In this document: piece after piece, positions 1 through 64,000 of the stretch
How the letters are laid out: each line of letters opens with the position of its first letter
How positions within the stretch are numbered: position 1 is the stretch's first letter
Source: an uncultured Bacteroidales bacterium
Lineage (GTDB): Bacteria; Bacteroidota; Bacteroidia; Bacteroidales; Barnesiellaceae
NCBI GenBank assembly: GCA_949298955.1
Contig: CASFYQ010000001.1
Location: 62,001-126,000, forward strand
Length of the DNA: 64,000 bases
Direction of reading: 5' to 3'
Notes under the pieces: generated by a model
What the model was told of the DNA's origin: nothing
Database searches by the model: none
Seen by the model: only the letters and a program-made list of their open reading frames with translations
Position numbers and translations under genes: made by a program

Positions 1-751
1 TACTCGACCTTTGTAAGCACCAGCTCGGCCAATCGAGGGATTACCGACTCGGCTGCGGCCGGTACGGCCTTGGCTTGCGGAGTAAAGGCCAACAACAATA
101 CGGTGGGGGTCGGTGCCGACAGTGTGCCAGTGAGCAGCATTGCCACGGCTGCCCGACAGAAAGGGATTCCCGTAGGTATCGTTACCAGCGGCGAAATCGA
201 CGATGCTACACCGGCGGCATTCTTTGCCCACCAGACAAACAGAGACAACCGCTACGAGATAGGGCTCGACATGCTCTCGGCCGATTTTGCATTCTATGCG
301 GGCGACCGGTTCATGCAACCCACCCGCGAAGGCAAGGAGTCGCTGTATGACTTGCTGCCCCGGCACGGATACACGCTGGCTACCGGCACAGAGGAGTATT
401 GGAGCAAGGCCGGCGACGCCGACAAGATGGTCATCTTCCCCAAACGAGATATTCCCTATGCCATCGACCGCAAGCCGGGGGATATGTGTCTGGCCGACCT
501 TACCCGCTGCGCTGTCGACTTTCTGTCGCGACGGGGCGAAGGCTTCTTCCTGATGATCGAAGGGGCCAAAATCGACTGGGCGGGGGAAACAAATCATCAG
601 TGAGATTGCGCTCATAAATTGGGCCTGTGGCTCACACACCGCCGGTCATGTGCCCCTCTATGCGATAGGTGCAGGGGCCGAGAACTTCGCCCACCGGCTC
701 GACAACACCGACATTCCCCGACTTATCTCTACGATTGCCGGCTACCGATAA
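1..751 (+). pseudogene. alkaline phosphatase, internally deleted and frameshifted (5' end outside window)
   Basis: The reading frame enters from the left edge and carries the PhoA-family nucleophile region (TDSAAAGTALACG, the Ser after Asp being the phosphorylated residue), then GIVTSGEIDDATPAAFFAH and the Mg-binding stretch IEGAKIDWAG near position 580. Right after this the frame stops at 601-603. The family C-terminus continues in the next frame (EIALINWACGSHTAGHVPL and onward) to a TAA at 749-751. The segment that normally lies between, with the DHETGG metal ligands and roughly a hundred or more residues, is absent. The product would lack zinc ligands, so an inactive remnant is likely. An assembly or sequencing error could explain the frameshift but not the missing segment. 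A terminator hairpin follows directly. Confidence 0.8.
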
Positions 752-772
752 TCCGTTAATCGACACGACTGT

Positions 773-809
773 AATCTTACACGCGGTGTACCGTGTGTAA
801 GATTTTTTT
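773..809 (+). terminator. rho-independent terminator after the phosphatase remnant
   Basis: AATCTTACAC at 773-782 pairs with GTGTAAGATT at 795-804, followed by a run of T. It ends the phosphatase transcript just upstream of the riboswitch promoter. Confidence 0.8.
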
Positions 810-817
810 AGAAAAAC

Positions 818-849
818 ATTGTAAAATAAGAATAAAGGATATAACTTTG
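818..849 (+). promoter_or_regulatory. Bacteroidetes-type promoter of the riboswitch transcript
   Basis: A -7 element TAACTTTG lies at 842-849 (consensus TAnnTTTG), with ATTG at 818-821 about 20 bases upstream in the -33 position. Transcription would start near 855, just before the cobalamin riboswitch. Confidence 0.6.
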
Positions 850-859
850 TCCCTCGTAA

Positions 860-1110
860 TCGGTTTGCCTTTACCGGTTCGGTAAAGCAATGAAAAGGGA
901 ATCGGGTGCAAGTCCCGAACAGGCCCGCTGCTGTGAAGTCTCATGAGGATTTCGGACACATACTGCAATGCCACTAATCGGGTTGTGATTGGGAAGGCGT
1001 CAGGAAAAGGAGACAAGTCAGAAGACCTGCCGGTTGCAACGAAACAGACAGGATTCTCTCCGAGGATCGAGAGGCCGGTCAAAAGATTTTTCGAGAAGAC
1101 ACACACTTTT
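860..1110 (+). promoter_or_regulatory. cobalamin (B12) riboswitch
   Basis: The 5' leader of the MetE-like gene has the conserved cobalamin-riboswitch blocks in order: GGGTGCAAGTCCCGAACAGG near 904-923, CCCGCTGCTGTGA next to it, GCCACTAATCGGGTTG near 969-984, GGGAAGGCG near 991-999, and the B12-box-like AAGTCAGAAGACCTGCC at about 1015-1031. The region between 1040 and 1185 may be the expression platform, but I cannot define its alternative pairing. In this class, bound adenosyl- or methylcobalamin represses the downstream gene, which fits control of a B12-independent methionine-synthase relative. Boundaries are approximate. Confidence 0.92.
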
Positions 1111-1185
1111 TGCTTTTGCAAAAGGAATAATAATCGTTGGCGATTTTATTCCGCCAGCCAGTATTAACTCAAAAATAAAAAGATT

Positions 1186-2277
1186 ATGGCAAGAACGATT
1201 CCTTTCAGTGTAGATATAACGGGTAGTTTCGTTTATTCCGAGCCCCTTGTGGAAGCCCGCAGACTGTATCACGACGGCGTATGGAGTTCGGCCAAGTTGC
1301 ACGAAATCGAAGACAAGGAGATTTATCGTATCGTCGAGAAATGTAAAGAGATTGGTCTGAAATGTGTAACCGATGGCGATTACAAATCGAGCAACTATCT
1401 CGATTTTTTCCACCATTTGGAGAATATTTCAAGACAAAAAGCCGACCAGCCCGAAGAGAGTGACGAGTCGGTCATTTCGGGCAAAATAGGGTTTGACAAT
1501 TCCTATCCTTCTACGCCTAAGGTAACCCAGCGTTTCACCTACCTGACGGGTATCATCGGGGGCGATATGTATGCCAAAGTTCTGCTCCCTTCGCCTACGA
1601 CCCTCCTGGCTGAGCTCCTTCGCCCCGAAAACCGATACAATACCGGCCGTTATTACCCCGAAATGGAGGTGCTCGTACACGATATTGCCCAAACCTACCA
1701 AAAGGTCATCAACGAGTTTTACGACATGGGGTGCCGGTTCCTCCAACTGAGCGATTATACTTGGAATCTTGCTGGCAACAGCGATATCGAGCAGGTGGCG
1801 CAAGCTGCACATATCGACCTGATTTCGCTGGTCGCTACATCGGCCCGGCTCACCGAGGCGTGCTTGGCTCAAAAGCCCGACGATATGTGCATCTCTCTGC
1901 AATTCAGTCACCGGTGGTGGAAAGTTGGCGATAGAGAGAAGACTGCCGAACAGTTGCTTTCGACCCGAGCCGATGCCATCGCTTTCGATTTCGGCAATCG
2001 TGAAAACGAGACCATCGATTTCTCCATACTCAACTACTGCCAGGGCAAAGAGGCCATCTTGGGGCTCGTTTCCACATCGAGTCTCCAACCTATATCGGCC
2101 AGCAACATCATTCTCCATATCGAAAATGCATCTCGTCTGCTCCCGCTCGAGTCGATTCATCTGAGCAGTCAGGGCGATTTCAGGGACAATCAGGGCAACA
2201 GCGTCCTTACCGAGCAAATGATGTGGAGCAAGATTGTTGCCATGAAGAATATTGCTAAAACCGTTTGGGGCGAATAA
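1186..2277 (+). CDS. MetE C-terminal-domain (cobalamin-independent methionine synthase II-like) protein, probable zinc ligands replaced
   Basis: This 363-aa protein resembles the YxjG/MetE-C barrel family: FLQLSDYTW around residues 185-193 matches the family substrate-pocket strand, and the C-terminal LSSQGDF...GNSVLTEQMMWSKI block matches the conserved LSPQCGF...GN-LTEE-QW block. Family members transfer a methyl group to homocysteine using a His-x-Cys...Glu...Cys zinc site. Here, by eye alignment, those positions read Gln239, Ser241, Asp268 and Gly330, so the metal site appears lost. Transcription is under a B12 riboswitch, which ties the gene to cobalamin or methionine status. Catalytic function is therefore uncertain: it could be a diverged methyltransferase using another metal arrangement, or a non-catalytic partner. 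Confidence 0.8.
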   Translation: MARTIPFSVDITGSFVYSEPLVEARRLYHDGVWSSAKLHEIEDKEIYRIVEKCKEIGLKCVTDGDYKSSNYLDFFHHLENISRQKADQPEESDESVISGKIGFDNSYPSTPKVTQRFTYLTGIIGGDMYAKVLLPSPTTLLAELLRPENRYNTGRYYPEMEVLVHDIAQTYQKVINEFYDMGCRFLQLSDYTWNLAGNSDIEQVAQAAHIDLISLVATSARLTEACLAQKPDDMCISLQFSHRWWKVGDREKTAEQLLSTRADAIAFDFGNRENETIDFSILNYCQGKEAILGLVSTSSLQPISASNIILHIENASRLLPLESIHLSSQGDFRDNQGNSVLTEQMMWSKIVAMKNIAKTVWGE

Positions 2278-2319
2278 CCGGAGAGGGGGAGGCGCGTGCC
2301 GTCCTCTCGATAAGAATAA

Positions 2320-2362
2320 AGAACAAAGGCCATGTCAATCCTCTGGTAGGGAAGGCATGGCT
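2320..2362 (+). terminator. possible weak terminator
   Basis: GGCCATG and CATGGC arms enclose a long loop and are followed by TTTTG. The loop is unusually large, so this is only a tentative end for the MetE-like transcript. Confidence 0.35.
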
Positions 2363-2432
2363 TTTGTCTCTACATTCGCCTGTTCCTATAAGAGGCGGTT
2401 TGGCATCGTCAAATTTGAAAATTCCATTTTCA

Positions 2433-2464
2433 TTTGCCTCAGCTCGCACCTTTCACTATCTTTG
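2433..2464 (+). promoter_or_regulatory. promoter of rlmD
   Basis: TTTG at 2433-2436 and TATCTTTG at 2457-2464 are separated by 20 bases, an exact Bacteroidetes -33/-7 arrangement 29 bases ahead of the proposed start codon. Confidence 0.7.
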
Positions 2465-2492
2465 TCCCGCTATAATTTTTTAATGATTCATT

Positions 2493-3908
2493 TTGGCACG
2501 GAAAAAGAAAGAGCTCCCTTTGTTGGAGCAAGTTGAGATAACCGGCGTAGCCGCCGAAGGGAAAGCGTTGGCGCGGGTGAACGATTGGGTGGTGTTTGTC
2601 CCCTTTGCGGCACCGGGCGATGTGGTCGACTTGCAGTTGACGCGCAAGAAGCACAACTATGCCGAGGCCCGCATTGTGAAATTCCACTCTTATTCGCAGT
2701 TGCGGGTGCAGCCTTTTTGCGAGCATTTCGGGGTGTGTGGCGGCTGTAAGTGGCAGCATGTGGCCTACGACTATCAGTTGCAGTTCAAGCGACAGCAGGT
2801 CGAAGATAATCTTACCCGCATCGGCAAGATTCCCTTGCCCGAGATTTTACCCACGAAAGGATCGGCCAAGCAGCAGTTCTACCGCAATAAGCTCGAGTTC
2901 TCGTTTTCCAACCGCTCGTGGCTTACCTACGAGCAGTTACAGTCGGCCCAGGAGTTCGATTGCCGCAATGCGTTGGGATTCCACATACCGGGTATGTTCG
3001 ACAAGGTGCTCGATATCAAGAAATGCTGGTTGCAGGACGACATCTCCAACCGCATACGCCTCTCGATACGGCAGTTTGCCATAGACCACAATTACCCCTT
3101 TTTCGACTTGAAAGAGCAGACGGGGTTCATGCGCAACATAATCGTACGCACTGCCTCGACGGGAGAGATTATGCTCATCGTCGTCTTTTTCGAACCCGAT
3201 GCGGCACGCATCGAGGCGATGATGCAGCACTTGGCCGAGGAGTTCCCTCAAATTACCTCGCTCCTTTATATTGTGAATCAGAAACAGAACGATACCATTA
3301 CCGACCAGGAGGTACACCTTTACCGGGGTCGCGATTACATTTGGGAGAGCATGGAGGGCTTGCGGTTCAAGATTGGTCCCAAGTCGTTTTACCAAACCAA
3401 TTCGGAACAGGCCTATGAACTCTACAAAGTGGCCCGCGAGTTTGCCGGACTCACCGGCGACGAACTGGTCTACGACCTTTACACGGGCACAGGCACGATT
3501 GCCAATTTCGTAGCCCGGCAGTCGAGAAAGGTCATAGGCATCGAGTATGTACCTGAGGCTATCGACGATGCCAAGGAGAATGCCCTCATCAACGGGTTGA
3601 ACAACACGCTGTTCTATGCCGGCGATATGAAAGATATTCTCACCGAGGCGTTTATCGACGAACATGGCCGTCCCGACGTTATCATTACCGACCCTCCCCG
3701 TGCCGGTATGCACGACGATGTGATCAAAACCATTCTTTTTGCCGAGCCCCGACGCATTGTCTATGTGAGTTGCAACCCGGCTACCCAGGCGCGCGACTTG
3801 TCGCAGCTCGATGTCAAGTATCGTGTGGAGCGCGTGCAGCCGGTCGACATGTTCCCCCACACCCACCATGTGGAGAATGTCGTGCTGCTGACTCGCAAAG
3901 ATTCATAG
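2493..3908 (+). CDS. rlmD: 23S rRNA (uracil-5-)-methyltransferase, RlmD/RumA family
   Basis: The 471-aa protein has an N-terminal TRAM domain (about residues 10-65), a [4Fe-4S] cysteine set (PFCEHFGVCGGCKW plus a later Cys), a SAM-binding Rossmann region (VYDLYTGTGTIANF) and the catalytic motif YVSCNPATQARDL near the C-terminus, where Cys attacks uracil C6. The family methylates U1939 or U747 of 23S rRNA (RlmD or RlmCD); which uridine is methylated here cannot be told. The start is a TTG codon at 2493; a nearby ATG at 2483 is in another frame. A strong terminator follows. Confidence 0.93.
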   Translation: MARKKKELPLLEQVEITGVAAEGKALARVNDWVVFVPFAAPGDVVDLQLTRKKHNYAEARIVKFHSYSQLRVQPFCEHFGVCGGCKWQHVAYDYQLQFKRQQVEDNLTRIGKIPLPEILPTKGSAKQQFYRNKLEFSFSNRSWLTYEQLQSAQEFDCRNALGFHIPGMFDKVLDIKKCWLQDDISNRIRLSIRQFAIDHNYPFFDLKEQTGFMRNIIVRTASTGEIMLIVVFFEPDAARIEAMMQHLAEEFPQITSLLYIVNQKQNDTITDQEVHLYRGRDYIWESMEGLRFKIGPKSFYQTNSEQAYELYKVAREFAGLTGDELVYDLYTGTGTIANFVARQSRKVIGIEYVPEAIDDAKENALINGLNNTLFYAGDMKDILTEAFIDEHGRPDVIITDPPRAGMHDDVIKTILFAEPRRIVYVSCNPATQARDLSQLDVKYRVERVQPVDMFPHTHHVENVVLLTRKDS

Positions 3909-3932
3909 AGCCGCATCTTACAAGAATTAGAG

Positions 3933-3976
3933 AGCCGCTTCCCCTTTATTGCATCGGGGAGGCGGCTTTTTCTTTT
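3933..3976 (+). terminator. rho-independent terminator after rlmD
   Basis: AGCCGC...CCCC pairs with GGGG...GCGGCT around a short loop, followed by TTTTTCTTTT. Confidence 0.9.
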
Positions 3977-4010
3977 CGGGATAAAAGTGCAAGCAATGGA
4001 TAAAAAAGTA

Positions 4011-4043
4011 TTTGTTGCGACTTGTGTGACTGGCCTATTTTTG
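4011..4043 (+). promoter_or_regulatory. promoter of the DUF2961 gene
   Basis: TTTG at 4011-4014 and TATTTTTG at 4036-4043 with a 21-base spacer. It lies upstream of the ATG at 4073, which supports that start over an upstream TTG at 4022. Confidence 0.65.
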
Positions 4044-4072
4044 TAACAGCAAATTATCTTAAAGTTATATCC

Positions 4073-6046
4073 ATGAAAAGAAATCGTTTTATCAAATTGT
4101 TTACGGCTCTGGCGGTGCTCTCTGTATGGGGGGTAGGGCAGGCTTCCGATTCCCTTTCGACGGTATCGTACGGGTTGGCCCGCATGACCGACGTGTCGCA
4201 GCTTCCGGTGCTGGATTGTAATATGCGGGTCAAATACGAGGGGAGTATCGACAAGCAGGGAGGCAATGCCGACTGGGACTGGCACTTGTACCAGGATGCC
4301 CGGGGAGAGTGGGTGATCTTCGATGTGGCCGGTGCCGGTTGCATCTATAATATGGTACAACACCGTTACCTCTCTTCCGAAGATCCCGTATTCCGCTTTT
4401 ATTTCGACGGAGAGAGCGAACCCCGGTTTACGATACGGCTCTCGGAGTTCGGTGAGAAATATCCCTTCACCGAGCCGCAAGCCTCGTGCTATATCGGCCC
4501 GCTCGACAACGGCCGGGGGCCCATACGGGTGGTGCGAAGTTTCGTGCCCATGCCTTTTCGCAACGGTTGCCGCATCACATCGAGTGTGAAACTCGAAGGG
4601 GCGCAGCGCGACAAAGGCGAAGGTGGCTGGGGACATGTGGTTTATCACACCTATACCTCGCCCGAGGGGATAGAGACCTTTACCGGGCATGAAGATTACA
4701 GTCGACTGGTACGTCAGTGGAAACAGACCGGCAGCAATCCCGATACTTGTGCCATGCGCCTGATGCGCCTGCATGAACGGCCGATAGCTCCTGGCGACAC
4801 TCTCCCGTTGGCTCGTTTGCACGAGAGCGGCGTTATTCAATCTTTGCGCCTTTATGTGGCCGACATGACCCCCGACCGTTTGCAGAATCTGTGGATACGC
4901 CTGCGTTGGGACAGCCACGACAAAGCAGATGTGTGGTGCCCCATAGGCTGTTTTTTCGGCAATTCGCTGGGGTATAACAACACTCGCTATTTGCTCATGG
5001 GAACCACGACCGACGGCTGGTTCTACAACTATTTCCCGATGCCTTTCTGGAACGATGCCGAGGTCGCTTTGGTCAATCGCGGCGACAAGCCGGTCACCTT
5101 GGCATTTGCCGAGGTGGGGGTGGGCGAGAACCGCTATGAGCGGGAACGTTGCGGCTATTTTCGTTCCTCCGACTACTATCCTCGCCAGCATACACCGGGA
5201 GCCGACAGTCGCATTGCTTCGATTAAGGGAACGGGTAAAATGGTGGCTGCCCATGTGACCTGCTATGCCGAGCGTCCGCATATCATTACCTGCGAAGGCG
5301 ATGTGAGGATTCATATCGACGGTATTCGAACTCCGCAAGTCGAGAGCGACGGCTCTGAAAGTTACATCTGTTACGGCTGGGGATTCCCCACGCCGGCCGA
5401 GGGAAATCCATCGGGCGGATACGACGGGTTGAGCGATAACCCGTGGTCGATGACCCGTCTGTGTCTGGGCGACAGCTATCCTTTCTATTCATCGCTCGAT
5501 TTCGGCATAGAGTCGGGCGAGCACAATAACCAGTATCTCGAACATTCAGGAGCTGTCTTTTACTATGGGCGGGAGCGCTCCTCACTGGTCGAGACCGACA
5601 GCCTGGATTTGGCCTCGGCCCGGTCGGTAAAACGTCATCGTTACAAAGCGCGAGGCGAGGTATCGAAAACGCCTCTTACTGCATGTTTCGAGGGAGATGC
5701 CGACGATGTGGAGGTGTCGGCAACAGTCTGTCGGTTTACCGAAGAAAGTTCGTTCGAGGTAAAAATCTCACCCGCAAACCGGGGCGTGCGGTTGCGCCGG
5801 CTCAGCGATCAGCAGCAATCCCGACAGTGCGCCCGGGTGTGGGTCGACAACCGGGAGGTCGGCATCTGGTATTTGGCCGACAGTAATCCGTATAAGCGAT
5901 GGATTGAAGATGAATTTGAGATACCCGAGTCGTTTACCCGGGGAAAATCGACACTCCGGATACGTATCGTACCCGAGAGCCGTGAGGCCGGTGTACCGAT
6001 AACCTGGAACGAGGCAGCCTACGGAGTGTTCTGTTATACCGAATAG
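4073..6046 (+). CDS. secreted DUF2961 / GH172-family glycoside hydrolase
   Basis: The product is 657 aa when started at the ATG that gives a clean signal peptide (MKRNRF followed by a hydrophobic stretch ending at VGQAS). The mature part shows DUF2961 features: an FDVAGAGCIYNMVQHR strand, YFDGESEPRFTIRLSEF (the conserved '-DGE-P-v--pl--F' block) and a second jelly-roll region GCFFGNSLGYNNTRYLLMG with YNYFPMPFW. Characterised GH172 members cleave fructofuranosyl or D-arabinofuranosyl linkages; the substrate here is unknown. A C-terminal beta domain follows. It is monocistronic, ended by a bidirectional hairpin. The nearby sulfatase pair suggests a glycan-degrading neighbourhood, but co-function is only inferred. 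Confidence 0.8.
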   Translation: MKRNRFIKLFTALAVLSVWGVGQASDSLSTVSYGLARMTDVSQLPVLDCNMRVKYEGSIDKQGGNADWDWHLYQDARGEWVIFDVAGAGCIYNMVQHRYLSSEDPVFRFYFDGESEPRFTIRLSEFGEKYPFTEPQASCYIGPLDNGRGPIRVVRSFVPMPFRNGCRITSSVKLEGAQRDKGEGGWGHVVYHTYTSPEGIETFTGHEDYSRLVRQWKQTGSNPDTCAMRLMRLHERPIAPGDTLPLARLHESGVIQSLRLYVADMTPDRLQNLWIRLRWDSHDKADVWCPIGCFFGNSLGYNNTRYLLMGTTTDGWFYNYFPMPFWNDAEVALVNRGDKPVTLAFAEVGVGENRYERERCGYFRSSDYYPRQHTPGADSRIASIKGTGKMVAAHVTCYAERPHIITCEGDVRIHIDGIRTPQVESDGSESYICYGWGFPTPAEGNPSGGYDGLSDNPWSMTRLCLGDSYPFYSSLDFGIESGEHNNQYLEHSGAVFYYGRERSSLVETDSLDLASARSVKRHRYKARGEVSKTPLTACFEGDADDVEVSATVCRFTEESSFEVKISPANRGVRLRRLSDQQQSRQCARVWVDNREVGIWYLADSNPYKRWIEDEFEIPESFTRGKSTLRIRIVPESREAGVPITWNEAAYGVFCYTE

Positions 6047-6101
6047 CTTTTAGATTTCTGATTGATAAAAACCGCCTTTTCCCATTAAAAGGCCTGGAAA
6101 T

Positions 6102-6140
6102 GAAAATAGCTTTATGCTCGATGTGCATAAAGCTATTTTC
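6102..6140. terminator. bidirectional terminator between convergent genes
   Basis: A perfect 15-bp inverted repeat, GAAAATAGCTTTATG against CATAAAGCTATTTTC with a 9-base loop, sits between the convergent DUF2961 and sulfatase-maturase genes. Confidence 0.85.
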
Positions 6141-6143
6141 TTG

Positions 6144-7385
6144 TTATTTCATATTCGGGCGATTCTCGCGAATCCACTGCATCACGTTGGCAGGTGGTCG
6201 CTGATTGTCGAGTTCGCGTTTCATAAAATCCATGTAGGGAGCCACGTGTTCGAAAAACCGGTGATACCCGGCGCACAGGTAGTTGAGTCCCGGTTCGCCG
6301 GTTGCCGTGCGGGCAAATCGGTTCTTAGGGCATTCGCCGTGGCAGGCGAACAAGAAATCGCACTCTTTGCATTGTGAGGGCAGAGCATTGCGCTTGTTCT
6401 GCCCGAAAGCAATCTGCCGGGGACTGTTCATCATCTCGACGAGCGAGTGGGTGTAGATATTGCCCAGTTTGTATTCGGGAAAGACAAAGTGGTCGCAACT
6501 GTACACATCGCCATTAAACTCCATCACGCCGGCGTGACCGCAAGTCTCGGCCATGGAGCATACGCCCGGTATGACTCCGGCCCAGTTGGCCAACGTGGCG
6601 TCGAAAAGCTGTATGAAATATTCACCCACATCGTTGCGCACCCATTCGTCGAAGAGCGTGCAGAGGAACTCGCCCCACTGTTCGGGTGTGACCGAAAAAT
6701 CGGTCACACCAGCCGAGGTCTCCTCGTCGGGAGCCGCCAGTTGGCGGCCATCGTCGTGCTGGAAGATACGCTCGACGATAGGGGTAAACTGGATATATTT
6801 ACAATGTATCTCCTTGAAAAAACGGTAAAAGTCGAGCGGATAGTCGGCGTTGAAATCGTTTACCACAGCCAAGGCATTCCATTCCACACCATGTTTGTTG
6901 AGCAGGTTGATACCTTGCATTACCTTTACGAACGAGGGGCGTCCCTGTTTCGTCCGCCGGTATTCGTCGTGAAATTCTTGTGGCCCGTCGATGCTCACCC
7001 CCACCAGCCAGTTGTTTTCTTTAAAGAATCGGCACCAGCTGTCGGTGAGCAGTGTGCCATTGGTCTGTATGCTGTTCTCTATGACACGGCCCCGACCGTA
7101 TTGAGCCTGCAATTTCATTACCTTTTGGTAAAAATCGAGCGGCCGCATCAGTGTTTCGCCGCCGTGCCAGGTAAAGAGAATGTGGTCGCTGGCCTGGCTT
7201 TCGATATACTCTTTGATAAATTTCTCGAGCAGGCTCTCGCTCATGGTATGGCGGGGCGTATCGTGGTAGAGTTTGGCTTTCTCGGTATAGTAGCAGTAAG
7301 TACAGGCCAGATTGCAAATCGAGCCTACCGGCTTGGCCATGATATACATTACCCGGTCGAAGGGTGTATAGAGAGTCTTTCCCAT
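6144..7385 (-). CDS. anaerobic sulfatase-maturating enzyme (radical SAM/SPASM)
   Basis: A 413-aa radical SAM protein with the CX3CX2C cluster Cys24/Cys28/Cys31 (SICNLACTYCYY) and a C-terminal SPASM domain rich in Cys (CSMAETCGHAG, YSCDHF, CKECDFLFACHGECPKNRF). The family oxidises a Ser or Cys of sulfatases to formylglycine in the cytoplasm without oxygen. The ATG at 7385 is preferred over upstream codons because the core MGKTLYTPFDRVMYIMAKP begins there. It is divergent from the sulfatase at 7624, whose active-site residue is Ser, which suits an enzyme of this type. A -7 element (minus-strand TATTTTTG, 7417-7424) lies about 30 bases upstream. Confidence 0.93.
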   Translation of the reverse strand: MGKTLYTPFDRVMYIMAKPVGSICNLACTYCYYTEKAKLYHDTPRHTMSESLLEKFIKEYIESQASDHILFTWHGGETLMRPLDFYQKVMKLQAQYGRGRVIENSIQTNGTLLTDSWCRFFKENNWLVGVSIDGPQEFHDEYRRTKQGRPSFVKVMQGINLLNKHGVEWNALAVVNDFNADYPLDFYRFFKEIHCKYIQFTPIVERIFQHDDGRQLAAPDEETSAGVTDFSVTPEQWGEFLCTLFDEWVRNDVGEYFIQLFDATLANWAGVIPGVCSMAETCGHAGVMEFNGDVYSCDHFVFPEYKLGNIYTHSLVEMMNSPRQIAFGQNKRNALPSQCKECDFLFACHGECPKNRFARTATGEPGLNYLCAGYHRFFEHVAPYMDFMKRELDNQRPPANVMQWIRENRPNMK

Positions 7386-7416
7386 AATAGAATGTCTGTG
7401 ACGAAATTTCGGGTAA

Positions 7417-7424
7417 CAAAAATA
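7417..7424 (-). promoter_or_regulatory. -7 element for the sulfatase-maturase gene
   Basis: CAAAAATA on the plus strand reads TATTTTTG on the minus strand, 32 bases before the maturase start. I see no clear -33 element. Confidence 0.45.
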
Positions 7425-7503
7425 AAAAAAATAGGGCATAAATGGAGGGCCGGCCCGATAAATTTTCAAACGCAGGTTTATAGGAGAATCAAGATTTTAG
7501 CCT

Positions 7504-7511
7504 TATATTTG
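7504..7511 (+). promoter_or_regulatory. -7 element for the sulfatase gene
   Basis: TATATTTG at 7504-7511 matches TAnnTTTG, in the divergent region. The leader to the sulfatase ATG at 7624 would be about 105 bases. Confidence 0.5.
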
Positions 7512-7623
7512 TTACACGAAAATAGGATACGGTTTGGGATAAAAAATATTTGGAACGATGTTTCGATATTTTATTCTCCGCTCATTTGACCGATGTAGTG
7601 AAAATATCAAGATTGAGATAACC

Positions 7624-9138
7624 ATGAAATACAATCAGTTTTTAGGATTGGGATGCGGACTGTTGGCCGCGACTCTCCCGGTTGCGGCTCAGACGAGCGA
7701 CCGTCCCAATATTATTTTTATCCTGTGCGACGACATGGGATATGGCGACCTGGGATGTTACGGACAACAATACATCGATACTCCCAATCTCGACCGTATG
7801 GCTTCGGAGGGTATGCGATTTACGCAAGCCTATTCGGGGAGCCCGGTGAGTGCCCCCTCGCGGGCCTGCATCATGACCGGCCAGCACTCCGGTCATGGCG
7901 AGGTGCGTGGTAACAAGGAGTATTGGAAAGATAGCGATACGGTGCGTTATGGAATCAATACCGACTATGCCGTGGTGGGGCAGCATCCCTATGACCCCGA
8001 TCATGTGATTCTTACCGAGGTAATGAAAGACAACGGCTACACGACCGGCATGTTCGGTAAGTGGGCGGGAGGTTACGAAGGGTCGGTTTCTACTCCCGAC
8101 AAACGGGGTGTCGACGAGTTTTTCGGCTATATCTGTCAGTTTCAGGCACACTTGTACTATCCTAACTTTTTGAACCGTTACAACCCGGCTTTGGGCGATA
8201 CGGCCACGGTGCGCGTCGTACTCGACGAGAATATCGATTATCCCATGTGGGGCGCCGGATACAGCCAGCGCAAGCAATACTCGGCCGATCTCATTCACCG
8301 GGCTGCTCTCGAATGGCTTGACCGCCAGTCGGCTCGCCAACCCTTCTTCGGCTTTTTCACCTATACGCTGCCGCATGCCGAGCTGGTACAGCCCGAGGAT
8401 TCTCTGTTGAACAAATATCGCGTGCGGCTGGGCGAGAAGGGGCTGTTCACGGGCGACTATTGGAGCCGCTACAATCCCGTGACTCACACCCATGCGCAGT
8501 TTGCCGCCATGATCGAGAGACTCGATTGCTATGTGGGCGAGATTTTAGCCAAGCTCAAAGAGAAAGGACTCGACGAAAATACGATAGTTATATTCTCGTC
8601 GGACAACGGCCCGCACGAGGAGGGTGGGGCCGACCCGACTTTCTTCGGCCGTGACGGCAAGTTGAAGGGGCTGAAATGTTCGTGTCACGAAGGGGGAATC
8701 CGTGTCCCTTTCATCGTGCGCTGGCCGGGTCATGTGCCGGTATCGGTCAATGACCATCAACTGGCCTTCTATGACCTGTTGCCCACCTTCTGCGACCTTA
8801 CAGGAGTAAAGAATTATGAAAAGCGATATGCGAATGGGGAGTCCGACTATTTTGACGGTCTCTCCTTCGCATCGACCTTGCTGGGTGATGACCCGATGCA
8901 GAAACAGCACGATTTTCTCTACTGGGAGTTTTGTGTGACCGACCAAATAGCTGTTCGCCAGGGCGACTGGAAACTTTTTGTCGAGAAGGGTGTGTGCCAC
9001 CTTTATAACTTGGCCAATGACATTCATGAGGACTGCGATCTGGCAACCCAATATCCCGAACGGGTGGAGGCCATGAAGCGAATCGTGTTTGATCAACACG
9101 TGGATAATCCCCATTTCAAAGTAACGATGCCGCAGTAA
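7624..9138 (+). CDS. secreted serine-type sulfatase (S1 family)
   Basis: This 504-aa protein starts with a signal peptide (MKYNQFLGLGCGLLAATLPVAAQ). The sulfatase signature is SAPSRACIMTGQHSG with Ser76 at the position converted to formylglycine. Metal ligands are visible in ILCDDMGYGDLG near the N-terminus and FSSDNGPHEEGG in the middle, and GKLKGLKCSCHEGGIRVP is the conserved Lys/Glu-rich block. It would hydrolyse sulfate esters in the periplasm or outside the cell, with a glycan or aryl substrate that I cannot determine. The maturase gene lies divergently next door. It converges with the aldehyde dehydrogenase gene with only 6 bases between the stops. The start at 7624 is chosen because the signal peptide begins there. 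Confidence 0.92.
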   Translation: MKYNQFLGLGCGLLAATLPVAAQTSDRPNIIFILCDDMGYGDLGCYGQQYIDTPNLDRMASEGMRFTQAYSGSPVSAPSRACIMTGQHSGHGEVRGNKEYWKDSDTVRYGINTDYAVVGQHPYDPDHVILTEVMKDNGYTTGMFGKWAGGYEGSVSTPDKRGVDEFFGYICQFQAHLYYPNFLNRYNPALGDTATVRVVLDENIDYPMWGAGYSQRKQYSADLIHRAALEWLDRQSARQPFFGFFTYTLPHAELVQPEDSLLNKYRVRLGEKGLFTGDYWSRYNPVTHTHAQFAAMIERLDCYVGEILAKLKEKGLDENTIVIFSSDNGPHEEGGADPTFFGRDGKLKGLKCSCHEGGIRVPFIVRWPGHVPVSVNDHQLAFYDLLPTFCDLTGVKNYEKRYANGESDYFDGLSFASTLLGDDPMQKQHDFLYWEFCVTDQIAVRQGDWKLFVEKGVCHLYNLANDIHEDCDLATQYPERVEAMKRIVFDQHVDNPHFKVTMPQ

Positions 9139-9144
9139 GGCGAT

Positions 9145-10521
9145 TTATTTCATCAGTCGTTTCAGCCATTTCAGCTTTTCGCCATAGGGGGCGATGCGGA
9201 AATTGGAGTAGAGACGTTGGGCCGAGGTGACGATTCCTCGCCGATGGCTGAACGTCTCAAAACTTGTGCGTCCGTGATAAGCCCCCATGCCGCTATTGCC
9301 TATACCTCCGAAGGGCAAGTGACCGTTGGCCGTTTGCATGACGGTGTCGTTGATGCAGGCGCCGCCCGACGAGGTGTGCTGTATCATGTAGCGGGCCCGT
9401 TTGCGGCTGCGAGTGAAATAGTAGAGAGCCAGTGGTTTTTCGTGCCGGTTGATATGCTCTATGCAGTCGTCGATGTCGTCGAACGGTATCACAGGGAGTA
9501 TAGGGCCGAATATCTCGTCGGTGAGCAGGGGCGACCGAGGGTCGATGTCGGTGAGCAGTGTAGGGGCTATGTAGCGGTCGGCAGGGTCGCAGGTCGCTCC
9601 GCACAAGGGAGTTCCGTGGGAGAGTAGAGTGGCCAGCCGTTCAAAATGACGTGCGTTGACGATGCGGGGATAGTCGGGGTTGTGCTGTGGGTCTTCGCCG
9701 TATTGTCGCACGATTTCTTGTCGCATCAGGTCGATGAACTGCGATGCTATCCGGCTGTGTACCAATAGATAGTCGGGCGCTACGCAAGTTTGTCCGCAAT
9801 TTAAAAACTTTCCCCACACGATGCGGCAGGCGGCAGTAGGCAGGTGTGCGTCATCGTCGACGATACAGGGACTTTTTCCGCCCAGTTCGAGCGTGACAGG
9901 GGTGAGGTACCGGGCGGCAGCCTGCATTACATGGCGTCCGTACTCTACACCGCCGGTGTAGAAAATGTAGTCGAATCGCTCTTGCAACAGTGTCTCGGTC
10001 GTTTCGCGTCGGGCATCGGTCACGGCAATGTACTCCTCTTCGAAACATTCGTCGATGAGTTCCTTCAAGGCACGAGCCGTGTGAGGAGCTTCGCCCGAGG
10101 GTTTCACAATAGCACAGTTGCCTGCCGCAATGGCTCCTACCAAGGGCGACAGAGCCAGTTGCAGAGGGTAGTTCCACGGGGAGATGATGAGTACGCAGCC
10201 GTAGGGCTCGTAGTGTATACGGCTTTTGGACCCGAAGAGAAACAGGGGAGTGTGGCATCGGCGATCGCGGGTCCAGTCTTGCAAATGATTTTTGACTGTG
10301 CGTATCTCGTGGAGAAGGAATCCGATTTCGGTGGCGTAGCTCTCGAACGGCGATTTCCCCAAATCGGCCCGCAGCGCCTCGGTCAGTTCCTTTTCACGGG
10401 AAACGAGCCCCTCGGCCAGACGGTCGAGGGCACATAGCCTGAACGGGATTTCTCGGGTGATGTGTTCGTCAAAAAATGCTCCTTGCAGTTTTACCAGCTG
10501 ATGATAGTCGCGCTCTTCCAT
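9145..10521 (-). CDS. aldehyde dehydrogenase (ALDH3-like)
   Basis: A 458-aa NAD(P)-dependent aldehyde dehydrogenase. Visible motifs are SPWNYPLQL, the glutamate block VTLELGGKSPCIV and the catalytic Cys in FLNCGQTCVAPDY, followed by EIFGPILPVIPF. The length and the absence of the longer N-terminus match the class-3 / fatty-aldehyde group, which oxidises medium- and long-chain aldehydes to acids. A hydrophobic or basic C-terminal tail (KWLKRLMK) might touch membranes. On the minus strand a TATCTTTA-like element sits about 15-25 bases before the ATG. It appears monocistronic. Confidence 0.92.
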   Translation of the reverse strand: MEERDYHQLVKLQGAFFDEHITREIPFRLCALDRLAEGLVSREKELTEALRADLGKSPFESYATEIGFLLHEIRTVKNHLQDWTRDRRCHTPLFLFGSKSRIHYEPYGCVLIISPWNYPLQLALSPLVGAIAAGNCAIVKPSGEAPHTARALKELIDECFEEEYIAVTDARRETTETLLQERFDYIFYTGGVEYGRHVMQAAARYLTPVTLELGGKSPCIVDDDAHLPTAACRIVWGKFLNCGQTCVAPDYLLVHSRIASQFIDLMRQEIVRQYGEDPQHNPDYPRIVNARHFERLATLLSHGTPLCGATCDPADRYIAPTLLTDIDPRSPLLTDEIFGPILPVIPFDDIDDCIEHINRHEKPLALYYFTRSRKRARYMIQHTSSGGACINDTVMQTANGHLPFGGIGNSGMGAYHGRTSFETFSHRRGIVTSAQRLYSNFRIAPYGEKLKWLKRLMK

Positions 10522-10720
10522 ATTGTCGATTTTGTCGATAAAGATAATGAATCGTCGTGAGATATGGTTTGAAATCGCACGAATTTCCGGGGTATATTCC
10601 CGACGTGTACCGTTTTTATACTTTTTCTTGAAGAGCTAACGGCTTGCGCATCATTATTGTATGGTGGCAAAGAAAAAATATCGCTTCGATTTCTCGGAAT
10701 GGAGTCAAACAGAGCCGGTT

Positions 10721-10789
10721 TAAAAAAGGAAAGGTTGTCTCACGACAACCAATCTTCATTAACCTTAAATCTAATACTATGAAAAACAC
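10721..10789 (-). ncRNA. putative small RNA of about 70 nt
   Basis: On the minus strand a promoter (TTGACA, 17-base spacer, TATATTTG) is followed by about 50 bases of A/T-rich leader and then by a perfect 7-bp hairpin, GGTTGTC-GTGA-GACAACC (10750 to 10733), and a TTTCCTTTTTT run. The transcript would be roughly 68-70 nt and encodes no obvious protein. It lies between two genes of other function, and the downstream aldehyde dehydrogenase appears to have its own promoter, so a stand-alone RNA is more likely than a leader. I do not recognise a known RNA family; termination by this hairpin is inferred. Confidence 0.55.
10733..10750 (-). terminator. terminator hairpin of the putative sRNA
   Basis: GGTTGTC/GACAACC with a 4-base loop, followed on the minus strand by TTTCCTTTTTT (10732 to 10722). 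Confidence 0.6.
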
Positions 10790-10793
10790 GTTG

Positions 10794-10824
10794 CAAATAT
10801 ATGAATTTTTCATGTCGGTGTCAA
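10794..10824 (-). promoter_or_regulatory. promoter of the putative sRNA
   Basis: Minus strand: TTGACA (10824 to 10819) and TATATTTG (10801 to 10794), with a 17-base spacer. The -7 element is an exact Bacteroidetes consensus. Confidence 0.6.
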
Positions 10825-11012
10825 GAAAAATCATCTAAAAAGTGTCTGTTTATAGTATTATTTAATATTTCGGTGTAAAATTTACCAGTTTTATTCAAAA
10901 AGATGGGGCTTTTTTGAAGATCTTCCGGATATTTGTCGGCACGAAAAAAGTAGACAGACAGTGAGCTATTGTCATAAAGAAATCGCTATCTTCGTAGCTT
11001 GAAAAATAGAGT

Positions 11013-13265
11013 ATGATAGACCAGGCAACAATCGATAAAATTATGGCCGCTACCGACATCGTCGATGTCGTCTCCGATTTCGTCAGTTTGCGTCGGCGGG
11101 GGGCCAATTATTGGGGATTGTGTCCGTTTCACGACGACAAGACACCATCGTTTAGTGTGTCGCAGTCGAAGGGGGTGTGCAAATGTTTCAGTTGCGGAAA
11201 AGGTGGTAGCGCCATACATTTTATTATGGAGCACGAACAGCTCTCTTATTACGAGGCACTCAAATACCTGGCCAAGAAATACAACATCGAAATTCATGAG
11301 AAGGAGCTGACCGACGAGGAGAAACAGAAACGGAGCGACCGTGAAAGCATGTTTGTAATAAACTCTTTTGCACAGGAGTTTTTCAGCAAGTCGCTGCTCG
11401 AGACCGACGAGGGGCGTTCGGTAGGCTTGGCCTATTTCAAGGAGCGGGGTTTCAATGAAGACATCATACGCAAATTCGGGTTGGGCTATTCGCCCGAGAA
11501 GCGCGATGCCCTGGCTTTGGAGGCTCAAAAGCGGGGCTACAAAATCGACTATCTGCTCAAAACCGGACTTTGTCGTGAAGGGCAGGAGGGGCGCGTCTAC
11601 GACCTGTTTTCGGGACGGGTTATGTTCCCGGTTTACAGTGTGTCGGGCAAGGTAGTTGCTTTTGGCGGCCGCATCTTGAAGTCGGGCGTGAAGATAAGCA
11701 AGTATTTCAACTCGCCCGAGTCGGACATTTATCACAAGAGCAACGAACTCTACGGCATCTACCAAGCCAAACGGGCCATCGAAAAAGAGCGGTGCTGCTA
11801 CCTTGTCGAAGGGTATACCGATGTGCTGTCGATGCACCAATCGGGCATCGAAAATGTGGTGGCCTCGTCGGGTACGGCGCTTACTCATGGGCAAATACGT
11901 CTGATTCACCGTTTTACCGACAATATCACGGTACTCTACGATGGTGACGCCGCGGGCATTAAGGCTTCGTTGCGAGGAATCGATCTCATTCTCCAAGAGG
12001 GGCTCAACATCAAAGTCGTGCTTTTGCCCGACGGCGAAGACCCCGATTCGTTCTCCAAAAGCCAAAGTGCCGAGTCGTTTAGACGATATATCCGGGCACA
12101 CGAAACCGATTTTATCCGGTTCAAAACCCAGTTGTTGCTCGACGATGCGGGCGAGGATCCCATCAAGCGGGCGGCCATCATTTCGAATATCGTCGAGAGT
12201 ATTTCGCTTATCCCCGATGCCATTGTCCGTTCGGTCTATGTGCAGGAGTGTAGTCGGCTGCTGCAAATCGACGAGCAGGTACTCCTCTCGGAATTGAACA
12301 ATCGTCGGCAGAAACGGGCCGAGCAGCAATCCTCTCGCGAGCGATACTCCTCGACCGAGGAACGCCGGTCTCAATCGCAACCGCAGGCGACGGCAACACC
12401 GCAAGCCGGTGGCACGACGACCACGGTCGGGACCGCAAGCGAATCCGGTGAGGCTCCACCGCCTCCTTCGCTTGACGATATGCCGGTTTCGGCAACCGAA
12501 CCCTCGGACAGTTTCTTGTCGCAACGAGTGGACCGCCGCTCGCCACTCGACAAATACGAGCGGGAGATTGTCCGCTATATTGTACGTTACGGGTATCGTA
12601 ACCTGTTTGAGACAGGCGAGGGGTCCTGGCAAAAGGTGTGGGAGTATATTGCCGAGGAGCTATCTATCGACAACATCGAGCTGAGCAATCCGCTGTACCG
12701 GCAGATGGTCCGGCTGGCTGCGGAGCAACGCGAGCATGAAGCCCGGCAGGAGGCTGCCCTGCGGGCCGATTTGCAAATCAAAGCCCGGCAGCGTATCGAT
12801 GAGGCTATCGAGCAAATACGACTCGAAAGCGGTGATATTGCCGAGAAACAACGCAAAGAGGCCGAGGCAGAAGAGCGTATCGCTCGTGAAATGGACGTAG
12901 AGTTACAAGTCTTCGAGACCAATTTTCTCGAACGTTATTTTACCACCTATCCCGACAGCCAAATCAGTTTGCTTGCAGTCGATTTGGTGAGTGAGAAATA
13001 CCAACTCAGCAAGGTGCATACCAAGTTTCAAAAGGTCGAGTTGGAGACCGATCGCTTGTGGGAACTCATTCCCCGGGCTATCTACGAGCTGAAAAACGCC
13101 ATTCTCGAGCAATCTATCAAGCAGATACAGGAGCAACTCAAAGAGGCGACTCGTGCCAAGGACGACCGGCGGGTGAATGAGCTTATCGAACAAAATGTCG
13201 AGCTTAACCGGGTGAGAACCACCTTGGCCAAACAGATAGGCGATCGCATCGTTTCTCCCAAATAA
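11013..13265 (+). CDS. dnaG: DNA primase
   Basis: This 750-aa primase synthesises RNA primers at the replication fork. The CHC2 zinc finger is Cys37/His40/Cys58/Cys61 (GLCPFHDDKTPSFSVS, CFSCGKGG); the primase core and TOPRIM domain follow (FPVYSVSGKVVAFGGR, YLVEGYTDVLSMHQ with the acidic Glu, LYDGDAAG). From about residue 440 to 500 comes a Gln/Thr/Ser-rich low-complexity linker, then a long helical C-terminal part rich in Glu, Gln and Arg, probably the DnaB-binding domain. The protein is longer than typical 580-660 aa primases, mainly because of this linker and C-terminal part. It is preceded by a near-consensus TATCTTCG element. Confidence 0.96.
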   Translation: MIDQATIDKIMAATDIVDVVSDFVSLRRRGANYWGLCPFHDDKTPSFSVSQSKGVCKCFSCGKGGSAIHFIMEHEQLSYYEALKYLAKKYNIEIHEKELTDEEKQKRSDRESMFVINSFAQEFFSKSLLETDEGRSVGLAYFKERGFNEDIIRKFGLGYSPEKRDALALEAQKRGYKIDYLLKTGLCREGQEGRVYDLFSGRVMFPVYSVSGKVVAFGGRILKSGVKISKYFNSPESDIYHKSNELYGIYQAKRAIEKERCCYLVEGYTDVLSMHQSGIENVVASSGTALTHGQIRLIHRFTDNITVLYDGDAAGIKASLRGIDLILQEGLNIKVVLLPDGEDPDSFSKSQSAESFRRYIRAHETDFIRFKTQLLLDDAGEDPIKRAAIISNIVESISLIPDAIVRSVYVQECSRLLQIDEQVLLSELNNRRQKRAEQQSSRERYSSTEERRSQSQPQATATPQAGGTTTTVGTASESGEAPPPPSLDDMPVSATEPSDSFLSQRVDRRSPLDKYEREIVRYIVRYGYRNLFETGEGSWQKVWEYIAEELSIDNIELSNPLYRQMVRLAAEQREHEARQEAALRADLQIKARQRIDEAIEQIRLESGDIAEKQRKEAEAEERIAREMDVELQVFETNFLERYFTTYPDSQISLLAVDLVSEKYQLSKVHTKFQKVELETDRLWELIPRAIYELKNAILEQSIKQIQEQLKEATRAKDDRRVNELIEQNVELNRVRTTLAKQIGDRIVSPK

Positions 13266-13383
13266 AATACTATATTCAATATTTATTTATCGAGAAACAA
13301 TAAAATTTTATCATTTTATTTGTGCTGCTCAAAAATTATAGTTTACTTTGTCTCATCAATTATATTCCTATTGTTAAAACACT

Positions 13384-14313
13384 ATGTATTATCTCGAAGC
13401 CAATCACATTGTCAAACAATATGCTTCCCACAGGGCGCTCGACGATGTCACTGTGCGTGTGCCACGCAATGGTATCTATGGACTTTTGGGTCCCAACGGA
13501 GCCGGGAAGACGACTTTGATACGCATCATCAATCAAATTACGGGTCCCGATGAGGGCGAGGTCCTTATCGACGGACGCCCCTTGCGCCCATCCGATGTCG
13601 AGCACATAGGCTATTTGCCCGAGGAGCGGGGCCTTTACAAAAAGATGAAGGTGGGCGAACAGATTCTCTATCTGGCCCAACTCAAAGGATTGTCGCGAAA
13701 CGCAGCCAAAGAGAGCATGGCCTATTGGCTCGACAAGTTTGATATCAAAGGGTGGGAGAAGAAAAAAATCGAAGAACTCTCGAAGGGTATGCAGCAGAAA
13801 ATCCAGTTCATCACCACGGTGATGCATAACCCGCAGCTGCTCATCTTCGACGAGCCTTTCAGCGGTTTCGACCCTGTGAATGCCAACTTGCTCAAACGCG
13901 AGATTCTCGAGATGCGCGACAAGGGTGCCACCATCATCTTCTCGACTCACAACATGGGTTCGGTCGAGGAGTTGTGCGACGAGATTACCCTTATCAACCG
14001 TTCGCACGCCGTGTTGCAAGGCAAGGTCAACGAAATTCGCGAGCAGCACAAGAAACACCTTTTTCAAGTCGAGGTACAACAGGGAGAGTTGCAGAGCAAC
14101 GATCTCTATGAAATCACCGACTCCCGACCCGTGGCTCGCGGACACGCCTATACCCTGCGCAAGTGCGACCCGCATATGAGTAACAACGAACTCATCGGGC
14201 TGCTGGCACGGCAATGTCAAATCGCCGGGTTTGAAGAAATACTACCCACCATGAACGAAATCTTTATCGAGACCGTGGGCGAGTCGGCACTCGAAGAAAA
14301 CCAAAACGTTTAG
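13384..14313 (+). CDS. ABC transporter ATP-binding protein (NatA-like)
   Basis: A 309-aa ATPase with Walker A LLGPNGAGKTTLI, the signature LSKGMQQKIQF and Walker B LLIFDEPFSGFDP. The C-terminal third is a DUF4162-like extension common in NatA-type exporters. It lies 16 bases before an ABC-2 permease, with which it should form a membrane exporter. The substrate (sodium, drug or lipid are possibilities for this class) cannot be read from sequence. The 118-base AT-rich upstream gap has no exact TAnnTTTG element that I would defend. Confidence 0.9.
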   Translation: MYYLEANHIVKQYASHRALDDVTVRVPRNGIYGLLGPNGAGKTTLIRIINQITGPDEGEVLIDGRPLRPSDVEHIGYLPEERGLYKKMKVGEQILYLAQLKGLSRNAAKESMAYWLDKFDIKGWEKKKIEELSKGMQQKIQFITTVMHNPQLLIFDEPFSGFDPVNANLLKREILEMRDKGATIIFSTHNMGSVEELCDEITLINRSHAVLQGKVNEIREQHKKHLFQVEVQQGELQSNDLYEITDSRPVARGHAYTLRKCDPHMSNNELIGLLARQCQIAGFEEILPTMNEIFIETVGESALEENQNV

Positions 14314-14329
14314 TAAAAAACACAGCATC

Positions 14330-15679
14330 ATGAGTAAAATATCGCTTATTATAGAACGCGAGTACCTCACCCGAGTTCAAAAGAAATCGTTCATTTTAAT
14401 GACGATCCTTTCGCCCATCATCATGGTGGCTCTCTGTTTCGCCCCCATTTGGCTGGCTCAACTCTCGAGCGATGAAACACGCCTCATCGCCGTCATCGAC
14501 CAGACCGGTCTGTACGAGGGTATCTATCAAAATACCGACGAGTATCAGTTTACCTATACCCAAGGTTCTTTCTCTCCCGAACAGATACGAGCTAACGGCG
14601 ATGAGGAGACTGCGCCCTATGCCTATGTCATCATCAAGAGCAATCTGCTCGACAACCCTCGGGCCATGACCATCTACTCGCAAAAACAGATTACCGCCAG
14701 TTGCGAATCGGCTATCATCTCGCAAATGGAGGATTATCTCAAAAACGAGAAACTGCTTTCGTATAATATTCCCGACATCAAGCGCATAATCGACGAGTCG
14801 GACATCAGCCTTCAGGTCGATACCATTCGGCTCGAAGAGGACGGGGCCGAAACCCAAACCTCGACCGAGTTGGTGATGGTTATCGGCATGGCCATGACTC
14901 TTATTATCTATATGTTCCTTATGCTCTACGGTGGACAGGTGATGTCGAGTGTCATGCAGGAGAAGACCAACCGCATCGTCGAGGTGATGGTCTCGTCGGT
15001 CAAACCCTTCGACCTGATGATAGGCAAGATTACCAGCATAGGACTGGTTGGCCTCACTCAGTTGGGCATTTGGATTATCTTCCTGATAGGAATCTTCCTG
15101 TCGGCGGGAGCCTATTTCTCGATGAGCGGTGGTATGGATTCCTCGCAAATGAGCGACATGGCCGCCATGGCCGGGACGATGAACGGCGTCGATGCCGCCC
15201 AGCTTTCTGGTGGGGCAGGAGCCATGCAAGAGATACAGAGCATGTTGGATAGCATCAACATCACCCAGTTGCTCGTCAGCTTTGTCTTCTTCTTTATCGG
15301 GGGGTATATCCTTTATGCCTCGCTTTTTGCCGCCATCGGGTCGGCCGTCGACAACGAGTCGGATACGCAGCAGTTCATGGTGCCCATCACCTTTATCATC
15401 ATCTTTGCTCTGTATGCCGGTATTTTCAGTGCCGAAAACCCCGATGGGCCTTTGGCCATGTGGTGTTCGATGATTCCTTTCACCTCGCCCATTGTCATGA
15501 TGGTGCGCATACCTTTCGGGGTATCGACCTGGGAATTGGCTCTTTCGATGGCGATTCTCTACGGTTCGGCTATCGGATTGGCGTGGGTGGCCGGTCGCAT
15601 CTACCGTGTGGGTATACTTATGTATGGCAAGAAACCCAGTTACAAGGAGATGCTTAAATGGATACGTTATAAAGCCTGA
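14330..15679 (+). CDS. ABC-2 type transporter permease (NatB-like)
   Basis: The 449-aa membrane protein has one N-terminal transmembrane helix (about residues 20-43), a large extracytoplasmic domain (about 45-175), then a cluster of helices (LVMVIGMAMTLIIYMFLMLYGG, GLVGLTQLGIWIIFLIGIF, LLVSFVFFFIGGYILYASL and two more). The VMSSVMQEKTNRIVEVMVSSVKP cytoplasmic loop is typical of the ABC-2 family. A Met/Gly/Ala-rich extracytoplasmic segment around residues 263-310 is an odd insertion. It is partner of the upstream ATPase. Confidence 0.9.
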   Translation: MSKISLIIEREYLTRVQKKSFILMTILSPIIMVALCFAPIWLAQLSSDETRLIAVIDQTGLYEGIYQNTDEYQFTYTQGSFSPEQIRANGDEETAPYAYVIIKSNLLDNPRAMTIYSQKQITASCESAIISQMEDYLKNEKLLSYNIPDIKRIIDESDISLQVDTIRLEEDGAETQTSTELVMVIGMAMTLIIYMFLMLYGGQVMSSVMQEKTNRIVEVMVSSVKPFDLMIGKITSIGLVGLTQLGIWIIFLIGIFLSAGAYFSMSGGMDSSQMSDMAAMAGTMNGVDAAQLSGGAGAMQEIQSMLDSINITQLLVSFVFFFIGGYILYASLFAAIGSAVDNESDTQQFMVPITFIIIFALYAGIFSAENPDGPLAMWCSMIPFTSPIVMMVRIPFGVSTWELALSMAILYGSAIGLAWVAGRIYRVGILMYGKKPSYKEMLKWIRYKA

Positions 15680-15692
15680 TGTTATAATCGCC

Positions 15693-16103
15693 ATGATTCC
15701 GGTACGAAATATCGCATCTCTGCTTGGCGGCTGTCTGTTGATGATAGCTTGCGCCGGCAGTCCGTATGTGGTCGACCGAAATCCGCAGAAACACAACCCG
15801 GTCGATGAAATCGCTTGGTTGAGAAAGCAAAAAAAGGAGTTGGAGAATATGCCTTGTCGCATCGCTCTCTTTGAGAAAGAGGGCAAAGCATACTATTCCA
15901 TTTATATGCCTGTGCCCGGAGCTTTCGATAAAAGCACGACTGTCGTTTATGATGAGGAGGGCAACCTCTGCCTCAAATACGGCGGGCTTATGCCTCCGGC
16001 CCGGCGGGTCGCAGTGGAGCAATTTTTCAAAGACGCTGTCGAAAAAGGGGTTATTTGGGAATGCCGTCTGCGGGAACCGCCCCAAGAGTCTCACGACAAG
16101 TAA
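15693..16103 (+). CDS. hypothetical lipoprotein
   Basis: A 136-aa protein with a signal sequence and lipobox (LLMIAC, Cys20), so probably lipid-anchored. The mature part has YYSIYMPVPGAFDKSTTVVYDEEGNL and is otherwise unremarkable; I do not recognise the family. It starts 13 bases after the ABC permease and is followed by a terminator, so it is likely the last gene of that operon. The ATG at 15693 is chosen because upstream codons run through the permease gene and lack a signal peptide. Confidence 0.65.
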   Translation: MIPVRNIASLLGGCLLMIACAGSPYVVDRNPQKHNPVDEIAWLRKQKKELENMPCRIALFEKEGKAYYSIYMPVPGAFDKSTTVVYDEEGNLCLKYGGLMPPARRVAVEQFFKDAVEKGVIWECRLREPPQESHDK

Positions 16104-16143
16104 AGAAAAACGAAACTTTTACAGATTACACACAATAACATAT

Positions 16144-16179
16144 ATGGCAGCCACTCGGGAGAGTCGTTGCCATTTTTTT
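16144..16179 (+). terminator. terminator of the ABC transporter operon
   Basis: ATGGCA..ACTC pairs with GAGT..TGCCAT around GGGA, with two small internal mismatches, followed by TTTTTTT. Confidence 0.7.
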
Positions 16180-16246
16180 CTGTTGCCGGATATATGTCGA
16201 TGTAGCAGTCAGGTGCATGCCGCTCTGCTTTTCGGGCGGTTTACAG

Positions 16247-17029
16247 TTACAGCAGCCTGAAATCGTCGGCATCTTTCCACACGGGAAATTTCTCTCTGAA
16301 CCGACGCACTTTCGACAAGTCGAGTTCCACCTCGACCACCTGCTCGGCAAACGGTTCGGCTTCGGCCAGAATTTCGCCCTTTACCCCTACGGCCATCGTG
16401 TCGCCCCGATAGACCATCGAGGTGGCATCATGGCCGGTACGGTTCACTCCACACACATAAGCCGCATTTTCGATGGCCCGGGCCACCAGTAAACTGCGCC
16501 ACGCATAGGCTCGTGATTGAGGCCAGTTGGCCACTACCAGCAACAAGTCATACTCGTTATCCACATTGCGGCACCACACCGGGAAACGCAGGTCGTAGCA
16601 CACCTGCAAGGCTATGTTCCAGCCCCGGTAATTGACTACGAGCCGGCGGTTGCCTGCTGTAAAATGCTTCCCCTCTTCACCCATGCGGAAGAGATGGCGT
16701 TTGTCATAATAATGAACTTTGCCGTCGGGCGTAATCAGGAACCCGCGATTGTAACAAAATTCGCCCTCCCGGGCCATAAAACTGCCAGCCAATGCCAGGT
16801 TGTACTGCTGTGCCCATGATTTCAAGGCCTCGACTGTGGCCCCTTCGACCGGTTCGGCCAACTCCTCGGCCCGCATCGAGAATCCGGTTGTGAACATCTC
16901 GGGGAGTACCGCCAGGTCACAACGTCCCGACAGCCGCTCCAACACTTGGGCACACCGCTCCCGGTTGCGCTCTTTGTCTTCCCATATGATATCGGTCTGC
17001 ACCAAGGCGACCCTCAACAATTCGTCCAT
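16247..17029 (-). CDS. carbon-nitrogen hydrolase, omega-amidase YafV/Nit2-like
   Basis: A 260-aa nitrilase-superfamily protein with the Glu-Lys-Cys triad: Glu44 in LPEMFTTGFSM, Lys in HYYDKRHLF and Cys in ALQVCYDLRFPVW. These motif variants (MFTTGF, RFPVW) are characteristic of omega-amidases, which hydrolyse alpha-ketoglutaramate and alpha-ketosuccinamate in methionine salvage-linked transamination. The ATG at 17029 is preferred because the family core (LLRVALVQTDIIWED) begins just after it. The gene stands alone; the next gene upstream is on the same strand but 125 bases away. Confidence 0.88.
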   Translation of the reverse strand: MDELLRVALVQTDIIWEDKERNRERCAQVLERLSGRCDLAVLPEMFTTGFSMRAEELAEPVEGATVEALKSWAQQYNLALAGSFMAREGEFCYNRGFLITPDGKVHYYDKRHLFRMGEEGKHFTAGNRRLVVNYRGWNIALQVCYDLRFPVWCRNVDNEYDLLLVVANWPQSRAYAWRSLLVARAIENAAYVCGVNRTGHDATSMVYRGDTMAVGVKGEILAEAEPFAEQVVEVELDLSKVRRFREKFPVWKDADDFRLL

Positions 17030-17153
17030 TTCACCTGGTATTCCATATAAAAAAACGAGAGTAATCAAAAAAGAGAAATTTCAAGGTTTGCGAATCAAAC
17101 GTAACGCAGAAAGAACTCTTTTTGATCCGACCTCTGTTCGGCCTCTTTTCTGT

Positions 17154-17702
17154 TTATAATCCGGTTACAAAATTTTCGGGTTTGCGTGCATGGAAATTCG
17201 CATAATACGATTTGATGGCACGCATATCGGCCTCAACATCACCCGTAGGGGTAAAAGTCCGCTCGATGCCCACCCGTTTCGCCTTATAGTCGATATAGGC
17301 CAGCACAATAGGAACATTAGCCCCTTGGGCAATATAATAGAATCCCTTTTTCCAGTCGGCGTTAGGTTTGCGGGTAGCCTCGGGTGTGATGGCGATAGAG
17401 AAGCGTTCTCGTTCATTGAATATCGTCACCAGTTGCGACACCATGTCGGTGCGTCGGTCACGCGAGACCGCCACTCCGCCCATCAATCGCAGCAAAGCAC
17501 CCAGAGGGGGGAAAAACCACTCCTTCTTCATCATGAATCCGGCAAAACGGCCCACCGACAGATAGGCCAGTTTCCCGATGAAAAAATCCCAGTTGCTCGT
17601 GTGGGGTGCCACGCAGATGACACATTTGGGATAATCGGGCAATGCGACCACCACCTTCCAACCCATTGCTTTCAGCAGGAAGGAACTTAGGGCCCGTTTC
17701 AT
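17154..17702 (-). CDS. 1-acyl-sn-glycerol-3-phosphate acyltransferase-like protein
   Basis: A 182-aa membrane-associated acyltransferase with the HX4D motif HTSNWD (after VICVAPHTSNWDFFIG) and, downstream, FSIAITPEATRKPNADWKKGFYYIA, equivalent to the family's EGTR block. The family transfers acyl chains in phospholipid or lipid A-type synthesis; the exact acceptor is unknown. The start at 17702 (MKRALSS) is chosen because residues upstream overlap the 93-aa gene and look non-native. It begins 5 bases after that small gene, so the two are probably co-transcribed. Confidence 0.82.
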   Translation of the reverse strand: MKRALSSFLLKAMGWKVVVALPDYPKCVICVAPHTSNWDFFIGKLAYLSVGRFAGFMMKKEWFFPPLGALLRLMGGVAVSRDRRTDMVSQLVTIFNERERFSIAITPEATRKPNADWKKGFYYIAQGANVPIVLAYIDYKAKRVGIERTFTPTGDVEADMRAIKSYYANFHARKPENFVTGL

Positions 17703-17706
17703 TTTA

Positions 17707-17988
17707 TTATCCGTTAAGGGCGGCCAAGTCTTCAAAGACCCCGTCGATAGCTTTGTCGAAATCGGCACGCAGTTTCTTGTAATACTCTTTTACTTTCTTG
17801 GGTGCCTTGTCGCCATTGGCATTTACACGACGTAGAAAATCGTCTTGAATACCGATAATCTTGCCCATCAATTCATCGATTTTGTCGTTGTCGATACCGG
17901 GCACATAATACTTGTTGAACAGGCACTCGGCCAGCAGTTCGCCAGCGATATAATTAATCTCTTTTTTCAGCATTCTTTTGTTAGCCAT
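17707..17988 (-). CDS. small conserved hypothetical protein
   Basis: A 93-aa soluble, charged, helical protein (MANKRMLKKEINYIAGEL...) with Lys- and Asp-rich helices and no signal peptide or membrane segment. I do not recognise a function. It is the first gene of a two-gene unit with the acyltransferase, preceded by a good minus-strand promoter (18096-18127) and a leader of about 100 bases. Confidence 0.75.
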   Translation of the reverse strand: MANKRMLKKEINYIAGELLAECLFNKYYVPGIDNDKIDELMGKIIGIQDDFLRRVNANGDKAPKKVKEYYKKLRADFDKAIDGVFEDLAALNG

Positions 17989-18095
17989 AGTCTTTTAATT
18001 TTTTTAGGTTTTACAGATTGTGAAAGGTGAGCGGTGAATAAAATATCGATATTCTGTTGCAGATATTTTTATCCCGAACGACTTTCTATCTTTTA

Positions 18096-18127
18096 CAAAG
18101 ATAATGAAAGAAAAACACAAAGGCAAA
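18096..18127 (-). promoter_or_regulatory. promoter of the small conserved gene/acyltransferase unit
   Basis: Minus strand TTTG (18127 to 18124), 20-base spacer, TATCTTTG (18103 to 18096). Confidence 0.65.
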
Positions 18128-18154
18128 TAAAATTCACTCCCGATTTGATGCGGA

Positions 18155-18195
18155 GAGGCCGGCCGATGGACATTGGGCATTGAGGCCGGCCGATG
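18155..18195. repeat. short tandem direct repeat
   Basis: GAGGCCGGCCGATG occurs at 18155-18168 and 18182-18195, a 27-base period, with imperfect similarity between the intervening bases. GGCCGGCC is itself palindromic. Confidence 0.7.
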
Positions 18196-18484
18196 TGCAT
18201 TGTCCTCTTTTTTATCTCTCTCGTGCCGGAAATAGAAGGATAGAATAGAAAAAACTGGGTAGAACAGAAATGAGGGGAGGATATGTCTTTGCCTGAGCGA
18301 TAAATTTTCATGGCTATCTTCGATTTGTCAATGTATTTTTCAAAATGGGTTCAATGTAGGCTTGTGGCGTGGCGTATTATTTTGATTGATAGTATTTTGC
18401 GTTGGAGTTGAAAAACAAGAAAAATGCTAATCGGATAAAAATATTTTTTTCAAAATGAAAATTTTAATAGAATTTTCATAGAAA

Positions 18485-18518
18485 TTTGATGATATTCTCG
18501 AAAAAAATATTATATTTG
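18485..18518 (+). promoter_or_regulatory. promoter of the secreted sorting-tail protein
   Basis: TTTG at 18485-18488 and TATATTTG at 18511-18518 with a 22-base spacer, 46 bases before the ATG. Confidence 0.65.
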
Positions 18519-18563
18519 TATAAATGTTTTTTTACCCCAAAGTAGTAACTAAAAAAAAGTGGT

Positions 18564-19817
18564 ATGAAAAAATTTACGTTTGTTTTGGCCGCTACGGTCT
18601 TGTGTGTAAATGTTGGCTTTGCCCATACATTGAAATCGCTGAATCGCTCGGAGATTACCCCCAGTCAGTTGACACTTAAAAAAGTAGAAGCGCCTTTTCT
18701 TGTAAAAGATGTAAAAAGACAAAATGCTGCTTCGCATTTCGACTTTGTGAAAGTCAATCAACGCTCTACTGCACAAGTTGCAACTTTGACAGCGCCTGAG
18801 GCTCTGCCGGCTACCAATGTTACCGAAAATTCTTTTACGGCTAATTGGAACGAAGTATCGGGAGCCAACTATTATCAAGTAGAAGTGTATAGAAATTTCA
18901 AGACGGAAACCGATCTTCCTTATTATGTTTTGTATGAAGATTTTGCAGGAATGACGGCGAATCAGACCCCCTATACGGGTTACCTCGATGACTATTGCTA
19001 TCGTTGGGATTGGTACCTCCTCGATGGGGAATTGGGCGATCAGGCTGTCGTATTCCCTCAAGATGTAGCAGATGGCTCCATGCTTTATTCGCCTTATTGC
19101 AATTTGGAGGCCGGGGGCAATGGAGCCTCTACGACCACAATTTATATGGGTATTACGGCCGAAGGTATAGTAGGTGACTCGCTTTCGATCGGTTTTTGTT
19201 ATATTGATGAGCTTACCAATCAAGAGATGGCTTATTCGGTTGGTAAAGTGGTGTTTACTGAGAGCGAAATGAGCGGTATTTATCAGATAGGCGGTTTCCC
19301 CTTGTATGAAAGAGAAGGATTTATGTTATTTACGACAGGTCAAAATACAGGCGATGTAAAGATAAAATCGTTTGTTGTTTTGCAACCGGTTGCAGCCGGA
19401 TCTAATTTTACTGTTTTGCATGACTATCGCTCGATTCCTGGTACCAGTGCTTCGTTCATTTTACCTGAGCGAGATGTTGAGACCGCGGGCGTAACCGACG
19501 ATTTCTTTTATGGTGTATATGCCATGACTGTCGATTTGCAACAACAAGAGATTACCGATGTTTCACAAATCTCCAATTTGATTGATGTAACCGGAAGTTC
19601 TGCTGTCGAAGGCGTACAGGTTAGCCACGATAAGATTTTTGTTCATGACAACTTGCATGTAGTTCTGGAAAAACCGGCAACTGTCAATGTCTATAACATG
19701 GCCGGTGTGTTGGTTATGAGTGTCGACGGTGTGGAAGGCGAGAACGAAATTGCCTTGCCGGCGTCGGGCGTTTACATTGTAAAAGCCGGTAATACGGTAG
19801 CCAAAGTGATGAAATAA
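18564..19817 (+). CDS. secreted fibronectin-like protein with type IX-type C-terminal sorting tail
   Basis: The 417-aa protein has a signal peptide (MKKFTFVLAATVLCVNVGFAH), a fibronectin type III-like strand set around residues 74-115 (APEALPATNVTENSFTANWN...YYQVEVYR), a large beta-rich central domain of unknown kind, and a C-terminal tail TVNVYNMAGVLVMSVDGVEG...GVYIVKAG...KVMK. That tail matches Por/T9SS sorting domains, which direct proteins across the outer membrane. Its base composition is more AT-rich than its neighbours, as is its upstream region. It is probably monocistronic, flanked by a clear promoter and terminator. The function is unknown; adhesin, hydrolase accessory or surface protein are all possible. 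Confidence 0.78.
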   Translation: MKKFTFVLAATVLCVNVGFAHTLKSLNRSEITPSQLTLKKVEAPFLVKDVKRQNAASHFDFVKVNQRSTAQVATLTAPEALPATNVTENSFTANWNEVSGANYYQVEVYRNFKTETDLPYYVLYEDFAGMTANQTPYTGYLDDYCYRWDWYLLDGELGDQAVVFPQDVADGSMLYSPYCNLEAGGNGASTTTIYMGITAEGIVGDSLSIGFCYIDELTNQEMAYSVGKVVFTESEMSGIYQIGGFPLYEREGFMLFTTGQNTGDVKIKSFVVLQPVAAGSNFTVLHDYRSIPGTSASFILPERDVETAGVTDDFFYGVYAMTVDLQQQEITDVSQISNLIDVTGSSAVEGVQVSHDKIFVHDNLHVVLEKPATVNVYNMAGVLVMSVDGVEGENEIALPASGVYIVKAGNTVAKVMK

Positions 19818-19841
19818 TTTTGTAACAGACCGATAAGACAA

Positions 19842-19881
19842 GGGGCTGCATCGCAATCGACGCAGCCCCTCGATTTTTTTT
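19842..19881 (+). terminator. terminator of the secreted protein gene
   Basis: GGGGCTGC at 19842 pairs with GCAGCCCC, followed by TCGATTTTTTTT. Confidence 0.9.
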
Positions 19882-20005
19882 GACTTTCTGTTTTTACGAG
19901 TTTTGGCTGTCTTTGCCCTTGGAGGGATTCAAAATTCAAGTATTTGTCGGGGGCAGATTAAATATAGATACAGCCTCTTCTTTACGCCATGGAGTAGGGG
20001 AATTA

Positions 20006-21358
20006 TTAAAATTCCCGGGCACACTCTTGCACCACTTCCGAGAGGGTGGGGTGTGCGTGTATCATCTCTTTCAGCCGGGATACAGTAGTCGCGCGGTTCA
20101 TCAGGGCCGAAATCTCCTGTACCAGGTCGGCTGCATGAGGCCCGAAAATATGGCCGCCGATGATGCGGCCGTTCTCATCGGCAATGAGCTTGCACAAGCC
20201 GTCGGCTTCGCCCATGCTCACCGCTTTACCGTTGGCTCGGAAGAGCGATTTCTTGGTCGTAAAAGCAATACCCCGCTGTTTGCACTCCTCTTCGGTGAGT
20301 CCCACCATACCGGCTTCGGGACGGGTAAATACCGCCGAGGGTACGATACCGAGGTCGATACCGCTTTCCCGGCCCAGCAGATGGTCGATGACTTTGCGCC
20401 CCTGAAACGAGGCCGCGTGAGCCAGCATACAACGGCCGTTCACATCGCCTATGGCATAGACATCGGGCACGTTGGTTTGCAGATTGTCGTCGGTTTCTAT
20501 CCCTTTGGGCGAGTAGTGTATGCCCACGGTGTCGAGTCCCAGCCCTTCGACCCGAGGAGCACGACCGGTGGCAATCAACACCGTATCGGCTTCGACCCGT
20601 TGCTCCTGGTTTTTCCAGGTATAGCGAACGGATAGTCCTCCCGATTCGGACGTTTCGATTGCTTTCACACCGGCCTGGTTGAAAAACTCGATACCCCGCT
20701 TGGCGAGAACCTGTTTCAGCCGCTTGCTGATGTCGGTGTCGAAATTGGGCAGAATCTCTTTGGCAAACTCGAGCATGGTGACCTTACTGCCGAAGCTGTG
20801 GAAAATAGAGGCAAATTCGAGTCCGATTACGCCGGCACCCACGATACAGAGCCGCGAGGGCACATGATCGATGTCGAGGAGTTGGGTCGAGGTGACGACT
20901 CCGGGCAGATGACTCCCTTCGATGGGAGGAATCTTGGCTGTCGAGCCGGAGGCGATGAGTATGTGTCGGGCCGTGTAGGTCTGGCCTGAAACACTCTTCA
21001 CCGTGTGGGCATCGAGCAGCTCGGCCCGTTCGGGTACACAGGTGATGAGTTTGTGTTTCAACAGGAACTCGATACCTGCGGTAAGCTGGGCTACCACCTC
21101 GTTTTTGCGGGCTACGATACGAGTCATCTCGATGGCCGGTGCGGAGGCCGATATGCCCAACGCTTCGCTGTGCGCGATGGTGTCGGCAGCTTCGGCACTC
21201 CGGCAGAAGCATTTGGTAGGGATACACCCCTCGTGCAGACAAGTTCCTCCGACACGGCGCTCTTCAAACAGGGTTACACTCAATCCCTTTTTTGCGGCGT
21301 ATATGGCTGTTTCGTATCCGCCGGGCCCGGCTCCTATGATGATAATGTCGCTGTTCAT
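20006..21358 (-). CDS. lpdA: dihydrolipoyl dehydrogenase (L-protein)
   Basis: A 450-aa FAD-dependent pyridine-nucleotide-disulfide oxidoreductase: FAD motif IIIIGAGPGGYETA, redox disulfide Cys40/Cys45 (GGTCLHEGCIPTK), NAD-binding GAGVIGLEFA, second FAD motif YAIGDVNGRCMLAH, and the C-terminal His-Glu pair in HAHPTLSEV. It reoxidises the lipoyl group of the H-protein. It is the last gene of the glycine cleavage operon, 81 bases after gcvPB, so it is probably the dedicated L-protein; no pyruvate dehydrogenase genes are nearby. Confidence 0.95.
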   Translation of the reverse strand: MNSDIIIIGAGPGGYETAIYAAKKGLSVTLFEERRVGGTCLHEGCIPTKCFCRSAEAADTIAHSEALGISASAPAIEMTRIVARKNEVVAQLTAGIEFLLKHKLITCVPERAELLDAHTVKSVSGQTYTARHILIASGSTAKIPPIEGSHLPGVVTSTQLLDIDHVPSRLCIVGAGVIGLEFASIFHSFGSKVTMLEFAKEILPNFDTDISKRLKQVLAKRGIEFFNQAGVKAIETSESGGLSVRYTWKNQEQRVEADTVLIATGRAPRVEGLGLDTVGIHYSPKGIETDDNLQTNVPDVYAIGDVNGRCMLAHAASFQGRKVIDHLLGRESGIDLGIVPSAVFTRPEAGMVGLTEEECKQRGIAFTTKKSLFRANGKAVSMGEADGLCKLIADENGRIIGGHIFGPHAADLVQEISALMNRATTVSRLKEMIHAHPTLSEVVQECAREF

Positions 21359-21439
21359 GTTTCGTTTGTTGATAAAAAATCGGAGAGGGGGAGAGGTATG
21401 AAACGCTCTTCCCGGTCTCCGATGGAAAAGTTACGTATT

Positions 21440-22897
21440 TCAGTTATTCAAATCTTTGAACCGCAGAATGGGGTTCTTGGCAGCTGTCGTTTCGTCGAGG
21501 CGCCGTACCGGAGTCACATGCGGAGCGCTCTTGACCATCTCGGGGTCGTCGATAGCTTCGCGAGCCACGGTGCGCATCACCTCGATAAATTCGTCGAGTG
21601 TCTCTTTCGATTCCGTCTCGGTGGGTTCTATCATAATCGACTGGTGGAACAGCAGCGGGAAATAGATGGTCGGTGCATGGTATCCATAGTCGAGCAGACG
21701 TTTGGCCACGTCGAGCGTCGTCACGCCGGTCGATTTGTCGAGCAGTCCGTCGAATACGAACTCGTGTTTGCAAATACCCTCGATGGGCAGGTAGTAGCAA
21801 TCTTTGAGCGACTCTTTCACATAGTTGGCATTGAGGGTAGCCAACTCGCCGACATGTTTGAGATTCTCCTTACCCAGCGAGAGAATATAGGCATAGGCCC
21901 GCATCATTACCCCGAAATTGCCGAAGAATCCCGATATGCTGCCCATACTGTCTTTGCCACCCTCGACAGCATAGCGGTCGCCATGTTTTACCACACGGGG
22001 ACGAGGCAGGTAATCGACCAAAGCGGCAGCTACACCTACGGGGCCGCTTCCGGGACCGCCCCCGCCGTGAGGGGTCGAGAAAGTCTTGTGTAAATTGATG
22101 TGCATGATGTCGAATCCCATGTCGCCGGGGCGGCAACGACCCAGCAGCGGGTTGAGGTTGGCTCCGTCGTAGTAGAGGAGACCGCCGCAGCCGTGCACCA
22201 GTTTGGCAATTTGGGGAATTTCTTTTTCAAAGATGCCCAGTGTGTTGGGATTGGTCATCATGATACCGGCAATCGTATCGTCGAGCAGCGGTTCGAGCTT
22301 GGCCACATCGATAGTCCCTTCGGGAGTAGAGGGCACCTCGACAATTTCCAAGCCGCATACGGCAGCACTGGCGGGATTGGTGCCGTGGGCACTGTCGGGG
22401 ACAATCACCTTGGTGCGCTTCAAATCGCCTCGTTTAATGTGATACTGGCGCATGAGCATCAGTCCGGTCAACTCGCCATGAGCACCGGCAAAGGGGTTGA
22501 GTGTGAACTCGGCCAGCCCCGAAATCTCCGCCAAGGCTTGGGCCAACTCGTAGTAGAGTCGCAGCGCACCCTGTACCGATTCTTCGCTCTGGCAGGGGTG
22601 CAGCGTGGTGAAAGCCGGCAGGGCTGCCATCTCCTCGTTGATTTTAGGGTTGTATTTCATGGTGCAGGAACCCAGCGGGTAGAAGCCGGTCTCGACACCG
22701 AAATTCTTGTTCGACACGTTGGTATAGTGACGTACGACATCGAGTTCGCTCACCTCGGGCAATTCGGCCGGAGCCTCTCTTCTCAGCGACCGGGGCAGAT
22801 CGGTCAGCGAATAGTTGCCGAAATCGGATTGGGGCAGAGAGTAGCCTATGCGTCCCGGTTTTGAAATTTCGAATATCAGTTTATTGTAGTATTTCAT
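21440..22897 (-). CDS. gcvPB: glycine dehydrogenase (decarboxylating), P-protein subunit 2
   Basis: A 485-aa PLP enzyme subunit with the Schiff-base lysine in NLHKTFSTPHGGGGPGSGPVGV and the typical subunit-2 start region (FEISKPGRIGYSLP). With GcvPA it decarboxylates glycine and passes the aminomethyl group to lipoyl-GcvH. It lies 3 bases after gcvPA and is certainly co-transcribed. Splitting of the P-protein into two chains is normal in this phylum. Confidence 0.97.
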   Translation of the reverse strand: MKYYNKLIFEISKPGRIGYSLPQSDFGNYSLTDLPRSLRREAPAELPEVSELDVVRHYTNVSNKNFGVETGFYPLGSCTMKYNPKINEEMAALPAFTTLHPCQSEESVQGALRLYYELAQALAEISGLAEFTLNPFAGAHGELTGLMLMRQYHIKRGDLKRTKVIVPDSAHGTNPASAAVCGLEIVEVPSTPEGTIDVAKLEPLLDDTIAGIMMTNPNTLGIFEKEIPQIAKLVHGCGGLLYYDGANLNPLLGRCRPGDMGFDIMHINLHKTFSTPHGGGGPGSGPVGVAAALVDYLPRPRVVKHGDRYAVEGGKDSMGSISGFFGNFGVMMRAYAYILSLGKENLKHVGELATLNANYVKESLKDCYYLPIEGICKHEFVFDGLLDKSTGVTTLDVAKRLLDYGYHAPTIYFPLLFHQSIMIEPTETESKETLDEFIEVMRTVAREAIDDPEMVKSAPHVTPVRRLDETTAAKNPILRFKDLNN

Positions 22898-22900
22898 GGC

Positions 22901-24229
22901 TTATCCCTCCTGTTCGATTAGTGAAACCAAATTGTCAATCTCCTCACGGGTGCGTTTCTCGGTCACGCAGAACAGAATGGCATCGTCGGTACCCTCGACG
23001 GGGATACCGGCCAGGAAGCCTTTCTCTTCGAGATGTTTCAACAGATTCTCGCGGTTCAAGGTCGTCTTTACGGCAAACTCTTTGAGGAAAGGTTTGTCGA
23101 AACAGAGCGAGAATTTGCCCGTAGCCAGAAGCTTGTCGCACAGGTAGTGAGCTCCGGCATAGGATTTCTCGTTGACTTCCTGCAAGCCCCGTTTGCCCAT
23201 GAGAGCCATGTAGATGGTCACGTAAAGGGCCATGAGCGACTGGTTGGAGCAGATGTTGCTGTTGGCCTTTTGACGGCGTATGTGCTGTTCGCGAGCTTGC
23301 AGCGTGAGTACGAAAGCCCGTTTGCCGTCGACATCTTTTGTAGCGCCTACTATGCGGCCGGGCAATTTGCGCACCAGGTCGCGTTTGGCTGCCAGATAAC
23401 CCACATAGGGCCCGCCGAAATTGAGCGGCATGCCCAGTGACTGGCCGTCGCCGCAGGCAATATCGGCACCCCATTCGCCGGGCGTTTTCAGCACGGCCAG
23501 GGCCGATGGGTCGGCATTGACGATAAAGAGTGTTTTGTGGGCGTGTGCGTTGTCGGCCACGCCGGTGAAATCTTCGATGATGCCATAACGGTTGGGCGAG
23601 CTGACGATTACGCCGGCCACATCGTCGGCCTCGATTAGCTGTGCCAAGGCTTCCTTATCGGTTACACCCTCTTTTTCGGGAATAAACCCGAGTTCCACAC
23701 CGTGGAAACGGGCGTAGGTTTCGACAACGGCAACCACTCGTTCGTTTACGGTGCGCGAGATTATCACCTTGTTGCGTTTCTTGGCGTGAGCGATAGCCAT
23801 CAGCATGGCCTCGGCAGTGGCTGTGGCGCCATCGTACATCGAAGCGTTGCAGCACTCCATGCCGGTGAGTTCGCACATCATGCTTTGAAACTCAAAAATA
23901 TATTGCAGGGTACCCTGCGAAATCTCGGGCTGGTAGGGGGTGTAGGCCGTGAGATATTCCGAGCGGGCGATGAGCTGACCGATGACCGAGGGTGCATAGT
24001 GGTCGTAAGCTCCGCCGCCGGCAAAGGAGATGAGCGGGTGGTTGAGACGCCCCAGCTCTTTGAAATAGCTTCGTACCTCGTCTTCCGACATCGATTTTTT
24101 CAGGTTGTAATCTTTGTCGAAGCGAATGCCTTCGGGAATCTCGGCGTAGAGGTCGTCGAGCGACGATACGCCTATCCGTTCCAGCATTTCGGCTATATCC
24201 GATTCGGTATGCGGGAAATATTTATACAT
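22901..24229 (-). CDS. gcvPA: glycine dehydrogenase (decarboxylating), P-protein subunit 1
   Basis: A 442-aa subunit with the family start MYKYFPHTESDIAEMLERIG and the conserved FAGGGAYDHYAPSVI, YTPYQPEISQGTLQ and MDGATA-like (SMYDGATATAEAMLMA) blocks. It pairs with GcvPB to form the P-protein heterodimer. The gene is tightly packed, 18 bases after gcvH and 3 bases before gcvPB. Confidence 0.97.
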   Translation of the reverse strand: MYKYFPHTESDIAEMLERIGVSSLDDLYAEIPEGIRFDKDYNLKKSMSEDEVRSYFKELGRLNHPLISFAGGGAYDHYAPSVIGQLIARSEYLTAYTPYQPEISQGTLQYIFEFQSMMCELTGMECCNASMYDGATATAEAMLMAIAHAKKRNKVIISRTVNERVVAVVETYARFHGVELGFIPEKEGVTDKEALAQLIEADDVAGVIVSSPNRYGIIEDFTGVADNAHAHKTLFIVNADPSALAVLKTPGEWGADIACGDGQSLGMPLNFGGPYVGYLAAKRDLVRKLPGRIVGATKDVDGKRAFVLTLQAREQHIRRQKANSNICSNQSLMALYVTIYMALMGKRGLQEVNEKSYAGAHYLCDKLLATGKFSLCFDKPFLKEFAVKTTLNRENLLKHLEEKGFLAGIPVEGTDDAILFCVTEKRTREEIDNLVSLIEQEG

Positions 24230-24247
24230 ACTGTCCTCCTTCGTCGA

Positions 24248-24625
24248 TTATTCGCAAATGGCTTTGTAGTCCTCGGCATCCATCAGGTTGTCCAGCTCGG
24301 CCGTATCGTTTATTTTGACTTTGCAAATCCAGTTGTTGAAAGCGTCTTCGTTCAACAGTTCGGGTTTGTCTTCCAGCGCTTCGTTAATCTCTACGACGGT
24401 CCCGCTAATGGGCGACAGCAGGTCGCTGGCGGCTTTCACGCTCTCGACTGCCCCGAACTCTTCACCCTGGCTCACTTCGTCGTCTACTTCGGGCAGGTCG
24501 ACATATACTACGCTACCCAGTTGATGTTGGGCATAGTCGGTGATACCGATGTAGCCAAATTCGCCTTCCACTTTTAACCATTCGTGTGATTCGGAATAAT
24601 AAAGTCCGTCCAATACTGTACTCAT
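24248..24625 (-). CDS. gcvH: glycine cleavage system H-protein
   Basis: A 125-aa lipoyl carrier with the attachment lysine at Lys64 (GAVESVKAASDLLSPISG). It shuttles the aminomethyl group between P- and T-proteins. It lies third in the operon, 30 bases after gcvT. Length and fold signature are normal. Confidence 0.97.
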   Translation of the reverse strand: MSTVLDGLYYSESHEWLKVEGEFGYIGITDYAQHQLGSVVYVDLPEVDDEVSQGEEFGAVESVKAASDLLSPISGTVVEINEALEDKPELLNEDAFNNWICKVKINDTAELDNLMDAEDYKAICE

Positions 24626-24655
24626 AATCTTGTTATTTTTAGGTTTGTCAATAAA

Positions 24656-25750
24656 TCATTTTTTATAGTTCTTTTCGTAGAAACGTTTCTTGACGATTGT
24701 CCCTTTGAAAAATTTCTTGCGAATGTGTATCTCCACCTCGGTACCCAGGGCTGCGTGGGCACTGTCGATGAGAGCCATGCACACGCTCTTGCCGGTCGAT
24801 ATGGAGTTGTAGCCGGTGGTCACCCGGCCTATCATTTGGCCATTGGCATACACCTCGTATCCGCTGCGAGGGATAGCTTTGTCGGCCAGTTCGATTCCTA
24901 CGATTTTGCGTTTTACGCCTTCGGCTTTCTGCTGGGCGATGGCCTCTTTCCCGATGAAATCGCCCTTGTCGAGTTTGACAAACATACCCAGCCCGGCTTC
25001 GATGGGGGTGATGTCTTTTTCGAGTTCGTGGCCATAGAGCGGCAATCCTACCTCGAAGCGCAACGTGTCGCGACAGCCCAGCCCGCAGGGAAGCACCTGT
25101 TTCGAACCTACCAGTACGTCCCACACCCGGTTGATGAAAGCGTGGCTGCCATAGAGTTCAAATCCGTCTTCGCCGGTGTAACCCGTGCGCGATACGATGA
25201 TGGTTTCGCCGTCGCATTCAATCTCCTTGCAGGTATAGAAAAGCAAATCTTTCACATCGAGGTGCAGCAGCTCTTCGATGCAGGCTTCGGCTTTGGGCCC
25301 TTGTACGGCTACCTCGCCGTAGTAGTCCGAGAGGTTTTCGATTTTCAGGTCATACCCGGTACTGTGCTCGACAATCCATTGGTAGTCTTTGGCGATGTTC
25401 GAGGCATTCACCACCAGGAAGAACCGTTCGTCGCCCATCTTGTAGACCAGTAGGTCGTCGACGGTACCGCCTTCGGGATAAAGCAGCATGCCGTAAAATA
25501 TTTTCCCCGGTTCAGCACCTCGTATGTCGTTGGTAAAAATGTAGTTGATATAACGTTCGCTGTCGGGGCCGGTGATGAGTATCTCGCCCATGTGCGATAC
25601 GTCGAATATCCCGGCGGCATGGCGCACGGCATTGTGTTCTTCGATAATCGAGGTGTATTCGATGGGCATGTCGAATCCGCCGAAAGGCATCATTTTGGCA
25701 CCCAAATCAAGGTGCTTTTGATGCAGGCAAGTTTTCAGTATATCTTCCAT
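24656..25750 (-). CDS. gcvT: aminomethyltransferase (T-protein)
   Basis: The 364-aa protein transfers the methylene carbon from aminomethyl-GcvH to tetrahydrofolate. Folate-site and family blocks seen are MPFGGFDMPIEYTSI, FDVSHMGEI, SRTGYTGEDGFELY and GRVTTGYNS-type C-terminal strand. The ATG at 25750 (MEDILKT) is preferred; a TTG two codons earlier would add two residues. It lies 27 bases after lplA. Confidence 0.96.
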   Translation of the reverse strand: MEDILKTCLHQKHLDLGAKMMPFGGFDMPIEYTSIIEEHNAVRHAAGIFDVSHMGEILITGPDSERYINYIFTNDIRGAEPGKIFYGMLLYPEGGTVDDLLVYKMGDERFFLVVNASNIAKDYQWIVEHSTGYDLKIENLSDYYGEVAVQGPKAEACIEELLHLDVKDLLFYTCKEIECDGETIIVSRTGYTGEDGFELYGSHAFINRVWDVLVGSKQVLPCGLGCRDTLRFEVGLPLYGHELEKDITPIEAGLGMFVKLDKGDFIGKEAIAQQKAEGVKRKIVGIELADKAIPRSGYEVYANGQMIGRVTTGYNSISTGKSVCMALIDSAHAALGTEVEIHIRKKFFKGTIVKKRFYEKNYKK

Positions 25751-25777
25751 AGTCAAACAGGTGTTTTTATGATAAAT

Positions 25778-26755
25778 CTATTTATGGTCGTTGAATAAAA
25801 TGTCGGTAAATGCTTTCCGGTCGAGCCGGTGTATGTAGTGCTCGATGGGATTCTCGTCGAGAACTCGGTCGAAAGCTTCGCGCGTGAAAGGTATCTCGCG
25901 GAAGCGGTTGAGAAATTCGTCGATTTCGCCCACCGGGAAATAGTCGCCCATGAGGTTCAGGGTTTTGACCGCGCCGTTTTTGATTTCGATGCGAGCCTCT
26001 ATCTCGCCGGCCGATCCGTAGCCCCGGCGCACCAGTGTATAGCGCGGGTTGTTGCCCAGAATCCATTCTTCTTTGAGATAATCCTTTTCGAGCATGCCGA
26101 TGCGGGCGATGTCGTCGGGGGTGAGGCACTCCTCACTGTCGCAAAGCGATGTGCGTATAAATCGCTTGAACTCCTCGATGTCGATGTCGAGATACTCTTT
26201 GAGATTGGTCACTCGTTTTCGCACCGATTCTACTCCTTTGGTGATGAGTTTCTCGTTGCTGGGCGTGATGGAGAGTACCAAATTTTCGAGATTGGTGTCG
26301 AAGAGCATGGTGCCGTGCACGATGCTGCGGCCACCCACCCGGTAGAAGGCGTTGCCCGATACCTTTTTCCCATCGACGGTGATGTCGTTCCGCCCCGAAG
26401 CCATAGCCTTTACCCCCAGTTTGTTCAACGTGCGGGCGATGAGTTGCAGGTAACGGTCGAAGGTGAAACCGACGTTGAAATCGTCGGTGATGTAGGAGAA
26501 CATGATGTTGCTGAAATCGGCATAGACGCAACCGCCGCCCGATTTGCGCCGATAGTATTCGATGCCGTGTGAGCGAACATAGTCCATGTTGATTTCGTTT
26601 TCCATCAACTGGTTTCTGCCAAAAATAACGGTGGGCTTTACCTGCCACATGAAGAAGCAATCTTCGCCGCTCCGCGTGCGGGCTATGTATTCTTCCATAG
26701 CCAGGTAGAACGATAGGCGGCGGACTGTCTGGTCCGGCAGTGCGATATATTTCAT
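25778..26755 (-). CDS. lplA: lipoate-protein ligase A family
   Basis: A 325-aa ligase with the lipoate-binding RRKSGGGCVYAD block (RRxSGGGxVY) and DITVDGKKVSGNAFY with the catalytic lysine. It activates free lipoate with ATP and attaches it to the H-protein. As first gene of the gcv operon it would provide lipoylation of GcvH from scavenged lipoate. No lipA or lipB gene is in the window. A minus-strand TAAATTTG (26793 to 26786) precedes it by about 30 bases. Confidence 0.92.
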   Translation of the reverse strand: MKYIALPDQTVRRLSFYLAMEEYIARTRSGEDCFFMWQVKPTVIFGRNQLMENEINMDYVRSHGIEYYRRKSGGGCVYADFSNIMFSYITDDFNVGFTFDRYLQLIARTLNKLGVKAMASGRNDITVDGKKVSGNAFYRVGGRSIVHGTMLFDTNLENLVLSITPSNEKLITKGVESVRKRVTNLKEYLDIDIEEFKRFIRTSLCDSEECLTPDDIARIGMLEKDYLKEEWILGNNPRYTLVRRGYGSAGEIEARIEIKNGAVKTLNLMGDYFPVGEIDEFLNRFREIPFTREAFDRVLDENPIEHYIHRLDRKAFTDILFNDHK

Positions 26756-26785
26756 AGGTGTCAGGTCAACATCGTTTGTACCTTA

Positions 26786-26793
26786 CAAATTTA
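26786..26793 (-). promoter_or_regulatory. -7 element of the glycine cleavage operon
   Basis: CAAATTTA on the plus strand reads TAAATTTG on the minus strand, about 31 bases before the lplA ATG. I see no glycine riboswitch in the leader. Confidence 0.5.
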
Positions 26794-26821
26794 TATATTC
26801 TTTTGTAAAGGAAGATGGTTT

Positions 26822-26850
26822 GACGAGAATTTTTCTCGAAATTTCTCGTC
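26822..26850. repeat. palindromic inverted repeat upstream of the gcv operon
   Basis: GACGAGAA at 26822-26829 matches TTCTCGTC at 26843-26850, with CTCGA between them. It lies just upstream of the putative operon promoter and could be an operator or simply a hairpin. Confidence 0.4.
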
Positions 26851-26957
26851 AACTCGGTTCCGATGCTTTCAAATTGTATCGAGATGAATGTCGGCAGGCT
26901 CGAATGGTGGCTGTTTGGTCTTGTCGAACCGCATCGATTGGCAGGGGCCCGGCATGC

Positions 26958-26996
26958 AAAACCCGCTTCTCTCTTTCGGGAGTAAGCGGGTCTTTT
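26958..26996 (-). terminator. terminator after the 2-hydroxyacid dehydrogenase gene
   Basis: On the minus strand GACCCGCTT pairs with AAGCGGGTTTT around a loop. It lies about 25 bases past the stop of the dehydrogenase gene. Confidence 0.8.
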
Positions 26997-27021
26997 CTCT
27001 TTTGGGGGAGAGTCGTGATTG

Positions 27022-28086
27022 TCAGCGGTTCACTTGATTGATGATGTTCCCCTCGATATATTGCCGTATGTTGTCGGTGGCAATCTGCATCAACCGCTCG
27101 CGAGCTTCGAAGGTGGCCCAAGCAATATGCGGCGTGATGTAGCAGTGGCGGGCTGCTATGAGCGGGTTGTCGGGGCGCGGCGGTTCCTGCGACAACACAT
27201 CGACCCCGGCGGCTTTGATGCGGCCGCTGTTCAGTGCTTCGGCCAAGTCGTACTCGTTGACGAGCGGGCCTCGGCCGGTGTTGATGACGATGGCCGTCGG
27301 TTTCATGTGGGCGATGGCGTTGGCATCGATTAGGTTGCGGGTCGAGTCGGTGAGGGGGCAGTGCAGGCTGATGACATCACTTTCGGTCAATAGAGTTTCC
27401 CAAGCAACGGGCGATACATAATCGGGCAGCTCTTCGCGTTTTTTGGAGGTCTTGGCCAAAACGTTCATGCCGAATGCGTGGGCGATACGGGCCACGGCGC
27501 TGCCGATGTGTCCGAACCCGACGATTCCCATTGTTTTGCCGGCCAACTCGAATACCGGGCTTTTCAGATAGCAGAAATCCTTGCAGCCGGCCCAGTCGCC
27601 GGCTTTCACGCTTTGGGAATGGTTGGCCACGTCGCTGGCGATGTTGAGCAGATGGGCAAATACCATTTGAGCTACCGAGTCGGTGCTGTACGACGGTATA
27701 TTGGTGACTACGATGCCGCGCTCTTTGGCGGCCATGGTGTCGACGATATTGTAGCCCGTAGCCAGTACCCCGATGTAGCGCAACCGGGGCAGCCGGTCGA
27801 GAGTGGCGGCACTGAGTGGAGTCTTGTTGGTCAGCACGATGTCGGCTTGGACTGCCCGTTCCACAATCTCGTCGACGGCGGTGCGGTCGTAGACGGTAAA
27901 CTCGCCCAACTTTTCGATTCCCTCCCACGACAAGTCGCCCGGGTTGAGTCCGTAGCCGTCGAGAGCTACGATGCGATGAGCCTTGCGCCGCTCTTCGGCC
28001 GTCGTTTCGATAGTCCGTTTCAACTCCTCCCACGGCATTTCGCCCTCTTTTACTTTGTAACCTTCGGTTATTTTCCACTCTTTCAT
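27022..28086 (-). CDS. D-2-hydroxyacid dehydrogenase (glycerate/hydroxypyruvate reductase-like)
   Basis: A 354-aa NAD-dependent dehydrogenase. The Rossmann motif is GKTMGIVGFGHIGSAVARIA and the catalytic residues sit in INTGRGPLVNE (Arg), SQEPPRPDNP (Glu) and YITPHIAWAT (His). The substrate class (glycerate, phosphoglycerate or similar) cannot be fixed by eye. The N-terminus carries about 35 residues (MKEWKITEGYKVKEGEMPWEEL...) ahead of the usual family start IVALDGYGLNPGDLSW; I see no better start codon. It is 10 bases after lon, so co-transcribed. Confidence 0.85.
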   Translation of the reverse strand: MKEWKITEGYKVKEGEMPWEELKRTIETTAEERRKAHRIVALDGYGLNPGDLSWEGIEKLGEFTVYDRTAVDEIVERAVQADIVLTNKTPLSAATLDRLPRLRYIGVLATGYNIVDTMAAKERGIVVTNIPSYSTDSVAQMVFAHLLNIASDVANHSQSVKAGDWAGCKDFCYLKSPVFELAGKTMGIVGFGHIGSAVARIAHAFGMNVLAKTSKKREELPDYVSPVAWETLLTESDVISLHCPLTDSTRNLIDANAIAHMKPTAIVINTGRGPLVNEYDLAEALNSGRIKAAGVDVLSQEPPRPDNPLIAARHCYITPHIAWATFEARERLMQIATDNIRQYIEGNIINQVNR

Positions 28087-28096
28087 AGACCTGTGC

Positions 28097-30529
28097 TTAT
28101 TTAATTTCTATGGCATTTTTTACTTTCTCGTTGGTGAGTGCGATTTTCAACACATCGGCGATATTTTTCACGTAGTGGAAAGTGAGTCCTTTCAGGTAGG
28201 TATCCTTGATTTCCTCGATGTCCTTGCGGTTTTCTTCCGAGAGAATGATTTCGCGTATACCGGCACGTTTGGCGGCCAGAATCTTTTCTTTGATACCGCC
28301 CACGGGCAGCACTTTGCCGCGCAGGGTAATTTCGCCGGTCATGGCCAGGTGGTCTTTCACTTTGCGCTGGGTGAAAGTCGAGGCCAGCGAGGTGACCATC
28401 GTGATACCGGCCGAAGGGCCGTCTTTGGGTATGGCACCTTCGGGTACATGGATATGCACGGCCCATTTGTCGAATATGTCTTCGTCGATGCCCAGCAGCG
28501 AGGCGTGCGACTTGATGAATTGCAGGGCGATGACGGCCGATTCTTTCATCACGTCGCCCAAGTTGCCCGTGAGGGTGAGTTTCTCTCCCTTCGACTTGCT
28601 CAGGCTCGATTCAACGAAGAGTATCTCGCCGCCTACCGCTGTCCACGCCAGGCCTGTTACGACGCCGGCATAGTCGTTGTTCTCATATTTGTCGCGGTTG
28701 TACTCTTGTGCTCCCAGATACTCGTGCAGGTCATCGAGCGAGAGGGTGGGGTTGTATGCCTTGCCCGAGGCTTTCATGCGGGCGATTTTACGCATGATGC
28801 GGGCGATTTTCTTGTCGAGCTCGCGCACACCCGATTCGCGGGTATATTGGTCTACGATGGCAGCCATTACCTTCTTGGGAATCACCACGTCGCCCTCTTT
28901 GAGCCCGTGGTTTTCGAGTTGCTTGGGCACCAGATGGCGGCGTCCTATCTCGACCTTCTCTTCGATGATGTAGCCACTGATGTCAATCAACTCCATACGG
29001 TCGAGCAGGGGTTGCGATATGGTGTTGAGGTTATTGGCCGTGGCGATGAACAAAATCTTCGACAGGTCGTAGTCGATATCGATGTAGTTGTCGTGGAAAG
29101 CGTTGTTCTGTTCGGGGTCGAGCACTTCGAGCAGGGCAGAAGCCGGGTCGCCCTTGAAATCGTTGCCTATTTTGTCGATTTCGTCGAGCACGAATACCGG
29201 GTTGGAACTCTTCGCCTTGATAAGTCCCTGGATAATACGTCCCGGCATGGCTCCGATGTAAGTACGGCGGTGACCGCGTATTTCGGCTTCGTCGTGCAAG
29301 CCGCCCAGCGAGATGCGGATATACTTGCGGTTGAGGGCCTCGGCGATAGATTTGCCCAACGAGGTTTTACCCACACCCGGAGGGCCGTAAAGGCAGATGA
29401 TGGGCGATTTCATGTCGCCCCGCAATTTCAGCACGGCCAGATGCTCGATAATACGTTCTTTCACCTTGTCGAGACCATAGTGGTCTTTGTCGAGTTGTTT
29501 TTGCACATGGTTCAGGTTGAAATTGTCCTGAGTGTATTCGTTCCACGGCAGTTCGAGCAGCGTGTCGAGGTAGGAATATTGTACCGAAAAGTCGGGCGAT
29601 TGCGGGTGCAGTCGTTCGAGTTTCCGCATCTCTTTTTCAAATATCTCGGCTGTCTTGGCGTCCCATTTCTTTTGCTCGGCCCGTTCGCGCAGTTCCTGAA
29701 TATCCTGGTCTTGCATATTCCCGCCCAACTCTTCCTGAATGGTGCGGATTTGCTGTTGCAGAAAGTGTTCCCGTTGCTGCTGGTTCAAGTCTTCGCGAGT
29801 CTTGGACTGTATGTCGGCTTTGATTTGCAGCAACTGAGCCTCCTGATTGAGCATCTCGTAAAGCTTGAAAAGTCGCCCCTTGATGTTGTCGATGGTGAGC
29901 AGCTCTTGTTTTTGCGCGGCCGACAGGGGTATGTTTGCGCTCAGGAAATTGATGAGGTAGTGTGCGTTGTCGATATTGCGAATGGCAAAAATGAGTTCTT
30001 TGGCCTGCTCGCCGATGTTTTTCAGTAACTCGAAAGTGAGGTCTTTCAATGCCGAAACCAGAGCCTCGAACTCCTTGTCGTTGGGCTCGGGCATGATTTC
30101 GTCGAGCAGCGACACATTGGCCCGCATATAGGGGAAGGTCTCGGTAATCTCGTCGATTTTGAACCGTTTCATTTTCCCTTGCAGGATTACCGTCGTGCTG
30201 TCGTCGGGCATTTCCAATATCTTGATGATTTCGCCGATTACGCCCACCTCATACAGGTCGTTGCGTCCCGGGTCTTCGACCGAGGCATCGCGCTGGCACA
30301 CCACGCCTATGGGGGTGTGGTTGTTTTGTGCGTCCTTGACCAGTTGCAGCGACTTGGGTCGCCCCACATTCACCGGGATAGCTACACCTGGGAACGACAC
30401 CATATTGCGCAGGGCGAGTATAGGCAACCCTTTGGTGTCTAATGTCTTGCACTCCGAATCGTTTTGCCCGGAGACTTCAGTAAACAAAGGCATAATCGAA
30501 GGGGTATTTTCGTCGTTTTCGCAAATCAT
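28097..30529 (-). CDS. lon: ATP-dependent Lon protease
   Basis: An 810-aa protein with an N-terminal LON substrate-binding domain, AAA+ module (Walker [16 protein letters not shown], Walker [12 protein letters not shown]) and C-terminal Ser-Lys peptidase ([17 protein letters not shown] with the nucleophile Ser). It degrades misfolded and regulatory proteins in the cytoplasm. It is first gene of a two-gene operon with the 2-hydroxyacid dehydrogenase. A minus-strand TAACTTTG (30655 to 30648) lies 119 bases upstream, which would give a long leader. Confidence 0.97.
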
Positions 30530-30647
30530 ATTATATTCTTGTTCTTAGGTGTTTATTCTATGTTGACATTTTGACAGGCTTGCGGTAGGTGTTGAACATA
30601 CGGCCCGCCATATCGTTTTATTTCATATACTCCTGCAACAGGCGTGC

Positions 30648-30655
30648 CAAAGTTA
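30648..30655 (-). promoter_or_regulatory. -7 element for lon
   Basis: CAAAGTTA on the plus strand reads TAACTTTG on the minus strand. A fitting -33 box is not clear, so this is moderate evidence. Confidence 0.4.
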
Positions 30656-30726
30656 CGCAAATAAGAGGGTAATGTCGAAATTATTATGTTTTTTTGTTTA
30701 TTTTGCATGTCAAAACGTGGAGTGGT

Positions 30727-31440
30727 ATGGCAAATTCATATTTCAAGTTCAAGCAATTTACGATTTTTCAAGAGCGTGCAGCCATGCGTGTGGGTACCGA
30801 TGGGGTTTTGCTCGGAGCCTGGTGCCGGATAGAGGAGGCTTCGCGTATTCTCGATGTAGGCACGGGCACCGGGTTGATAGCTATTATGGCAGCCCAGCGT
30901 TCGGCAGCCCGTATCGATGCTGTGGAACTCGATTTCGGGGCGGCTTGCGATGCCGCTCATAATGCCGCTCTGTCGCCCTGGAACAATCGGATTACGGTGT
31001 ATGGTGCCGATTTCAATTCTTTTTACCACGACCACACGAAACCGCTGTATGACCATATCCTTTCCAATCCGCCTTATTTCGTGCAGTCGCTGCTCCCGCC
31101 CGACCAGAAGCGGGAGAAAGCCCGTCACACCGGCGCTCTCGACTACGAAACCCTGTTCGAGGGGGCCTCGGTTCTGCTTCGCCCTGCGGGGCGGTTGTCG
31201 CTCATCTCGCCGGCCGATTTGGAAGAGCATCTCGCCTTTGTGGCCATGCTGCATGGATTCTATCCGACTCGCTTCACCTATGTGACCGGTATCGAGGGGA
31301 GAGCTCCCAAACGGTTGCTGTCGGAGTGGTGTCGGAGTCGTTGCCCGTTACAGATTTCGGCTTTGGCGGTAGAACGCCGGGGCACAGGCTATACTCCCGA
31401 TTATGTGAAACTTACTCGCGATTTCTATTTGAAAATGTAA
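30727..31440 (+). CDS. trmN6: tRNA1(Val) (adenine(37)-N6)-methyltransferase
   Basis: This 237-aa SAM-dependent methyltransferase has the SAM motif ILDVGTGTGLIAIM and the amino-methyltransferase motif NPPYF (HILSNPPYF). The N-terminus FKQFTIFQERAAMRVGTDGVLLGAW is the TrmN6/YfiC signature. It modifies A37 of tRNA1(Val). The ATG at 30727 is chosen over an upstream ATG at 30694 because homology begins at ANSYFKFKQF. It is divergent from lon. Confidence 0.88.
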   Translation: MANSYFKFKQFTIFQERAAMRVGTDGVLLGAWCRIEEASRILDVGTGTGLIAIMAAQRSAARIDAVELDFGAACDAAHNAALSPWNNRITVYGADFNSFYHDHTKPLYDHILSNPPYFVQSLLPPDQKREKARHTGALDYETLFEGASVLLRPAGRLSLISPADLEEHLAFVAMLHGFYPTRFTYVTGIEGRAPKRLLSEWCRSRCPLQISALAVERRGTGYTPDYVKLTRDFYLKM

Positions 31441-31572
31441 TATTTTACTTGCTGTGCACAGGCGCCCCCGGGCAGCAGTTGTCGCATAGAGCGCTCTTTT
31501 TTGGGGGGGTAGGGCTTTTTGTTTAAGTGAGTTAAAACATTCTGCAAGTATTTCTTATATGCAGGAAAAGAG

Positions 31573-31580
31573 TATATTTG
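31573..31580 (+). promoter_or_regulatory. -7 element of the Trp/Tyr-rich protein gene
   Basis: TATATTTG, about 140 bases before the ATG at 31722, giving a long leader; no exact -33 element seen. Confidence 0.45.
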
Positions 31581-31721
31581 TAGAAAATTAATAGAACAGG
31601 AAGCAGTATTTCCTGCCTTTTTCGTTTCTTTATTAGAAAGGTCGTTAAACCATTTTTCAAAAGGGAGGTCTAATAGATAAAATATAATTTCAATCAATAG
31701 AGTAATTAAAAGAAGGAGAAA

Positions 31722-33077
31722 ATGATTATGAAAATAAGAAAATTTGCCCTGTTGATTATATTGTCGATATGTGTGGCGGGCTTTGCCAGGGCGGGCTCGT
31801 ATGTAATTGAAGATGATATTTATTATAATCCGAACGATAAAAACCCGGTTGTAGAACAGAAAGAAAAAGAGGCCGCTCAGGCTGCTGCTGTTTCGGACAA
31901 TGCGGCAGTCCAGAAGACTTTGGTTATGACGGCCGATAAGCAGTTTTTCGATGTCGACGAGTATAATCGCCGAGGCGAATCGGCCACGGAGATGTCGCTC
32001 AATGACTTGGTAGACAATCAAACCGAAGAGTATGTGGAGTATAACATTGTCGACGAGAATGGCGATGACGGGTATTATCTGAACGGTTTTACCGGGTCGG
32101 CTTCCGATTATGAATATTCGTTGCGCATACGCCGGTTCCACAATCCCAAGTTTGTTGTTTCGGTAAGCGATCCGTTCTATTCGGATATCTATTTTCTCGA
32201 CAATAACGATTGGAATGTCTATATTACCGATAATTTCGCATGGGTGACTCCTACCTGGACCAACCCGTGGTATTGGAATTATATGTGGGCACCCTATTCC
32301 TACACCAGTTGGTCGTGGCGATGGAGCCTGGGACCGTGGAGCCTTTCTTACGGCTATGACCCCTTGTATCGTTGGGGCGGTTATTGGGGAGGCTACTGGG
32401 GCTGGAACTCGTGGTACTGCTCACCTTTCTATCACCACCATCATTACTATTCGCCGTATTATTACAACCGTCCTCACTATGGCTGGCATAATCGTCCCGG
32501 TCGGCCGCATTATACGCCCAATGGGCGTCAGCCCAATCGCTATGGCGGCAGGGTAGTGTCGTCGGGTTCCGGTTCGACAAATAGTCGTCGGGCTACTGTG
32601 GGTACCGCTTCGTCCTCGACAGGGCGTCGCACGGTGAGCAGTGTTACATCTACATCGCGCGGCAGTTCGGTTAGCGGAGTACGCACCAATCGAGGTACCG
32701 TTATCGGCAATAGCAGCAGTTCGAGCGGGAACAACAGCTATCGTTTCGAAAGTGTCAATTCGTCGCGTCGACCTTCTTCGTCATCGAGTTCGGTTTCGAG
32801 ACCATCGACGACTCAAAGCCGCAGACAGACATCAATAAACAGTAATTCGACAAATTCGTCGAGGAACAGTTATAATAGCGTGGGGCGCACAAACCGTCGC
32901 AGCAGTAGCTCTTTCGGCAGCCGTTCTTCGTCGTCGAGCCGCACCCCGAGCTATTCGGCACCTTCGTCGAGCCGTCGGTCGTCCGGTAGCTATTCGGCTC
33001 CCTCGTCGTCTTCGCGGAGGAGCAGTGGTACCTCTTCTCGGGGATCCGGTGGCGGAGGTCGTGGCGGTCGCAGATAA
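31722..33077 (+). CDS. exported Trp/Tyr-rich and Ser/Arg-rich low-complexity protein
   Basis: The 451-aa protein begins with a signal peptide (MIMKIRKFALLIILSICVAGFARAG). An acidic N-terminal domain (residues 25-160) follows. Residues about 165-270 are extraordinarily rich in Trp, Tyr, Gly and His (runs such as YWGGYWGWNSWYCSPFYHHH). From about residue 270 to the end it is Ser/Arg/Thr-rich low complexity ending in GSGGGGRGGRR. I recognise no enzyme family; an envelope or surface-associated structural role is only a guess. A good SD (AAGGAG) precedes the ATG. It is followed 21 bases later by a FadL-like protein, so they probably form one unit. Confidence 0.75.
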   Translation: MIMKIRKFALLIILSICVAGFARAGSYVIEDDIYYNPNDKNPVVEQKEKEAAQAAAVSDNAAVQKTLVMTADKQFFDVDEYNRRGESATEMSLNDLVDNQTEEYVEYNIVDENGDDGYYLNGFTGSASDYEYSLRIRRFHNPKFVVSVSDPFYSDIYFLDNNDWNVYITDNFAWVTPTWTNPWYWNYMWAPYSYTSWSWRWSLGPWSLSYGYDPLYRWGGYWGGYWGWNSWYCSPFYHHHHYYSPYYYNRPHYGWHNRPGRPHYTPNGRQPNRYGGRVVSSGSGSTNSRRATVGTASSSTGRRTVSSVTSTSRGSSVSGVRTNRGTVIGNSSSSSGNNSYRFESVNSSRRPSSSSSSVSRPSTTQSRRQTSINSNSTNSSRNSYNSVGRTNRRSSSSFGSRSSSSSRTPSYSAPSSSRRSSGSYSAPSSSSRRSSGTSSRGSGGGGRGGRR

Positions 33078-33098
33078 CCAAGATGAAAATATTCAAGT

Positions 33099-34724
33099 AT
33101 GAAAGATATGAAACATATTAAATATGCTTTGGCAGGGGCTGTTCTTTGCAGCAGCCCCATGCTCTTTGGTCAAGGCGTTGTCGATGCCTTGAAATATTCC
33201 CAGCAAGATATACGGGGAACAGCCCGTTATATGGGTATGGCCGGTGCCTTCGGCGCATTGGGCGGCGATATAACCACATTAAGTCAAAATCCGGCAGGAA
33301 TAGGTGTCTATCGAAACTCCGATATCGCTGCTACTATCGATTTTTCCAATCAGGTGAGCACGGTGAATACTGCCGGGAATAATTATTCCGACAATAAATT
33401 CAAGTTTTCCTGCAACAATTTCGGCTTCGTTTGGACGGTTCGTTTCAATCAAGATGCCTTGAAGAACCTCAATTTCGGTTTCGCCTACAACAAGCAAAAA
33501 TCGTTCGATCGTTCCTATCGGACCCGTTACTCGAACATCATGGGGGCCAACTCCCTGTCGGGCTACATTGCCAAGATGTCCGAGGGATATACGGAGAGTG
33601 CCTTGAAATCCGACTACGCTTACGACAACAACCCCTGGCTGAATGTGCTGGGGTATCAGTCATACTTGATTAATCCCAAGACATCGGATACTTGGAGCAG
33701 CATTATAGGCAGCGGCTCGTTGGCCTCGGGCGACCTGTATGTACGCGAAAAAGGCTCGATTGACGAATACAATTTCAATATCGGCGGGAATATTTACGAT
33801 GTGTTCTATTGGGGCGTGGGAGTTACCGTTACCGATTTCTCGTATGATTTGCAGAGCGGTTATGGCGAGAATTTCATAGATGGGTATATGCCTGATGAGA
33901 ATGGAATCATAAGCGCCCCCAATGCCGATGGGTGGTATTTGATGCAGAATCTGTTGCACACCAATGGATCGGGCATTAAGGCCAATCTGGGCGTAATCAT
34001 GAGGGCCACCAACAATTTCAGATTGGGATTTGCTTTTCACACCCCCAATTACTATAAGATGACCGATACATATGTGGCATCGGTAAGATACAATCTCAAC
34101 GATGGCAATAAGACATATGACGATGTGGCAGAGACTCCGAACGGGAGCTACAGCTACGAATTTCAGTCGCCCTGGCGCATGATAGCCAGTGCCGCTTATG
34201 TGTTTGGGCAGAACGGTATCCTCAGTTTCGACTACGAATACACGGCCGGCAACAGCATGATGTTTGACGATGAATATTCGATCGATATGTTCTACAAGAC
34301 CAATAGTGAGATTTCCGAAATGGTTTCGCCCACACACACATTCAAAATAGGTGGAGAGTATCGCATCTCTCCACAGTTCAGCGCTCGGTTGGGATATGCC
34401 TATCAAACCTCGCCGGTGAAATCGGAGTATCGCTCGGGGCATGAAATCCCCACGGCCGGGACAATGACCTCGTTTACGCTTGACCAGGCATCGAACTATT
34501 TTTCGGTGGGCTTGGGATATCGCTTCTCCAATGTATATATCGATTTGGCCTATATGCATCGTTACCGTCGTAGCGAGCTCTTCCCTTTCTCACCGCTGCC
34601 GTCGGGCATTGAAAACAACTTTGACCCCGAGGAGATGGAAACCCCGTTGGCCATATCGCCCCAAATTTCGACTCTTACCGATCACAATAATTCGGTCGTG
34701 TTGACGATGGGGGTGAAATTTTGA
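33099..34724 (+). CDS. outer-membrane protein, OMPP1/FadL/TodX-like
   Basis: A 541-aa beta-barrel with a signal peptide (a hydrophobic stretch from HIKYALAGAVLCSSPMLFGQ) and the family N-terminal block YSQQDIRGTARYMGMAGAFGALGGD...SQNPAGIGVYRNS. The C-terminus ends in aromatic beta strands (VVLTMGVKF), typical of barrels. The family imports hydrophobic molecules such as fatty acids across the outer membrane; the actual ligand is unknown. It probably shares a transcript with the Trp/Tyr-rich protein upstream. An alternative ATG three codons later is equally possible. It is followed by a strong terminator. Confidence 0.85.
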   Translation: MKDMKHIKYALAGAVLCSSPMLFGQGVVDALKYSQQDIRGTARYMGMAGAFGALGGDITTLSQNPAGIGVYRNSDIAATIDFSNQVSTVNTAGNNYSDNKFKFSCNNFGFVWTVRFNQDALKNLNFGFAYNKQKSFDRSYRTRYSNIMGANSLSGYIAKMSEGYTESALKSDYAYDNNPWLNVLGYQSYLINPKTSDTWSSIIGSGSLASGDLYVREKGSIDEYNFNIGGNIYDVFYWGVGVTVTDFSYDLQSGYGENFIDGYMPDENGIISAPNADGWYLMQNLLHTNGSGIKANLGVIMRATNNFRLGFAFHTPNYYKMTDTYVASVRYNLNDGNKTYDDVAETPNGSYSYEFQSPWRMIASAAYVFGQNGILSFDYEYTAGNSMMFDDEYSIDMFYKTNSEISEMVSPTHTFKIGGEYRISPQFSARLGYAYQTSPVKSEYRSGHEIPTAGTMTSFTLDQASNYFSVGLGYRFSNVYIDLAYMHRYRRSELFPFSPLPSGIENNFDPEEMETPLAISPQISTLTDHNNSVVLTMGVKF

Positions 34725-34744
34725 TTCGAAACGGAAAAACGATT

Positions 34745-34786
34745 CGAAAGAGCGACTCAAAAAAACGGGTCGCTCTTTCGTTTTTA
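34745..34786 (+). terminator. terminator of the Trp/Tyr-rich/FadL-like unit
   Basis: CGAAAGAGCGAC at 34745-34756 pairs with GTCGCTCTTTCG at 34769-34780, followed by TTTTTAT. Confidence 0.9.
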
Positions 34787-34802
34787 TCTGAAAAGAAATC
34801 GT

Positions 34803-34810
34803 TACCTTTG
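34803..34810 (+). promoter_or_regulatory. -7 element of the Pif1-like helicase gene
   Basis: TACCTTTG matches TAnnTTTG and lies about 110 bases ahead of the ATG at 34919. Confidence 0.45.
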
Positions 34811-34918
34811 GATACGACAGGAGGCCGGGCGGTATAAGACCTGCCGGGGTGGCGGGCGTGTCGGGCCGAAGGCTTGGCAAGCCTCTTTGCCTGTAAAGAA
34901 TCGAAAATATTGAACCGA

Positions 34919-36940
34919 ATGGAAGATCACATTACGATAGATATTGGGAATAAAGAGTTTCAAGATGCTTTGAATCTCATTCGATATACCTCTCAATCGG
35001 TTTTCCTCACCGGGAAAGCCGGTACGGGAAAATCGACATTCCTCAAATATGTGTGCGAGCATGTAAAGAAGAAGTATGTGGTATTGGCTCCCACCGGTGT
35101 GGCGGCCATCAATGTGGGTGGGAGTACGATTCATTCGTTTTTCAAGATGCCGTTTCGCCCCTTGTTGCCCGATGACCCCGACTTGAGCCTGACCGATGGC
35201 CGCATTTACGACCTGCTCAAATATAACAAAAAGCAACGGCAACTTTTGCGAGAGGTCGAACTGATTGTCATCGACGAGATTTCGATGGTGCGGGCCGACA
35301 CTATCGATTTCATAGACCGCGTGTTGCGGGTCTATTCGGGTAATATGCGCCTTCCTTTCGGGGGTAAACAGTTGCTGCTGGTGGGCGACATCTACCAGCT
35401 GGAACCTGTGGTGACTGCCGATATGCGCGACATTTTGAGCCGTTTTTATGCCAATTCTTATTTCTTTTCGGCTCGGGTATTTTGTGAGATGGCTTTGGTT
35501 CCTATCGAGTTGCAAACGGTCTATCGTCAGCAAGACAGCCGATTTGTCGAGATACTCGACAAGATACGCAACAACACGGCTACACGCGAAGAGTTAAATG
35601 CCCTGAATAGCCGTTGCAATCCGCAATACGAGTGCAATCAGGACGACTTTTCAATGACGCTGGCTACCCGTCGTGACCAGGTGGACTATATCAACGAAAA
35701 CCGGCTTGCCCGGTTGCCGGGAGAGGTGCATACCTTTCAGGGCGAGATAAAGGGCGATTTCCCCGAGGGAAGCCTTCCCACGTCACTCGAACTGGTCATC
35801 AAGAAGGGGGCACAGGTCATGTTTATCAAGAACGACCCCGACCGTCGTTGGGTAAACGGTACGATAGGCATCGTGTCGGATATCACCCCCGATGAGAAGA
35901 TAGAGGTTATACTCGAATCGGGCGAACTCTATGAGCTGGAGCGGTGTGTGTGGGAGAATATCAAGTATACCTATAACGAAAAAGAGAAGTGCATCGAAGA
36001 GAGTGTGTTGGGCACATTCGTGCAGTTTCCCATACGACTGGCGTGGGCCATCACCGTACACAAAAGTCAGGGGCTGACATTCAATAAGGTGGTGGTCGAT
36101 TTCACCGGTGGCGCCTTTGCCGGCGGGCAAACCTATGTGGCGTTGAGTCGTTGCAAGTCGTTGGAGGGTATCGTGTTGAAGAAGCCCATTACCCATCGTG
36201 ACATTTTTGTCAACCCCGACATCGTACGATTCAGCCGGGAATTTAACAATCAGGCTCTCATCGAGCAATCGCTCAAACTGGCCCAGGCCGACCGTCTCTA
36301 TGCCGACACGGTAAAGGCCTTTGACGAAGGCGATTTCGACCTTATGTTGCAATCGTTCTTCAAGGCTATTCACACCCGGTATGATATTGAGAAGCCGGTG
36401 ATACAGCGGTATATCCGCCGCAAGTTGAATGTAATCAACCGGTTGAAAGCAGAGAATCGCGAGTTGCAGCAAGCCTTGGCCGACAAGAATGCCGTGCTAC
36501 GCAAATATGCTCGCGAATATTATTTGCTCGGCAACGAGTGTATCACCAAGGCAAAAGATGTGCGTGCAGCCTTGGCCAATTTCGACAAGGCTCTCTCGCT
36601 CGACCCCACGATGGTCGATGCGTGGGTGCGAAAGGGCATCACGCTCGAAGACCGGGGTGACGAACACGAAGCCATGACCTGCTATAACGAAGCCGTGCGG
36701 TTGAGTCCGCTCAATTTCAAAGCGCTCTACAATAGAGGCAAGTTGCGTTACAAACAGGGCGATTATGAGGCTGCTCTCTCCGATTTTGCCAAAGCCGTCA
36801 AGCAGAAACCGGGACACGCCACGGCGCACGACCGTCTGGGCGATACCTTTATCAAACTCGACATGCCCGACATGGCGGCTCGCCATTGGGCCATTGCCGA
36901 GGAGTTGAGAGAACAACGACAACAAAACAACCAACAATAG
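34919..36940 (+). CDS. Pif1/RecD-like helicase with C-terminal TPR domain
   Basis: A 673-aa protein. The N-terminal about 430 residues form an SF1B helicase: Walker A FLTGKAGTGKSTFL (residues about 28-41), TGVAAINVGGSTIHSFF, Walker B ELIVIDEISMVRADT, LVGDIYQLEPV and the C-terminal ITVHKSQGLTFNKVVVDF and YVALSRCKSLEGIVL. The last about 150 residues are tetratricopeptide repeats (YYLLGNECITKAKDVRAAL..., MVDAWVRKGITLEDRGDEHEA, NFKALYNRGKLRYKQGDYEA). Pif1 helicases unwind G-quadruplexes and RNA-DNA hybrids; a protein-interaction role for the repeats is inferred. The start at 34919 is chosen as residues upstream are non-conserved and lie close to the hairpin. Confidence 0.88.
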   Translation: MEDHITIDIGNKEFQDALNLIRYTSQSVFLTGKAGTGKSTFLKYVCEHVKKKYVVLAPTGVAAINVGGSTIHSFFKMPFRPLLPDDPDLSLTDGRIYDLLKYNKKQRQLLREVELIVIDEISMVRADTIDFIDRVLRVYSGNMRLPFGGKQLLLVGDIYQLEPVVTADMRDILSRFYANSYFFSARVFCEMALVPIELQTVYRQQDSRFVEILDKIRNNTATREELNALNSRCNPQYECNQDDFSMTLATRRDQVDYINENRLARLPGEVHTFQGEIKGDFPEGSLPTSLELVIKKGAQVMFIKNDPDRRWVNGTIGIVSDITPDEKIEVILESGELYELERCVWENIKYTYNEKEKCIEESVLGTFVQFPIRLAWAITVHKSQGLTFNKVVVDFTGGAFAGGQTYVALSRCKSLEGIVLKKPITHRDIFVNPDIVRFSREFNNQALIEQSLKLAQADRLYADTVKAFDEGDFDLMLQSFFKAIHTRYDIEKPVIQRYIRRKLNVINRLKAENRELQQALADKNAVLRKYAREYYLLGNECITKAKDVRAALANFDKALSLDPTMVDAWVRKGITLEDRGDEHEAMTCYNEAVRLSPLNFKALYNRGKLRYKQGDYEAALSDFAKAVKQKPGHATAHDRLGDTFIKLDMPDMAARHWAIAEELREQRQQNNQQ

Positions 36941-36945
36941 CGATC

Positions 36946-39594
36946 ATGATGAACAAAAGTCTGAAAAAAGGTTTGAAAATTACCGGTATAACCGTAGCGG
37001 TTATCGTGGTATTGATGCTCGTATTGCCGTTTGCATTTCAAGGCAAGGTGATGGAGATTGTGAAAAAGGAAGCCAATGCGATGTTGAATGCCCGACTCGA
37101 TTTCGAGTCGCTCGACATCAGTTTCTTTTCGCATTTTCCCAGTGCTTCGATCGAGTTGAATGGCCTCTCCATTTCGGGAGTAGGCGATTTCGAAGGTGAC
37201 ACTTTGGTGTCAGCCCGGTCAATCGATGTGGCGGTGAATGTGATGAGTCTTTTTGGCGACGAAGGATTCGATGTGAATTATATCGTGCTCGACAAGCCGT
37301 CGGTCAAGGCCGTGAAACTGGCCGACGGGCGGGTTAACTGGGACATTATGAAACCCGATACCTTGGCCGAAGAGGAGCCGGTCGAGGAGGAGAGTCCCTC
37401 GTCGTTTCGGTTGAAACTGAAACATTTCAAAATTGCCGACGCAATGATTGTCTATATGGACGACTCTACCCACATGCAGTTCTATACCGATAAACTGAAT
37501 TTGAAACTCTCGGGCGATATGAGTGCCGATGTGACCGATATAGACAGCAGGTTCTCGTGCGAGAATATTTATCTGGCTATGGACGGAGCTTCTTATTTGA
37601 AGCAAGCCCGTGCCGAAGCAAAACTGACCGTATCGGCCGACTTGGCGAACAACAAATTTACCTTGAAAGAGAATACGTTGAGCCTCAATGCAATCACTCT
37701 GAACCTCGACGGTTGGGTGGCTCTTCTCGAAAACGGAGCCATGGATATGGATTTGAAGATAAACACGCCCGAAATCAATTTCAAGGAGATACTTTCGCTG
37801 ATACCGGCTGTCTATCAAAACAATTTCGACAAGTTGCGCACCACGGGCGACATGTCGTTCTCTGCTTTTGCCAAGGGGTGCATGGAGGGCGACACGATGC
37901 CTCAGTTTGGTCTCACGCTGGGCGTGAGCGACGCCACATTCAGCTACGAGGGTATGCCTGCTGCGGTGAATGGCATTCGCATTGCGGCTGCGGTGAACAA
38001 TCCCGGAGGCGATTTGGACAAAACGACCATCGACCTCTCGGAGTTCCGTTTCACGATGGCGGGTAATCCGTTTAATGCGACACTTTATGCCGCTACCCCT
38101 GTCTCCGATTTGAATTTCAAGGCCACGGCCAACGGTACGGTTCACTTGGGTAAAGTGAAGGATATTTATCCGCTGGGCGATTCGATAAGTCTGAACGGTA
38201 TCGTGACAGCCGATTTGCGTTTGGCCGGACGTATGTCGGACATCGAAAAGGAAAACTATGAGAAGATACAGGGCGAAGGCACCTTCTCGATTGCCGATAT
38301 GGACTTGACCATGAAAGGTATGCCTGCCGTTTCGGTGAAAAAGGCGCAAGCTTCGATATCGGCAAAGGCCATGTCGCTTACTCAACTCGACGTGAAGGTA
38401 GGGCAGAGTGATTTGCAGGCAAAGGGAACTTTGTCGAATTACCTGGCTTATCTCTTGAAAGACGAGATGATAAAGGGATCGCTTACGGTCACCTCGTCGT
38501 TGCTTGACTTGAATGAGCTGATGGGCGGGAGCGATACTCCCGAAGAGGTTGTATCCGAGAGCGATACGACCTCGCTCTCGGCAATCGAGGTCCCCAAGAA
38601 TATCGATATGACCCTGAATGCTTCGTTCAAGAAAATTCTCTTCCAAAAGATGGTGCTCGACAATGTGACGGGCAAACTCGTCGTGGCCGACGGCACTGTG
38701 CGCATGAGTCCGCTCAGACTAAATGCGTTCGGGGGCTCGATGGTGGCCAATGGCTCATATTCTACGGCCGAGAATGCGTTGCGTCCCACGGTCGATTTTG
38801 ATTTGGATATACAAAAAGCCTCGTTTGAGAAGACCTTCGATCAGCTCGATATGGTGAAGCAGGTAGTACCCATATTCGAGAAAACCGGCGGAACCTATTC
38901 GGTTAAACTCGATTTGCAATCGGCTCTCGACAGCCAAATGTCTCCCGACTTGAATACACTGACTGCCGGTGGCGTTATCCGGTCTAACGATATACGGTTG
39001 CAGAATATCGAGGTATTCAGCCAGTTGGCTACTCTCTTGAAGAATGACAAATTGAAGAATATCGAGGCTAAGGATTTGAAGATTACCTTTGCCATTGCCG
39101 ATGGTAAGGTGAAGACCTCGCCATTCGACATCAAGGTGGGGAATATCACCATGAACCTCTCGGGCGTTACCGGGCTCGACCAGACCATCGACTATACAGC
39201 GAAGATAAATATTCCCGGGGCTGGAGCTTTGAGCAATGTGTCGGCGACGATAGGAGGTACCTTTACAAAACCCTCGATTAAGCTGAATGCCGAAGAGGTG
39301 GTTAAGGAGGTCGTGACCAGTACTGTGGCTTCGAAGCTGTTGGGTGTTGATGCCGAAGATGTGGAGGCGCAAAAGGCGGCCATTCGCAAACAGGCCGAGG
39401 AGGCCGGCAACAAGCTCATAGCCACGGCTCAGACCGAGAGCGATAAACTGGTTGCCAAGGCTTCGAATCCGCTGGCCAAGGTGGCTGCTCAGGCTGCCGG
39501 AAAGAAGCTGGTCGAGGAGGCTAAAAAGCAGGCACAAAAGTTGAAAGACGAAGCCGAGAAACTTATCGAAAAACAGTACGGGAGTGGCGAGTAA
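36946..39594 (+). CDS. AsmA-family envelope protein
   Basis: An 882-aa protein with one N-terminal membrane helix (about residues 10-32, GLKITGITVAVIVVLMLVLPFAF) and a large repeat-rich beta domain in the periplasm (AsmA/TamB-like: FESLDISFFSHFPSASIELNGLSISGV is the N-terminal AsmA pattern). The last about 100 residues are a charged Ala/Lys/Glu-rich helix (KQAEEAGNKL...KKQAQKLKDEAEKL). Family members are thought to shuttle phospholipids between membranes. It begins 5 bases after the Pif1-like gene, so they are probably co-transcribed, which is functionally puzzling. The ATG pair at 36946/36949 leaves the start ambiguous by one codon. Confidence 0.85.
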   Translation: MMNKSLKKGLKITGITVAVIVVLMLVLPFAFQGKVMEIVKKEANAMLNARLDFESLDISFFSHFPSASIELNGLSISGVGDFEGDTLVSARSIDVAVNVMSLFGDEGFDVNYIVLDKPSVKAVKLADGRVNWDIMKPDTLAEEEPVEEESPSSFRLKLKHFKIADAMIVYMDDSTHMQFYTDKLNLKLSGDMSADVTDIDSRFSCENIYLAMDGASYLKQARAEAKLTVSADLANNKFTLKENTLSLNAITLNLDGWVALLENGAMDMDLKINTPEINFKEILSLIPAVYQNNFDKLRTTGDMSFSAFAKGCMEGDTMPQFGLTLGVSDATFSYEGMPAAVNGIRIAAAVNNPGGDLDKTTIDLSEFRFTMAGNPFNATLYAATPVSDLNFKATANGTVHLGKVKDIYPLGDSISLNGIVTADLRLAGRMSDIEKENYEKIQGEGTFSIADMDLTMKGMPAVSVKKAQASISAKAMSLTQLDVKVGQSDLQAKGTLSNYLAYLLKDEMIKGSLTVTSSLLDLNELMGGSDTPEEVVSESDTTSLSAIEVPKNIDMTLNASFKKILFQKMVLDNVTGKLVVADGTVRMSPLRLNAFGGSMVANGSYSTAENALRPTVDFDLDIQKASFEKTFDQLDMVKQVVPIFEKTGGTYSVKLDLQSALDSQMSPDLNTLTAGGVIRSNDIRLQNIEVFSQLATLLKNDKLKNIEAKDLKITFAIADGKVKTSPFDIKVGNITMNLSGVTGLDQTIDYTAKINIPGAGALSNVSATIGGTFTKPSIKLNAEEVVKEVVTSTVASKLLGVDAEDVEAQKAAIRKQAEEAGNKLIATAQTESDKLVAKASNPLAKVAAQAAGKKLVEEAKKQAQKLKDEAEKLIEKQYGSGE

Positions 39595-39620
39595 CCCTTT
39601 CCGTAGCTATCGATACCGGC

Positions 39621-39655
39621 ACAGAGGCCGCTCCCAAAACAGGGGCGGCCTCTGT
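39621..39655 (+). terminator. terminator-like hairpin after the AsmA gene
   Basis: ACAGAGGCCGC pairs with GCGGCCTCTGT; the T run begins about a dozen bases later, so a moderate terminator. Confidence 0.65.
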
Positions 39656-39820
39656 TGGATTATAAGGTTTTTTTGCATATTTTTTTAGAGTAATGGCTGC
39701 CAGGTTGAAGAAAATCGGGGCAATCGATTGTTCTAAAATGCGGTAAGCTTTTTCGATAATTCGTATCGTCGATTCTCATGTCGGTCTATTCTTTATCTTA
39801 GCGCTTCGTGAAAAGAAAGT

Positions 39821-41380
39821 ATGAATATGTATAGAAAACTCTTTGGGGTATGGCTGGGTATCGGCCTGCCGCTTTTCTTGTCGGCAGCTCCTGCTGCCGA
39901 ACTCGATTCGGTGTTTGACAGCCGGAAGATAAGTACTGTTTGCCCGGATAGTTGTCGAGGCGAATCAGCTGTGTGGTCGTCACGTACCTGGTGTCGCGAT
40001 TCGCTTGGTCTCGATGTGGCTGCACCTCCGCGCAAACGGCCTTGGTTGTCGGGTGTCGAGGTGGTGGGCACCAATCTGTTGTTTCATGTGATTACCCGCT
40101 ATATCATTCACGAGGATTATGCCCAAATTACCTGGTCGTCTATCAAGAATAATTTCAAGACCGGCTTCTTGTGGGACAACGATAAGTTCAACACGAATCT
40201 CTTTTTTCACCCCTATCAGGGAGGCCTGTATTACAACTGTGCCCGTTCCAACGGGTTGAACTTTTGGGAGTCGGCTCCATATGCCTTGTTCGGAAGTTCT
40301 ATTTGGGAACTGTTCTTGGAACTACAACCACCTTCGACCAACGATATTATTTCGACTACTCTGGGGGGTATGGCGATGGGCGAGGTGAGTCATCGTCTCT
40401 CGTCGCTTGTCCTGAACGGGCAGGCAAGGGGGTGGAAACGCTTCGGCCACGAAGCGATTGGGTTGATTATCAATCCGGTGCGTGGCGTCAATCGATTGAT
40501 TACGGGCGAAGCCTGGCGCATGGGGCCTCGTTATGTCGACCAGACGGCAACGGTGCCGTTTTATTTCCAGTTCGACGCTGGTTATCGGGTGCTTAATTGT
40601 TTGGATACCGAGCCCGACCGCAGCCGGCATATCGGTTTCGTGGGGTTCAATATGGTTTATAACGATCCGTTTGAAATCGATGGGAATGAGCCTTTCGAAC
40701 ATTTCACGGCCCGTATGTCGTTCAATTTGCTTTCCCGGCAGCCGGCCATCGGCGAAGCCAATATATGTGCTTCGATATGGGGTAGAGAGCACGATTATAA
40801 AAGTGGAGACGAACTGTTTGCCGGTATTTTCCAAAACTACAATTACTATGATAGCGAGAGTTTCTCAAAAGATTCGGAGCACACCCCTTTTCGCATCGCC
40901 GAGACGGTGTCGTATGGTCCCGGTATATTGTATCGATCTAAATGGAAGAACGGCAATATGTTGCAGTTAAACGGGTTCTTGTCGGGTATCATCTTGGGCG
41001 GTTCGTTGAGCGACTATTTCCAATTTCACGACCGGGACTATAATCTGGGAAGCGGTTACAGTGTGCGGGTAAACGGTCTGTTTTCATTGCGGCAGCGGTT
41101 CGGGCTCTACCTGGCTTTTGAGAACTATCATATCTTTACCTGGAAAGGCTATGAGCATAAAGACTATGAGAACATAGATCAAAACTACCTCAATGCCCAA
41201 GGCGATGTGGGCAATGCCCGGTTGCAACGTCTTAATTTCAGAGCCTCGTTTTCACTCTTGCCCCAACTCTCTTTGGCGGCCGAGACCGACTGGTATCGCC
41301 GCAAGACGCATTATAAATATCACCCCGACGTGCGTTCCGATACGGTTGAATTTCGGCTTATGCTTTCGTACCACATTTGA
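39821..41380 (+). CDS. DUF3943 family protein, probable outer-membrane protein
   Basis: A 519-aa exported protein (MNMYRKLFGVWLGIGLPLFLSAAPAAE). The DUF3943 core includes NLLFHVITRYIIHEDYAQITWSSIKNNFKTGF, FFHPYQGGLYYNCARSNGLNFWESAPYALFGSSIWELFLE and HRLSSLVLN. The C-terminal half has alternating aromatic strands ending in VEFRLMLSYHI, which is consistent with an outer-membrane barrel. Function is unknown. It converges with the DUF362 gene, 65 bases between stops. The ATG at 39827 is an alternative start. Confidence 0.75.
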   Translation: MNMYRKLFGVWLGIGLPLFLSAAPAAELDSVFDSRKISTVCPDSCRGESAVWSSRTWCRDSLGLDVAAPPRKRPWLSGVEVVGTNLLFHVITRYIIHEDYAQITWSSIKNNFKTGFLWDNDKFNTNLFFHPYQGGLYYNCARSNGLNFWESAPYALFGSSIWELFLELQPPSTNDIISTTLGGMAMGEVSHRLSSLVLNGQARGWKRFGHEAIGLIINPVRGVNRLITGEAWRMGPRYVDQTATVPFYFQFDAGYRVLNCLDTEPDRSRHIGFVGFNMVYNDPFEIDGNEPFEHFTARMSFNLLSRQPAIGEANICASIWGREHDYKSGDELFAGIFQNYNYYDSESFSKDSEHTPFRIAETVSYGPGILYRSKWKNGNMLQLNGFLSGIILGGSLSDYFQFHDRDYNLGSGYSVRVNGLFSLRQRFGLYLAFENYHIFTWKGYEHKDYENIDQNYLNAQGDVGNARLQRLNFRASFSLLPQLSLAAETDWYRRKTHYKYHPDVRSDTVEFRLMLSYHI

Positions 41381-41445
41381 GGTGTGCATGTTGCCGGCAC
41401 GTTATCGGGTGCAGTCGGGGCGAGATGATGAACCGATTGCCGTAT

Positions 41446-42564
41446 TCAGACGGTAATCAGTTCATATTGCATGGTTCCCAAACCTATTTTTTCGGCATGT
41501 TCCAGTCCGGCCTGCCAGTTGGTATCGGGGTGCATCAGGTGGAATTTGTCGGCTCCTTCGAGATGTTCGTGGGGGTGCTTCTCGACCAGACAGCTGCCAC
41601 CGATGGCCGGTGCTGCGATTACCAGGTCGGCACAAGCCTTGTCGAGAGCTACGGGGTCGAACGAAGCCAAAATACCCAGGTCGGGCACGATAGCGGCATC
41701 GTTGTGGTTCCAGCAGTCGCATTCGGGCGAAACGTTCATAATGAAGCTGATGTGGAAATTGGGCTTGTCTTTCAGTATTGCCTGGGTATATTCGGCAATT
41801 TTGTAGTTCAGCCGTTCCGAGGTGTCATATTCGCCTACGACCGCTGCATCGTGTTGGCACAGAGCCACACATTGTCCGCAGCCTACACACTTGTCATAGT
41901 CAATAACCGCTTTGTGGTCGGCATTCAGGTGTATGGCATCGTGAGCACAGTGTTTCACGCAGATATTGCACCCTTTGCAGTTTTCGATTTCGATTCGGGG
42001 TTGTGAGTTGCAGTGCAATTCCAGCTTGCCACCTACGCTAGCACCACCCATACCTATATTTTTCAAGGCGCCGCCGAAACCTGCTTGTTCGTGTCCTTTG
42101 AAATGGGTCATTGAGATGACAATGTCGGCATCGGCCAATGCCGACCCGATTTTGGGGGCCTTGCAGTATTCGCCGTTCAGGGGGATTTCGCGGTATTCGG
42201 TACCTTTCAAGCCGTCGGCAATAATTACCTGGCATTGGGCCGAGATGGGGTTATAGCCGTTCTCCATGGCACTTTGCAAGTGGTCTACGGCGTTTGCCCG
42301 CCTGCCCGAGTAGAGGGTGTTGCAGTCGGTGAGGAAGGGCTTCGCTCCCCACGAGCGGAGCAGATTGGCCAGTCGGGCGGCGTAGTTGGGCCGCAGGTAG
42401 GCCAGATTGCCCGGTTCCCCGAAATGTATTTTGATAGCCACGAACTGGCCTTTGAAATCGATGTTCTCGATGCCGGCCCGTTTGATTAGCCGTTCCATCT
42501 TGTCGAGCAGATTGCTCGACGGTGTGGTGTGCAGATTGGTGAAAAATACTTTTGACTTATCCAT
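41446..42564 (-). CDS. DUF362 domain protein with two 4Fe-4S clusters
   Basis: The 372-aa protein has an N-terminal DUF362 domain (IKIHFGEPGNLAYLRPNYAARL, MTHFKGHEQAGFGGALKNIGMG) followed by two ferredoxin cluster motifs (CKGCNICVKHCAHDA and CVGCGQCVALCQHDA) and a second domain. Such proteins are suspected electron carriers; no substrate is known. The ATG at 42564 is preferred (MDKSKVFFTNLHTTP); an upstream start would add 11 unconserved residues. A minus-strand TATCTTTG (42631 to 42624) gives a leader of about 55 nt that contains a small AGGAG/CTCCT hairpin. Confidence 0.8.
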   Translation of the reverse strand: MDKSKVFFTNLHTTPSSNLLDKMERLIKRAGIENIDFKGQFVAIKIHFGEPGNLAYLRPNYAARLANLLRSWGAKPFLTDCNTLYSGRRANAVDHLQSAMENGYNPISAQCQVIIADGLKGTEYREIPLNGEYCKAPKIGSALADADIVISMTHFKGHEQAGFGGALKNIGMGGASVGGKLELHCNSQPRIEIENCKGCNICVKHCAHDAIHLNADHKAVIDYDKCVGCGQCVALCQHDAAVVGEYDTSERLNYKIAEYTQAILKDKPNFHISFIMNVSPECDCWNHNDAAIVPDLGILASFDPVALDKACADLVIAAPAIGGSCLVEKHPHEHLEGADKFHLMHPDTNWQAGLEHAEKIGLGTMQYELITV

Positions 42565-42600
42565 AAGAGTTTGTTTTAGTTGTATGTTGTGAACCATAAA

Positions 42601-42615
42601 AGGAGACTGCCTCCT
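42601..42615 (-). repeat. small leader hairpin of the DUF362 gene
   Basis: AGGAG/CTCCT arms at 42601-42605 and 42611-42615; on the minus strand AGGAG-GCAGT-CTCCT followed by TTTT, like a weak attenuator. Short stem, low confidence. Confidence 0.3.
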
Positions 42616-42623
42616 ATCTTCTA

Positions 42624-42631
42624 CAAAGATA
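42624..42631 (-). promoter_or_regulatory. -7 element of the DUF362 gene
   Basis: CAAAGATA on the plus strand reads TATCTTTG on the minus strand. Confidence 0.5.
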
Positions 42632-42772
42632 GCGAATTGTTCGGGAATTTTTTGTCGAACTGCTCACTATCTTATTTGATAAGCGTGAAGATAGAGCATC
42701 ATATTGTTTTTCTTTTTGTGTGGTTTTTAATGAATAAAATTCATATTATATTTAATAAAATCAAACTTTATA

Positions 42773-42804
42773 TTTGCTTTTTTGAAATCATTGAACTATA
42801 TTTG
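42773..42804 (+). promoter_or_regulatory. promoter of the hydrolase/DUF2089/Yip1-like operon
   Basis: TTTG at 42773-42776 and TATATTTG at 42797-42804 separated by exactly 20 bases, about 30 bases before the ATG. A second TATATTTG at 42769-42776 could be an alternative start. Confidence 0.7.
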
Positions 42805-42834
42805 TGACAGAATAAACCATAAAAGCTCATATTT

Positions 42835-43788
42835 ATGAAACGATTGCATGTAAAACTGTCGATTTTTCTCGTCCTGTTGCCGATGTTGTGTCGGGCAGTC
42901 GAGGAGAGGCCGGTCTCGCTGAATACTCCTGCGGGAACCATCGAGGGCAAGATGCTGCTCCCCGATGCCGAGCGACCGCCGGTGGTACTGATTATTGCCG
43001 GTTCGGGGCCTACCGATATGGACGGGAACACGGTGATGGGTGCCGTTACCATCAAAAACAATTCGTTGAAGCTCCTGGCCGAGGGGTTGGCCCGGCAAGG
43101 GATTGCTTCGCTGCGTTACGACAAGCGGGGGATTGCCACGAGTGCAGCTGCCGGTAAAAAAGAGGCCGATTTACGATTTGACGATTATGTGGCCGATGCT
43201 CGGGAGTGGATTGACTGGTTGGATACGGACGGACGTTTTTCGGGTATTTTTGTCGTGGGACACAGCGAAGGGTCGTTGATAGGCATGTTGGCCAGTGCGG
43301 GCAATGCCCGGGTCAAAGGATTCGTCTCTCTGGCGGGAGCCGGTCGTCCGGCCTATGAGATTATCGAGGAGCAAATGAGCGGTCAGCCGGCCGAAATACG
43401 CCTGTTGGTGAAAACTTTCAACGACTCGTTGCGGGCCGGAAAGACCATAGCCGATGTGCCTGTGGGGCTGATGGCCCTGTATCGCCCCTCGGTGCAACCC
43501 TATCTCATTTCGTGGTATCGCTACGACCCGCAGGAGGTTGTGGCCGGCCTGGAGCAACCCGTGCTGATTGTGCAGGGCGACAAGGACATACAGGTGTCGG
43601 TCGAGGATGCCGAGCTGTTGAAGACGGCGCAGCCCCGTGCTACACTGCAACTTGTCGAGAATATGAATCATGTGTTGAAGCGGTGCGAGTCGGTCGATGC
43701 CGCTGTGCAGCAGGCTACTTATACCAATCCCGACCTGCCCGTTGTCGAAAATCTGTTGAACGTAATCGGGAAATTTATCAAGCCATGA
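42835..43788 (+). CDS. secreted alpha/beta hydrolase
   Basis: A 317-aa protein with a signal peptide (MKRLHVKLSIFLVLLPMLCRAV) and alpha/beta hydrolase features: VVLIIAGSGPTDMDGN (oxyanion-hole strand), ASLRYDKRGIATS, the nucleophile elbow VVGHSEGSLIGML (Ser) and a C-terminal ...MNHVLKR... with the catalytic His. Its esterase or peptidase substrate is unknown. It overlaps the DUF2089 gene by the ATGA at 43785-43788, indicating translational coupling. Confidence 0.85.
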   Translation: MKRLHVKLSIFLVLLPMLCRAVEERPVSLNTPAGTIEGKMLLPDAERPPVVLIIAGSGPTDMDGNTVMGAVTIKNNSLKLLAEGLARQGIASLRYDKRGIATSAAAGKKEADLRFDDYVADAREWIDWLDTDGRFSGIFVVGHSEGSLIGMLASAGNARVKGFVSLAGAGRPAYEIIEEQMSGQPAEIRLLVKTFNDSLRAGKTIADVPVGLMALYRPSVQPYLISWYRYDPQEVVAGLEQPVLIVQGDKDIQVSVEDAELLKTAQPRATLQLVENMNHVLKRCESVDAAVQQATYTNPDLPVVENLLNVIGKFIKP

Positions 43789-44072
43789 CTCACAACGAAA
43801 CGAAAAAACGATTGCCACTGCGTTGCCCGGCCTGTGAGGCCCCGCTGAAAGTGGCGAAGATGGTTTGCGACTCTTGCGGTACCGAGGTGTCGGGGGTATT
43901 CGATTTGCCCGTCTTGACCCGGCTGAGCGAAGAGGAGCAGCGATTCATGCTCGAGTTTGTAAAAGCGAGCGGAAGCCTTAAGGATATGGCCAAACAGATG
44001 GGGGTGAGCTATCCCACGGTGCGGAACTATCTGGACGACCTGATTGAAAAACTGAATAAGATGGAAGCGTGA
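43785..44072 (+). CDS. DUF2089 family zinc-ribbon/HTH protein
   Basis: A 95-aa protein beginning with a zinc ribbon (LRCPACEAPLKVAKMVCDSCG) followed by a helix-turn-helix-like region (MAKQMGVSYPTVRNYLDDLIEKL). It is likely a DNA-binding regulator of its own operon. The ATG overlaps the hydrolase stop (ATGA) and its TGA overlaps the ATG of the next gene (TGATG), so the three are translationally coupled. Confidence 0.82.
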   Translation: MTHNETKKRLPLRCPACEAPLKVAKMVCDSCGTEVSGVFDLPVLTRLSEEEQRFMLEFVKASGSLKDMAKQMGVSYPTVRNYLDDLIEKLNKMEA

Positions 44073-44659
44073 TGAAAGCGATTTTTGAGTTTTTGAAGAA
44101 CCCGTTTTATCGGGTGGCCGGTTATACCTCGCTCGCATGGGGCGTGGCCGGTATGGCCGTTTCGACGGCGATTGCCTTTGGCGGCGGTATTCATTTCCAC
44201 GGACTGCTGCACTATGGCGGTGCGCCCAACGGGGCGTGGTGGTGTTTTGTGGTCGAGCATCTGGTGGTTTGGCTGGTGCCTTCGGTCTTGATTTATCTCT
44301 CGGCCCTGTTTTGCAGCCGTTCGCATGTGCGCCCCGTCGATGTGCTGGGAACCGTCGCCTTTGCCCAACTGCCCCTCGTGCTGGTCTCGCTCTTCATGGC
44401 ATTGCCTCCGATGCACGAGATAGCGACGATACAGTCCATGCAGGAAGTCGACCGGCTGCTCTCCGATACGGCCTGGCTGCTGGCTGTCGTATGGTTTGGT
44501 GCCGTGGGGCTGCTGCTCTCCATCTGGGTGCTGTACTGGATGTTCCGGGCCATATCGGTGGCCTGTAATCTGAAAGGCCGCAACCTGTGGATTGTTTTCA
44601 TCGTCGGGGCCTTCGGGGGCGACCTGCTCTGTCGGTACTTGATAGGGCTCTGCTATTGA
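44072..44659 (+). CDS. Yip1-like integral membrane protein
   Basis: A 195-aa protein with about five transmembrane helices (for example VAGYTSLAWGVAGMAVSTAIAFG, VVWLVPSVLIYLSALF, AFAQLPLVLVSLFMALP, LLAVVWFGAVGLLLSIWVLYWMF, IVFIVGAFGGDLLCRYLIGL), typical of YIP1-domain proteins. Function unknown. The ATG at 44072 overlaps the DUF2089 stop; a GTG one codon earlier is an alternative. Confidence 0.75.
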   Translation: MKAIFEFLKNPFYRVAGYTSLAWGVAGMAVSTAIAFGGGIHFHGLLHYGGAPNGAWWCFVVEHLVVWLVPSVLIYLSALFCSRSHVRPVDVLGTVAFAQLPLVLVSLFMALPPMHEIATIQSMQEVDRLLSDTAWLLAVVWFGAVGLLLSIWVLYWMFRAISVACNLKGRNLWIVFIVGAFGGDLLCRYLIGLCY

Positions 44660-44688
44660 GGCGAGCCTCACAGACAAGCATATAAAAA

Positions 44689-44727
44689 AGCGAAGCGGCT
44701 ATCGTCGAACCGATAGACCGCTTCGCT
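44689..44727. terminator. terminator between the convergent hydrolase operon and ECF operon
   Basis: AGCGAAGCGG at 44689-44698 pairs with CCGCTTCGCT at 44718-44727, with an inner TATCG/CGATA arm. The T-rich side faces minus-strand transcription (TTTTTTAT), so it ends the DUF4252 operon and may also end the hydrolase operon. Confidence 0.8.
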
Positions 44728-44752
44728 CTCGTATGAGAGGTGCTACTTTTCT

Positions 44753-45229
44753 CTATTTGACATTCTTGGTCAGGCTCTGGAGGTTGCTGATGGATATGTT
44801 TCCTGTTAGCTGTATGATGGTAAACTCTTCGAGTTCTTTGTCGTCGACAATCATAATTAGCTCTTTGATTTTCTTTTGGGCTTGGGGTAATATATAGAAC
44901 GTCACGGTTTCGCCCTTGTCTTTTACCTGCATCATTTCTTCATAAGGCGCTTTCTTGAATGAAGCGCAAGCCTTTCGGATACGGCTTGCGAGGTTGGCAT
45001 CCTCCTCGCAAGTGAGAATCTGGATACGGTCGAGTTCGTTGATGACGCTTTTCAAATCCATCGCTTCCAGATCCAGTTCCCCCTCGGGCATCATGCTCAG
45101 CAATGTTTTCGAAATATTGACGTAGGTGACATTTTTCTCATTGGAGAATTGGTCGAAAATCGTATTTTGTGCCTGGGCAGGGAGCAATCCGATAACTGTC
45201 CATAGCAGAATATAAATAAGGCGTTTCAT
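44753..45229 (-). CDS. DUF4252 family protein (third copy)
   Basis: A 158-aa exported protein with a signal peptide (MKRLIYILLWTVIGLLPAQAQ) and the DUF4252 layout: IFDQFSNEKNVTYVNISKTLLS, a central helix pair around ELDLEAMDLKSVINELDRIQIL, and the strand set TVTFYILPQAQKKIKELIMIVDDKELEEFTIIQLTGNISISNLQSLTK. Family function is unknown. It is last gene of the ECF operon. The ATG at 45229 is chosen because it opens the signal peptide; upstream residues overlap the anti-sigma gene frame. Confidence 0.8.
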   Translation of the reverse strand: MKRLIYILLWTVIGLLPAQAQNTIFDQFSNEKNVTYVNISKTLLSMMPEGELDLEAMDLKSVINELDRIQILTCEEDANLASRIRKACASFKKAPYEEMMQVKDKGETVTFYILPQAQKKIKELIMIVDDKELEEFTIIQLTGNISISNLQSLTKNVK

Positions 45230-45231
45230 CT

Positions 45232-45720
45232 TTATTCGTATTTTAAGTGTTTGTTGATGACTTGGTTGGTTTTGACAATTTCTTGTTGGGCCTGTTGCCA
45301 CTGTTGGGTCCCTTTGTTCAGCTTTTGCGAGACGAGCATCAGGGCCCGTTGCGCCTCGGCGCAGGCATAGATTTCCTGCTGGCTGAGCCGGGGAGTCTCC
45401 TGGCGGTTGAAGTAGAGCCCGGCGGCCGAGGCTACAATCAGTGCGGCGGCAACACCGCTTACCCATCGCCACACGGGGGTAAAGCGTATGGCCTTTTTGT
45501 GGGCGGGCAGCCGGTCGATAAATGTCGAGAGCCGCTCTTCGAGTCCCTCGGGAATGTCGGTGTCGTGGGGAACCAGGACGAGGACGATGCGCTTCTCTTC
45601 GTGAAATTCCTGCGGAACCTCGTGAGCAGCCAAATAGTCTCTCAACGCTTGCTCGTCGGCCTGCGACAGATTGCCTTCAAAGAAGGAGTCTATTTGTTTT
45701 CGTAACTCTTGCGTGGTCAT
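45232..45720 (-). CDS. probable anti-sigma factor
   Basis: A 162-aa protein with an N-terminal cytoplasmic domain starting MTTQELRKQIDSFFEGNLSQADEQALRDYL (anti-sigma-like), one transmembrane helix at about residues 88-105 (SGVAAALIVASAAGLYF) and a short extracytoplasmic part. It is translationally coupled to the ECF sigma gene by the ATGA at 45717-45720, which is the usual layout of a sigma/anti-sigma pair. Confidence 0.75.
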   Translation of the reverse strand: MTTQELRKQIDSFFEGNLSQADEQALRDYLAAHEVPQEFHEEKRIVLVLVPHDTDIPEGLEERLSTFIDRLPAHKKAIRFTPVWRWVSGVAAALIVASAAGLYFNRQETPRLSQQEIYACAEAQRALMLVSQKLNKGTQQWQQAQQEIVKTNQVINKHLKYE

Positions 45721-46214
45721 ATCTTCTGTATAAATAGTTCTTTAATCGTTTTTCTGGCCCGGGATAGAAGTACCCGTATGTTGGCGTTGGTCAGCCCGGT
45801 TTCCTGTTCTATCTCTTCGGTACTCTTTTCTTCGAAGTGTCTCAGCACGATTACCTGCTTTTGCTGCTCGGGCAGCCCGGCAATGATGTGCATCAGGGTC
45901 TTCATCTCTTCCCGTTGCTCGAGCACCCGGTCGGGTGGCGGTGCCGGTTCTATTTCGTTTGCCAGCACCGACTCGTCGTCTTCCCGGAGCTGCGGCCCCC
46001 TCAGCTTGTCGAGGCACAGGTGCTTCAAGGTGGTGACGGCATAGGCTTCGTCGCTTTCGAGACCTTCGAGAAAATCCTGCTTCTCCCACAGCTTCAAATA
46101 GGCGTTCTGCACCATGTCTTCGGCATCATATTCATTTCCCAAATATCGGAATGCGATACGGTACAATTTTTTGTAGTAGGGCAGGAATCTCGTTTTAAAC
46201 TCCTGGTGAGTCAT
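45717..46214 (-). CDS. ECF-type RNA polymerase sigma factor
   Basis: The 165-aa protein has a sigma-70 region 2 (YRIAFRYLGNEYDAEDMVQNAYLKLWEKQDFLEG) and region 4 (LPEQQKQVIVLRHFEEKSTEEIEQETGLTNANIRVLLSRARKTIKELF) joined by a short linker. It should be released from the membrane anti-sigma by an envelope signal. The operon order on the minus strand is DUF4252, DUF4252, sigma, anti-sigma, DUF4252. I see no convincing promoter sequence for the sigma's own regulon. Confidence 0.93.
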   Translation of the reverse strand: MTHQEFKTRFLPYYKKLYRIAFRYLGNEYDAEDMVQNAYLKLWEKQDFLEGLESDEAYAVTTLKHLCLDKLRGPQLREDDESVLANEIEPAPPPDRVLEQREEMKTLMHIIAGLPEQQKQVIVLRHFEEKSTEEIEQETGLTNANIRVLLSRARKTIKELFIQKI

Positions 46215-46227
46215 ATCTCTCGAATAG

Positions 46228-46653
46228 CTATTTGTTGAACATTTCCGATTTCAGATTCCCTTTTAACTTTACCAAACTTATCTCGTCCTTTCCGAGTTCG
46301 ACAATCACGACCTCGACAATCTTCTTTTTGGCGGCCTTGGTAAAAATTTTTACCACTTCTTCGTTATCGTTAGCCTCGATTACCGATTCGTAAGGAGAAT
46401 AATCGCCTTGCGTAATCTCTTTCCACAGGGTTTCGTAGGTGCTTTTGTCGATTGAAACTTTGACCGTTTCGATTGATTTGATTCCTTCGATAGCCCCTTG
46501 GCCTTTCGATTTCGATTTATCCAGTTTTTGATGGATATAGTTGGCATAGGGCAGGCTTTTCACCTGGTCGAACAAGTTGTCCATTTTGTTCCCGGACAAG
46601 GCCGTCAAGGCCGTGAACAGTAAGATGGCGATGGTGAGTATTCTCGTTTTCAT
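46228..46653 (-). CDS. DUF4252 family protein (second copy)
   Basis: A 141-aa exported protein (MKTRILTIAILLFTALTALSG signal) with KMDNLFDQVKSLPYANYIH, TVKVSIDKSTYETLWKEI and the C-terminal VEVVIVELGKDEISLVKLKGNLKSEMF. It is a diverged paralogue of the other two DUF4252 proteins, 13 bases ahead of the sigma gene. Confidence 0.78.
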   Translation of the reverse strand: MKTRILTIAILLFTALTALSGNKMDNLFDQVKSLPYANYIHQKLDKSKSKGQGAIEGIKSIETVKVSIDKSTYETLWKEITQGDYSPYESVIEANDNEEVVKIFTKAAKKKIVEVVIVELGKDEISLVKLKGNLKSEMFNK

Positions 46654-46666
46654 GGGGCTGGCGGTG

Positions 46667-47119
46667 TTATTGGTTCTCCTCGATGATGTTGTTCAGTTGT
46701 TTGGGATCTATCGCACCTTTGATGCGTATGAGGCTCACTTCGTCCTCTTCGAGCGAGATGATGACGATTTCCCGTATCTTGTCTTTCTCTACTTTCATCA
46801 GGATGCGGGCCATCTCGTTATCCTCGTTTGCGCTGACCAGCGTTTCGTATTTGTCGTCGTTGCAGCGGCCTATCTGGTCTTTCAGCCGGTTGTAGTCGGC
46901 GGCCGATATGCCTTCGGCATTGAGTATGTTCATCGACTTCACCCCTTTCATTTCGGGCGAGAAGGGTTTGATGAGACTTAGCACAAACGGGTTGAGGCTG
47001 ACTTTCTCTACATTGGGCATGCGGCCTATCGAGGCGGCCAGCGAGTCGATGCAGTTTCCGGCAAAGAGGGTAGAGGAGCAGAGCAGGGCCATGGCGGCGA
47101 TAAAAATTCTTGTTTTCAT
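46667..47119 (-). CDS. DUF4252 family protein (first copy)
   Basis: A 150-aa exported protein (MKTRIFIAAMALLCSSTLFAG signal) with the DUF4252 tail REIVIISLEEDEVSLIRIKGAIDPKQLNNIIEEN. Its N-terminal sequence is close to that of the second copy (both MKTRI). It is the first gene of the operon. The ATG at 47119 is chosen for the signal peptide; an upstream in-frame extension overlaps the terminator region. Confidence 0.78.
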   Translation of the reverse strand: MKTRIFIAAMALLCSSTLFAGNCIDSLAASIGRMPNVEKVSLNPFVLSLIKPFSPEMKGVKSMNILNAEGISAADYNRLKDQIGRCNDDKYETLVSANEDNEMARILMKVEKDKIREIVIISLEEDEVSLIRIKGAIDPKQLNNIIEENQ

Positions 47120-47234
47120 ATAGCGGTGTTTTTTATTCGTTTTAATTGTTTTTTTTCTTCGGTGCAGCGCTTTAACCGGGTTTTCATATAGAGGACGGTT
47201 CACCGGGAAATATGTTACAAAGAAAATCAAAAAA

Positions 47235-47268
47235 AACGAGAGAAAAGTGTCGATTCTTTCCTCTCGTT
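47235..47268 (-). terminator. terminator of the 2-oxoacid oxidoreductase operon
   Basis: AACGAGAG at 47235-47242 pairs with CTCTCGTT at 47261-47268, and on the minus strand is followed by TTTTTT. Confidence 0.85.
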
Positions 47269-47299
47269 GTCTCGTATGGAGGCTTATCTTGCTCGTGGA

Positions 47300-47842
47300 T
47301 TAAGCCTTACGGATAATTTCCATGCCTTTCAAGATAGCCTGTTCGTTCATGGGAATGAGGTGGTGGTGACGTTCGGGCAACGATTTTTTGAGCCCTTTGA
47401 GTACATTCTCCATGCTCACCATCGGTTTCAGTTTAAGCAAGCCGCCCAATACAATCATGTTGAGGGCCTTGGTGTTGTTCATCTCGATGGCGGCCTCCAT
47501 GGCGTTGATGCGGTACACCTCGATGTCGGTGCGCGTAGGCGGGTGGTGTATGCCGTATCCGTCATAAATGAGGATACCACCCGGTTTTACTTTGTTTTCG
47601 AATTTTTCGAGCGAGGGCTGATTCAGGATTACAGCCACGTCGAATGAGTTCAAAACCGGCGAGCTGATACGCTCGTCGCTGAGGATTACGGTTACGTTGG
47701 CTGTACCACCGCGTTGCTCGGGGCCGTACGAGGGCATCCACGTAACCTCTTTGTCTTCCATCAGTCCGGAGTAGGCCAGTATTTTACCCATCGAGAGTAC
47801 GCCTTGCCCGCCGAATCCAGCTATGATAATTTCTTCTTTCAT
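47300..47842 (-). CDS. 2-oxoacid:ferredoxin oxidoreductase, gamma subunit
   Basis: The 180-aa gamma subunit starts EEIIIAGFGGQGVLSMGKILAYSGL and carries the family's SYGPEQRGGTANVTVILSDE block. It is last in the four-gene cluster (ferredoxin, alpha, beta, gamma). The enzyme oxidatively decarboxylates a 2-oxoacid to acyl-CoA and reduces ferredoxin. The subunit layout fits both 2-oxoglutarate (Kor) and branched-chain (Vor) enzymes and I cannot tell which. Confidence 0.9.
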   Translation of the reverse strand: MKEEIIIAGFGGQGVLSMGKILAYSGLMEDKEVTWMPSYGPEQRGGTANVTVILSDERISSPVLNSFDVAVILNQPSLEKFENKVKPGGILIYDGYGIHHPPTRTDIEVYRINAMEAAIEMNNTKALNMIVLGGLLKLKPMVSMENVLKGLKKSLPERHHHLIPMNEQAILKGMEIIRKA

Positions 47843-47857
47843 GTCTTCGTGTTTTAA

Positions 47858-48619
47858 TTATACGTTTTTGAGGTCTCCCATCGGGTATTTGGCAAACATA
47901 TTCTCCTCCATCCATTGGTTGGCTTTCACGGGAGTCATTTTCCAACCCGAGTTGCAGGTCGATACAATCTCGATCATCGATGTACCTTTTCCGGCCATGG
48001 CATTCTCGAATGCGTGGCGAATGGCTTTCTTGGCTTTGCGTATCGATGCCGGGGTGTGTACGCTTTGGCGGGTTACATAGCAGGTACCGTCGACGCGTTC
48101 TACCAGTTCGGCGATGCGCAGGGGGTAACCGTTCAGAGCCACGTTGCGGCCGTAGGGGCAGGTCGATGTCTTCATGCCTTCGAGAGTCGTGGGGGCCATT
48201 TGTCCGCCGGTCATACCATATATACCGTTGTTGATGAATATGATGACGATGTTTTCCCCGCGGTTACAGGCGTGAATCGTCTCGGCCGTACCGATGGCAG
48301 CCAAGTCGCCGTCACCTTGGTAGGTGAAGACCATTTTCTTGGGATTGAGTCGTTTTACGGCGGTGGCGATAGCCGGTGCGCGGCCGTGAGCGGCTTCAAT
48401 CCAGTCGATGTCGATATAGTTGTAGGCAAATACGGCGCAACCCACCGGTGCGATGCCTATGGTTTCCTCTTCAATACCCATTTCGTCTATGACTTCGGCA
48501 ATAAGCTTATGTACTACGCCGTGGCTGCACCCCGGGCAGTAGTGCATGGGATTATCGTTCATGAGCCGAGGTTTCGTGTAAACCAGGTTTTCGGGCTTTA
48601 TAATATCGTTGATATCCAT
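47858..48619 (-). CDS. 2-oxoacid:ferredoxin oxidoreductase, beta subunit
   Basis: A 253-aa TPP-binding subunit with HYCPGCSHGVVHKLIAEVID, a Gly-Asp-Gly TPP motif in TYQGDGDLAAIGTAETIHA and INNGIYGMTGGQMAPTT. The start at 48619 (MDINDIIKPENLVYTKPR) is preferred; a second ATG two codons upstream (48625) is possible. It lies 35 bases after the alpha stop. Confidence 0.92.
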   Translation of the reverse strand: MDINDIIKPENLVYTKPRLMNDNPMHYCPGCSHGVVHKLIAEVIDEMGIEEETIGIAPVGCAVFAYNYIDIDWIEAAHGRAPAIATAVKRLNPKKMVFTYQGDGDLAAIGTAETIHACNRGENIVIIFINNGIYGMTGGQMAPTTLEGMKTSTCPYGRNVALNGYPLRIAELVERVDGTCYVTRQSVHTPASIRKAKKAIRHAFENAMAGKGTSMIEIVSTCNSGWKMTPVKANQWMEENMFAKYPMGDLKNV

Positions 48620-48654
48620 ATACATAAGAGTTATGAACCTTTTGGTTCGGGTAT

Positions 48655-49734
48655 TTACATTAGTTTTTCTTTCAGTGCGGCAAGAACCTCGTCGGGCGTG
48701 GGTACGATACCTCCCAGGCGACCGAAATGTTCTACCCGCACTTTTCCGTTGACAGCCAAACGAACGTCTTCTACCATTTGTCCGGCATTGAGTTCGGCCG
48801 AAAGTATGCCTTTCACGTGGCTGGTTTGCCGGGCGATGGCTTCCGATGGGAAAGGCCACAGCGTGATGGGGCGTAATACTCCCACTTTGATACCCTCTTC
48901 AGCAGCCAATTCGATGGTCTTTTGGCAGATGCGGGCCATCGAACCGAAAGCGACAATCAGGTAATCGGCATTTTCGCAATTAATTTCTTCGTATCGTATT
49001 TCGTTCTCGCTGATGCGTTTGTAGGTAGCTTGGAAGCGAATGTTGTTCTGTTCCATGATGGCCGGGTCGAGCTCGAGCGAGGTAATCACATTGCGCTTGC
49101 GGTCCTTGGGCTTACCCAGCGCAGCCCACGGGTTCTGAGCTCGTATCTCTTCTTCGGTACGACGTTTGCGGAAGGGGGGGAGAACCACTTTCTCCATCAT
49201 CTGCCCGATGATGCCATCGGCCAGAATAATGGCGGGGTTACGGTATTTGAAAGCCAAATCGAATCCCAAGGCTACAAAGTCGACCATCTCTTGAACCGAT
49301 GCCGGTGCCAACGTAATGAGGTGGTAGTCGCCGTGACCGCCGCCTTTGGTGGCTTGGAAATAATCGGCCTGGCTTGGTTGTATGGTTCCCAATCCGGGAC
49401 CTCCGCGCATCACATTGACAATCAAACAAGGCAACTCGGCTCCTGCCAGATAGGAGATTCCTTCTTGTTTCAGACTTACACCGGGGCTTGACGACGAGGT
49501 CATGACCGCTTTGCCGCAACTGGCTCCGCCATATACCATATTAATGGCTGCTACTTCGCTCTCGGCTTGTAAGACAACCATACCGGTCGTTTCCCACGGT
49601 TTCTCTTCCATGAGTGTTTCCATCACCTCCGACTGGGGTGTAATGGGGTATCCGAAATAACCATCGGCTCCATAGCGTATAGCCGCATGAGCTATGGCTT
49701 CGTTACCCTTCATCAGTTTTATCTCTTCTTTCAT
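48655..49734 (-). CDS. 2-oxoacid:ferredoxin oxidoreductase, alpha subunit
   Basis: A 359-aa alpha subunit: MKEEIKLMKGNEAIAHAAIRYGADGYFGYPITPQSEVMETL is the N-terminal pyrimidine-binding domain, TSSSSPGVSLKQEGISYLAGAELPCLIVNVMRGGPGLGTIQPSQADYFQ the family core. It binds TPP together with the beta subunit. It lies 28 bases after the ferredoxin gene. Confidence 0.92.
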   Translation of the reverse strand: MKEEIKLMKGNEAIAHAAIRYGADGYFGYPITPQSEVMETLMEEKPWETTGMVVLQAESEVAAINMVYGGASCGKAVMTSSSSPGVSLKQEGISYLAGAELPCLIVNVMRGGPGLGTIQPSQADYFQATKGGGHGDYHLITLAPASVQEMVDFVALGFDLAFKYRNPAIILADGIIGQMMEKVVLPPFRKRRTEEEIRAQNPWAALGKPKDRKRNVITSLELDPAIMEQNNIRFQATYKRISENEIRYEEINCENADYLIVAFGSMARICQKTIELAAEEGIKVGVLRPITLWPFPSEAIARQTSHVKGILSAELNAGQMVEDVRLAVNGKVRVEHFGRLGGIVPTPDEVLAALKEKLM

Positions 49735-49762
49735 AATTAACGGATTTTTCGAAATGAACCGG

Positions 49763-49990
49763 TTATAATTTTACTTTATATACAGTAATGCATCCATCGG
49801 GGCACACGAGCCCGCAACTTGCACATCCGATACATGCGTCGGGATTTTGCATAAAAGCATAATGATAACCTCGATCATTAACTTCGGCAGGTTGTAATGC
49901 GAGCACCTTGCTGGGACAGGCGACCACGCACAGCTCACAGCCTTTGCAACGTTCTTTGTTAACGACGACAGCGCCTTTTATTTTAGCCAT
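49763..49990 (-). CDS. 2-oxoacid:ferredoxin oxidoreductase, ferredoxin (delta) subunit
   Basis: A 75-aa two-cluster ferredoxin with CKGCELCVVACPSKVL and CIGCASCGLVCPDGCITVYKV. It is the first gene of the operon and accepts electrons from the alpha/beta core. A minus-strand TATATTTG (50019 to 50012) lies 22-29 bases ahead of the ATG. Confidence 0.92.
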   Translation of the reverse strand: MAKIKGAVVVNKERCKGCELCVVACPSKVLALQPAEVNDRGYHYAFMQNPDACIGCASCGLVCPDGCITVYKVKL

Positions 49991-50011
49991 AGATTCTTGT
50001 TTTTAGTTTCA

Positions 50012-50019
50012 CAAATATA
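50012..50019 (-). promoter_or_regulatory. -7 element of the 2-oxoacid oxidoreductase operon
   Basis: CAAATATA on the plus strand reads TATATTTG on the minus strand, ending about 20 bases before the ferredoxin ATG. No clear -33 box. Confidence 0.55.
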
Positions 50020-50046
50020 AAAAATAAGTTTTTAAATTGATAGTAA

Positions 50047-50077
50047 AATAGGTAGTTTTTTCGTAAAACTACCTATT
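50047..50077. terminator. perfect 13-bp hairpin after rnfA
   Basis: AATAGGTAGTTTT at 50047-50059 pairs perfectly with AAAACTACCTATT at 50065-50077. On the minus strand it follows rnfA and is followed by TTTTACTATC, so it may end the rnf operon. Its position about 30 bases upstream of the kor promoter allows a regulatory role too. Confidence 0.6.
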
Positions 50078-50208
50078 CGTATAAATAATTGACTATTAAA
50101 GTAATAGTTTGATGTAAAAATGCTTGAAAATCTACCAAATCGTCGTATTTTATGTATATTATGTTTTATAACATAAGTTTAACTCAATAATAGCTTACGA
50201 TTTGAAAC

Positions 50209-50790
50209 TTATCCTATCTTTATCCCCGAGAAGCCCATGAATGCCATGGCCAGCAGTCCGGCAGCGATTAAGGCAATGGGGGTGCCTTGCATGGCCTTGG
50301 GGATACGCGAAAGGCTCATTTGTTCGCGCATACCGGCGAAGATGACGAGAGCCAGCGTAAAACCGAGAGCAGTCGAGATGGCATAGACAGTCGACTCGAG
50401 CAGAGTCATGTTTTTCTGTATGACTATGAGGGCTACTCCCAGTATTGTACAGTTGGTGGTGATGAGCGGCAGGAACACGCCCAAAGCCTGGTAGAGTGCC
50501 GGAGCAATCTTCTTGATGATGATTTCGAGCAGTTGCACCAGTGCGGCGATTACCAGAATGAAAACGATGGTTTGCATATAGCTGAGTCCCAGAGGAACCA
50601 GCAGATGGGTTTGCAGCAGATAGGTCACGATGGTCGAGAGGGTCATGACAAAGGTGACAGCCGCTCCCATGCCCAGAGCCGAGTCGATACGCTTGGATAC
50701 TCCCAGGAACGGACAGATGCCCAGAAATTGCGAAAGGACAATGTTGTTGACGAATATGGCCGTGACAAATATCGAAATATAGGTGAGCAT
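50209..50790 (-). CDS. rnfA: electron transport complex subunit RnfA
   Basis: A 193-aa membrane subunit (about six helices) starting MLTYISIFVTAIFVNNIVLSQFLGICPFLGVSKRIDSALGMG, the RnfA/NqrE signature. It forms part of the Rnf complex, which couples ferredoxin oxidation and NAD+ reduction to ion translocation at the cytoplasmic membrane. It is the last gene of the rnf operon, 2 bases after rnfE. Confidence 0.96.
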   Translation of the reverse strand: MLTYISIFVTAIFVNNIVLSQFLGICPFLGVSKRIDSALGMGAAVTFVMTLSTIVTYLLQTHLLVPLGLSYMQTIVFILVIAALVQLLEIIIKKIAPALYQALGVFLPLITTNCTILGVALIVIQKNMTLLESTVYAISTALGFTLALVIFAGMREQMSLSRIPKAMQGTPIALIAAGLLAMAFMGFSGIKIG

Positions 50791-50792
50791 GA

Positions 50793-51380
50793 TTATCGGG
50801 TTTTATTAATGGTATGTATAATGGCTATTAAAAATCCCAAGGCGATGAAGGCACCAGGTGCGAGGATAAAGATGAGCGATCCGTACTCTTCGGGATAAAT
50901 TGCGAATCCGAAGATGTGGCCCGTGCCCAAAAATTCGCGCACGCTGCCCAGCAGGGTGAGAGCTACTGTAAATCCCAGCCCGATACCCAGTCCGTCGAAG
51001 AACGACTCGGCGGGGGGATGTTTAGCGGCAAAGGCTTCGGCGCGCCCCAACAGGATACAGTTGACAACAATCAGCGGGATAAAGAGTCCCAGCGTGGCAT
51101 ACAGATCAGGCAGGTAGGCTTGCATGCAGAGTTGCAGGATAGTCACGAACGTGGCGATGATGACGATGAAAGCCGGGATTCTCACTTTGTCGGGGATTAT
51201 GCCTTTGACCATCGAGATGACCACATTGGAGCAGATGAGTACAAACAGGGTAGAGAGGCCCATGCCCAAGCCGCCCATGGCCGAGGTAGTGGTGCCCAGC
51301 GTGGGGCACATGCCCAGCAACAGGACGAAGGTGGGATTCTCTTTGATGAGCCCGTTCAAAAGGATTTTTGTCTTATTCAT
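50793..51380 (-). CDS. rnfE: electron transport complex subunit RnfE
   Basis: A 195-aa membrane protein paralogous to RnfA: LLLGMCPTLGTTTSAMGGLGMGLSTLFVLICSNVVISMVKG. Its start overlaps rnfG by 8 bases. Confidence 0.96.
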   Translation of the reverse strand: MNKTKILLNGLIKENPTFVLLLGMCPTLGTTTSAMGGLGMGLSTLFVLICSNVVISMVKGIIPDKVRIPAFIVIIATFVTILQLCMQAYLPDLYATLGLFIPLIVVNCILLGRAEAFAAKHPPAESFFDGLGIGLGFTVALTLLGSVREFLGTGHIFGFAIYPEEYGSLIFILAPGAFIALGFLIAIIHTINKTR

Positions 51381-51981
51381 GGTTCCCTCCTTTCAGCGAT
51401 TCGGTATAGGCGGCATACGCCGTGCGCACGGCAGCCAGGAAGGCCCGCGAGGTGATGGTGGCGGCGGTGATGGCATCGATGTCGCCCGAATCTTTTGTTA
51501 CGTGGAAATTATTGCGTTCGGGTGATTTCCCGATGATGCTTTGGTTGTTTTTGTCGGCGCGGAACCACTCATCCATCTTGGCTCCCAGTCCCGGGGTTTC
51601 CTGATGTTTCACTACCCGGTAGTCTTTGATGGTGCCGTCGGCTTCGAAGCCGACGATGATGCGTATTTCGCCGCCGTATCCCGTGTTGTTGCTGCACTCG
51701 ACGGCAGCGCCTGCAAGTTCGCCGTTCTTCCTGGCGGGGTAGATGGTGGCAACCGTTTCACCGTATTCGTTGTGTACGGTATAGTTCGTTTGCTCGTCTA
51801 TTGGCGAGTTGTCATAGGCCGGAATGACTTGTTGTATAGCCTTCTCGCGGCTGGCTTTGGCTGCTCGGGCTATGGGAGCTTCGGTCAGTTGGTTGGTATA
51901 TCCCAGCAATCCGCCTGCGACGGCCGTGATGAGGGTAAGTGACCAAAGCATATTCCAGAATGTAGATTCTTTCTTCTTCAT
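51373..51981 (-). CDS. rnfG: electron transport complex subunit RnfG
   Basis: A 202-aa protein with an N-terminal membrane helix and a periplasmic FMN-binding domain. The covalent FMN site is the Thr in DAITAATITSRAF (family motif SGATxT; the first Ser/Gly are Thr/Ala here). It accepts electrons from RnfD. Confidence 0.95.
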   Translation of the reverse strand: MKKKESTFWNMLWSLTLITAVAGGLLGYTNQLTEAPIARAAKASREKAIQQVIPAYDNSPIDEQTNYTVHNEYGETVATIYPARKNGELAGAAVECSNNTGYGGEIRIIVGFEADGTIKDYRVVKHQETPGLGAKMDEWFRADKNNQSIIGKSPERNNFHVTKDSGDIDAITAATITSRAFLAAVRTAYAAYTESLKGGNHE

Positions 51982-51983
51982 TG

Positions 51984-52979
51984 TCAGGCTCTCCCGAATC
52001 GTTTAGGTTTAATGTAATTATTGATAAGCGGAGTAAAGGCATTCATGATAAGAATGGCAAAGGAGACCCCTTCGGGGTAACCGCCCCACTGGCGAATGAC
52101 TACGGTGAGGATACCGATGCTTATCCCATAGACAATCATGCCACGCGAGGTCATGGGCGAGGTCACGTAGTCGGTGGCCATGTAGATGGCTCCCAGCAGG
52201 AGGCCGCCCGAGAGCAGTTGAATGAGGGCAAAGTCGAAAGCGTGTTGCCAGGCATTCGTGGTTTGTGGCGTACTCAACTCTTCGCCTAATCCCAGCGCAA
52301 AGCTGAACAGGAATACGGTGGCGAGTATCGATACAGGAATATGCCAGCTGATGATGCGGCGGTATAGCAGGAAGGCAAATCCAATGAGCAGGGCGATGGC
52401 GCCCACTTCGCCCAGACTGCCGCCCTGGTTGCCAATCCACAAGTCCGGGATATTGACCTGCTCTATCCACTGACTCCCTTCTTCTTTCAATTTAGAGAGC
52501 AAGGTGGCCCCTGTTTCGGCGTCGGTATAGCTCCACCACGAGGTGCCTGGTACGGGCCACTGGGTCATGTAGGTGGGAAAGGATATGAGCAGGAACACCC
52601 GGCCGGCCAGCGCAGGGTTGAACAGGTTGTTGCCCAATCCGCCGAAAGCCATTTTGGTGATGCCTATCGCCACGATGGCACCGATGATGACAATCCATAC
52701 CGGCAGGTTAGATGGGAGGTTGAGCCCCAACAGCAACCCGGTGAGAATCGCCGAGCCATCGCCGATGGTGGGCTTCGTCTTGAACAGAAACTTCTGTATG
52801 AGGTATTCGACAACGATACACGACAGTATCGAGGTGAGGGTGACGATTAAGGCTCCAACTCCAAAGAAATAGAGCGACACGGCAAAGGCCGGCAGCAGGG
52901 CAATGACTACGCTGTACATGCACTGCGAGGCCGACAGGCGGCCGTGTATGTGAGGAGCAGGTGATACGGTTAGTTCCAT
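51984..52979 (-). CDS. rnfD: electron transport complex subunit RnfD
   Basis: A 331-aa membrane subunit (about ten helices) with TGATLLSKLK (residues about 183-192), the family's covalent-FMN motif. It begins with SPAPHIHGRLSASQCMYSVVIALLPA. It lies 2 bases ahead of rnfG and 13 after rnfC. Confidence 0.96.
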   Translation of the reverse strand: MELTVSPAPHIHGRLSASQCMYSVVIALLPAFAVSLYFFGVGALIVTLTSILSCIVVEYLIQKFLFKTKPTIGDGSAILTGLLLGLNLPSNLPVWIVIIGAIVAIGITKMAFGGLGNNLFNPALAGRVFLLISFPTYMTQWPVPGTSWWSYTDAETGATLLSKLKEEGSQWIEQVNIPDLWIGNQGGSLGEVGAIALLIGFAFLLYRRIISWHIPVSILATVFLFSFALGLGEELSTPQTTNAWQHAFDFALIQLLSGGLLLGAIYMATDYVTSPMTSRGMIVYGISIGILTVVIRQWGGYPEGVSFAILIMNAFTPLINNYIKPKRFGRA

Positions 52980-52992
52980 TTCGAAAAGTAGA

Positions 52993-54327
52993 TTAGGATT
53001 GTTTTCTGGATCGTATAATTCGGTTTACGGCATTTTTCCCCACTCTGATGTAGTCGAGAATGGGGCGGTTGGACGGGCAGCTGTAAGCGCAGCAACCGCA
53101 TTCCAAACAGGCCGTGATGAGTTCTTGTTCGGCACGTTCATATAAGTGATTTTCCGACAGCTTGGCCAACAGGAACGGTTCGAGTCCCATGGGGCAGGCC
53201 ATGATGCATTTCCCGCATCGTATACAAGGGGCTACGGTTCCCCGGTGGGCATGGCTCTCGTCCAGCAGCAAGATGCCCGAGCAGCCTTTGGAAATGGGCG
53301 AGTCGAGATTCGATACTGCTTTACCCATCATGGGGCCGCCCAGTATCACTTTGGCACAGTCGTTGGGCATGCCGCCGGCCATATCGATTAATTCGCGCAT
53401 CGACATGCCCAGACGCACCCGGTAGTTGCCCGGTCGGGCTATGTGGTCGCCCGTGACGGTAACGATGCGTTCGACGAGCGGTTTGTTCTTCTGTACGGCT
53501 TCGTAAACGGCAAAAACCGTGCCCACGTTTTGGACGATGGCCCCGGTCGATACGGGCAGGGCACCGTGGGCTACCTGCTTGTGCAGAATGGCGTCGATGA
53601 GCTGTTTCTCGCCACCTTGTGGGTATCGGGTACGTAAGGGCACGATAGTAATGCCGGGATATTTCTCGGCCTTGCCTTGGAGTAGGGCGATGGCATCGGG
53701 CTTGTTGTTTTCAATGCCGATATAAGTTTGTTCCACGCCGATTGCTCTCATGAGGATACGGCACCCGATGAGAATCTGGTCGGGCGACTCGAGCATGAGA
53801 GCGTGGTCGTCGGTCAGATAGGGTTCGCACTCGGTGGCATTGACGATGAGAGCCGTTGGTTTGAACTCCTTGGGCGGAGTCAATTTTACGTGTGTGGGGA
53901 AAGTGGCACCTCCCAGTCCTACGATTCCTGCCTGGGCAATCTTTTGGACAATCTCCCGGGGGGTGAGGGTAATCTCTTCTTTCAATTCGGGAGAGCGGTC
54001 GATGCTCTCTTCCCATTCGTCTCCCTCGGTATCGATAACGATGGTCGTGGTGTATTGCCCGAAAGCGTTGGCTGCTTTGTCGACTTTTGCGATGGTTCCC
54101 GATACCGGCGAGTGTATGTTGGCCGAAACAAATCCGCAGGCTTCGGCGATGAGCGTACCCACCTTGACGGTGTCGCCTTTCTTCACGATGCAGTTGGCCG
54201 GTGCTCCTATGTGCTGGTTGAGCGTGATGGACACTTGCCGGGGTATGGCTAACGGTGTTACGGGGCAATTTGCCGTCAGTTTATGTTCATTAGGGTGTAT
54301 GCCTCCTATGCGAAATGTCTTTAACAT
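52993..54327 (-). CDS. rnfC: electron transport complex subunit RnfC
   Basis: The 444-aa NADH- and FMN-binding subunit: Rossmann-like GLGGATFPTHVKL and two 4Fe-4S motifs near the end (CIRCGKCIMACPMGLEP and CLECGCCAYSCPSNRPI). It overlaps rnfB by 7 bases. Confidence 0.96.
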   Translation of the reverse strand: MLKTFRIGGIHPNEHKLTANCPVTPLAIPRQVSITLNQHIGAPANCIVKKGDTVKVGTLIAEACGFVSANIHSPVSGTIAKVDKAANAFGQYTTTIVIDTEGDEWEESIDRSPELKEEITLTPREIVQKIAQAGIVGLGGATFPTHVKLTPPKEFKPTALIVNATECEPYLTDDHALMLESPDQILIGCRILMRAIGVEQTYIGIENNKPDAIALLQGKAEKYPGITIVPLRTRYPQGGEKQLIDAILHKQVAHGALPVSTGAIVQNVGTVFAVYEAVQKNKPLVERIVTVTGDHIARPGNYRVRLGMSMRELIDMAGGMPNDCAKVILGGPMMGKAVSNLDSPISKGCSGILLLDESHAHRGTVAPCIRCGKCIMACPMGLEPFLLAKLSENHLYERAEQELITACLECGCCAYSCPSNRPILDYIRVGKNAVNRIIRSRKQS

Positions 54328-55166
54328 GTTGCAGATTCCTTTTCGTTGATTGAACTATTTTCATTCTCGTCCGCTTCGGCTACCTGTATGGCATGGGTAG
54401 GACACCCTTCGACACAAGTCCGGCACGAGGTACAGAGGTTGCTGTCGATATAGGCCAGGTTGTCGGTGAGCGTGATGGCTCCGCTGGGACAGTTCTTGGC
54501 GCATTTGCCGCAACCGATACAGGCTACCGTGCACGCTTTGCGGGCGATGATACCTTTGTCGCGGTTGTTGCAGGCTACGTAGATGCGGGGTTCTTGCTTC
54601 TTGCGCAGTTCGATGATGTTGCGGGGACAAGCTTTCACACAAGAGCCGCAAGCGATGCAGATGTCGGGATTGATGCGGGGTAGCCGGGTGACGGGGTCCA
54701 TAGTGATGCCCCCGAAATCACAGGCAGCCGCACAGTCTCCCTCGCCCAGACAGCCGTAGTTGCAGTTGCTTTCGCCCGAATAAAGGGCGGCAATTACCGC
54801 ACAGCTGTGGGCACCCTCATAGTGACTGGTATGGGGGCGGTTTTCGCATGTGCCGTTGCATCGCACCACAGCGATACGCGGAGCCTGTTCTACGGCTTCC
54901 ATGCCCAAGATGGGAGCAATTTTTTTCATGACGGCATTACCTCCTACCGGGCACAGCAGGTTGTCGAGCGACGTGGCTTTTACACACTGTTCGGCAAAGT
55001 TGCGGCAGCCGGCATAACCGCAGCCTCCACAGTTGGCACCCGGGAGAACCGACTCAATTTCGTCGATGCGCATGTCTTCCTCTACATGGAATTTGCGGGA
55101 AATGAAATAGAGCAGTGTTGCGCTAATCAAACCGATAAGACTTAATATGATGATTGATGTTACCAT
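54321..55166 (-). CDS. rnfB: electron transport complex subunit RnfB
   Basis: A 281-aa ferredoxin-type subunit with an N-terminal membrane helix (IIILSLIGLISATLLYFI), a GANCGGCGYAGCRNFAEQC cluster domain and further 4Fe-4S motifs (CIACGSCVKACP, CIGCGKCAKNCP, CTSCRTCVEGCP). It takes electrons from cytoplasmic ferredoxin. Its C-terminal tail is Asp/Glu-rich. Confidence 0.96.
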   Translation of the reverse strand: MVTSIIILSLIGLISATLLYFISRKFHVEEDMRIDEIESVLPGANCGGCGYAGCRNFAEQCVKATSLDNLLCPVGGNAVMKKIAPILGMEAVEQAPRIAVVRCNGTCENRPHTSHYEGAHSCAVIAALYSGESNCNYGCLGEGDCAAACDFGGITMDPVTRLPRINPDICIACGSCVKACPRNIIELRKKQEPRIYVACNNRDKGIIARKACTVACIGCGKCAKNCPSGAITLTDNLAYIDSNLCTSCRTCVEGCPTHAIQVAEADENENSSINEKESATC

Positions 55167-55169
55167 AAG

Positions 55170-55613
55170 TTATGAAACAGATGTTTTTTTCAAAAAAAAG
55201 GTAAACTGTTGTTTCAACCGGTTGCGATAACGATAGAGAATCGTGTAGTAGATGACCGGAATCAGCAGGGCACAAAGCCCTGTAACGAGTTCGCCGGCTC
55301 GGCACATTGTGGTGACGGCGAGCGAGAGCACGATGAGAATAAGTGGGAGAATTGCGGTGAGCCACAGGGCTTTGTAACCCGATTTTGCAGCCAGAGCCAC
55401 GATTACTTTTTCACCTATCTGTACAGGCGTGTCAAATCTCTCCACCTCGATGATTTTCTCTTTCTGTTCAGCTGTGGAACACAAAGAGGCTGCATGGCAG
55501 CCGGCACAAGCCGACTGTTGCAGAATGCGCACTCCGATGTGCGATTCGGTGATTTCTGTAACAATACCTTCGTGTTCTATATCGGGCCGTTTCATGGCAT
55601 AAGAACTTTTCAA
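55170..55613 (-). CDS. RseC/MucC-like SoxR-reducing system protein
   Basis: A 147-aa membrane protein with an N-terminal beta part containing CAGCHAASLC (Cys motif of the family) and two helices (ALWLTAILPLILIVLSLAVTT, LVTGLCALLIPVIYYTILY). RseC-family genes are often fused to rnf operons. It is the first gene here, 3 bases before rnfB. Confidence 0.85.
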   Translation of the reverse strand: MKSSYAMKRPDIEHEGIVTEITESHIGVRILQQSACAGCHAASLCSTAEQKEKIIEVERFDTPVQIGEKVIVALAAKSGYKALWLTAILPLILIVLSLAVTTMCRAGELVTGLCALLIPVIYYTILYRYRNRLKQQFTFFLKKTSVS

Positions 55614-55640
55614 TTCATCTCATTCTTGTTTTTCACAGGT

Positions 55641-55675
55641 CCTCTGTGTCATCGGTTTATCCATATGGACAGAGG
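55641..55675. repeat. inverted repeat in the rseC-upstream region
   Basis: CCTCTGT at 55641-55647 and ACAGAGG at 55669-55675 form a 7-bp hairpin in the 92-base gap between rseC and the solute-binding gene. It lacks a T tract, so its role is unclear. Confidence 0.3.
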
Positions 55676-55705
55676 TCGCATTTTTCCTGCGGCTACGGTA
55701 TTTCG

Positions 55706-56515
55706 TCAGAAATAGGAGTCGTGCAGTTTCTTGTATTTATCTTCTTGCTGAATATCGGTAATCCATTTATTCAGGCTGTCGAGTAATGTCGAATCGTTTT
55801 TACGGAGCGCCCACGATTGAAATTGGGTGAAACTGATGTCGGTATCACAGTCGATTTGAGGATAATCTTTACTCATTTGCCGGGCGATGGCCTGGTCGCA
55901 TACGGCAAATTCGATTTCGCCGGTAGCTACCATCATAATCAGTTGTTCGGCACCGTAGGTCTTCTCTTCCTGTATGTATATAGTGTCGCCTATCTCGCGT
56001 GCCAGATTGTTGATGCGCAGCCGAGTGGGGGCATCGCTCACGATGTAGAGCGTTTTGCCTGCCAGATCGAGCTGGTTCCTGATGGGTTTTTCGCCTGTTT
56101 CGTTCTTTTTGCGCTGCACCAGTACCTGTTTGTTCAACTGGATAGGAACAGTGAAGGCCAGCTCTTCTTTAATCTCTGAGGTGACGGGCAGTTGTCGGGC
56201 AATAATGTCGTATTGTCCTTTTTCGAGTCCGTCGATGCTTTTACTTAGAGTCACTTCGGGAGTTATCTCGATAGCGAGTCCGCTGCGTTGGCCTATCATG
56301 CGGGCCAGTTCGTAGTCGAATCCCGAGAGGCTGTCGCCATCGAGGTAATAGGAGAGGGGGGTGTAGTCGGTGACAATGCGCAACACCCCGTCGGCTTTAA
56401 TCTCTTCGTAGCTGCGGGGGTGGAACTCGGTAGCCTTGGGGCGCAGCCATACCATGATACCAAGCACGATAATCAGCAGGGCGACGTAGATGAAAAGATG
56501 GCGTTTGAATTTCAT
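55706..56515 (-). CDS. membrane-anchored solute-binding protein family 3 (MltF N-terminal-like)
   Basis: The 269-aa protein has an uncleaved-looking N-terminal helix (IYVALLIIVLGIMVWL) and a full periplasmic amino-acid-binding fold: GVLRIVTDYTPLSYYLDGDSLSGFDYELARMIGQRSGLAIEI, YDIIARQLPVTSEIKEELAF and LYIVSDAPTRLRINNLAREIG. MltF enzymes join such a domain to a lytic transglycosylase domain; here the protein ends right after the binding domain. It lies 7 bases after the putative porin gene, with which it is probably co-transcribed. The function is unknown; no permease gene is near. Confidence 0.8.
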   Translation of the reverse strand: MKFKRHLFIYVALLIIVLGIMVWLRPKATEFHPRSYEEIKADGVLRIVTDYTPLSYYLDGDSLSGFDYELARMIGQRSGLAIEITPEVTLSKSIDGLEKGQYDIIARQLPVTSEIKEELAFTVPIQLNKQVLVQRKKNETGEKPIRNQLDLAGKTLYIVSDAPTRLRINNLAREIGDTIYIQEEKTYGAEQLIMMVATGEIEFAVCDQAIARQMSKDYPQIDCDTDISFTQFQSWALRKNDSTLLDSLNKWITDIQQEDKYKKLHDSYF

Positions 56516-56522
56516 GGCGTGC

Positions 56523-58481
56523 TTAGTTGGAAAAATCGATGGACAGTCCCATTTGGAACATTCTCGGGTTTAATGGATAGTGTGGCAGCGAGAAATAATT
56601 ATTCCCGCCGAATGCGCCTTGGTTCACATGCGACATCATCACGAAGAAACGGGTCTGTTTCAATTTCATGTTGATGTAGGCATTCATGAAAGGATAGTTC
56701 CCCACCTCGATTTGATCTTGGGTGTGGAAAGTAAGGGTGGCCGGTTGGAACGCCTCACTCTTGTATTTGGTATAATAGCGGCAGTCGGCACCCAGCTGCA
56801 CATGCAACACCTTGGCGATGCGGAAGAGCAGATATAAATTGCTGTATACGCTCAATTCGGGCAGGGGGATAATCGAGGGTTTGCTCGATTTCTGGTAGAC
56901 CACCTCGTTTTCCCAGTTGAGGATGCCGAGTTTGAAATTCTGATTAAGTCGGGCATGGAATACTTGTACGATAGAACTCTCTTGCCGGGGCAGACAGTTG
57001 TTGTCGAAATAGATGTAGTTCTGTATATTCTCTACGCCTACGTTCAGCTTGGTGCGCCATCGTTTTATGCTAAATTCGCCGCCTACCCGCATGCGCCGGG
57101 TCTTCCCGAAATTGTTGTTCCACATGAAATGGTTTGAGGCGTATCGTTTGTAAAAATACGAAGGTTCGGTGTTTTTGAAAAATCCGTAGGCTTTGAGTTG
57201 CACGGTGTCTTTCCAAAGCCGAAACCGGCTGCGCACATCAGCCGTGACATCGATGTCGCCGATGACAGCACCGGCAAGGCCGAATTTCCCGTTCACGTTG
57301 TAGGTGAGCAACTCTCCTTTTTGTTTCGACAACTCACCGCCTATCCACAGCAGGTTTTCGCTATGCTTGCGGGGAATAGCCATATCGGGTCGTGGGGTGA
57401 GACCGTCGATGATTGTCCCGCTTGTGAGGGTATCGCGTGGCATGGAGTAGTGACGGTACTCATAAGTGGCATAGGCAGCCAGTCCCATTTTGGCATATTT
57501 GTTGAAGCCTTCGAGCAATGAAATGCCTACGGTGTTTCGCAGCGACTGGTAAGTAGTCTCTTCGTTGGTGCCTCCGAGGCTCATGTAGGTATTGGCAAAG
57601 AAAGTGGTGTCTTCGGTTGCCGATTGGTTGACAAAACGGTGTTTGTTGCTGTTGTACTCGATGGTGTGTATAATGCTGGTGACCGGGACAAACGTGCGTA
57701 TGACGGTGGTGTCTTGCTGCTCCTCCTGATAGAACCCGAATTTATACCGTTGGGTGGCATAGTATTCTTGTCCCCGTATGCGGTTGTAGGCGTCGCTCAG
57801 GTTGGTAGGGATTGTACGTGTGTCGATACTCGACTGTCCACCTTGCACTTCCTCGGGGTTGAGAATATAGGTGTCGTCGCTGATACCTCCATTTTCCTGA
57901 TTGACAAAGTTGTATGTGTTGAGGAAAAACTGTATGTCGTATCGGTCGCCAAAATAGCTTCCGAATATACTGTATGCCAAGTCTTTGGTTGCCTGATGTT
58001 GGTAGTTCCCGCGCGACAATATGTAGTTGACGCTACCCCCCAGGGCCAGCCGTCGGTTGATATTGCCCGAGAACACGGCTTTCAAGTCGTCTTGTGCCGT
58101 CTGTTTCGATCCGCCGGTGAGGTAGGAGAGTTGAGTGTAGGGTATGTGTGTGTTGTAGAATTTCCATGTCGAGGCAGTCTGAATCCAGTGGCTGAATGGG
58201 TCTTTGAAAATAAACTCGGAAGGGATGTCGCGGTCGAAGAAAATCTTGGAGAAGGCGGCACCTCCCAAATTGCCGGTTGTACCGTAGGCGGTCGAATAGC
58301 TCGAAGGAATATCGGTGCTGTAAAAATTGTGCATGAGGGTATCCATGGGAACATCATAACGCAACCCCAGCGGTTGGGTAATGCTCCAAGCATAAGGTGC
58401 AGATACGTCTTGCTTTTTCTTTGCCTCGGAAACGAGCACGCAGAAAACCGTGAGTAATATAATGATGCAGACCTTTCTCAT
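56523..58481 (-). CDS. putative porin
   Basis: A 652-aa outer-membrane beta-barrel of the Bacteroidetes putative-porin family with a signal peptide (MRKVCIIILLTVFCVLVSEAKK) and long alternating aromatic strands (for example LGGSVNYILSRGNYQHQA, YFGDRYDIQFFLNTYNFV, KYAKMGLAAYATYEYRHYSMP), ending FQMGLSIDFSN, with a C-terminal aromatic residue as is typical of barrels. The start at 58481 is chosen for the signal peptide; a TATCTTTG (58496 to 58489) immediately upstream makes any longer start unlikely. The leader would be only a few bases long. Confidence 0.82.
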   Translation of the reverse strand: MRKVCIIILLTVFCVLVSEAKKKQDVSAPYAWSITQPLGLRYDVPMDTLMHNFYSTDIPSSYSTAYGTTGNLGGAAFSKIFFDRDIPSEFIFKDPFSHWIQTASTWKFYNTHIPYTQLSYLTGGSKQTAQDDLKAVFSGNINRRLALGGSVNYILSRGNYQHQATKDLAYSIFGSYFGDRYDIQFFLNTYNFVNQENGGISDDTYILNPEEVQGGQSSIDTRTIPTNLSDAYNRIRGQEYYATQRYKFGFYQEEQQDTTVIRTFVPVTSIIHTIEYNSNKHRFVNQSATEDTTFFANTYMSLGGTNEETTYQSLRNTVGISLLEGFNKYAKMGLAAYATYEYRHYSMPRDTLTSGTIIDGLTPRPDMAIPRKHSENLLWIGGELSKQKGELLTYNVNGKFGLAGAVIGDIDVTADVRSRFRLWKDTVQLKAYGFFKNTEPSYFYKRYASNHFMWNNNFGKTRRMRVGGEFSIKRWRTKLNVGVENIQNYIYFDNNCLPRQESSIVQVFHARLNQNFKLGILNWENEVVYQKSSKPSIIPLPELSVYSNLYLLFRIAKVLHVQLGADCRYYTKYKSEAFQPATLTFHTQDQIEVGNYPFMNAYINMKLKQTRFFVMMSHVNQGAFGGNNYFSLPHYPLNPRMFQMGLSIDFSN

Positions 58482-58488
58482 TAGTCTG

Positions 58489-58496
58489 CAAAGATA
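58489..58496 (-). promoter_or_regulatory. -7 element of the putative porin gene
   Basis: CAAAGATA on the plus strand reads TATCTTTG on the minus strand, only 8 bases from the ATG, predicting a near-leaderless message. Confidence 0.55.
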
Positions 58497-58628
58497 GCAA
58501 AAGTCGAAAACAAAAAGCCAAGTTTGCCGGAGATTTTTGTTAAGAGCCCATTCATAAGAGCACTTTCGCATTCGGGCGTGTATTGGGTTGTCTTCAACCG
58601 CTTCTGTTCTTGTCCCAATAGAAAATAG

Positions 58629-58677
58629 AAAAGCCGATTTTCCGAACCGAAATACATCGGTTGGACCATCGGCTTTT
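58629..58677 (-). terminator. terminator of the AMP-ligase gene
   Basis: AAAAGCCGAT at 58629-58638 pairs with ATCGGCTTTT at 58668-58677, with an inner CGAACCGA/TCGGTTG arm. It ends minus-strand transcription from the ligase. Confidence 0.75.
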
Positions 58678-58704
58678 ATTCGAGTTCCTTTTTGTCGTAC
58701 TCGA

Positions 58705-60363
58705 TTAACGACTTTGATAGAGATATCGTTTAATGCTTCGTTTGGGTGTCTTTTCAAATTCTTCGTAATAAATTTTCAACCGGCTTATCTGGCTGTAAGC
58801 CGGTAACTCTTTGTTGAGGGCGGTAATGTCATCTTCCATCTGTGCCTCCAATGCTTTTCCTGTCAGGTTGGAGCGTTGGGCATTCTCGATGTCGGGATAG
58901 ACGAGTGCCACCAACTTACCGTCTTGCTCGACGATGAGCGACTCGCACACATAGGGCATGTTATTGAGCCGATCTTCGATTTCTTCGGGATAGATGTTTT
59001 GCCCCGAGGGGCCCAGAATCATGTTTTTGTTACGGCCTCTCAGATAAACGAACCCGTCGGCATCGATGGTGCAGAGGTCGCCGGTTTTCATCCAGCCGTC
59101 GGGGGTGAATATGGCTTGGGTAGCTTCCTCGTTTTTGTAGTAGCCGAGCATGGTGTTGGCTCCCTTTACCTGCAATTCGCCCACAATGTGTTCGGGGTCG
59201 GACGAGTCTACTCGTCCCTCCATGCGGTCAACGAGGCGTCCGCACGAACCGATACGGGTTTCGTCCCAAGGGGCGTAGGAGATGAGCGGGCCACACTCGG
59301 TCATGCCGTATCCCACGGTGAAAGGGAAACCTATGCGGCGCAGGAACAACTCGACCTCTCGGTTGAGCGCAGCCCCGCCGATAATCATTTGTACAAGGTT
59401 GCCGCCGAAGGTCTCGTAGAGTTTGTCTTTGATTTTGGCCAGCAACTGGCTGTCCAGAAAAGGAACTTTGAGCATGACCTTCATCAACGGTTTTTCCAGC
59501 AGGGGGAATACTTTGGTCTTGATAATCTTCTCGATGATGAGCGGAACGGCGATGATGAGTTTGGGTTTTATGGAGGCAAAGGCGTCCATGATGATTTTGG
59601 GTGAGGGCACCCGGGTGAGGAAATGGAGGTGACACCCTTTGGTAAAGGGGTGTATCATTTCGATGACCATGCCATACATGTGGGCCATCGGCAACATGCA
59701 CACGATACCGTCGCCGGCGGTCAGGAACGGCAGGTGTTCGAGGCAGAACTCGACATTGGACCACAGGCTGCGGTAGGGGAGCATTACCCCTTTGGAGAAA
59801 CCGGTGGAGCCTGAGGTGTAGTTGATGACGGCCAACTCGTCGGGCGAATCTTCGTAGTAATTTACGGCTTCGGGGGTAAAGCGAGAGGGATATTTGTGGC
59901 CGAAGCATTCGTTCAGTCGGTCGCGCGTATCGGTTAGCTTTTCGTTCTTCGACATCAGCAGGGAGAAATCGTTGAGCAGGAAAATCCCGGTCAGATTTTT
60001 CATCAGGTTCTCATTCAGATTTTCCCACACGCCATCGCCTACGAAGAGTAGTTTGGCCTCGGAGTGGTTGACAATGTGGTGTATGTTGTCGGCTTTGAAC
60101 TCGTGCAGAATGGGCACCGGTACCGCACCGTAGGTAATCGATGCAAAGAAGGCTACCGCCCAATGGGCCGAATTTTTGCCGCAGATGGCCAGTTTGTCGC
60201 CGCGTTCGATACCGGCGCTTTCGAGCAGCAGGTGTATCTTGGCAATTTTGCGGGCAATGTCTTTGTAGTGGTAGGAAACCCCGTCGAAATCGCTTAGTGC
60301 GATGCGTTCCCAGTTGTCTTTGATGGCTCGTTCGATGTATTTATTAAAACTCTTGTAACTCAT
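58705..60363 (-). CDS. AMP-dependent synthetase/ligase (acyl-CoA synthetase-like)
   Basis: The 552-aa protein has the adenylate-forming motifs YTSGSTGFSKGVMLPY, a GYGMTECGPLISY core, YLRGRNKNMILGPSGQNIYPEEIE and the C-terminal lysine region PKRSIKRYLY. It probably activates fatty acids for CoA or carrier-protein attachment, near the membrane. The ATG at 60363 (MSYKSFNKYI) is preferred: a TATCTTTG at 60395-60402 would put the transcript start around 60388, so an upstream ATG at 60387 would be leaderless. Confidence 0.9.
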   Translation of the reverse strand: MSYKSFNKYIERAIKDNWERIALSDFDGVSYHYKDIARKIAKIHLLLESAGIERGDKLAICGKNSAHWAVAFFASITYGAVPVPILHEFKADNIHHIVNHSEAKLLFVGDGVWENLNENLMKNLTGIFLLNDFSLLMSKNEKLTDTRDRLNECFGHKYPSRFTPEAVNYYEDSPDELAVINYTSGSTGFSKGVMLPYRSLWSNVEFCLEHLPFLTAGDGIVCMLPMAHMYGMVIEMIHPFTKGCHLHFLTRVPSPKIIMDAFASIKPKLIIAVPLIIEKIIKTKVFPLLEKPLMKVMLKVPFLDSQLLAKIKDKLYETFGGNLVQMIIGGAALNREVELFLRRIGFPFTVGYGMTECGPLISYAPWDETRIGSCGRLVDRMEGRVDSSDPEHIVGELQVKGANTMLGYYKNEEATQAIFTPDGWMKTGDLCTIDADGFVYLRGRNKNMILGPSGQNIYPEEIEDRLNNMPYVCESLIVEQDGKLVALVYPDIENAQRSNLTGKALEAQMEDDITALNKELPAYSQISRLKIYYEEFEKTPKRSIKRYLYQSR

Positions 60364-60394
60364 AAAATCAATAAATTTACGGGTCATAATTTTA

Positions 60395-60402
60395 CAAAGA
60401 TA
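60395..60402 (-). promoter_or_regulatory. -7 element of the AMP-ligase gene
   Basis: CAAAGATA on the plus strand reads TATCTTTG on the minus strand; it supports the 60363 start. Confidence 0.5.
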
Positions 60403-60465
60403 CAAGTTTTCGGGAAAAATCCTAATTCCGGGGTGGCTATTTTGAGAACCCGGTCTTAGATCCGG

Positions 60466-62241
60466 TTAGTTTTTCTTCAACGAAAAGAGTATGTTCAGCC
60501 CACCCGACGGTGCATTTTTTACCCAAATTTCGCCTTTGTGAAAGAGGACGGCATTCTTCACGATAGCCAGTCCCAGTCCGGTACCTCCGAGTTTGCGGGA
60601 ACGTCCTTTGTCTACGCGGTAGAAGCGTTCGAACAAGCGGTTCAGGTGTTCTTCGGGCACGCCGACTCCATTATCGGAGAAAGAGAAATAGTAATATTTG
60701 TCGTCTTCGAGATAACAGTCGATGGTGATTTGTGTGCCTTGCCCGGCATATGCGATGGCATTGTCGGTGAGGTTTCGGAAGATAGAATACAGCAAGGAGT
60801 AGTTTCCGTTCAATGTCATTTGCGGCCGCAGATTACGGGTGACGACGGTCATGTTTCGCTCGGAGAGGGCGGCTTGCGATTCGCCGATGATTTCGTTGAT
60901 AATCTTCAGCAAGTCGGTGCTGTCGGTATCGTAGAGATCTTTCGATTCGTCGAGCCGGTTGAGCATAGAGATGTCACGCAACAAGTCGGTCAACCGCTTC
61001 GACTGGGCGTAACACCGCTCCATGAACATCTTCTTGCGCTCTTCGTCCATAGGGGTGGAGAGTATGGTCTCTACGTAGCCCCTGATGCTGCTGACAGGGG
61101 TTTTGAGCTCGTGGGCAATGTTTTGAGTCAGCTGCCTTTTCAAACGGCTCTCCTGTTCCTGTTGGGTGATATCATTGATGGCGATTTCGAAAGTGTGGTC
61201 TTGAAAGATAATACACTCGATGAGAAATGTGCGGCTTCCTTTATCGAGAGTCATCGACTCGGATATGAACTCTTCGCGCACATTGGGGTCATAGAGCTTT
61301 TGTGAAATGAAATCGTTTATTTTCTTTAAGTTGTCTTCCTTGAACAGATAGTCGGCCGGCGATAGCGTATTGTCGGTGATGAAGCTGAGGTACTGGATAA
61401 ATAGGTTGTTGGCCATGATAATTCGCTTGTCTTTGGAGAAGAAGGCCAGTCCCTCCTTGGAAAATTGCAGGTGCTTGAACAGCTTTTCCTGCTCGATAGA
61501 GAGCTTCTCTTTGGTACGCAGCAGGTTGTCATAGATGTGGGTGAGGCTTTGGGTTATGTTGCCGATGTCGTCGAAGCCCGATTTGATGGTGATGTGTATG
61601 GGCTGCTCCTGTTCGGCTTGTTGAGCCAGTTGGCCGAGGGCGGCAATCGATTTGCCCAGACTGCGGCAAAAATAGTATAATAGCAGAATGGCGCAAATGG
61701 AGATTCCCACCATGAAAAAGACAAACTGTTTGTTGGGGTTGAGAATGGAGAGATTCTCTTGTTCGAAGGGGAGTGACGAGCGCACTATCCAGTCGCCATA
61801 TCGCTTGGCCGAATAGAAATAGTTCTTTTTGTGGGTTTGCGAGTGACGAATGGCATACCCCTCTTTACTATTTATAGCTTGCTGTATTTCGGGGCGATTC
61901 AGGTGGTTGCCGGCAATCGTGTCGCTCTCTCCCTCGTATTGGCTTTCGAGCATTACCGTCCCGTCATGGGCCGAGATAACGGTGACTCTCAATGGCCTGC
62001 TGGTCATGTGGCTGATAACCGAGTCGATAGAAATCGAATCGATTCCCCGGTTTTTGATTTGGGTGTATATAAGCTCGTTGTAGTCTTGCAGAAGTGCATC
62101 TAACGACTGTTGCCGGGTTTCTTTTTCGAGTTGGTATTCAAACAGCAGGATAATGGCAATGAAGACAACAAAAAGAGACCCGATAGAAAAAAACAATTTT
62201 CTATCGAAAGTCATGGCCTGTGTGCGCTTTTTGATTGTCAT
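60466..62241 (-). CDS. rprX: sensor histidine kinase, RprX-like
   Basis: A 591-aa membrane kinase: an N-terminal helix (residues about 15-35), a periplasmic domain, a second helix (FVFFMVGISICAILLLYYF), HAMP-like region, a PAS-like sensor (LAFFSKDKRIIMANNLFIQYL), dimerisation/phosphoacceptor block QNIAHELKTPVSSIRGYVET (His) and an ATPase domain with FRNLTDNAIAY, SDNGVGVPEEHL and GGTGLGLAIV. The RR partner overlaps or abuts upstream, 14 bases away when the start is at 62241. Resemblance to RprX, the kinase affecting tetracycline resistance in Bacteroides, is from memory of the family and not tested here. Confidence 0.85.
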   Translation of the reverse strand: MTIKKRTQAMTFDRKLFFSIGSLFVVFIAIILLFEYQLEKETRQQSLDALLQDYNELIYTQIKNRGIDSISIDSVISHMTSRPLRVTVISAHDGTVMLESQYEGESDTIAGNHLNRPEIQQAINSKEGYAIRHSQTHKKNYFYSAKRYGDWIVRSSLPFEQENLSILNPNKQFVFFMVGISICAILLLYYFCRSLGKSIAALGQLAQQAEQEQPIHITIKSGFDDIGNITQSLTHIYDNLLRTKEKLSIEQEKLFKHLQFSKEGLAFFSKDKRIIMANNLFIQYLSFITDNTLSPADYLFKEDNLKKINDFISQKLYDPNVREEFISESMTLDKGSRTFLIECIIFQDHTFEIAINDITQQEQESRLKRQLTQNIAHELKTPVSSIRGYVETILSTPMDEERKKMFMERCYAQSKRLTDLLRDISMLNRLDESKDLYDTDSTDLLKIINEIIGESQAALSERNMTVVTRNLRPQMTLNGNYSLLYSIFRNLTDNAIAYAGQGTQITIDCYLEDDKYYYFSFSDNGVGVPEEHLNRLFERFYRVDKGRSRKLGGTGLGLAIVKNAVLFHKGEIWVKNAPSGGLNILFSLKKN

Positions 62242-62255
62242 GCCTACACGTTCAA

Positions 62256-62936
62256 TCAGGTAGTCTCGAAACAATATCCGTATCCGAGCCGGGTTACGAT
62301 GTGTTTGCCGTAATCGCCTATTTTTTTACGTAACCGGGTAATGTTTACGTCGATGGTGCGGTCGAGCACATATACCTCGTCGGTCCATATTTTCGACAGA
62401 ATTTCTTCCCGAGAAAAAACTTGTCCCGGGTGAGAGAGCAGGAGCGACAGAATTTCGAACTCTTTTTTGGTGAGAGGTAGCTCATTCTGGTCGATAAAAG
62501 CTCGTTTTTTGACGGGGTCGATATAGAGGCTTTCGAATTGCAGGATTTCGGGCGACTCCTTTTCGGAGCTTCGGCGCAACACGGCTTTGACTCGTGCTAT
62601 CACTTCTCGAATGGAGAAGGGTTTGGAGATGTAGTCGTCGGCTCCGATGTTGAAGCCCATGAGTTTGTCGTCTTCGGTATCCTTGGCAGTCAGGAAGATG
62701 ATGGGAATGTGTTTGAGTTTCTCGTTTTTGCGCAGGAGCGAGGCCATTTTGAAACCGTTCATTTCTCCCATCATTACATCGAGCAGCAGCAGGTTGTACC
62801 CCGACAGATTCATTTGCAAGGCTTCTTCGGCCGAATTTGCCGTGTCGATTTCATAACCTTCTAATTCGAGATTGAATTTCAGAATTTCACACAAATCTTC
62901 TTCGTCGTCTACAACTAAAATTTTGTAATTGGCCAT
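62256..62936 (-). CDS. rprY: OmpR-family response regulator, RprY-like
   Basis: A 226-aa regulator: receiver domain starting MANYKILVVDDEEDLCEILKFNLELEGYE with the phospho-Asp in LLLLDVMMGEMNG and Lys in IFLTAKD, and a C-terminal winged-helix DNA-binding domain (LTKKEFEILSLLLSHPGQVFSREEILSKIW, LRKKIGDYGKHIVTRLGYGYCFE). The ATG at 62936 is chosen because the receiver fold begins there. It is followed by the cognate kinase. Confidence 0.88.
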   Translation of the reverse strand: MANYKILVVDDEEDLCEILKFNLELEGYEIDTANSAEEALQMNLSGYNLLLLDVMMGEMNGFKMASLLRKNEKLKHIPIIFLTAKDTEDDKLMGFNIGADDYISKPFSIREVIARVKAVLRRSSEKESPEILQFESLYIDPVKKRAFIDQNELPLTKKEFEILSLLLSHPGQVFSREEILSKIWTDEVYVLDRTIDVNITRLRKKIGDYGKHIVTRLGYGYCFETT

Positions 62937-63005
62937 AGCATTTGTTTTTGTTACTGCAAAATTGAGAAATAGATGTTTCAATAGTATGACAATGAGAGCC
63001 CTTTT

Positions 63006-64000
63006 TTAATCTTTGTCCGAATCCCGTTTTTGGAAATTGAGTAACAAAACATAGTCTTTCACATCGTTCCCTTTGCGGTTGCTACGCAAAGTTTGGTCGA
63101 ATGTGTATTGCTGTCCATATTTTTCCTGTATGTATTGGAAATCGCGTTCGCCCACGAGCAGATAACCCTCCTCGGGAGCCTCTTTTTCAAATTCGACCAC
63201 ACGATCTTGTGTGTAGAAATTGATGATGAAGAAATGCAGCATGGGCACCGATACGTAGGAGTATATTTTCCCCTCGGGCACTTCGGTGGCGACCCGGTCG
63301 GCAAACGGTTTCATCGATTTTGCATTGAGTATGGCCGGGAGTGTCGATGCGTCAAGCATGAGTTGTATGCCTATGAATAACGCGATGACCGAATAGATAT
63401 AACGGTTGTTGTAGGTGAGGTAACGCTTGCTTTTATAAATGTCGTAAATGAGGAAGATTATCACAATGCCCGATATAATCGACACGATGTTCCACGATTC
63501 GGAGAGGGCTGTTGCATAATAGCCTGCGTCGGGCAAAATCGAATAGTAGCGGTCGGCTATGCCGCTCTTGATAAGGAGCAATACGGCCAACAAAAGACCT
63601 CCTATCGAGGCGATAATAATCGAGAAAAGGCGCCATACCTTGGGCTTTTGTTTAAGCAGGTAGAGCATATACTCGGCCAGAAAATAGGCAATGAAGGGGT
63701 AGATAGGCAGGATATAGACCGACCGTTTGCTCTTGGGAATACAGTAGAAAACGAATATGACCACGATAGCCAGGAGGCTGAATAGTCTCATGCGGTCCAT
63801 GTGGGCGATGTATTCTTTCAGGCGGTTCCAGTATTGCTTCGGCGAGCCTTGCGGTTTCTTGTATTTCAAGGCAAAGAGCGACATGAGGGCCAGCAACGAC
63901 CAGGGCAGCCAACCGGCCAAGGTGATGTAGATATAGTACACGATGGGTTGCTCGTGCGAGTCGTAGGACATCTTACCTAGGAAGCGGCCGAAATTTTCTT
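63006..64000 (-). CDS. ArnT-like glycosyltransferase (C-terminal part; 5' end outside window)
   Basis: The reading frame runs open to the right edge with ENFGRFLGKM preceding MSYDSHEQPIVYYIYITLAGWLPW, so the true start lies beyond the window. The visible part has multiple transmembrane helices (for example LFSLLAIVVIFVFYCIPK, SIIIASIGGLLLAVLLLIK, IVSIISGIVIIFLIYDIY) and ends in a soluble domain (VLLLNFQKRDSDKD). ArnT-like enzymes transfer polyprenyl-phosphate-linked sugars to lipid A or glycans in the periplasm. It is followed 69 bases later by the RprY-like gene. Confidence 0.75.
   Translation of the reverse strand, partial: ENFGRFLGKMSYDSHEQPIVYYIYITLAGWLPWSLLALMSLFALKYKKPQGSPKQYWNRLKEYIAHMDRMRLFSLLAIVVIFVFYCIPKSKRSVYILPIYPFIAYFLAEYMLYLLKQKPKVWRLFSIIIASIGGLLLAVLLLIKSGIADRYYSILPDAGYYATALSESWNIVSIISGIVIIFLIYDIYKSKRYLTYNNRYIYSVIALFIGIQLMLDASTLPAILNAKSMKPFADRVATEVPEGKIYSYVSVPMLHFFIINFYTQDRVVEFEKEAPEEGYLLVGERDFQYIQEKYGQQYTFDQTLRSNRKGNDVKDYVLLLNFQKRDSDKD

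Follow-up and report, generated by a model that had tools for sequence, protein, structure and literature searches.

A FopS small RNA gene next to dnaG in a Barnesiella genome without a detectable rbpB gene

The locus and its small RNA gene

The window analyzed here is a 64,000-nucleotide stretch of a Barnesiella genome (G000, the host; 2.54 Mb, 99.9% complete), whose DnaG shares 81-86% identity with several Barnesiella proteins. The minus strand contains a gene for a small RNA (sRNA) of the FopS family, located between dnaG and an aldehyde dehydrogenase gene. The features of the locus, in window coordinates, are:

9145-10521, minus strand: aldehyde dehydrogenase gene (Pfam Aldedh), co-oriented and downstream
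10719-10789, minus strand: FopS sRNA gene (RF04319), 71 nt, full-model match in cmscan
10721-10732, minus strand: T-rich tract TTTCCTTTTTTA of the intrinsic terminator, from the sequence
10733-10750, minus strand: terminator hairpin GGTTGTC-GTGA-GACAACC, from sequence and fold, pairing kept across the family
10759-10789, minus strand: single-stranded 5' seed region GTGTTTTTCATAGTATTAGATTTAAGGTTAA, including R1/R1', invariant in the nine Barnesiella dnaG-linked copies; seed named in PMC11697453
10794-10801, minus strand: -7 element TATATTTG (sigma-ABfr TAnnTTTG), from the sequence, kept in orthologs
10819-10824, minus strand: -33 region with a conserved TTG; the complete TTGACA is limited to this copy
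10841-10864, minus strand: degenerate remnant of an upstream palindrome at about -70 (AATAATACTATAAACAGAC; AATAATGTTGTATAACAG in the G001 ortholog), from sequence comparison
11013-13265, plus strand: dnaG (primase; Pfam Zn_ribbon_DnaG, DNAG_N and Toprim), divergent neighbor

A cmscan search against Rfam 15 matched minus-strand positions 10719-10789 to RF04319 (BTncRNA_FopS) over model positions 1-71, without truncation, at 76.7 bits (gathering cut-off 56; E = 1.7e-9 for 64 kb). The best-aligned part of the match is consensus 1-32, which is reproduced almost letter for letter, and the 5' R1/R1' seed region is unpaired in the predicted fold. The hairpin (10750-10733), which starts about 43 nt after the -7 element (10801-10794), is followed on the minus strand by TTTCCTTTTTT. 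The hairpin alone is not exceptional for its composition (fold z = -1.5), so these signals by themselves would not prove a gene; it is the full-length covariance-model match, together with the constancy of the sequence in nine Barnesiella genomes, that goes beyond chance. The element beside dnaG is an independent sRNA gene that belongs to the known FopS family and is not new. The initial annotation, made from the sequence alone, had proposed that the minus strand specifies an independent regulatory RNA of about 70 nt that encodes no protein, and the match to the 71-position model supports this proposal; the TTGACA, 17-nt spacer, TATATT(TG), perfect hairpin and T-rich tract that it listed are all present, whereas its leader of about 50 bases has to be shortened to a transcribed stretch of about 39 nt (10789-10751) before the hairpin. 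Its statement that no protein is encoded also stands: a small peptide was considered and rejected because paralogs differ in the stretch that separates seed from hairpin, with no frame kept, and the overlapping open reading frames were rejected as coding since they start outside the FopS transcript or run the opposite way.

GibS and other Rfam families were rejected as the identity of this RNA because their scores are below the cut-offs. In particular, GibS (RF04182; 44 bits, cut-off 115) has the 5' R1 sequence in common with it; the second structured GibS domain is absent, however, and the promoter is of the sigma-ABfr type, not PM2. BTnc231 (RF04180) likewise gives a sub-threshold match (42.6 bits, curated cut-off 80.4) and is a longer RNA. 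Elsewhere in the window, a cobalamin riboswitch (RF00174, 104.8 bits) is found at 844-1048 on the plus strand.

By its sequence, the promoter of this copy is of the Bacteroidota sigma-ABfr type (TTG ... TAnnTTTG). The minus strand contains TTGACA (10824-10819), a 17-nt spacer and TATATT(TG) (10801-10794), a promoter-like site with 11 of 12 positions matched, the best of five such sites in 3 kb (shuffled sequences give 2.3). Promoters of orthologs retain only the TTG at -33 and the TAnnTTTG at -7 and do not have the full TTGACA, which is private to this species; the reading of TTGACA as the -35 of an E. coli-like -35/-10 promoter, adopted in the initial annotation, is therefore rejected. TAnnTTTG is present in 110 copies of the family (91 non-redundant), in a count that was anchored on TAnnTTTG itself. 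A palindrome that the window copy has between -33 and -7, ATGAAAAATTCAT, was discarded as a candidate element, being not conserved in orthologs. Two further features recur in nearly all FopS copies: a T-run near -45 and, some 60-70 nt ahead of the -7 box, a second conserved element that is A-rich and then AATGTTAAA-like.

Copies, conservation and predicted pairing with susC

Six FopS copies score above the cut-off in the host genome and 5-6 in each of eight congeners. At least one copy above the cut-off is found in 17 of 60 relatives, and the family is also represented in Bacteroides fragilis Q1F2, Parabacteroides chinchillae, a Coprobacter MAG, Phocaeicola faecicola and Dysgonomonas sp. 216; thus, it is not confined to Bacteroidaceae, for which its conservation was described by the authors of FopS (PMC11697453). 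All nine Barnesiella genomes, and also locus L074, have the copy head to head with dnaG; no FopS was found beside dnaG in the dnaG loci of Bacteroides, Phocaeicola and others. This linkage is real in Barnesiella, yet it tells little about function because paralogs sit at unrelated loci.

The first 35 nt of the dnaG-linked copy are identical in all nine Barnesiella genomes and positions 36-62 are 93-100% identical, compared with 43-60% for the promoter flank (-13 to -72) and 27-53% for the 3' flank. A constant RNA between divergent flanks implies that selection acts on the RNA. Across the family, there are 48 distinct hairpins that vary in stem sequence with the pairing kept (for example, GGTTGTC/GACAACC, GGCTGTC/GACAGCC, GGAGTAC/GTACTCC and GGAGCAA/TTGCTCC), in a table for which stems were picked for pairing and which thus leans toward kept pairing. 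The earlier suggestion of a conserved RNA is supported by these data and by the spread of the family across Bacteroidales. An exact FopS core is also found in 24 viral contigs (L149-L172), adjoining the terminase large-subunit gene in L161 (5121) and L153 (261). Several of these cores are preceded by an ORF or a tRNA-like end and have no sigma-ABfr promoter, which suggests possible processing from phage transcripts.

FopS was described in 2025 in B. thetaiotaomicron, where it has 14 copies and pairs at the start codons of SusC-like transporter mRNAs to repress their translation (PMC11697453). Nine SusC genes of the host pass the family cut-off, and their start regions (-45 to +25; SusC starts chosen by hand) were compared with those of a sample of 98 other genes for pairing with the 31-nt seed, using duplex-only energies that leave accessibility out. 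SusC start regions are predicted to pair with the seed at a mean of -14.3 kcal/mol, compared with -10.4 for the other genes (Mann-Whitney p = 4e-4; AT-matched p = 1.3e-3), and none of 300 dinucleotide-shuffled seeds pairs as well with SusC. The strongest predicted target (G000 C3:98881) reaches -19.1 kcal/mol. Its orthologs in G001, G006 and G008 keep the block TTAAATCTAAAA just before ATGAA, with differing sequence upstream, and give -14.6 to -16.1 (1-3 of 300 shuffles reach the value). Several SusC genes have no good pairing with the seed, and in two other SusC groups complementarity to it is slight or absent. Long perfect antisense targets were rejected: the long seed complement occurs elsewhere in the genome only in FopS copies, plus one shorter site with one mismatch, and has no second site within the window. 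Together, these predictions indicate that the unpaired 5' seed may pair with the start regions of a number of susC genes.

Distribution of RbpB in Barnesiella

In B. thetaiotaomicron, the RRM-1 protein RbpB binds and antagonizes FopS (PMC11697453); this association was observed in that species and is not part of the Rfam definition of RF04319. No RRM_1 gene was found in the host genome. Among the nine Barnesiella genomes, an 81-aa RRM protein is encoded in three (G005, G006 and G007), any match to RRM_1 is lacking in five (G000, G002, G003, G004 and G008), and the closed genome G001 has an RRM only at the C-terminus of a 612-aa protein (L191:934-2772), the small RRM-1 protein being absent. In the three carriers, rbpB is flanked by a helicase-like gene and a 343-aa ORF. 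This junction was compared in the carriers and in G000, G001, G002 and G008, with G003 and G004 outside the comparison; it is intact without rbpB in G001, G002 and G008 (gap of 97 to about 300 nt), and in the host it holds instead a type V-A CRISPR-Cas system comprising Cas12a (1283 aa), Cas1, a Cas4-like protein and a 16-repeat array (L185, G000 C10:50001-64000, at 2483-3500 and 3952-9331). In other families, G029, G033 and G049 have 5-6 FopS matches each and no RRM_1. The FopS sequence is unchanged in the Barnesiella without rbpB, so the reported partnership with RbpB is not needed to keep FopS. It seems not to have been reported in the literature consulted that most of the Barnesiella examined, including the host, combine the absence of RbpB with an unchanged FopS.

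The Barnesiella FopS thus resembles that of B. thetaiotaomicron in length (about 70 nt), in its sigma-ABfr promoter and intrinsic terminator, in an unstructured 5' end that contains the R1/R1' seed, in the presence of several paralogs in one genome and in complementarity, here predicted, to susC start regions. It differs in the number of copies (six compared with 12-15), in the dnaG-linked copy, which is found only in Barnesiella and one further locus, and in a host that is outside Bacteroidaceae and has no RbpB partner. The published targets and the RbpB link come from another family of the order; family membership, promoter, terminator, copy number, constancy, the absence of rbpB and above-background susC complementarity were computed here. 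That the dnaG-linked copy gives rise to a transcript and controls susC in Barnesiella is our inference.

A candidate upstream operator and the proposed circuit

Induction by bile salts is among the properties ascribed to the FopS family. The description of FopS names no transcriptional regulator and does not mention BT4338 (PMC11697453). At least 10 of the 12 letters of TATGTTNNNNAACATA are found within 100 nt upstream of 57 of 114 FopS copies (shuffled sequences, mean 3.1 and maximum 6), a set that includes orthologs and paralogs and is thus not made up of independent copies. The motif starts mostly at -35 to -37 and in a few cases at -68/-69; the -36 and -69 positions differ by about three helical turns. 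Three of the 19 sites with at most one mismatch in the host genome fall at FopS promoters. The palindrome TATGTTnTAnAACATA is found at FopS promoters G000 C10:34558, C3:137387 and C7:106645 and in relatives. This palindrome corresponds to the consensus wwwTATGTTnTAnAACATAwww, which has been assigned to the Crp-like regulator BT4338 (PMC3878776), with support from ChIP and promoter deletion at fusA2 (PMC6989115). The host has a Crp-family gene, a possible BT4338 ortholog, with a 12/14 site just upstream. It seems to be unreported in the literature consulted that half of the FopS promoters across Bacteroidales carry this putative BT4338/Cur operator consensus. Cur control of the dnaG-linked copy itself is doubtful because its upstream site is degenerate.

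We consider it highly probable that the gene beside dnaG encodes a FopS sRNA whose seed represses susC translation starts, together with the other copies in the genome, and that it does so in this host without RbpB. Transcription from the sigma-ABfr promoter would yield an RNA of about 71 nt ending at the intrinsic terminator; its unstructured 5' seed would base-pair with the start-codon region of mRNAs that encode SusC-like outer-membrane glycan transporters and block translation initiation, such that the transporters would not be made when not needed. The six copies would act together, probably in a dosage-additive manner, and since the rbpB gene is missing, FopS control in the host would run without RbpB.

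That the 5' region is kept in Barnesiella chiefly as the site of an RNA-binding protein that replaces RbpB, and not as a seed, is unlikely. Such a site could account for 35 invariant nucleotides of 35, more than one seed needs, and for an unchanged sequence where RbpB is absent in most congeners, but no candidate protein was identified, and the complementarity to susC starts is above background and kept in orthologs. Regulation of dnaG by this copy, through transcription interference or action on the dnaG leader, would fit the head-to-head linkage in the nine genomes and L074, but is very improbable given that the RNA overlaps neither dnaG nor its leader, that the seed is common to paralogs elsewhere and that dnaG loci of Bacteroides, Phocaeicola and others have no FopS. 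There is equally little reason to regard the copy as decayed or silent, without a present role: its upstream palindrome is degenerate and five other copies could substitute, but the RNA, its terminator and its core promoter are all intact and clearly constrained. Finally, a 5' leader or attenuator of the aldehyde dehydrogenase mRNA, as might be suggested by the shared strand, the distance of about 200 nt to the start codon and the terminator-like hairpin in between, can practically be dismissed, because that gene was not found beside the conserved FopS in the congeners examined (tblastn of neighbors), paralogs with the same seed and terminator adjoin unrelated genes, and RF04319 is a family of free sRNAs.

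FopS sRNAs are a recently described layer of control over glycan uptake in gut Bacteroidota, so far known in conjunction with RbpB. With repression of susC by FopS as the preferred reading, the role of these sRNAs without the partner RbpB is now testable in the host, and the members of the genus, which share an identical FopS whether or not they have rbpB, are a natural experiment on the contribution of the RNA-binding protein. More tentatively, the FopS circuit might be RbpB-independent in Barnesiella and perhaps in other Bacteroidales, with the sRNAs regulating susC alone and BT4338/Cur as a common upstream regulator. The Cur-type operator points to a candidate for the "unknown transcriptional regulator" that the authors of FopS did not name; if this is true, carbon limitation would set the sRNA control of transporters through BT4338/Cur.
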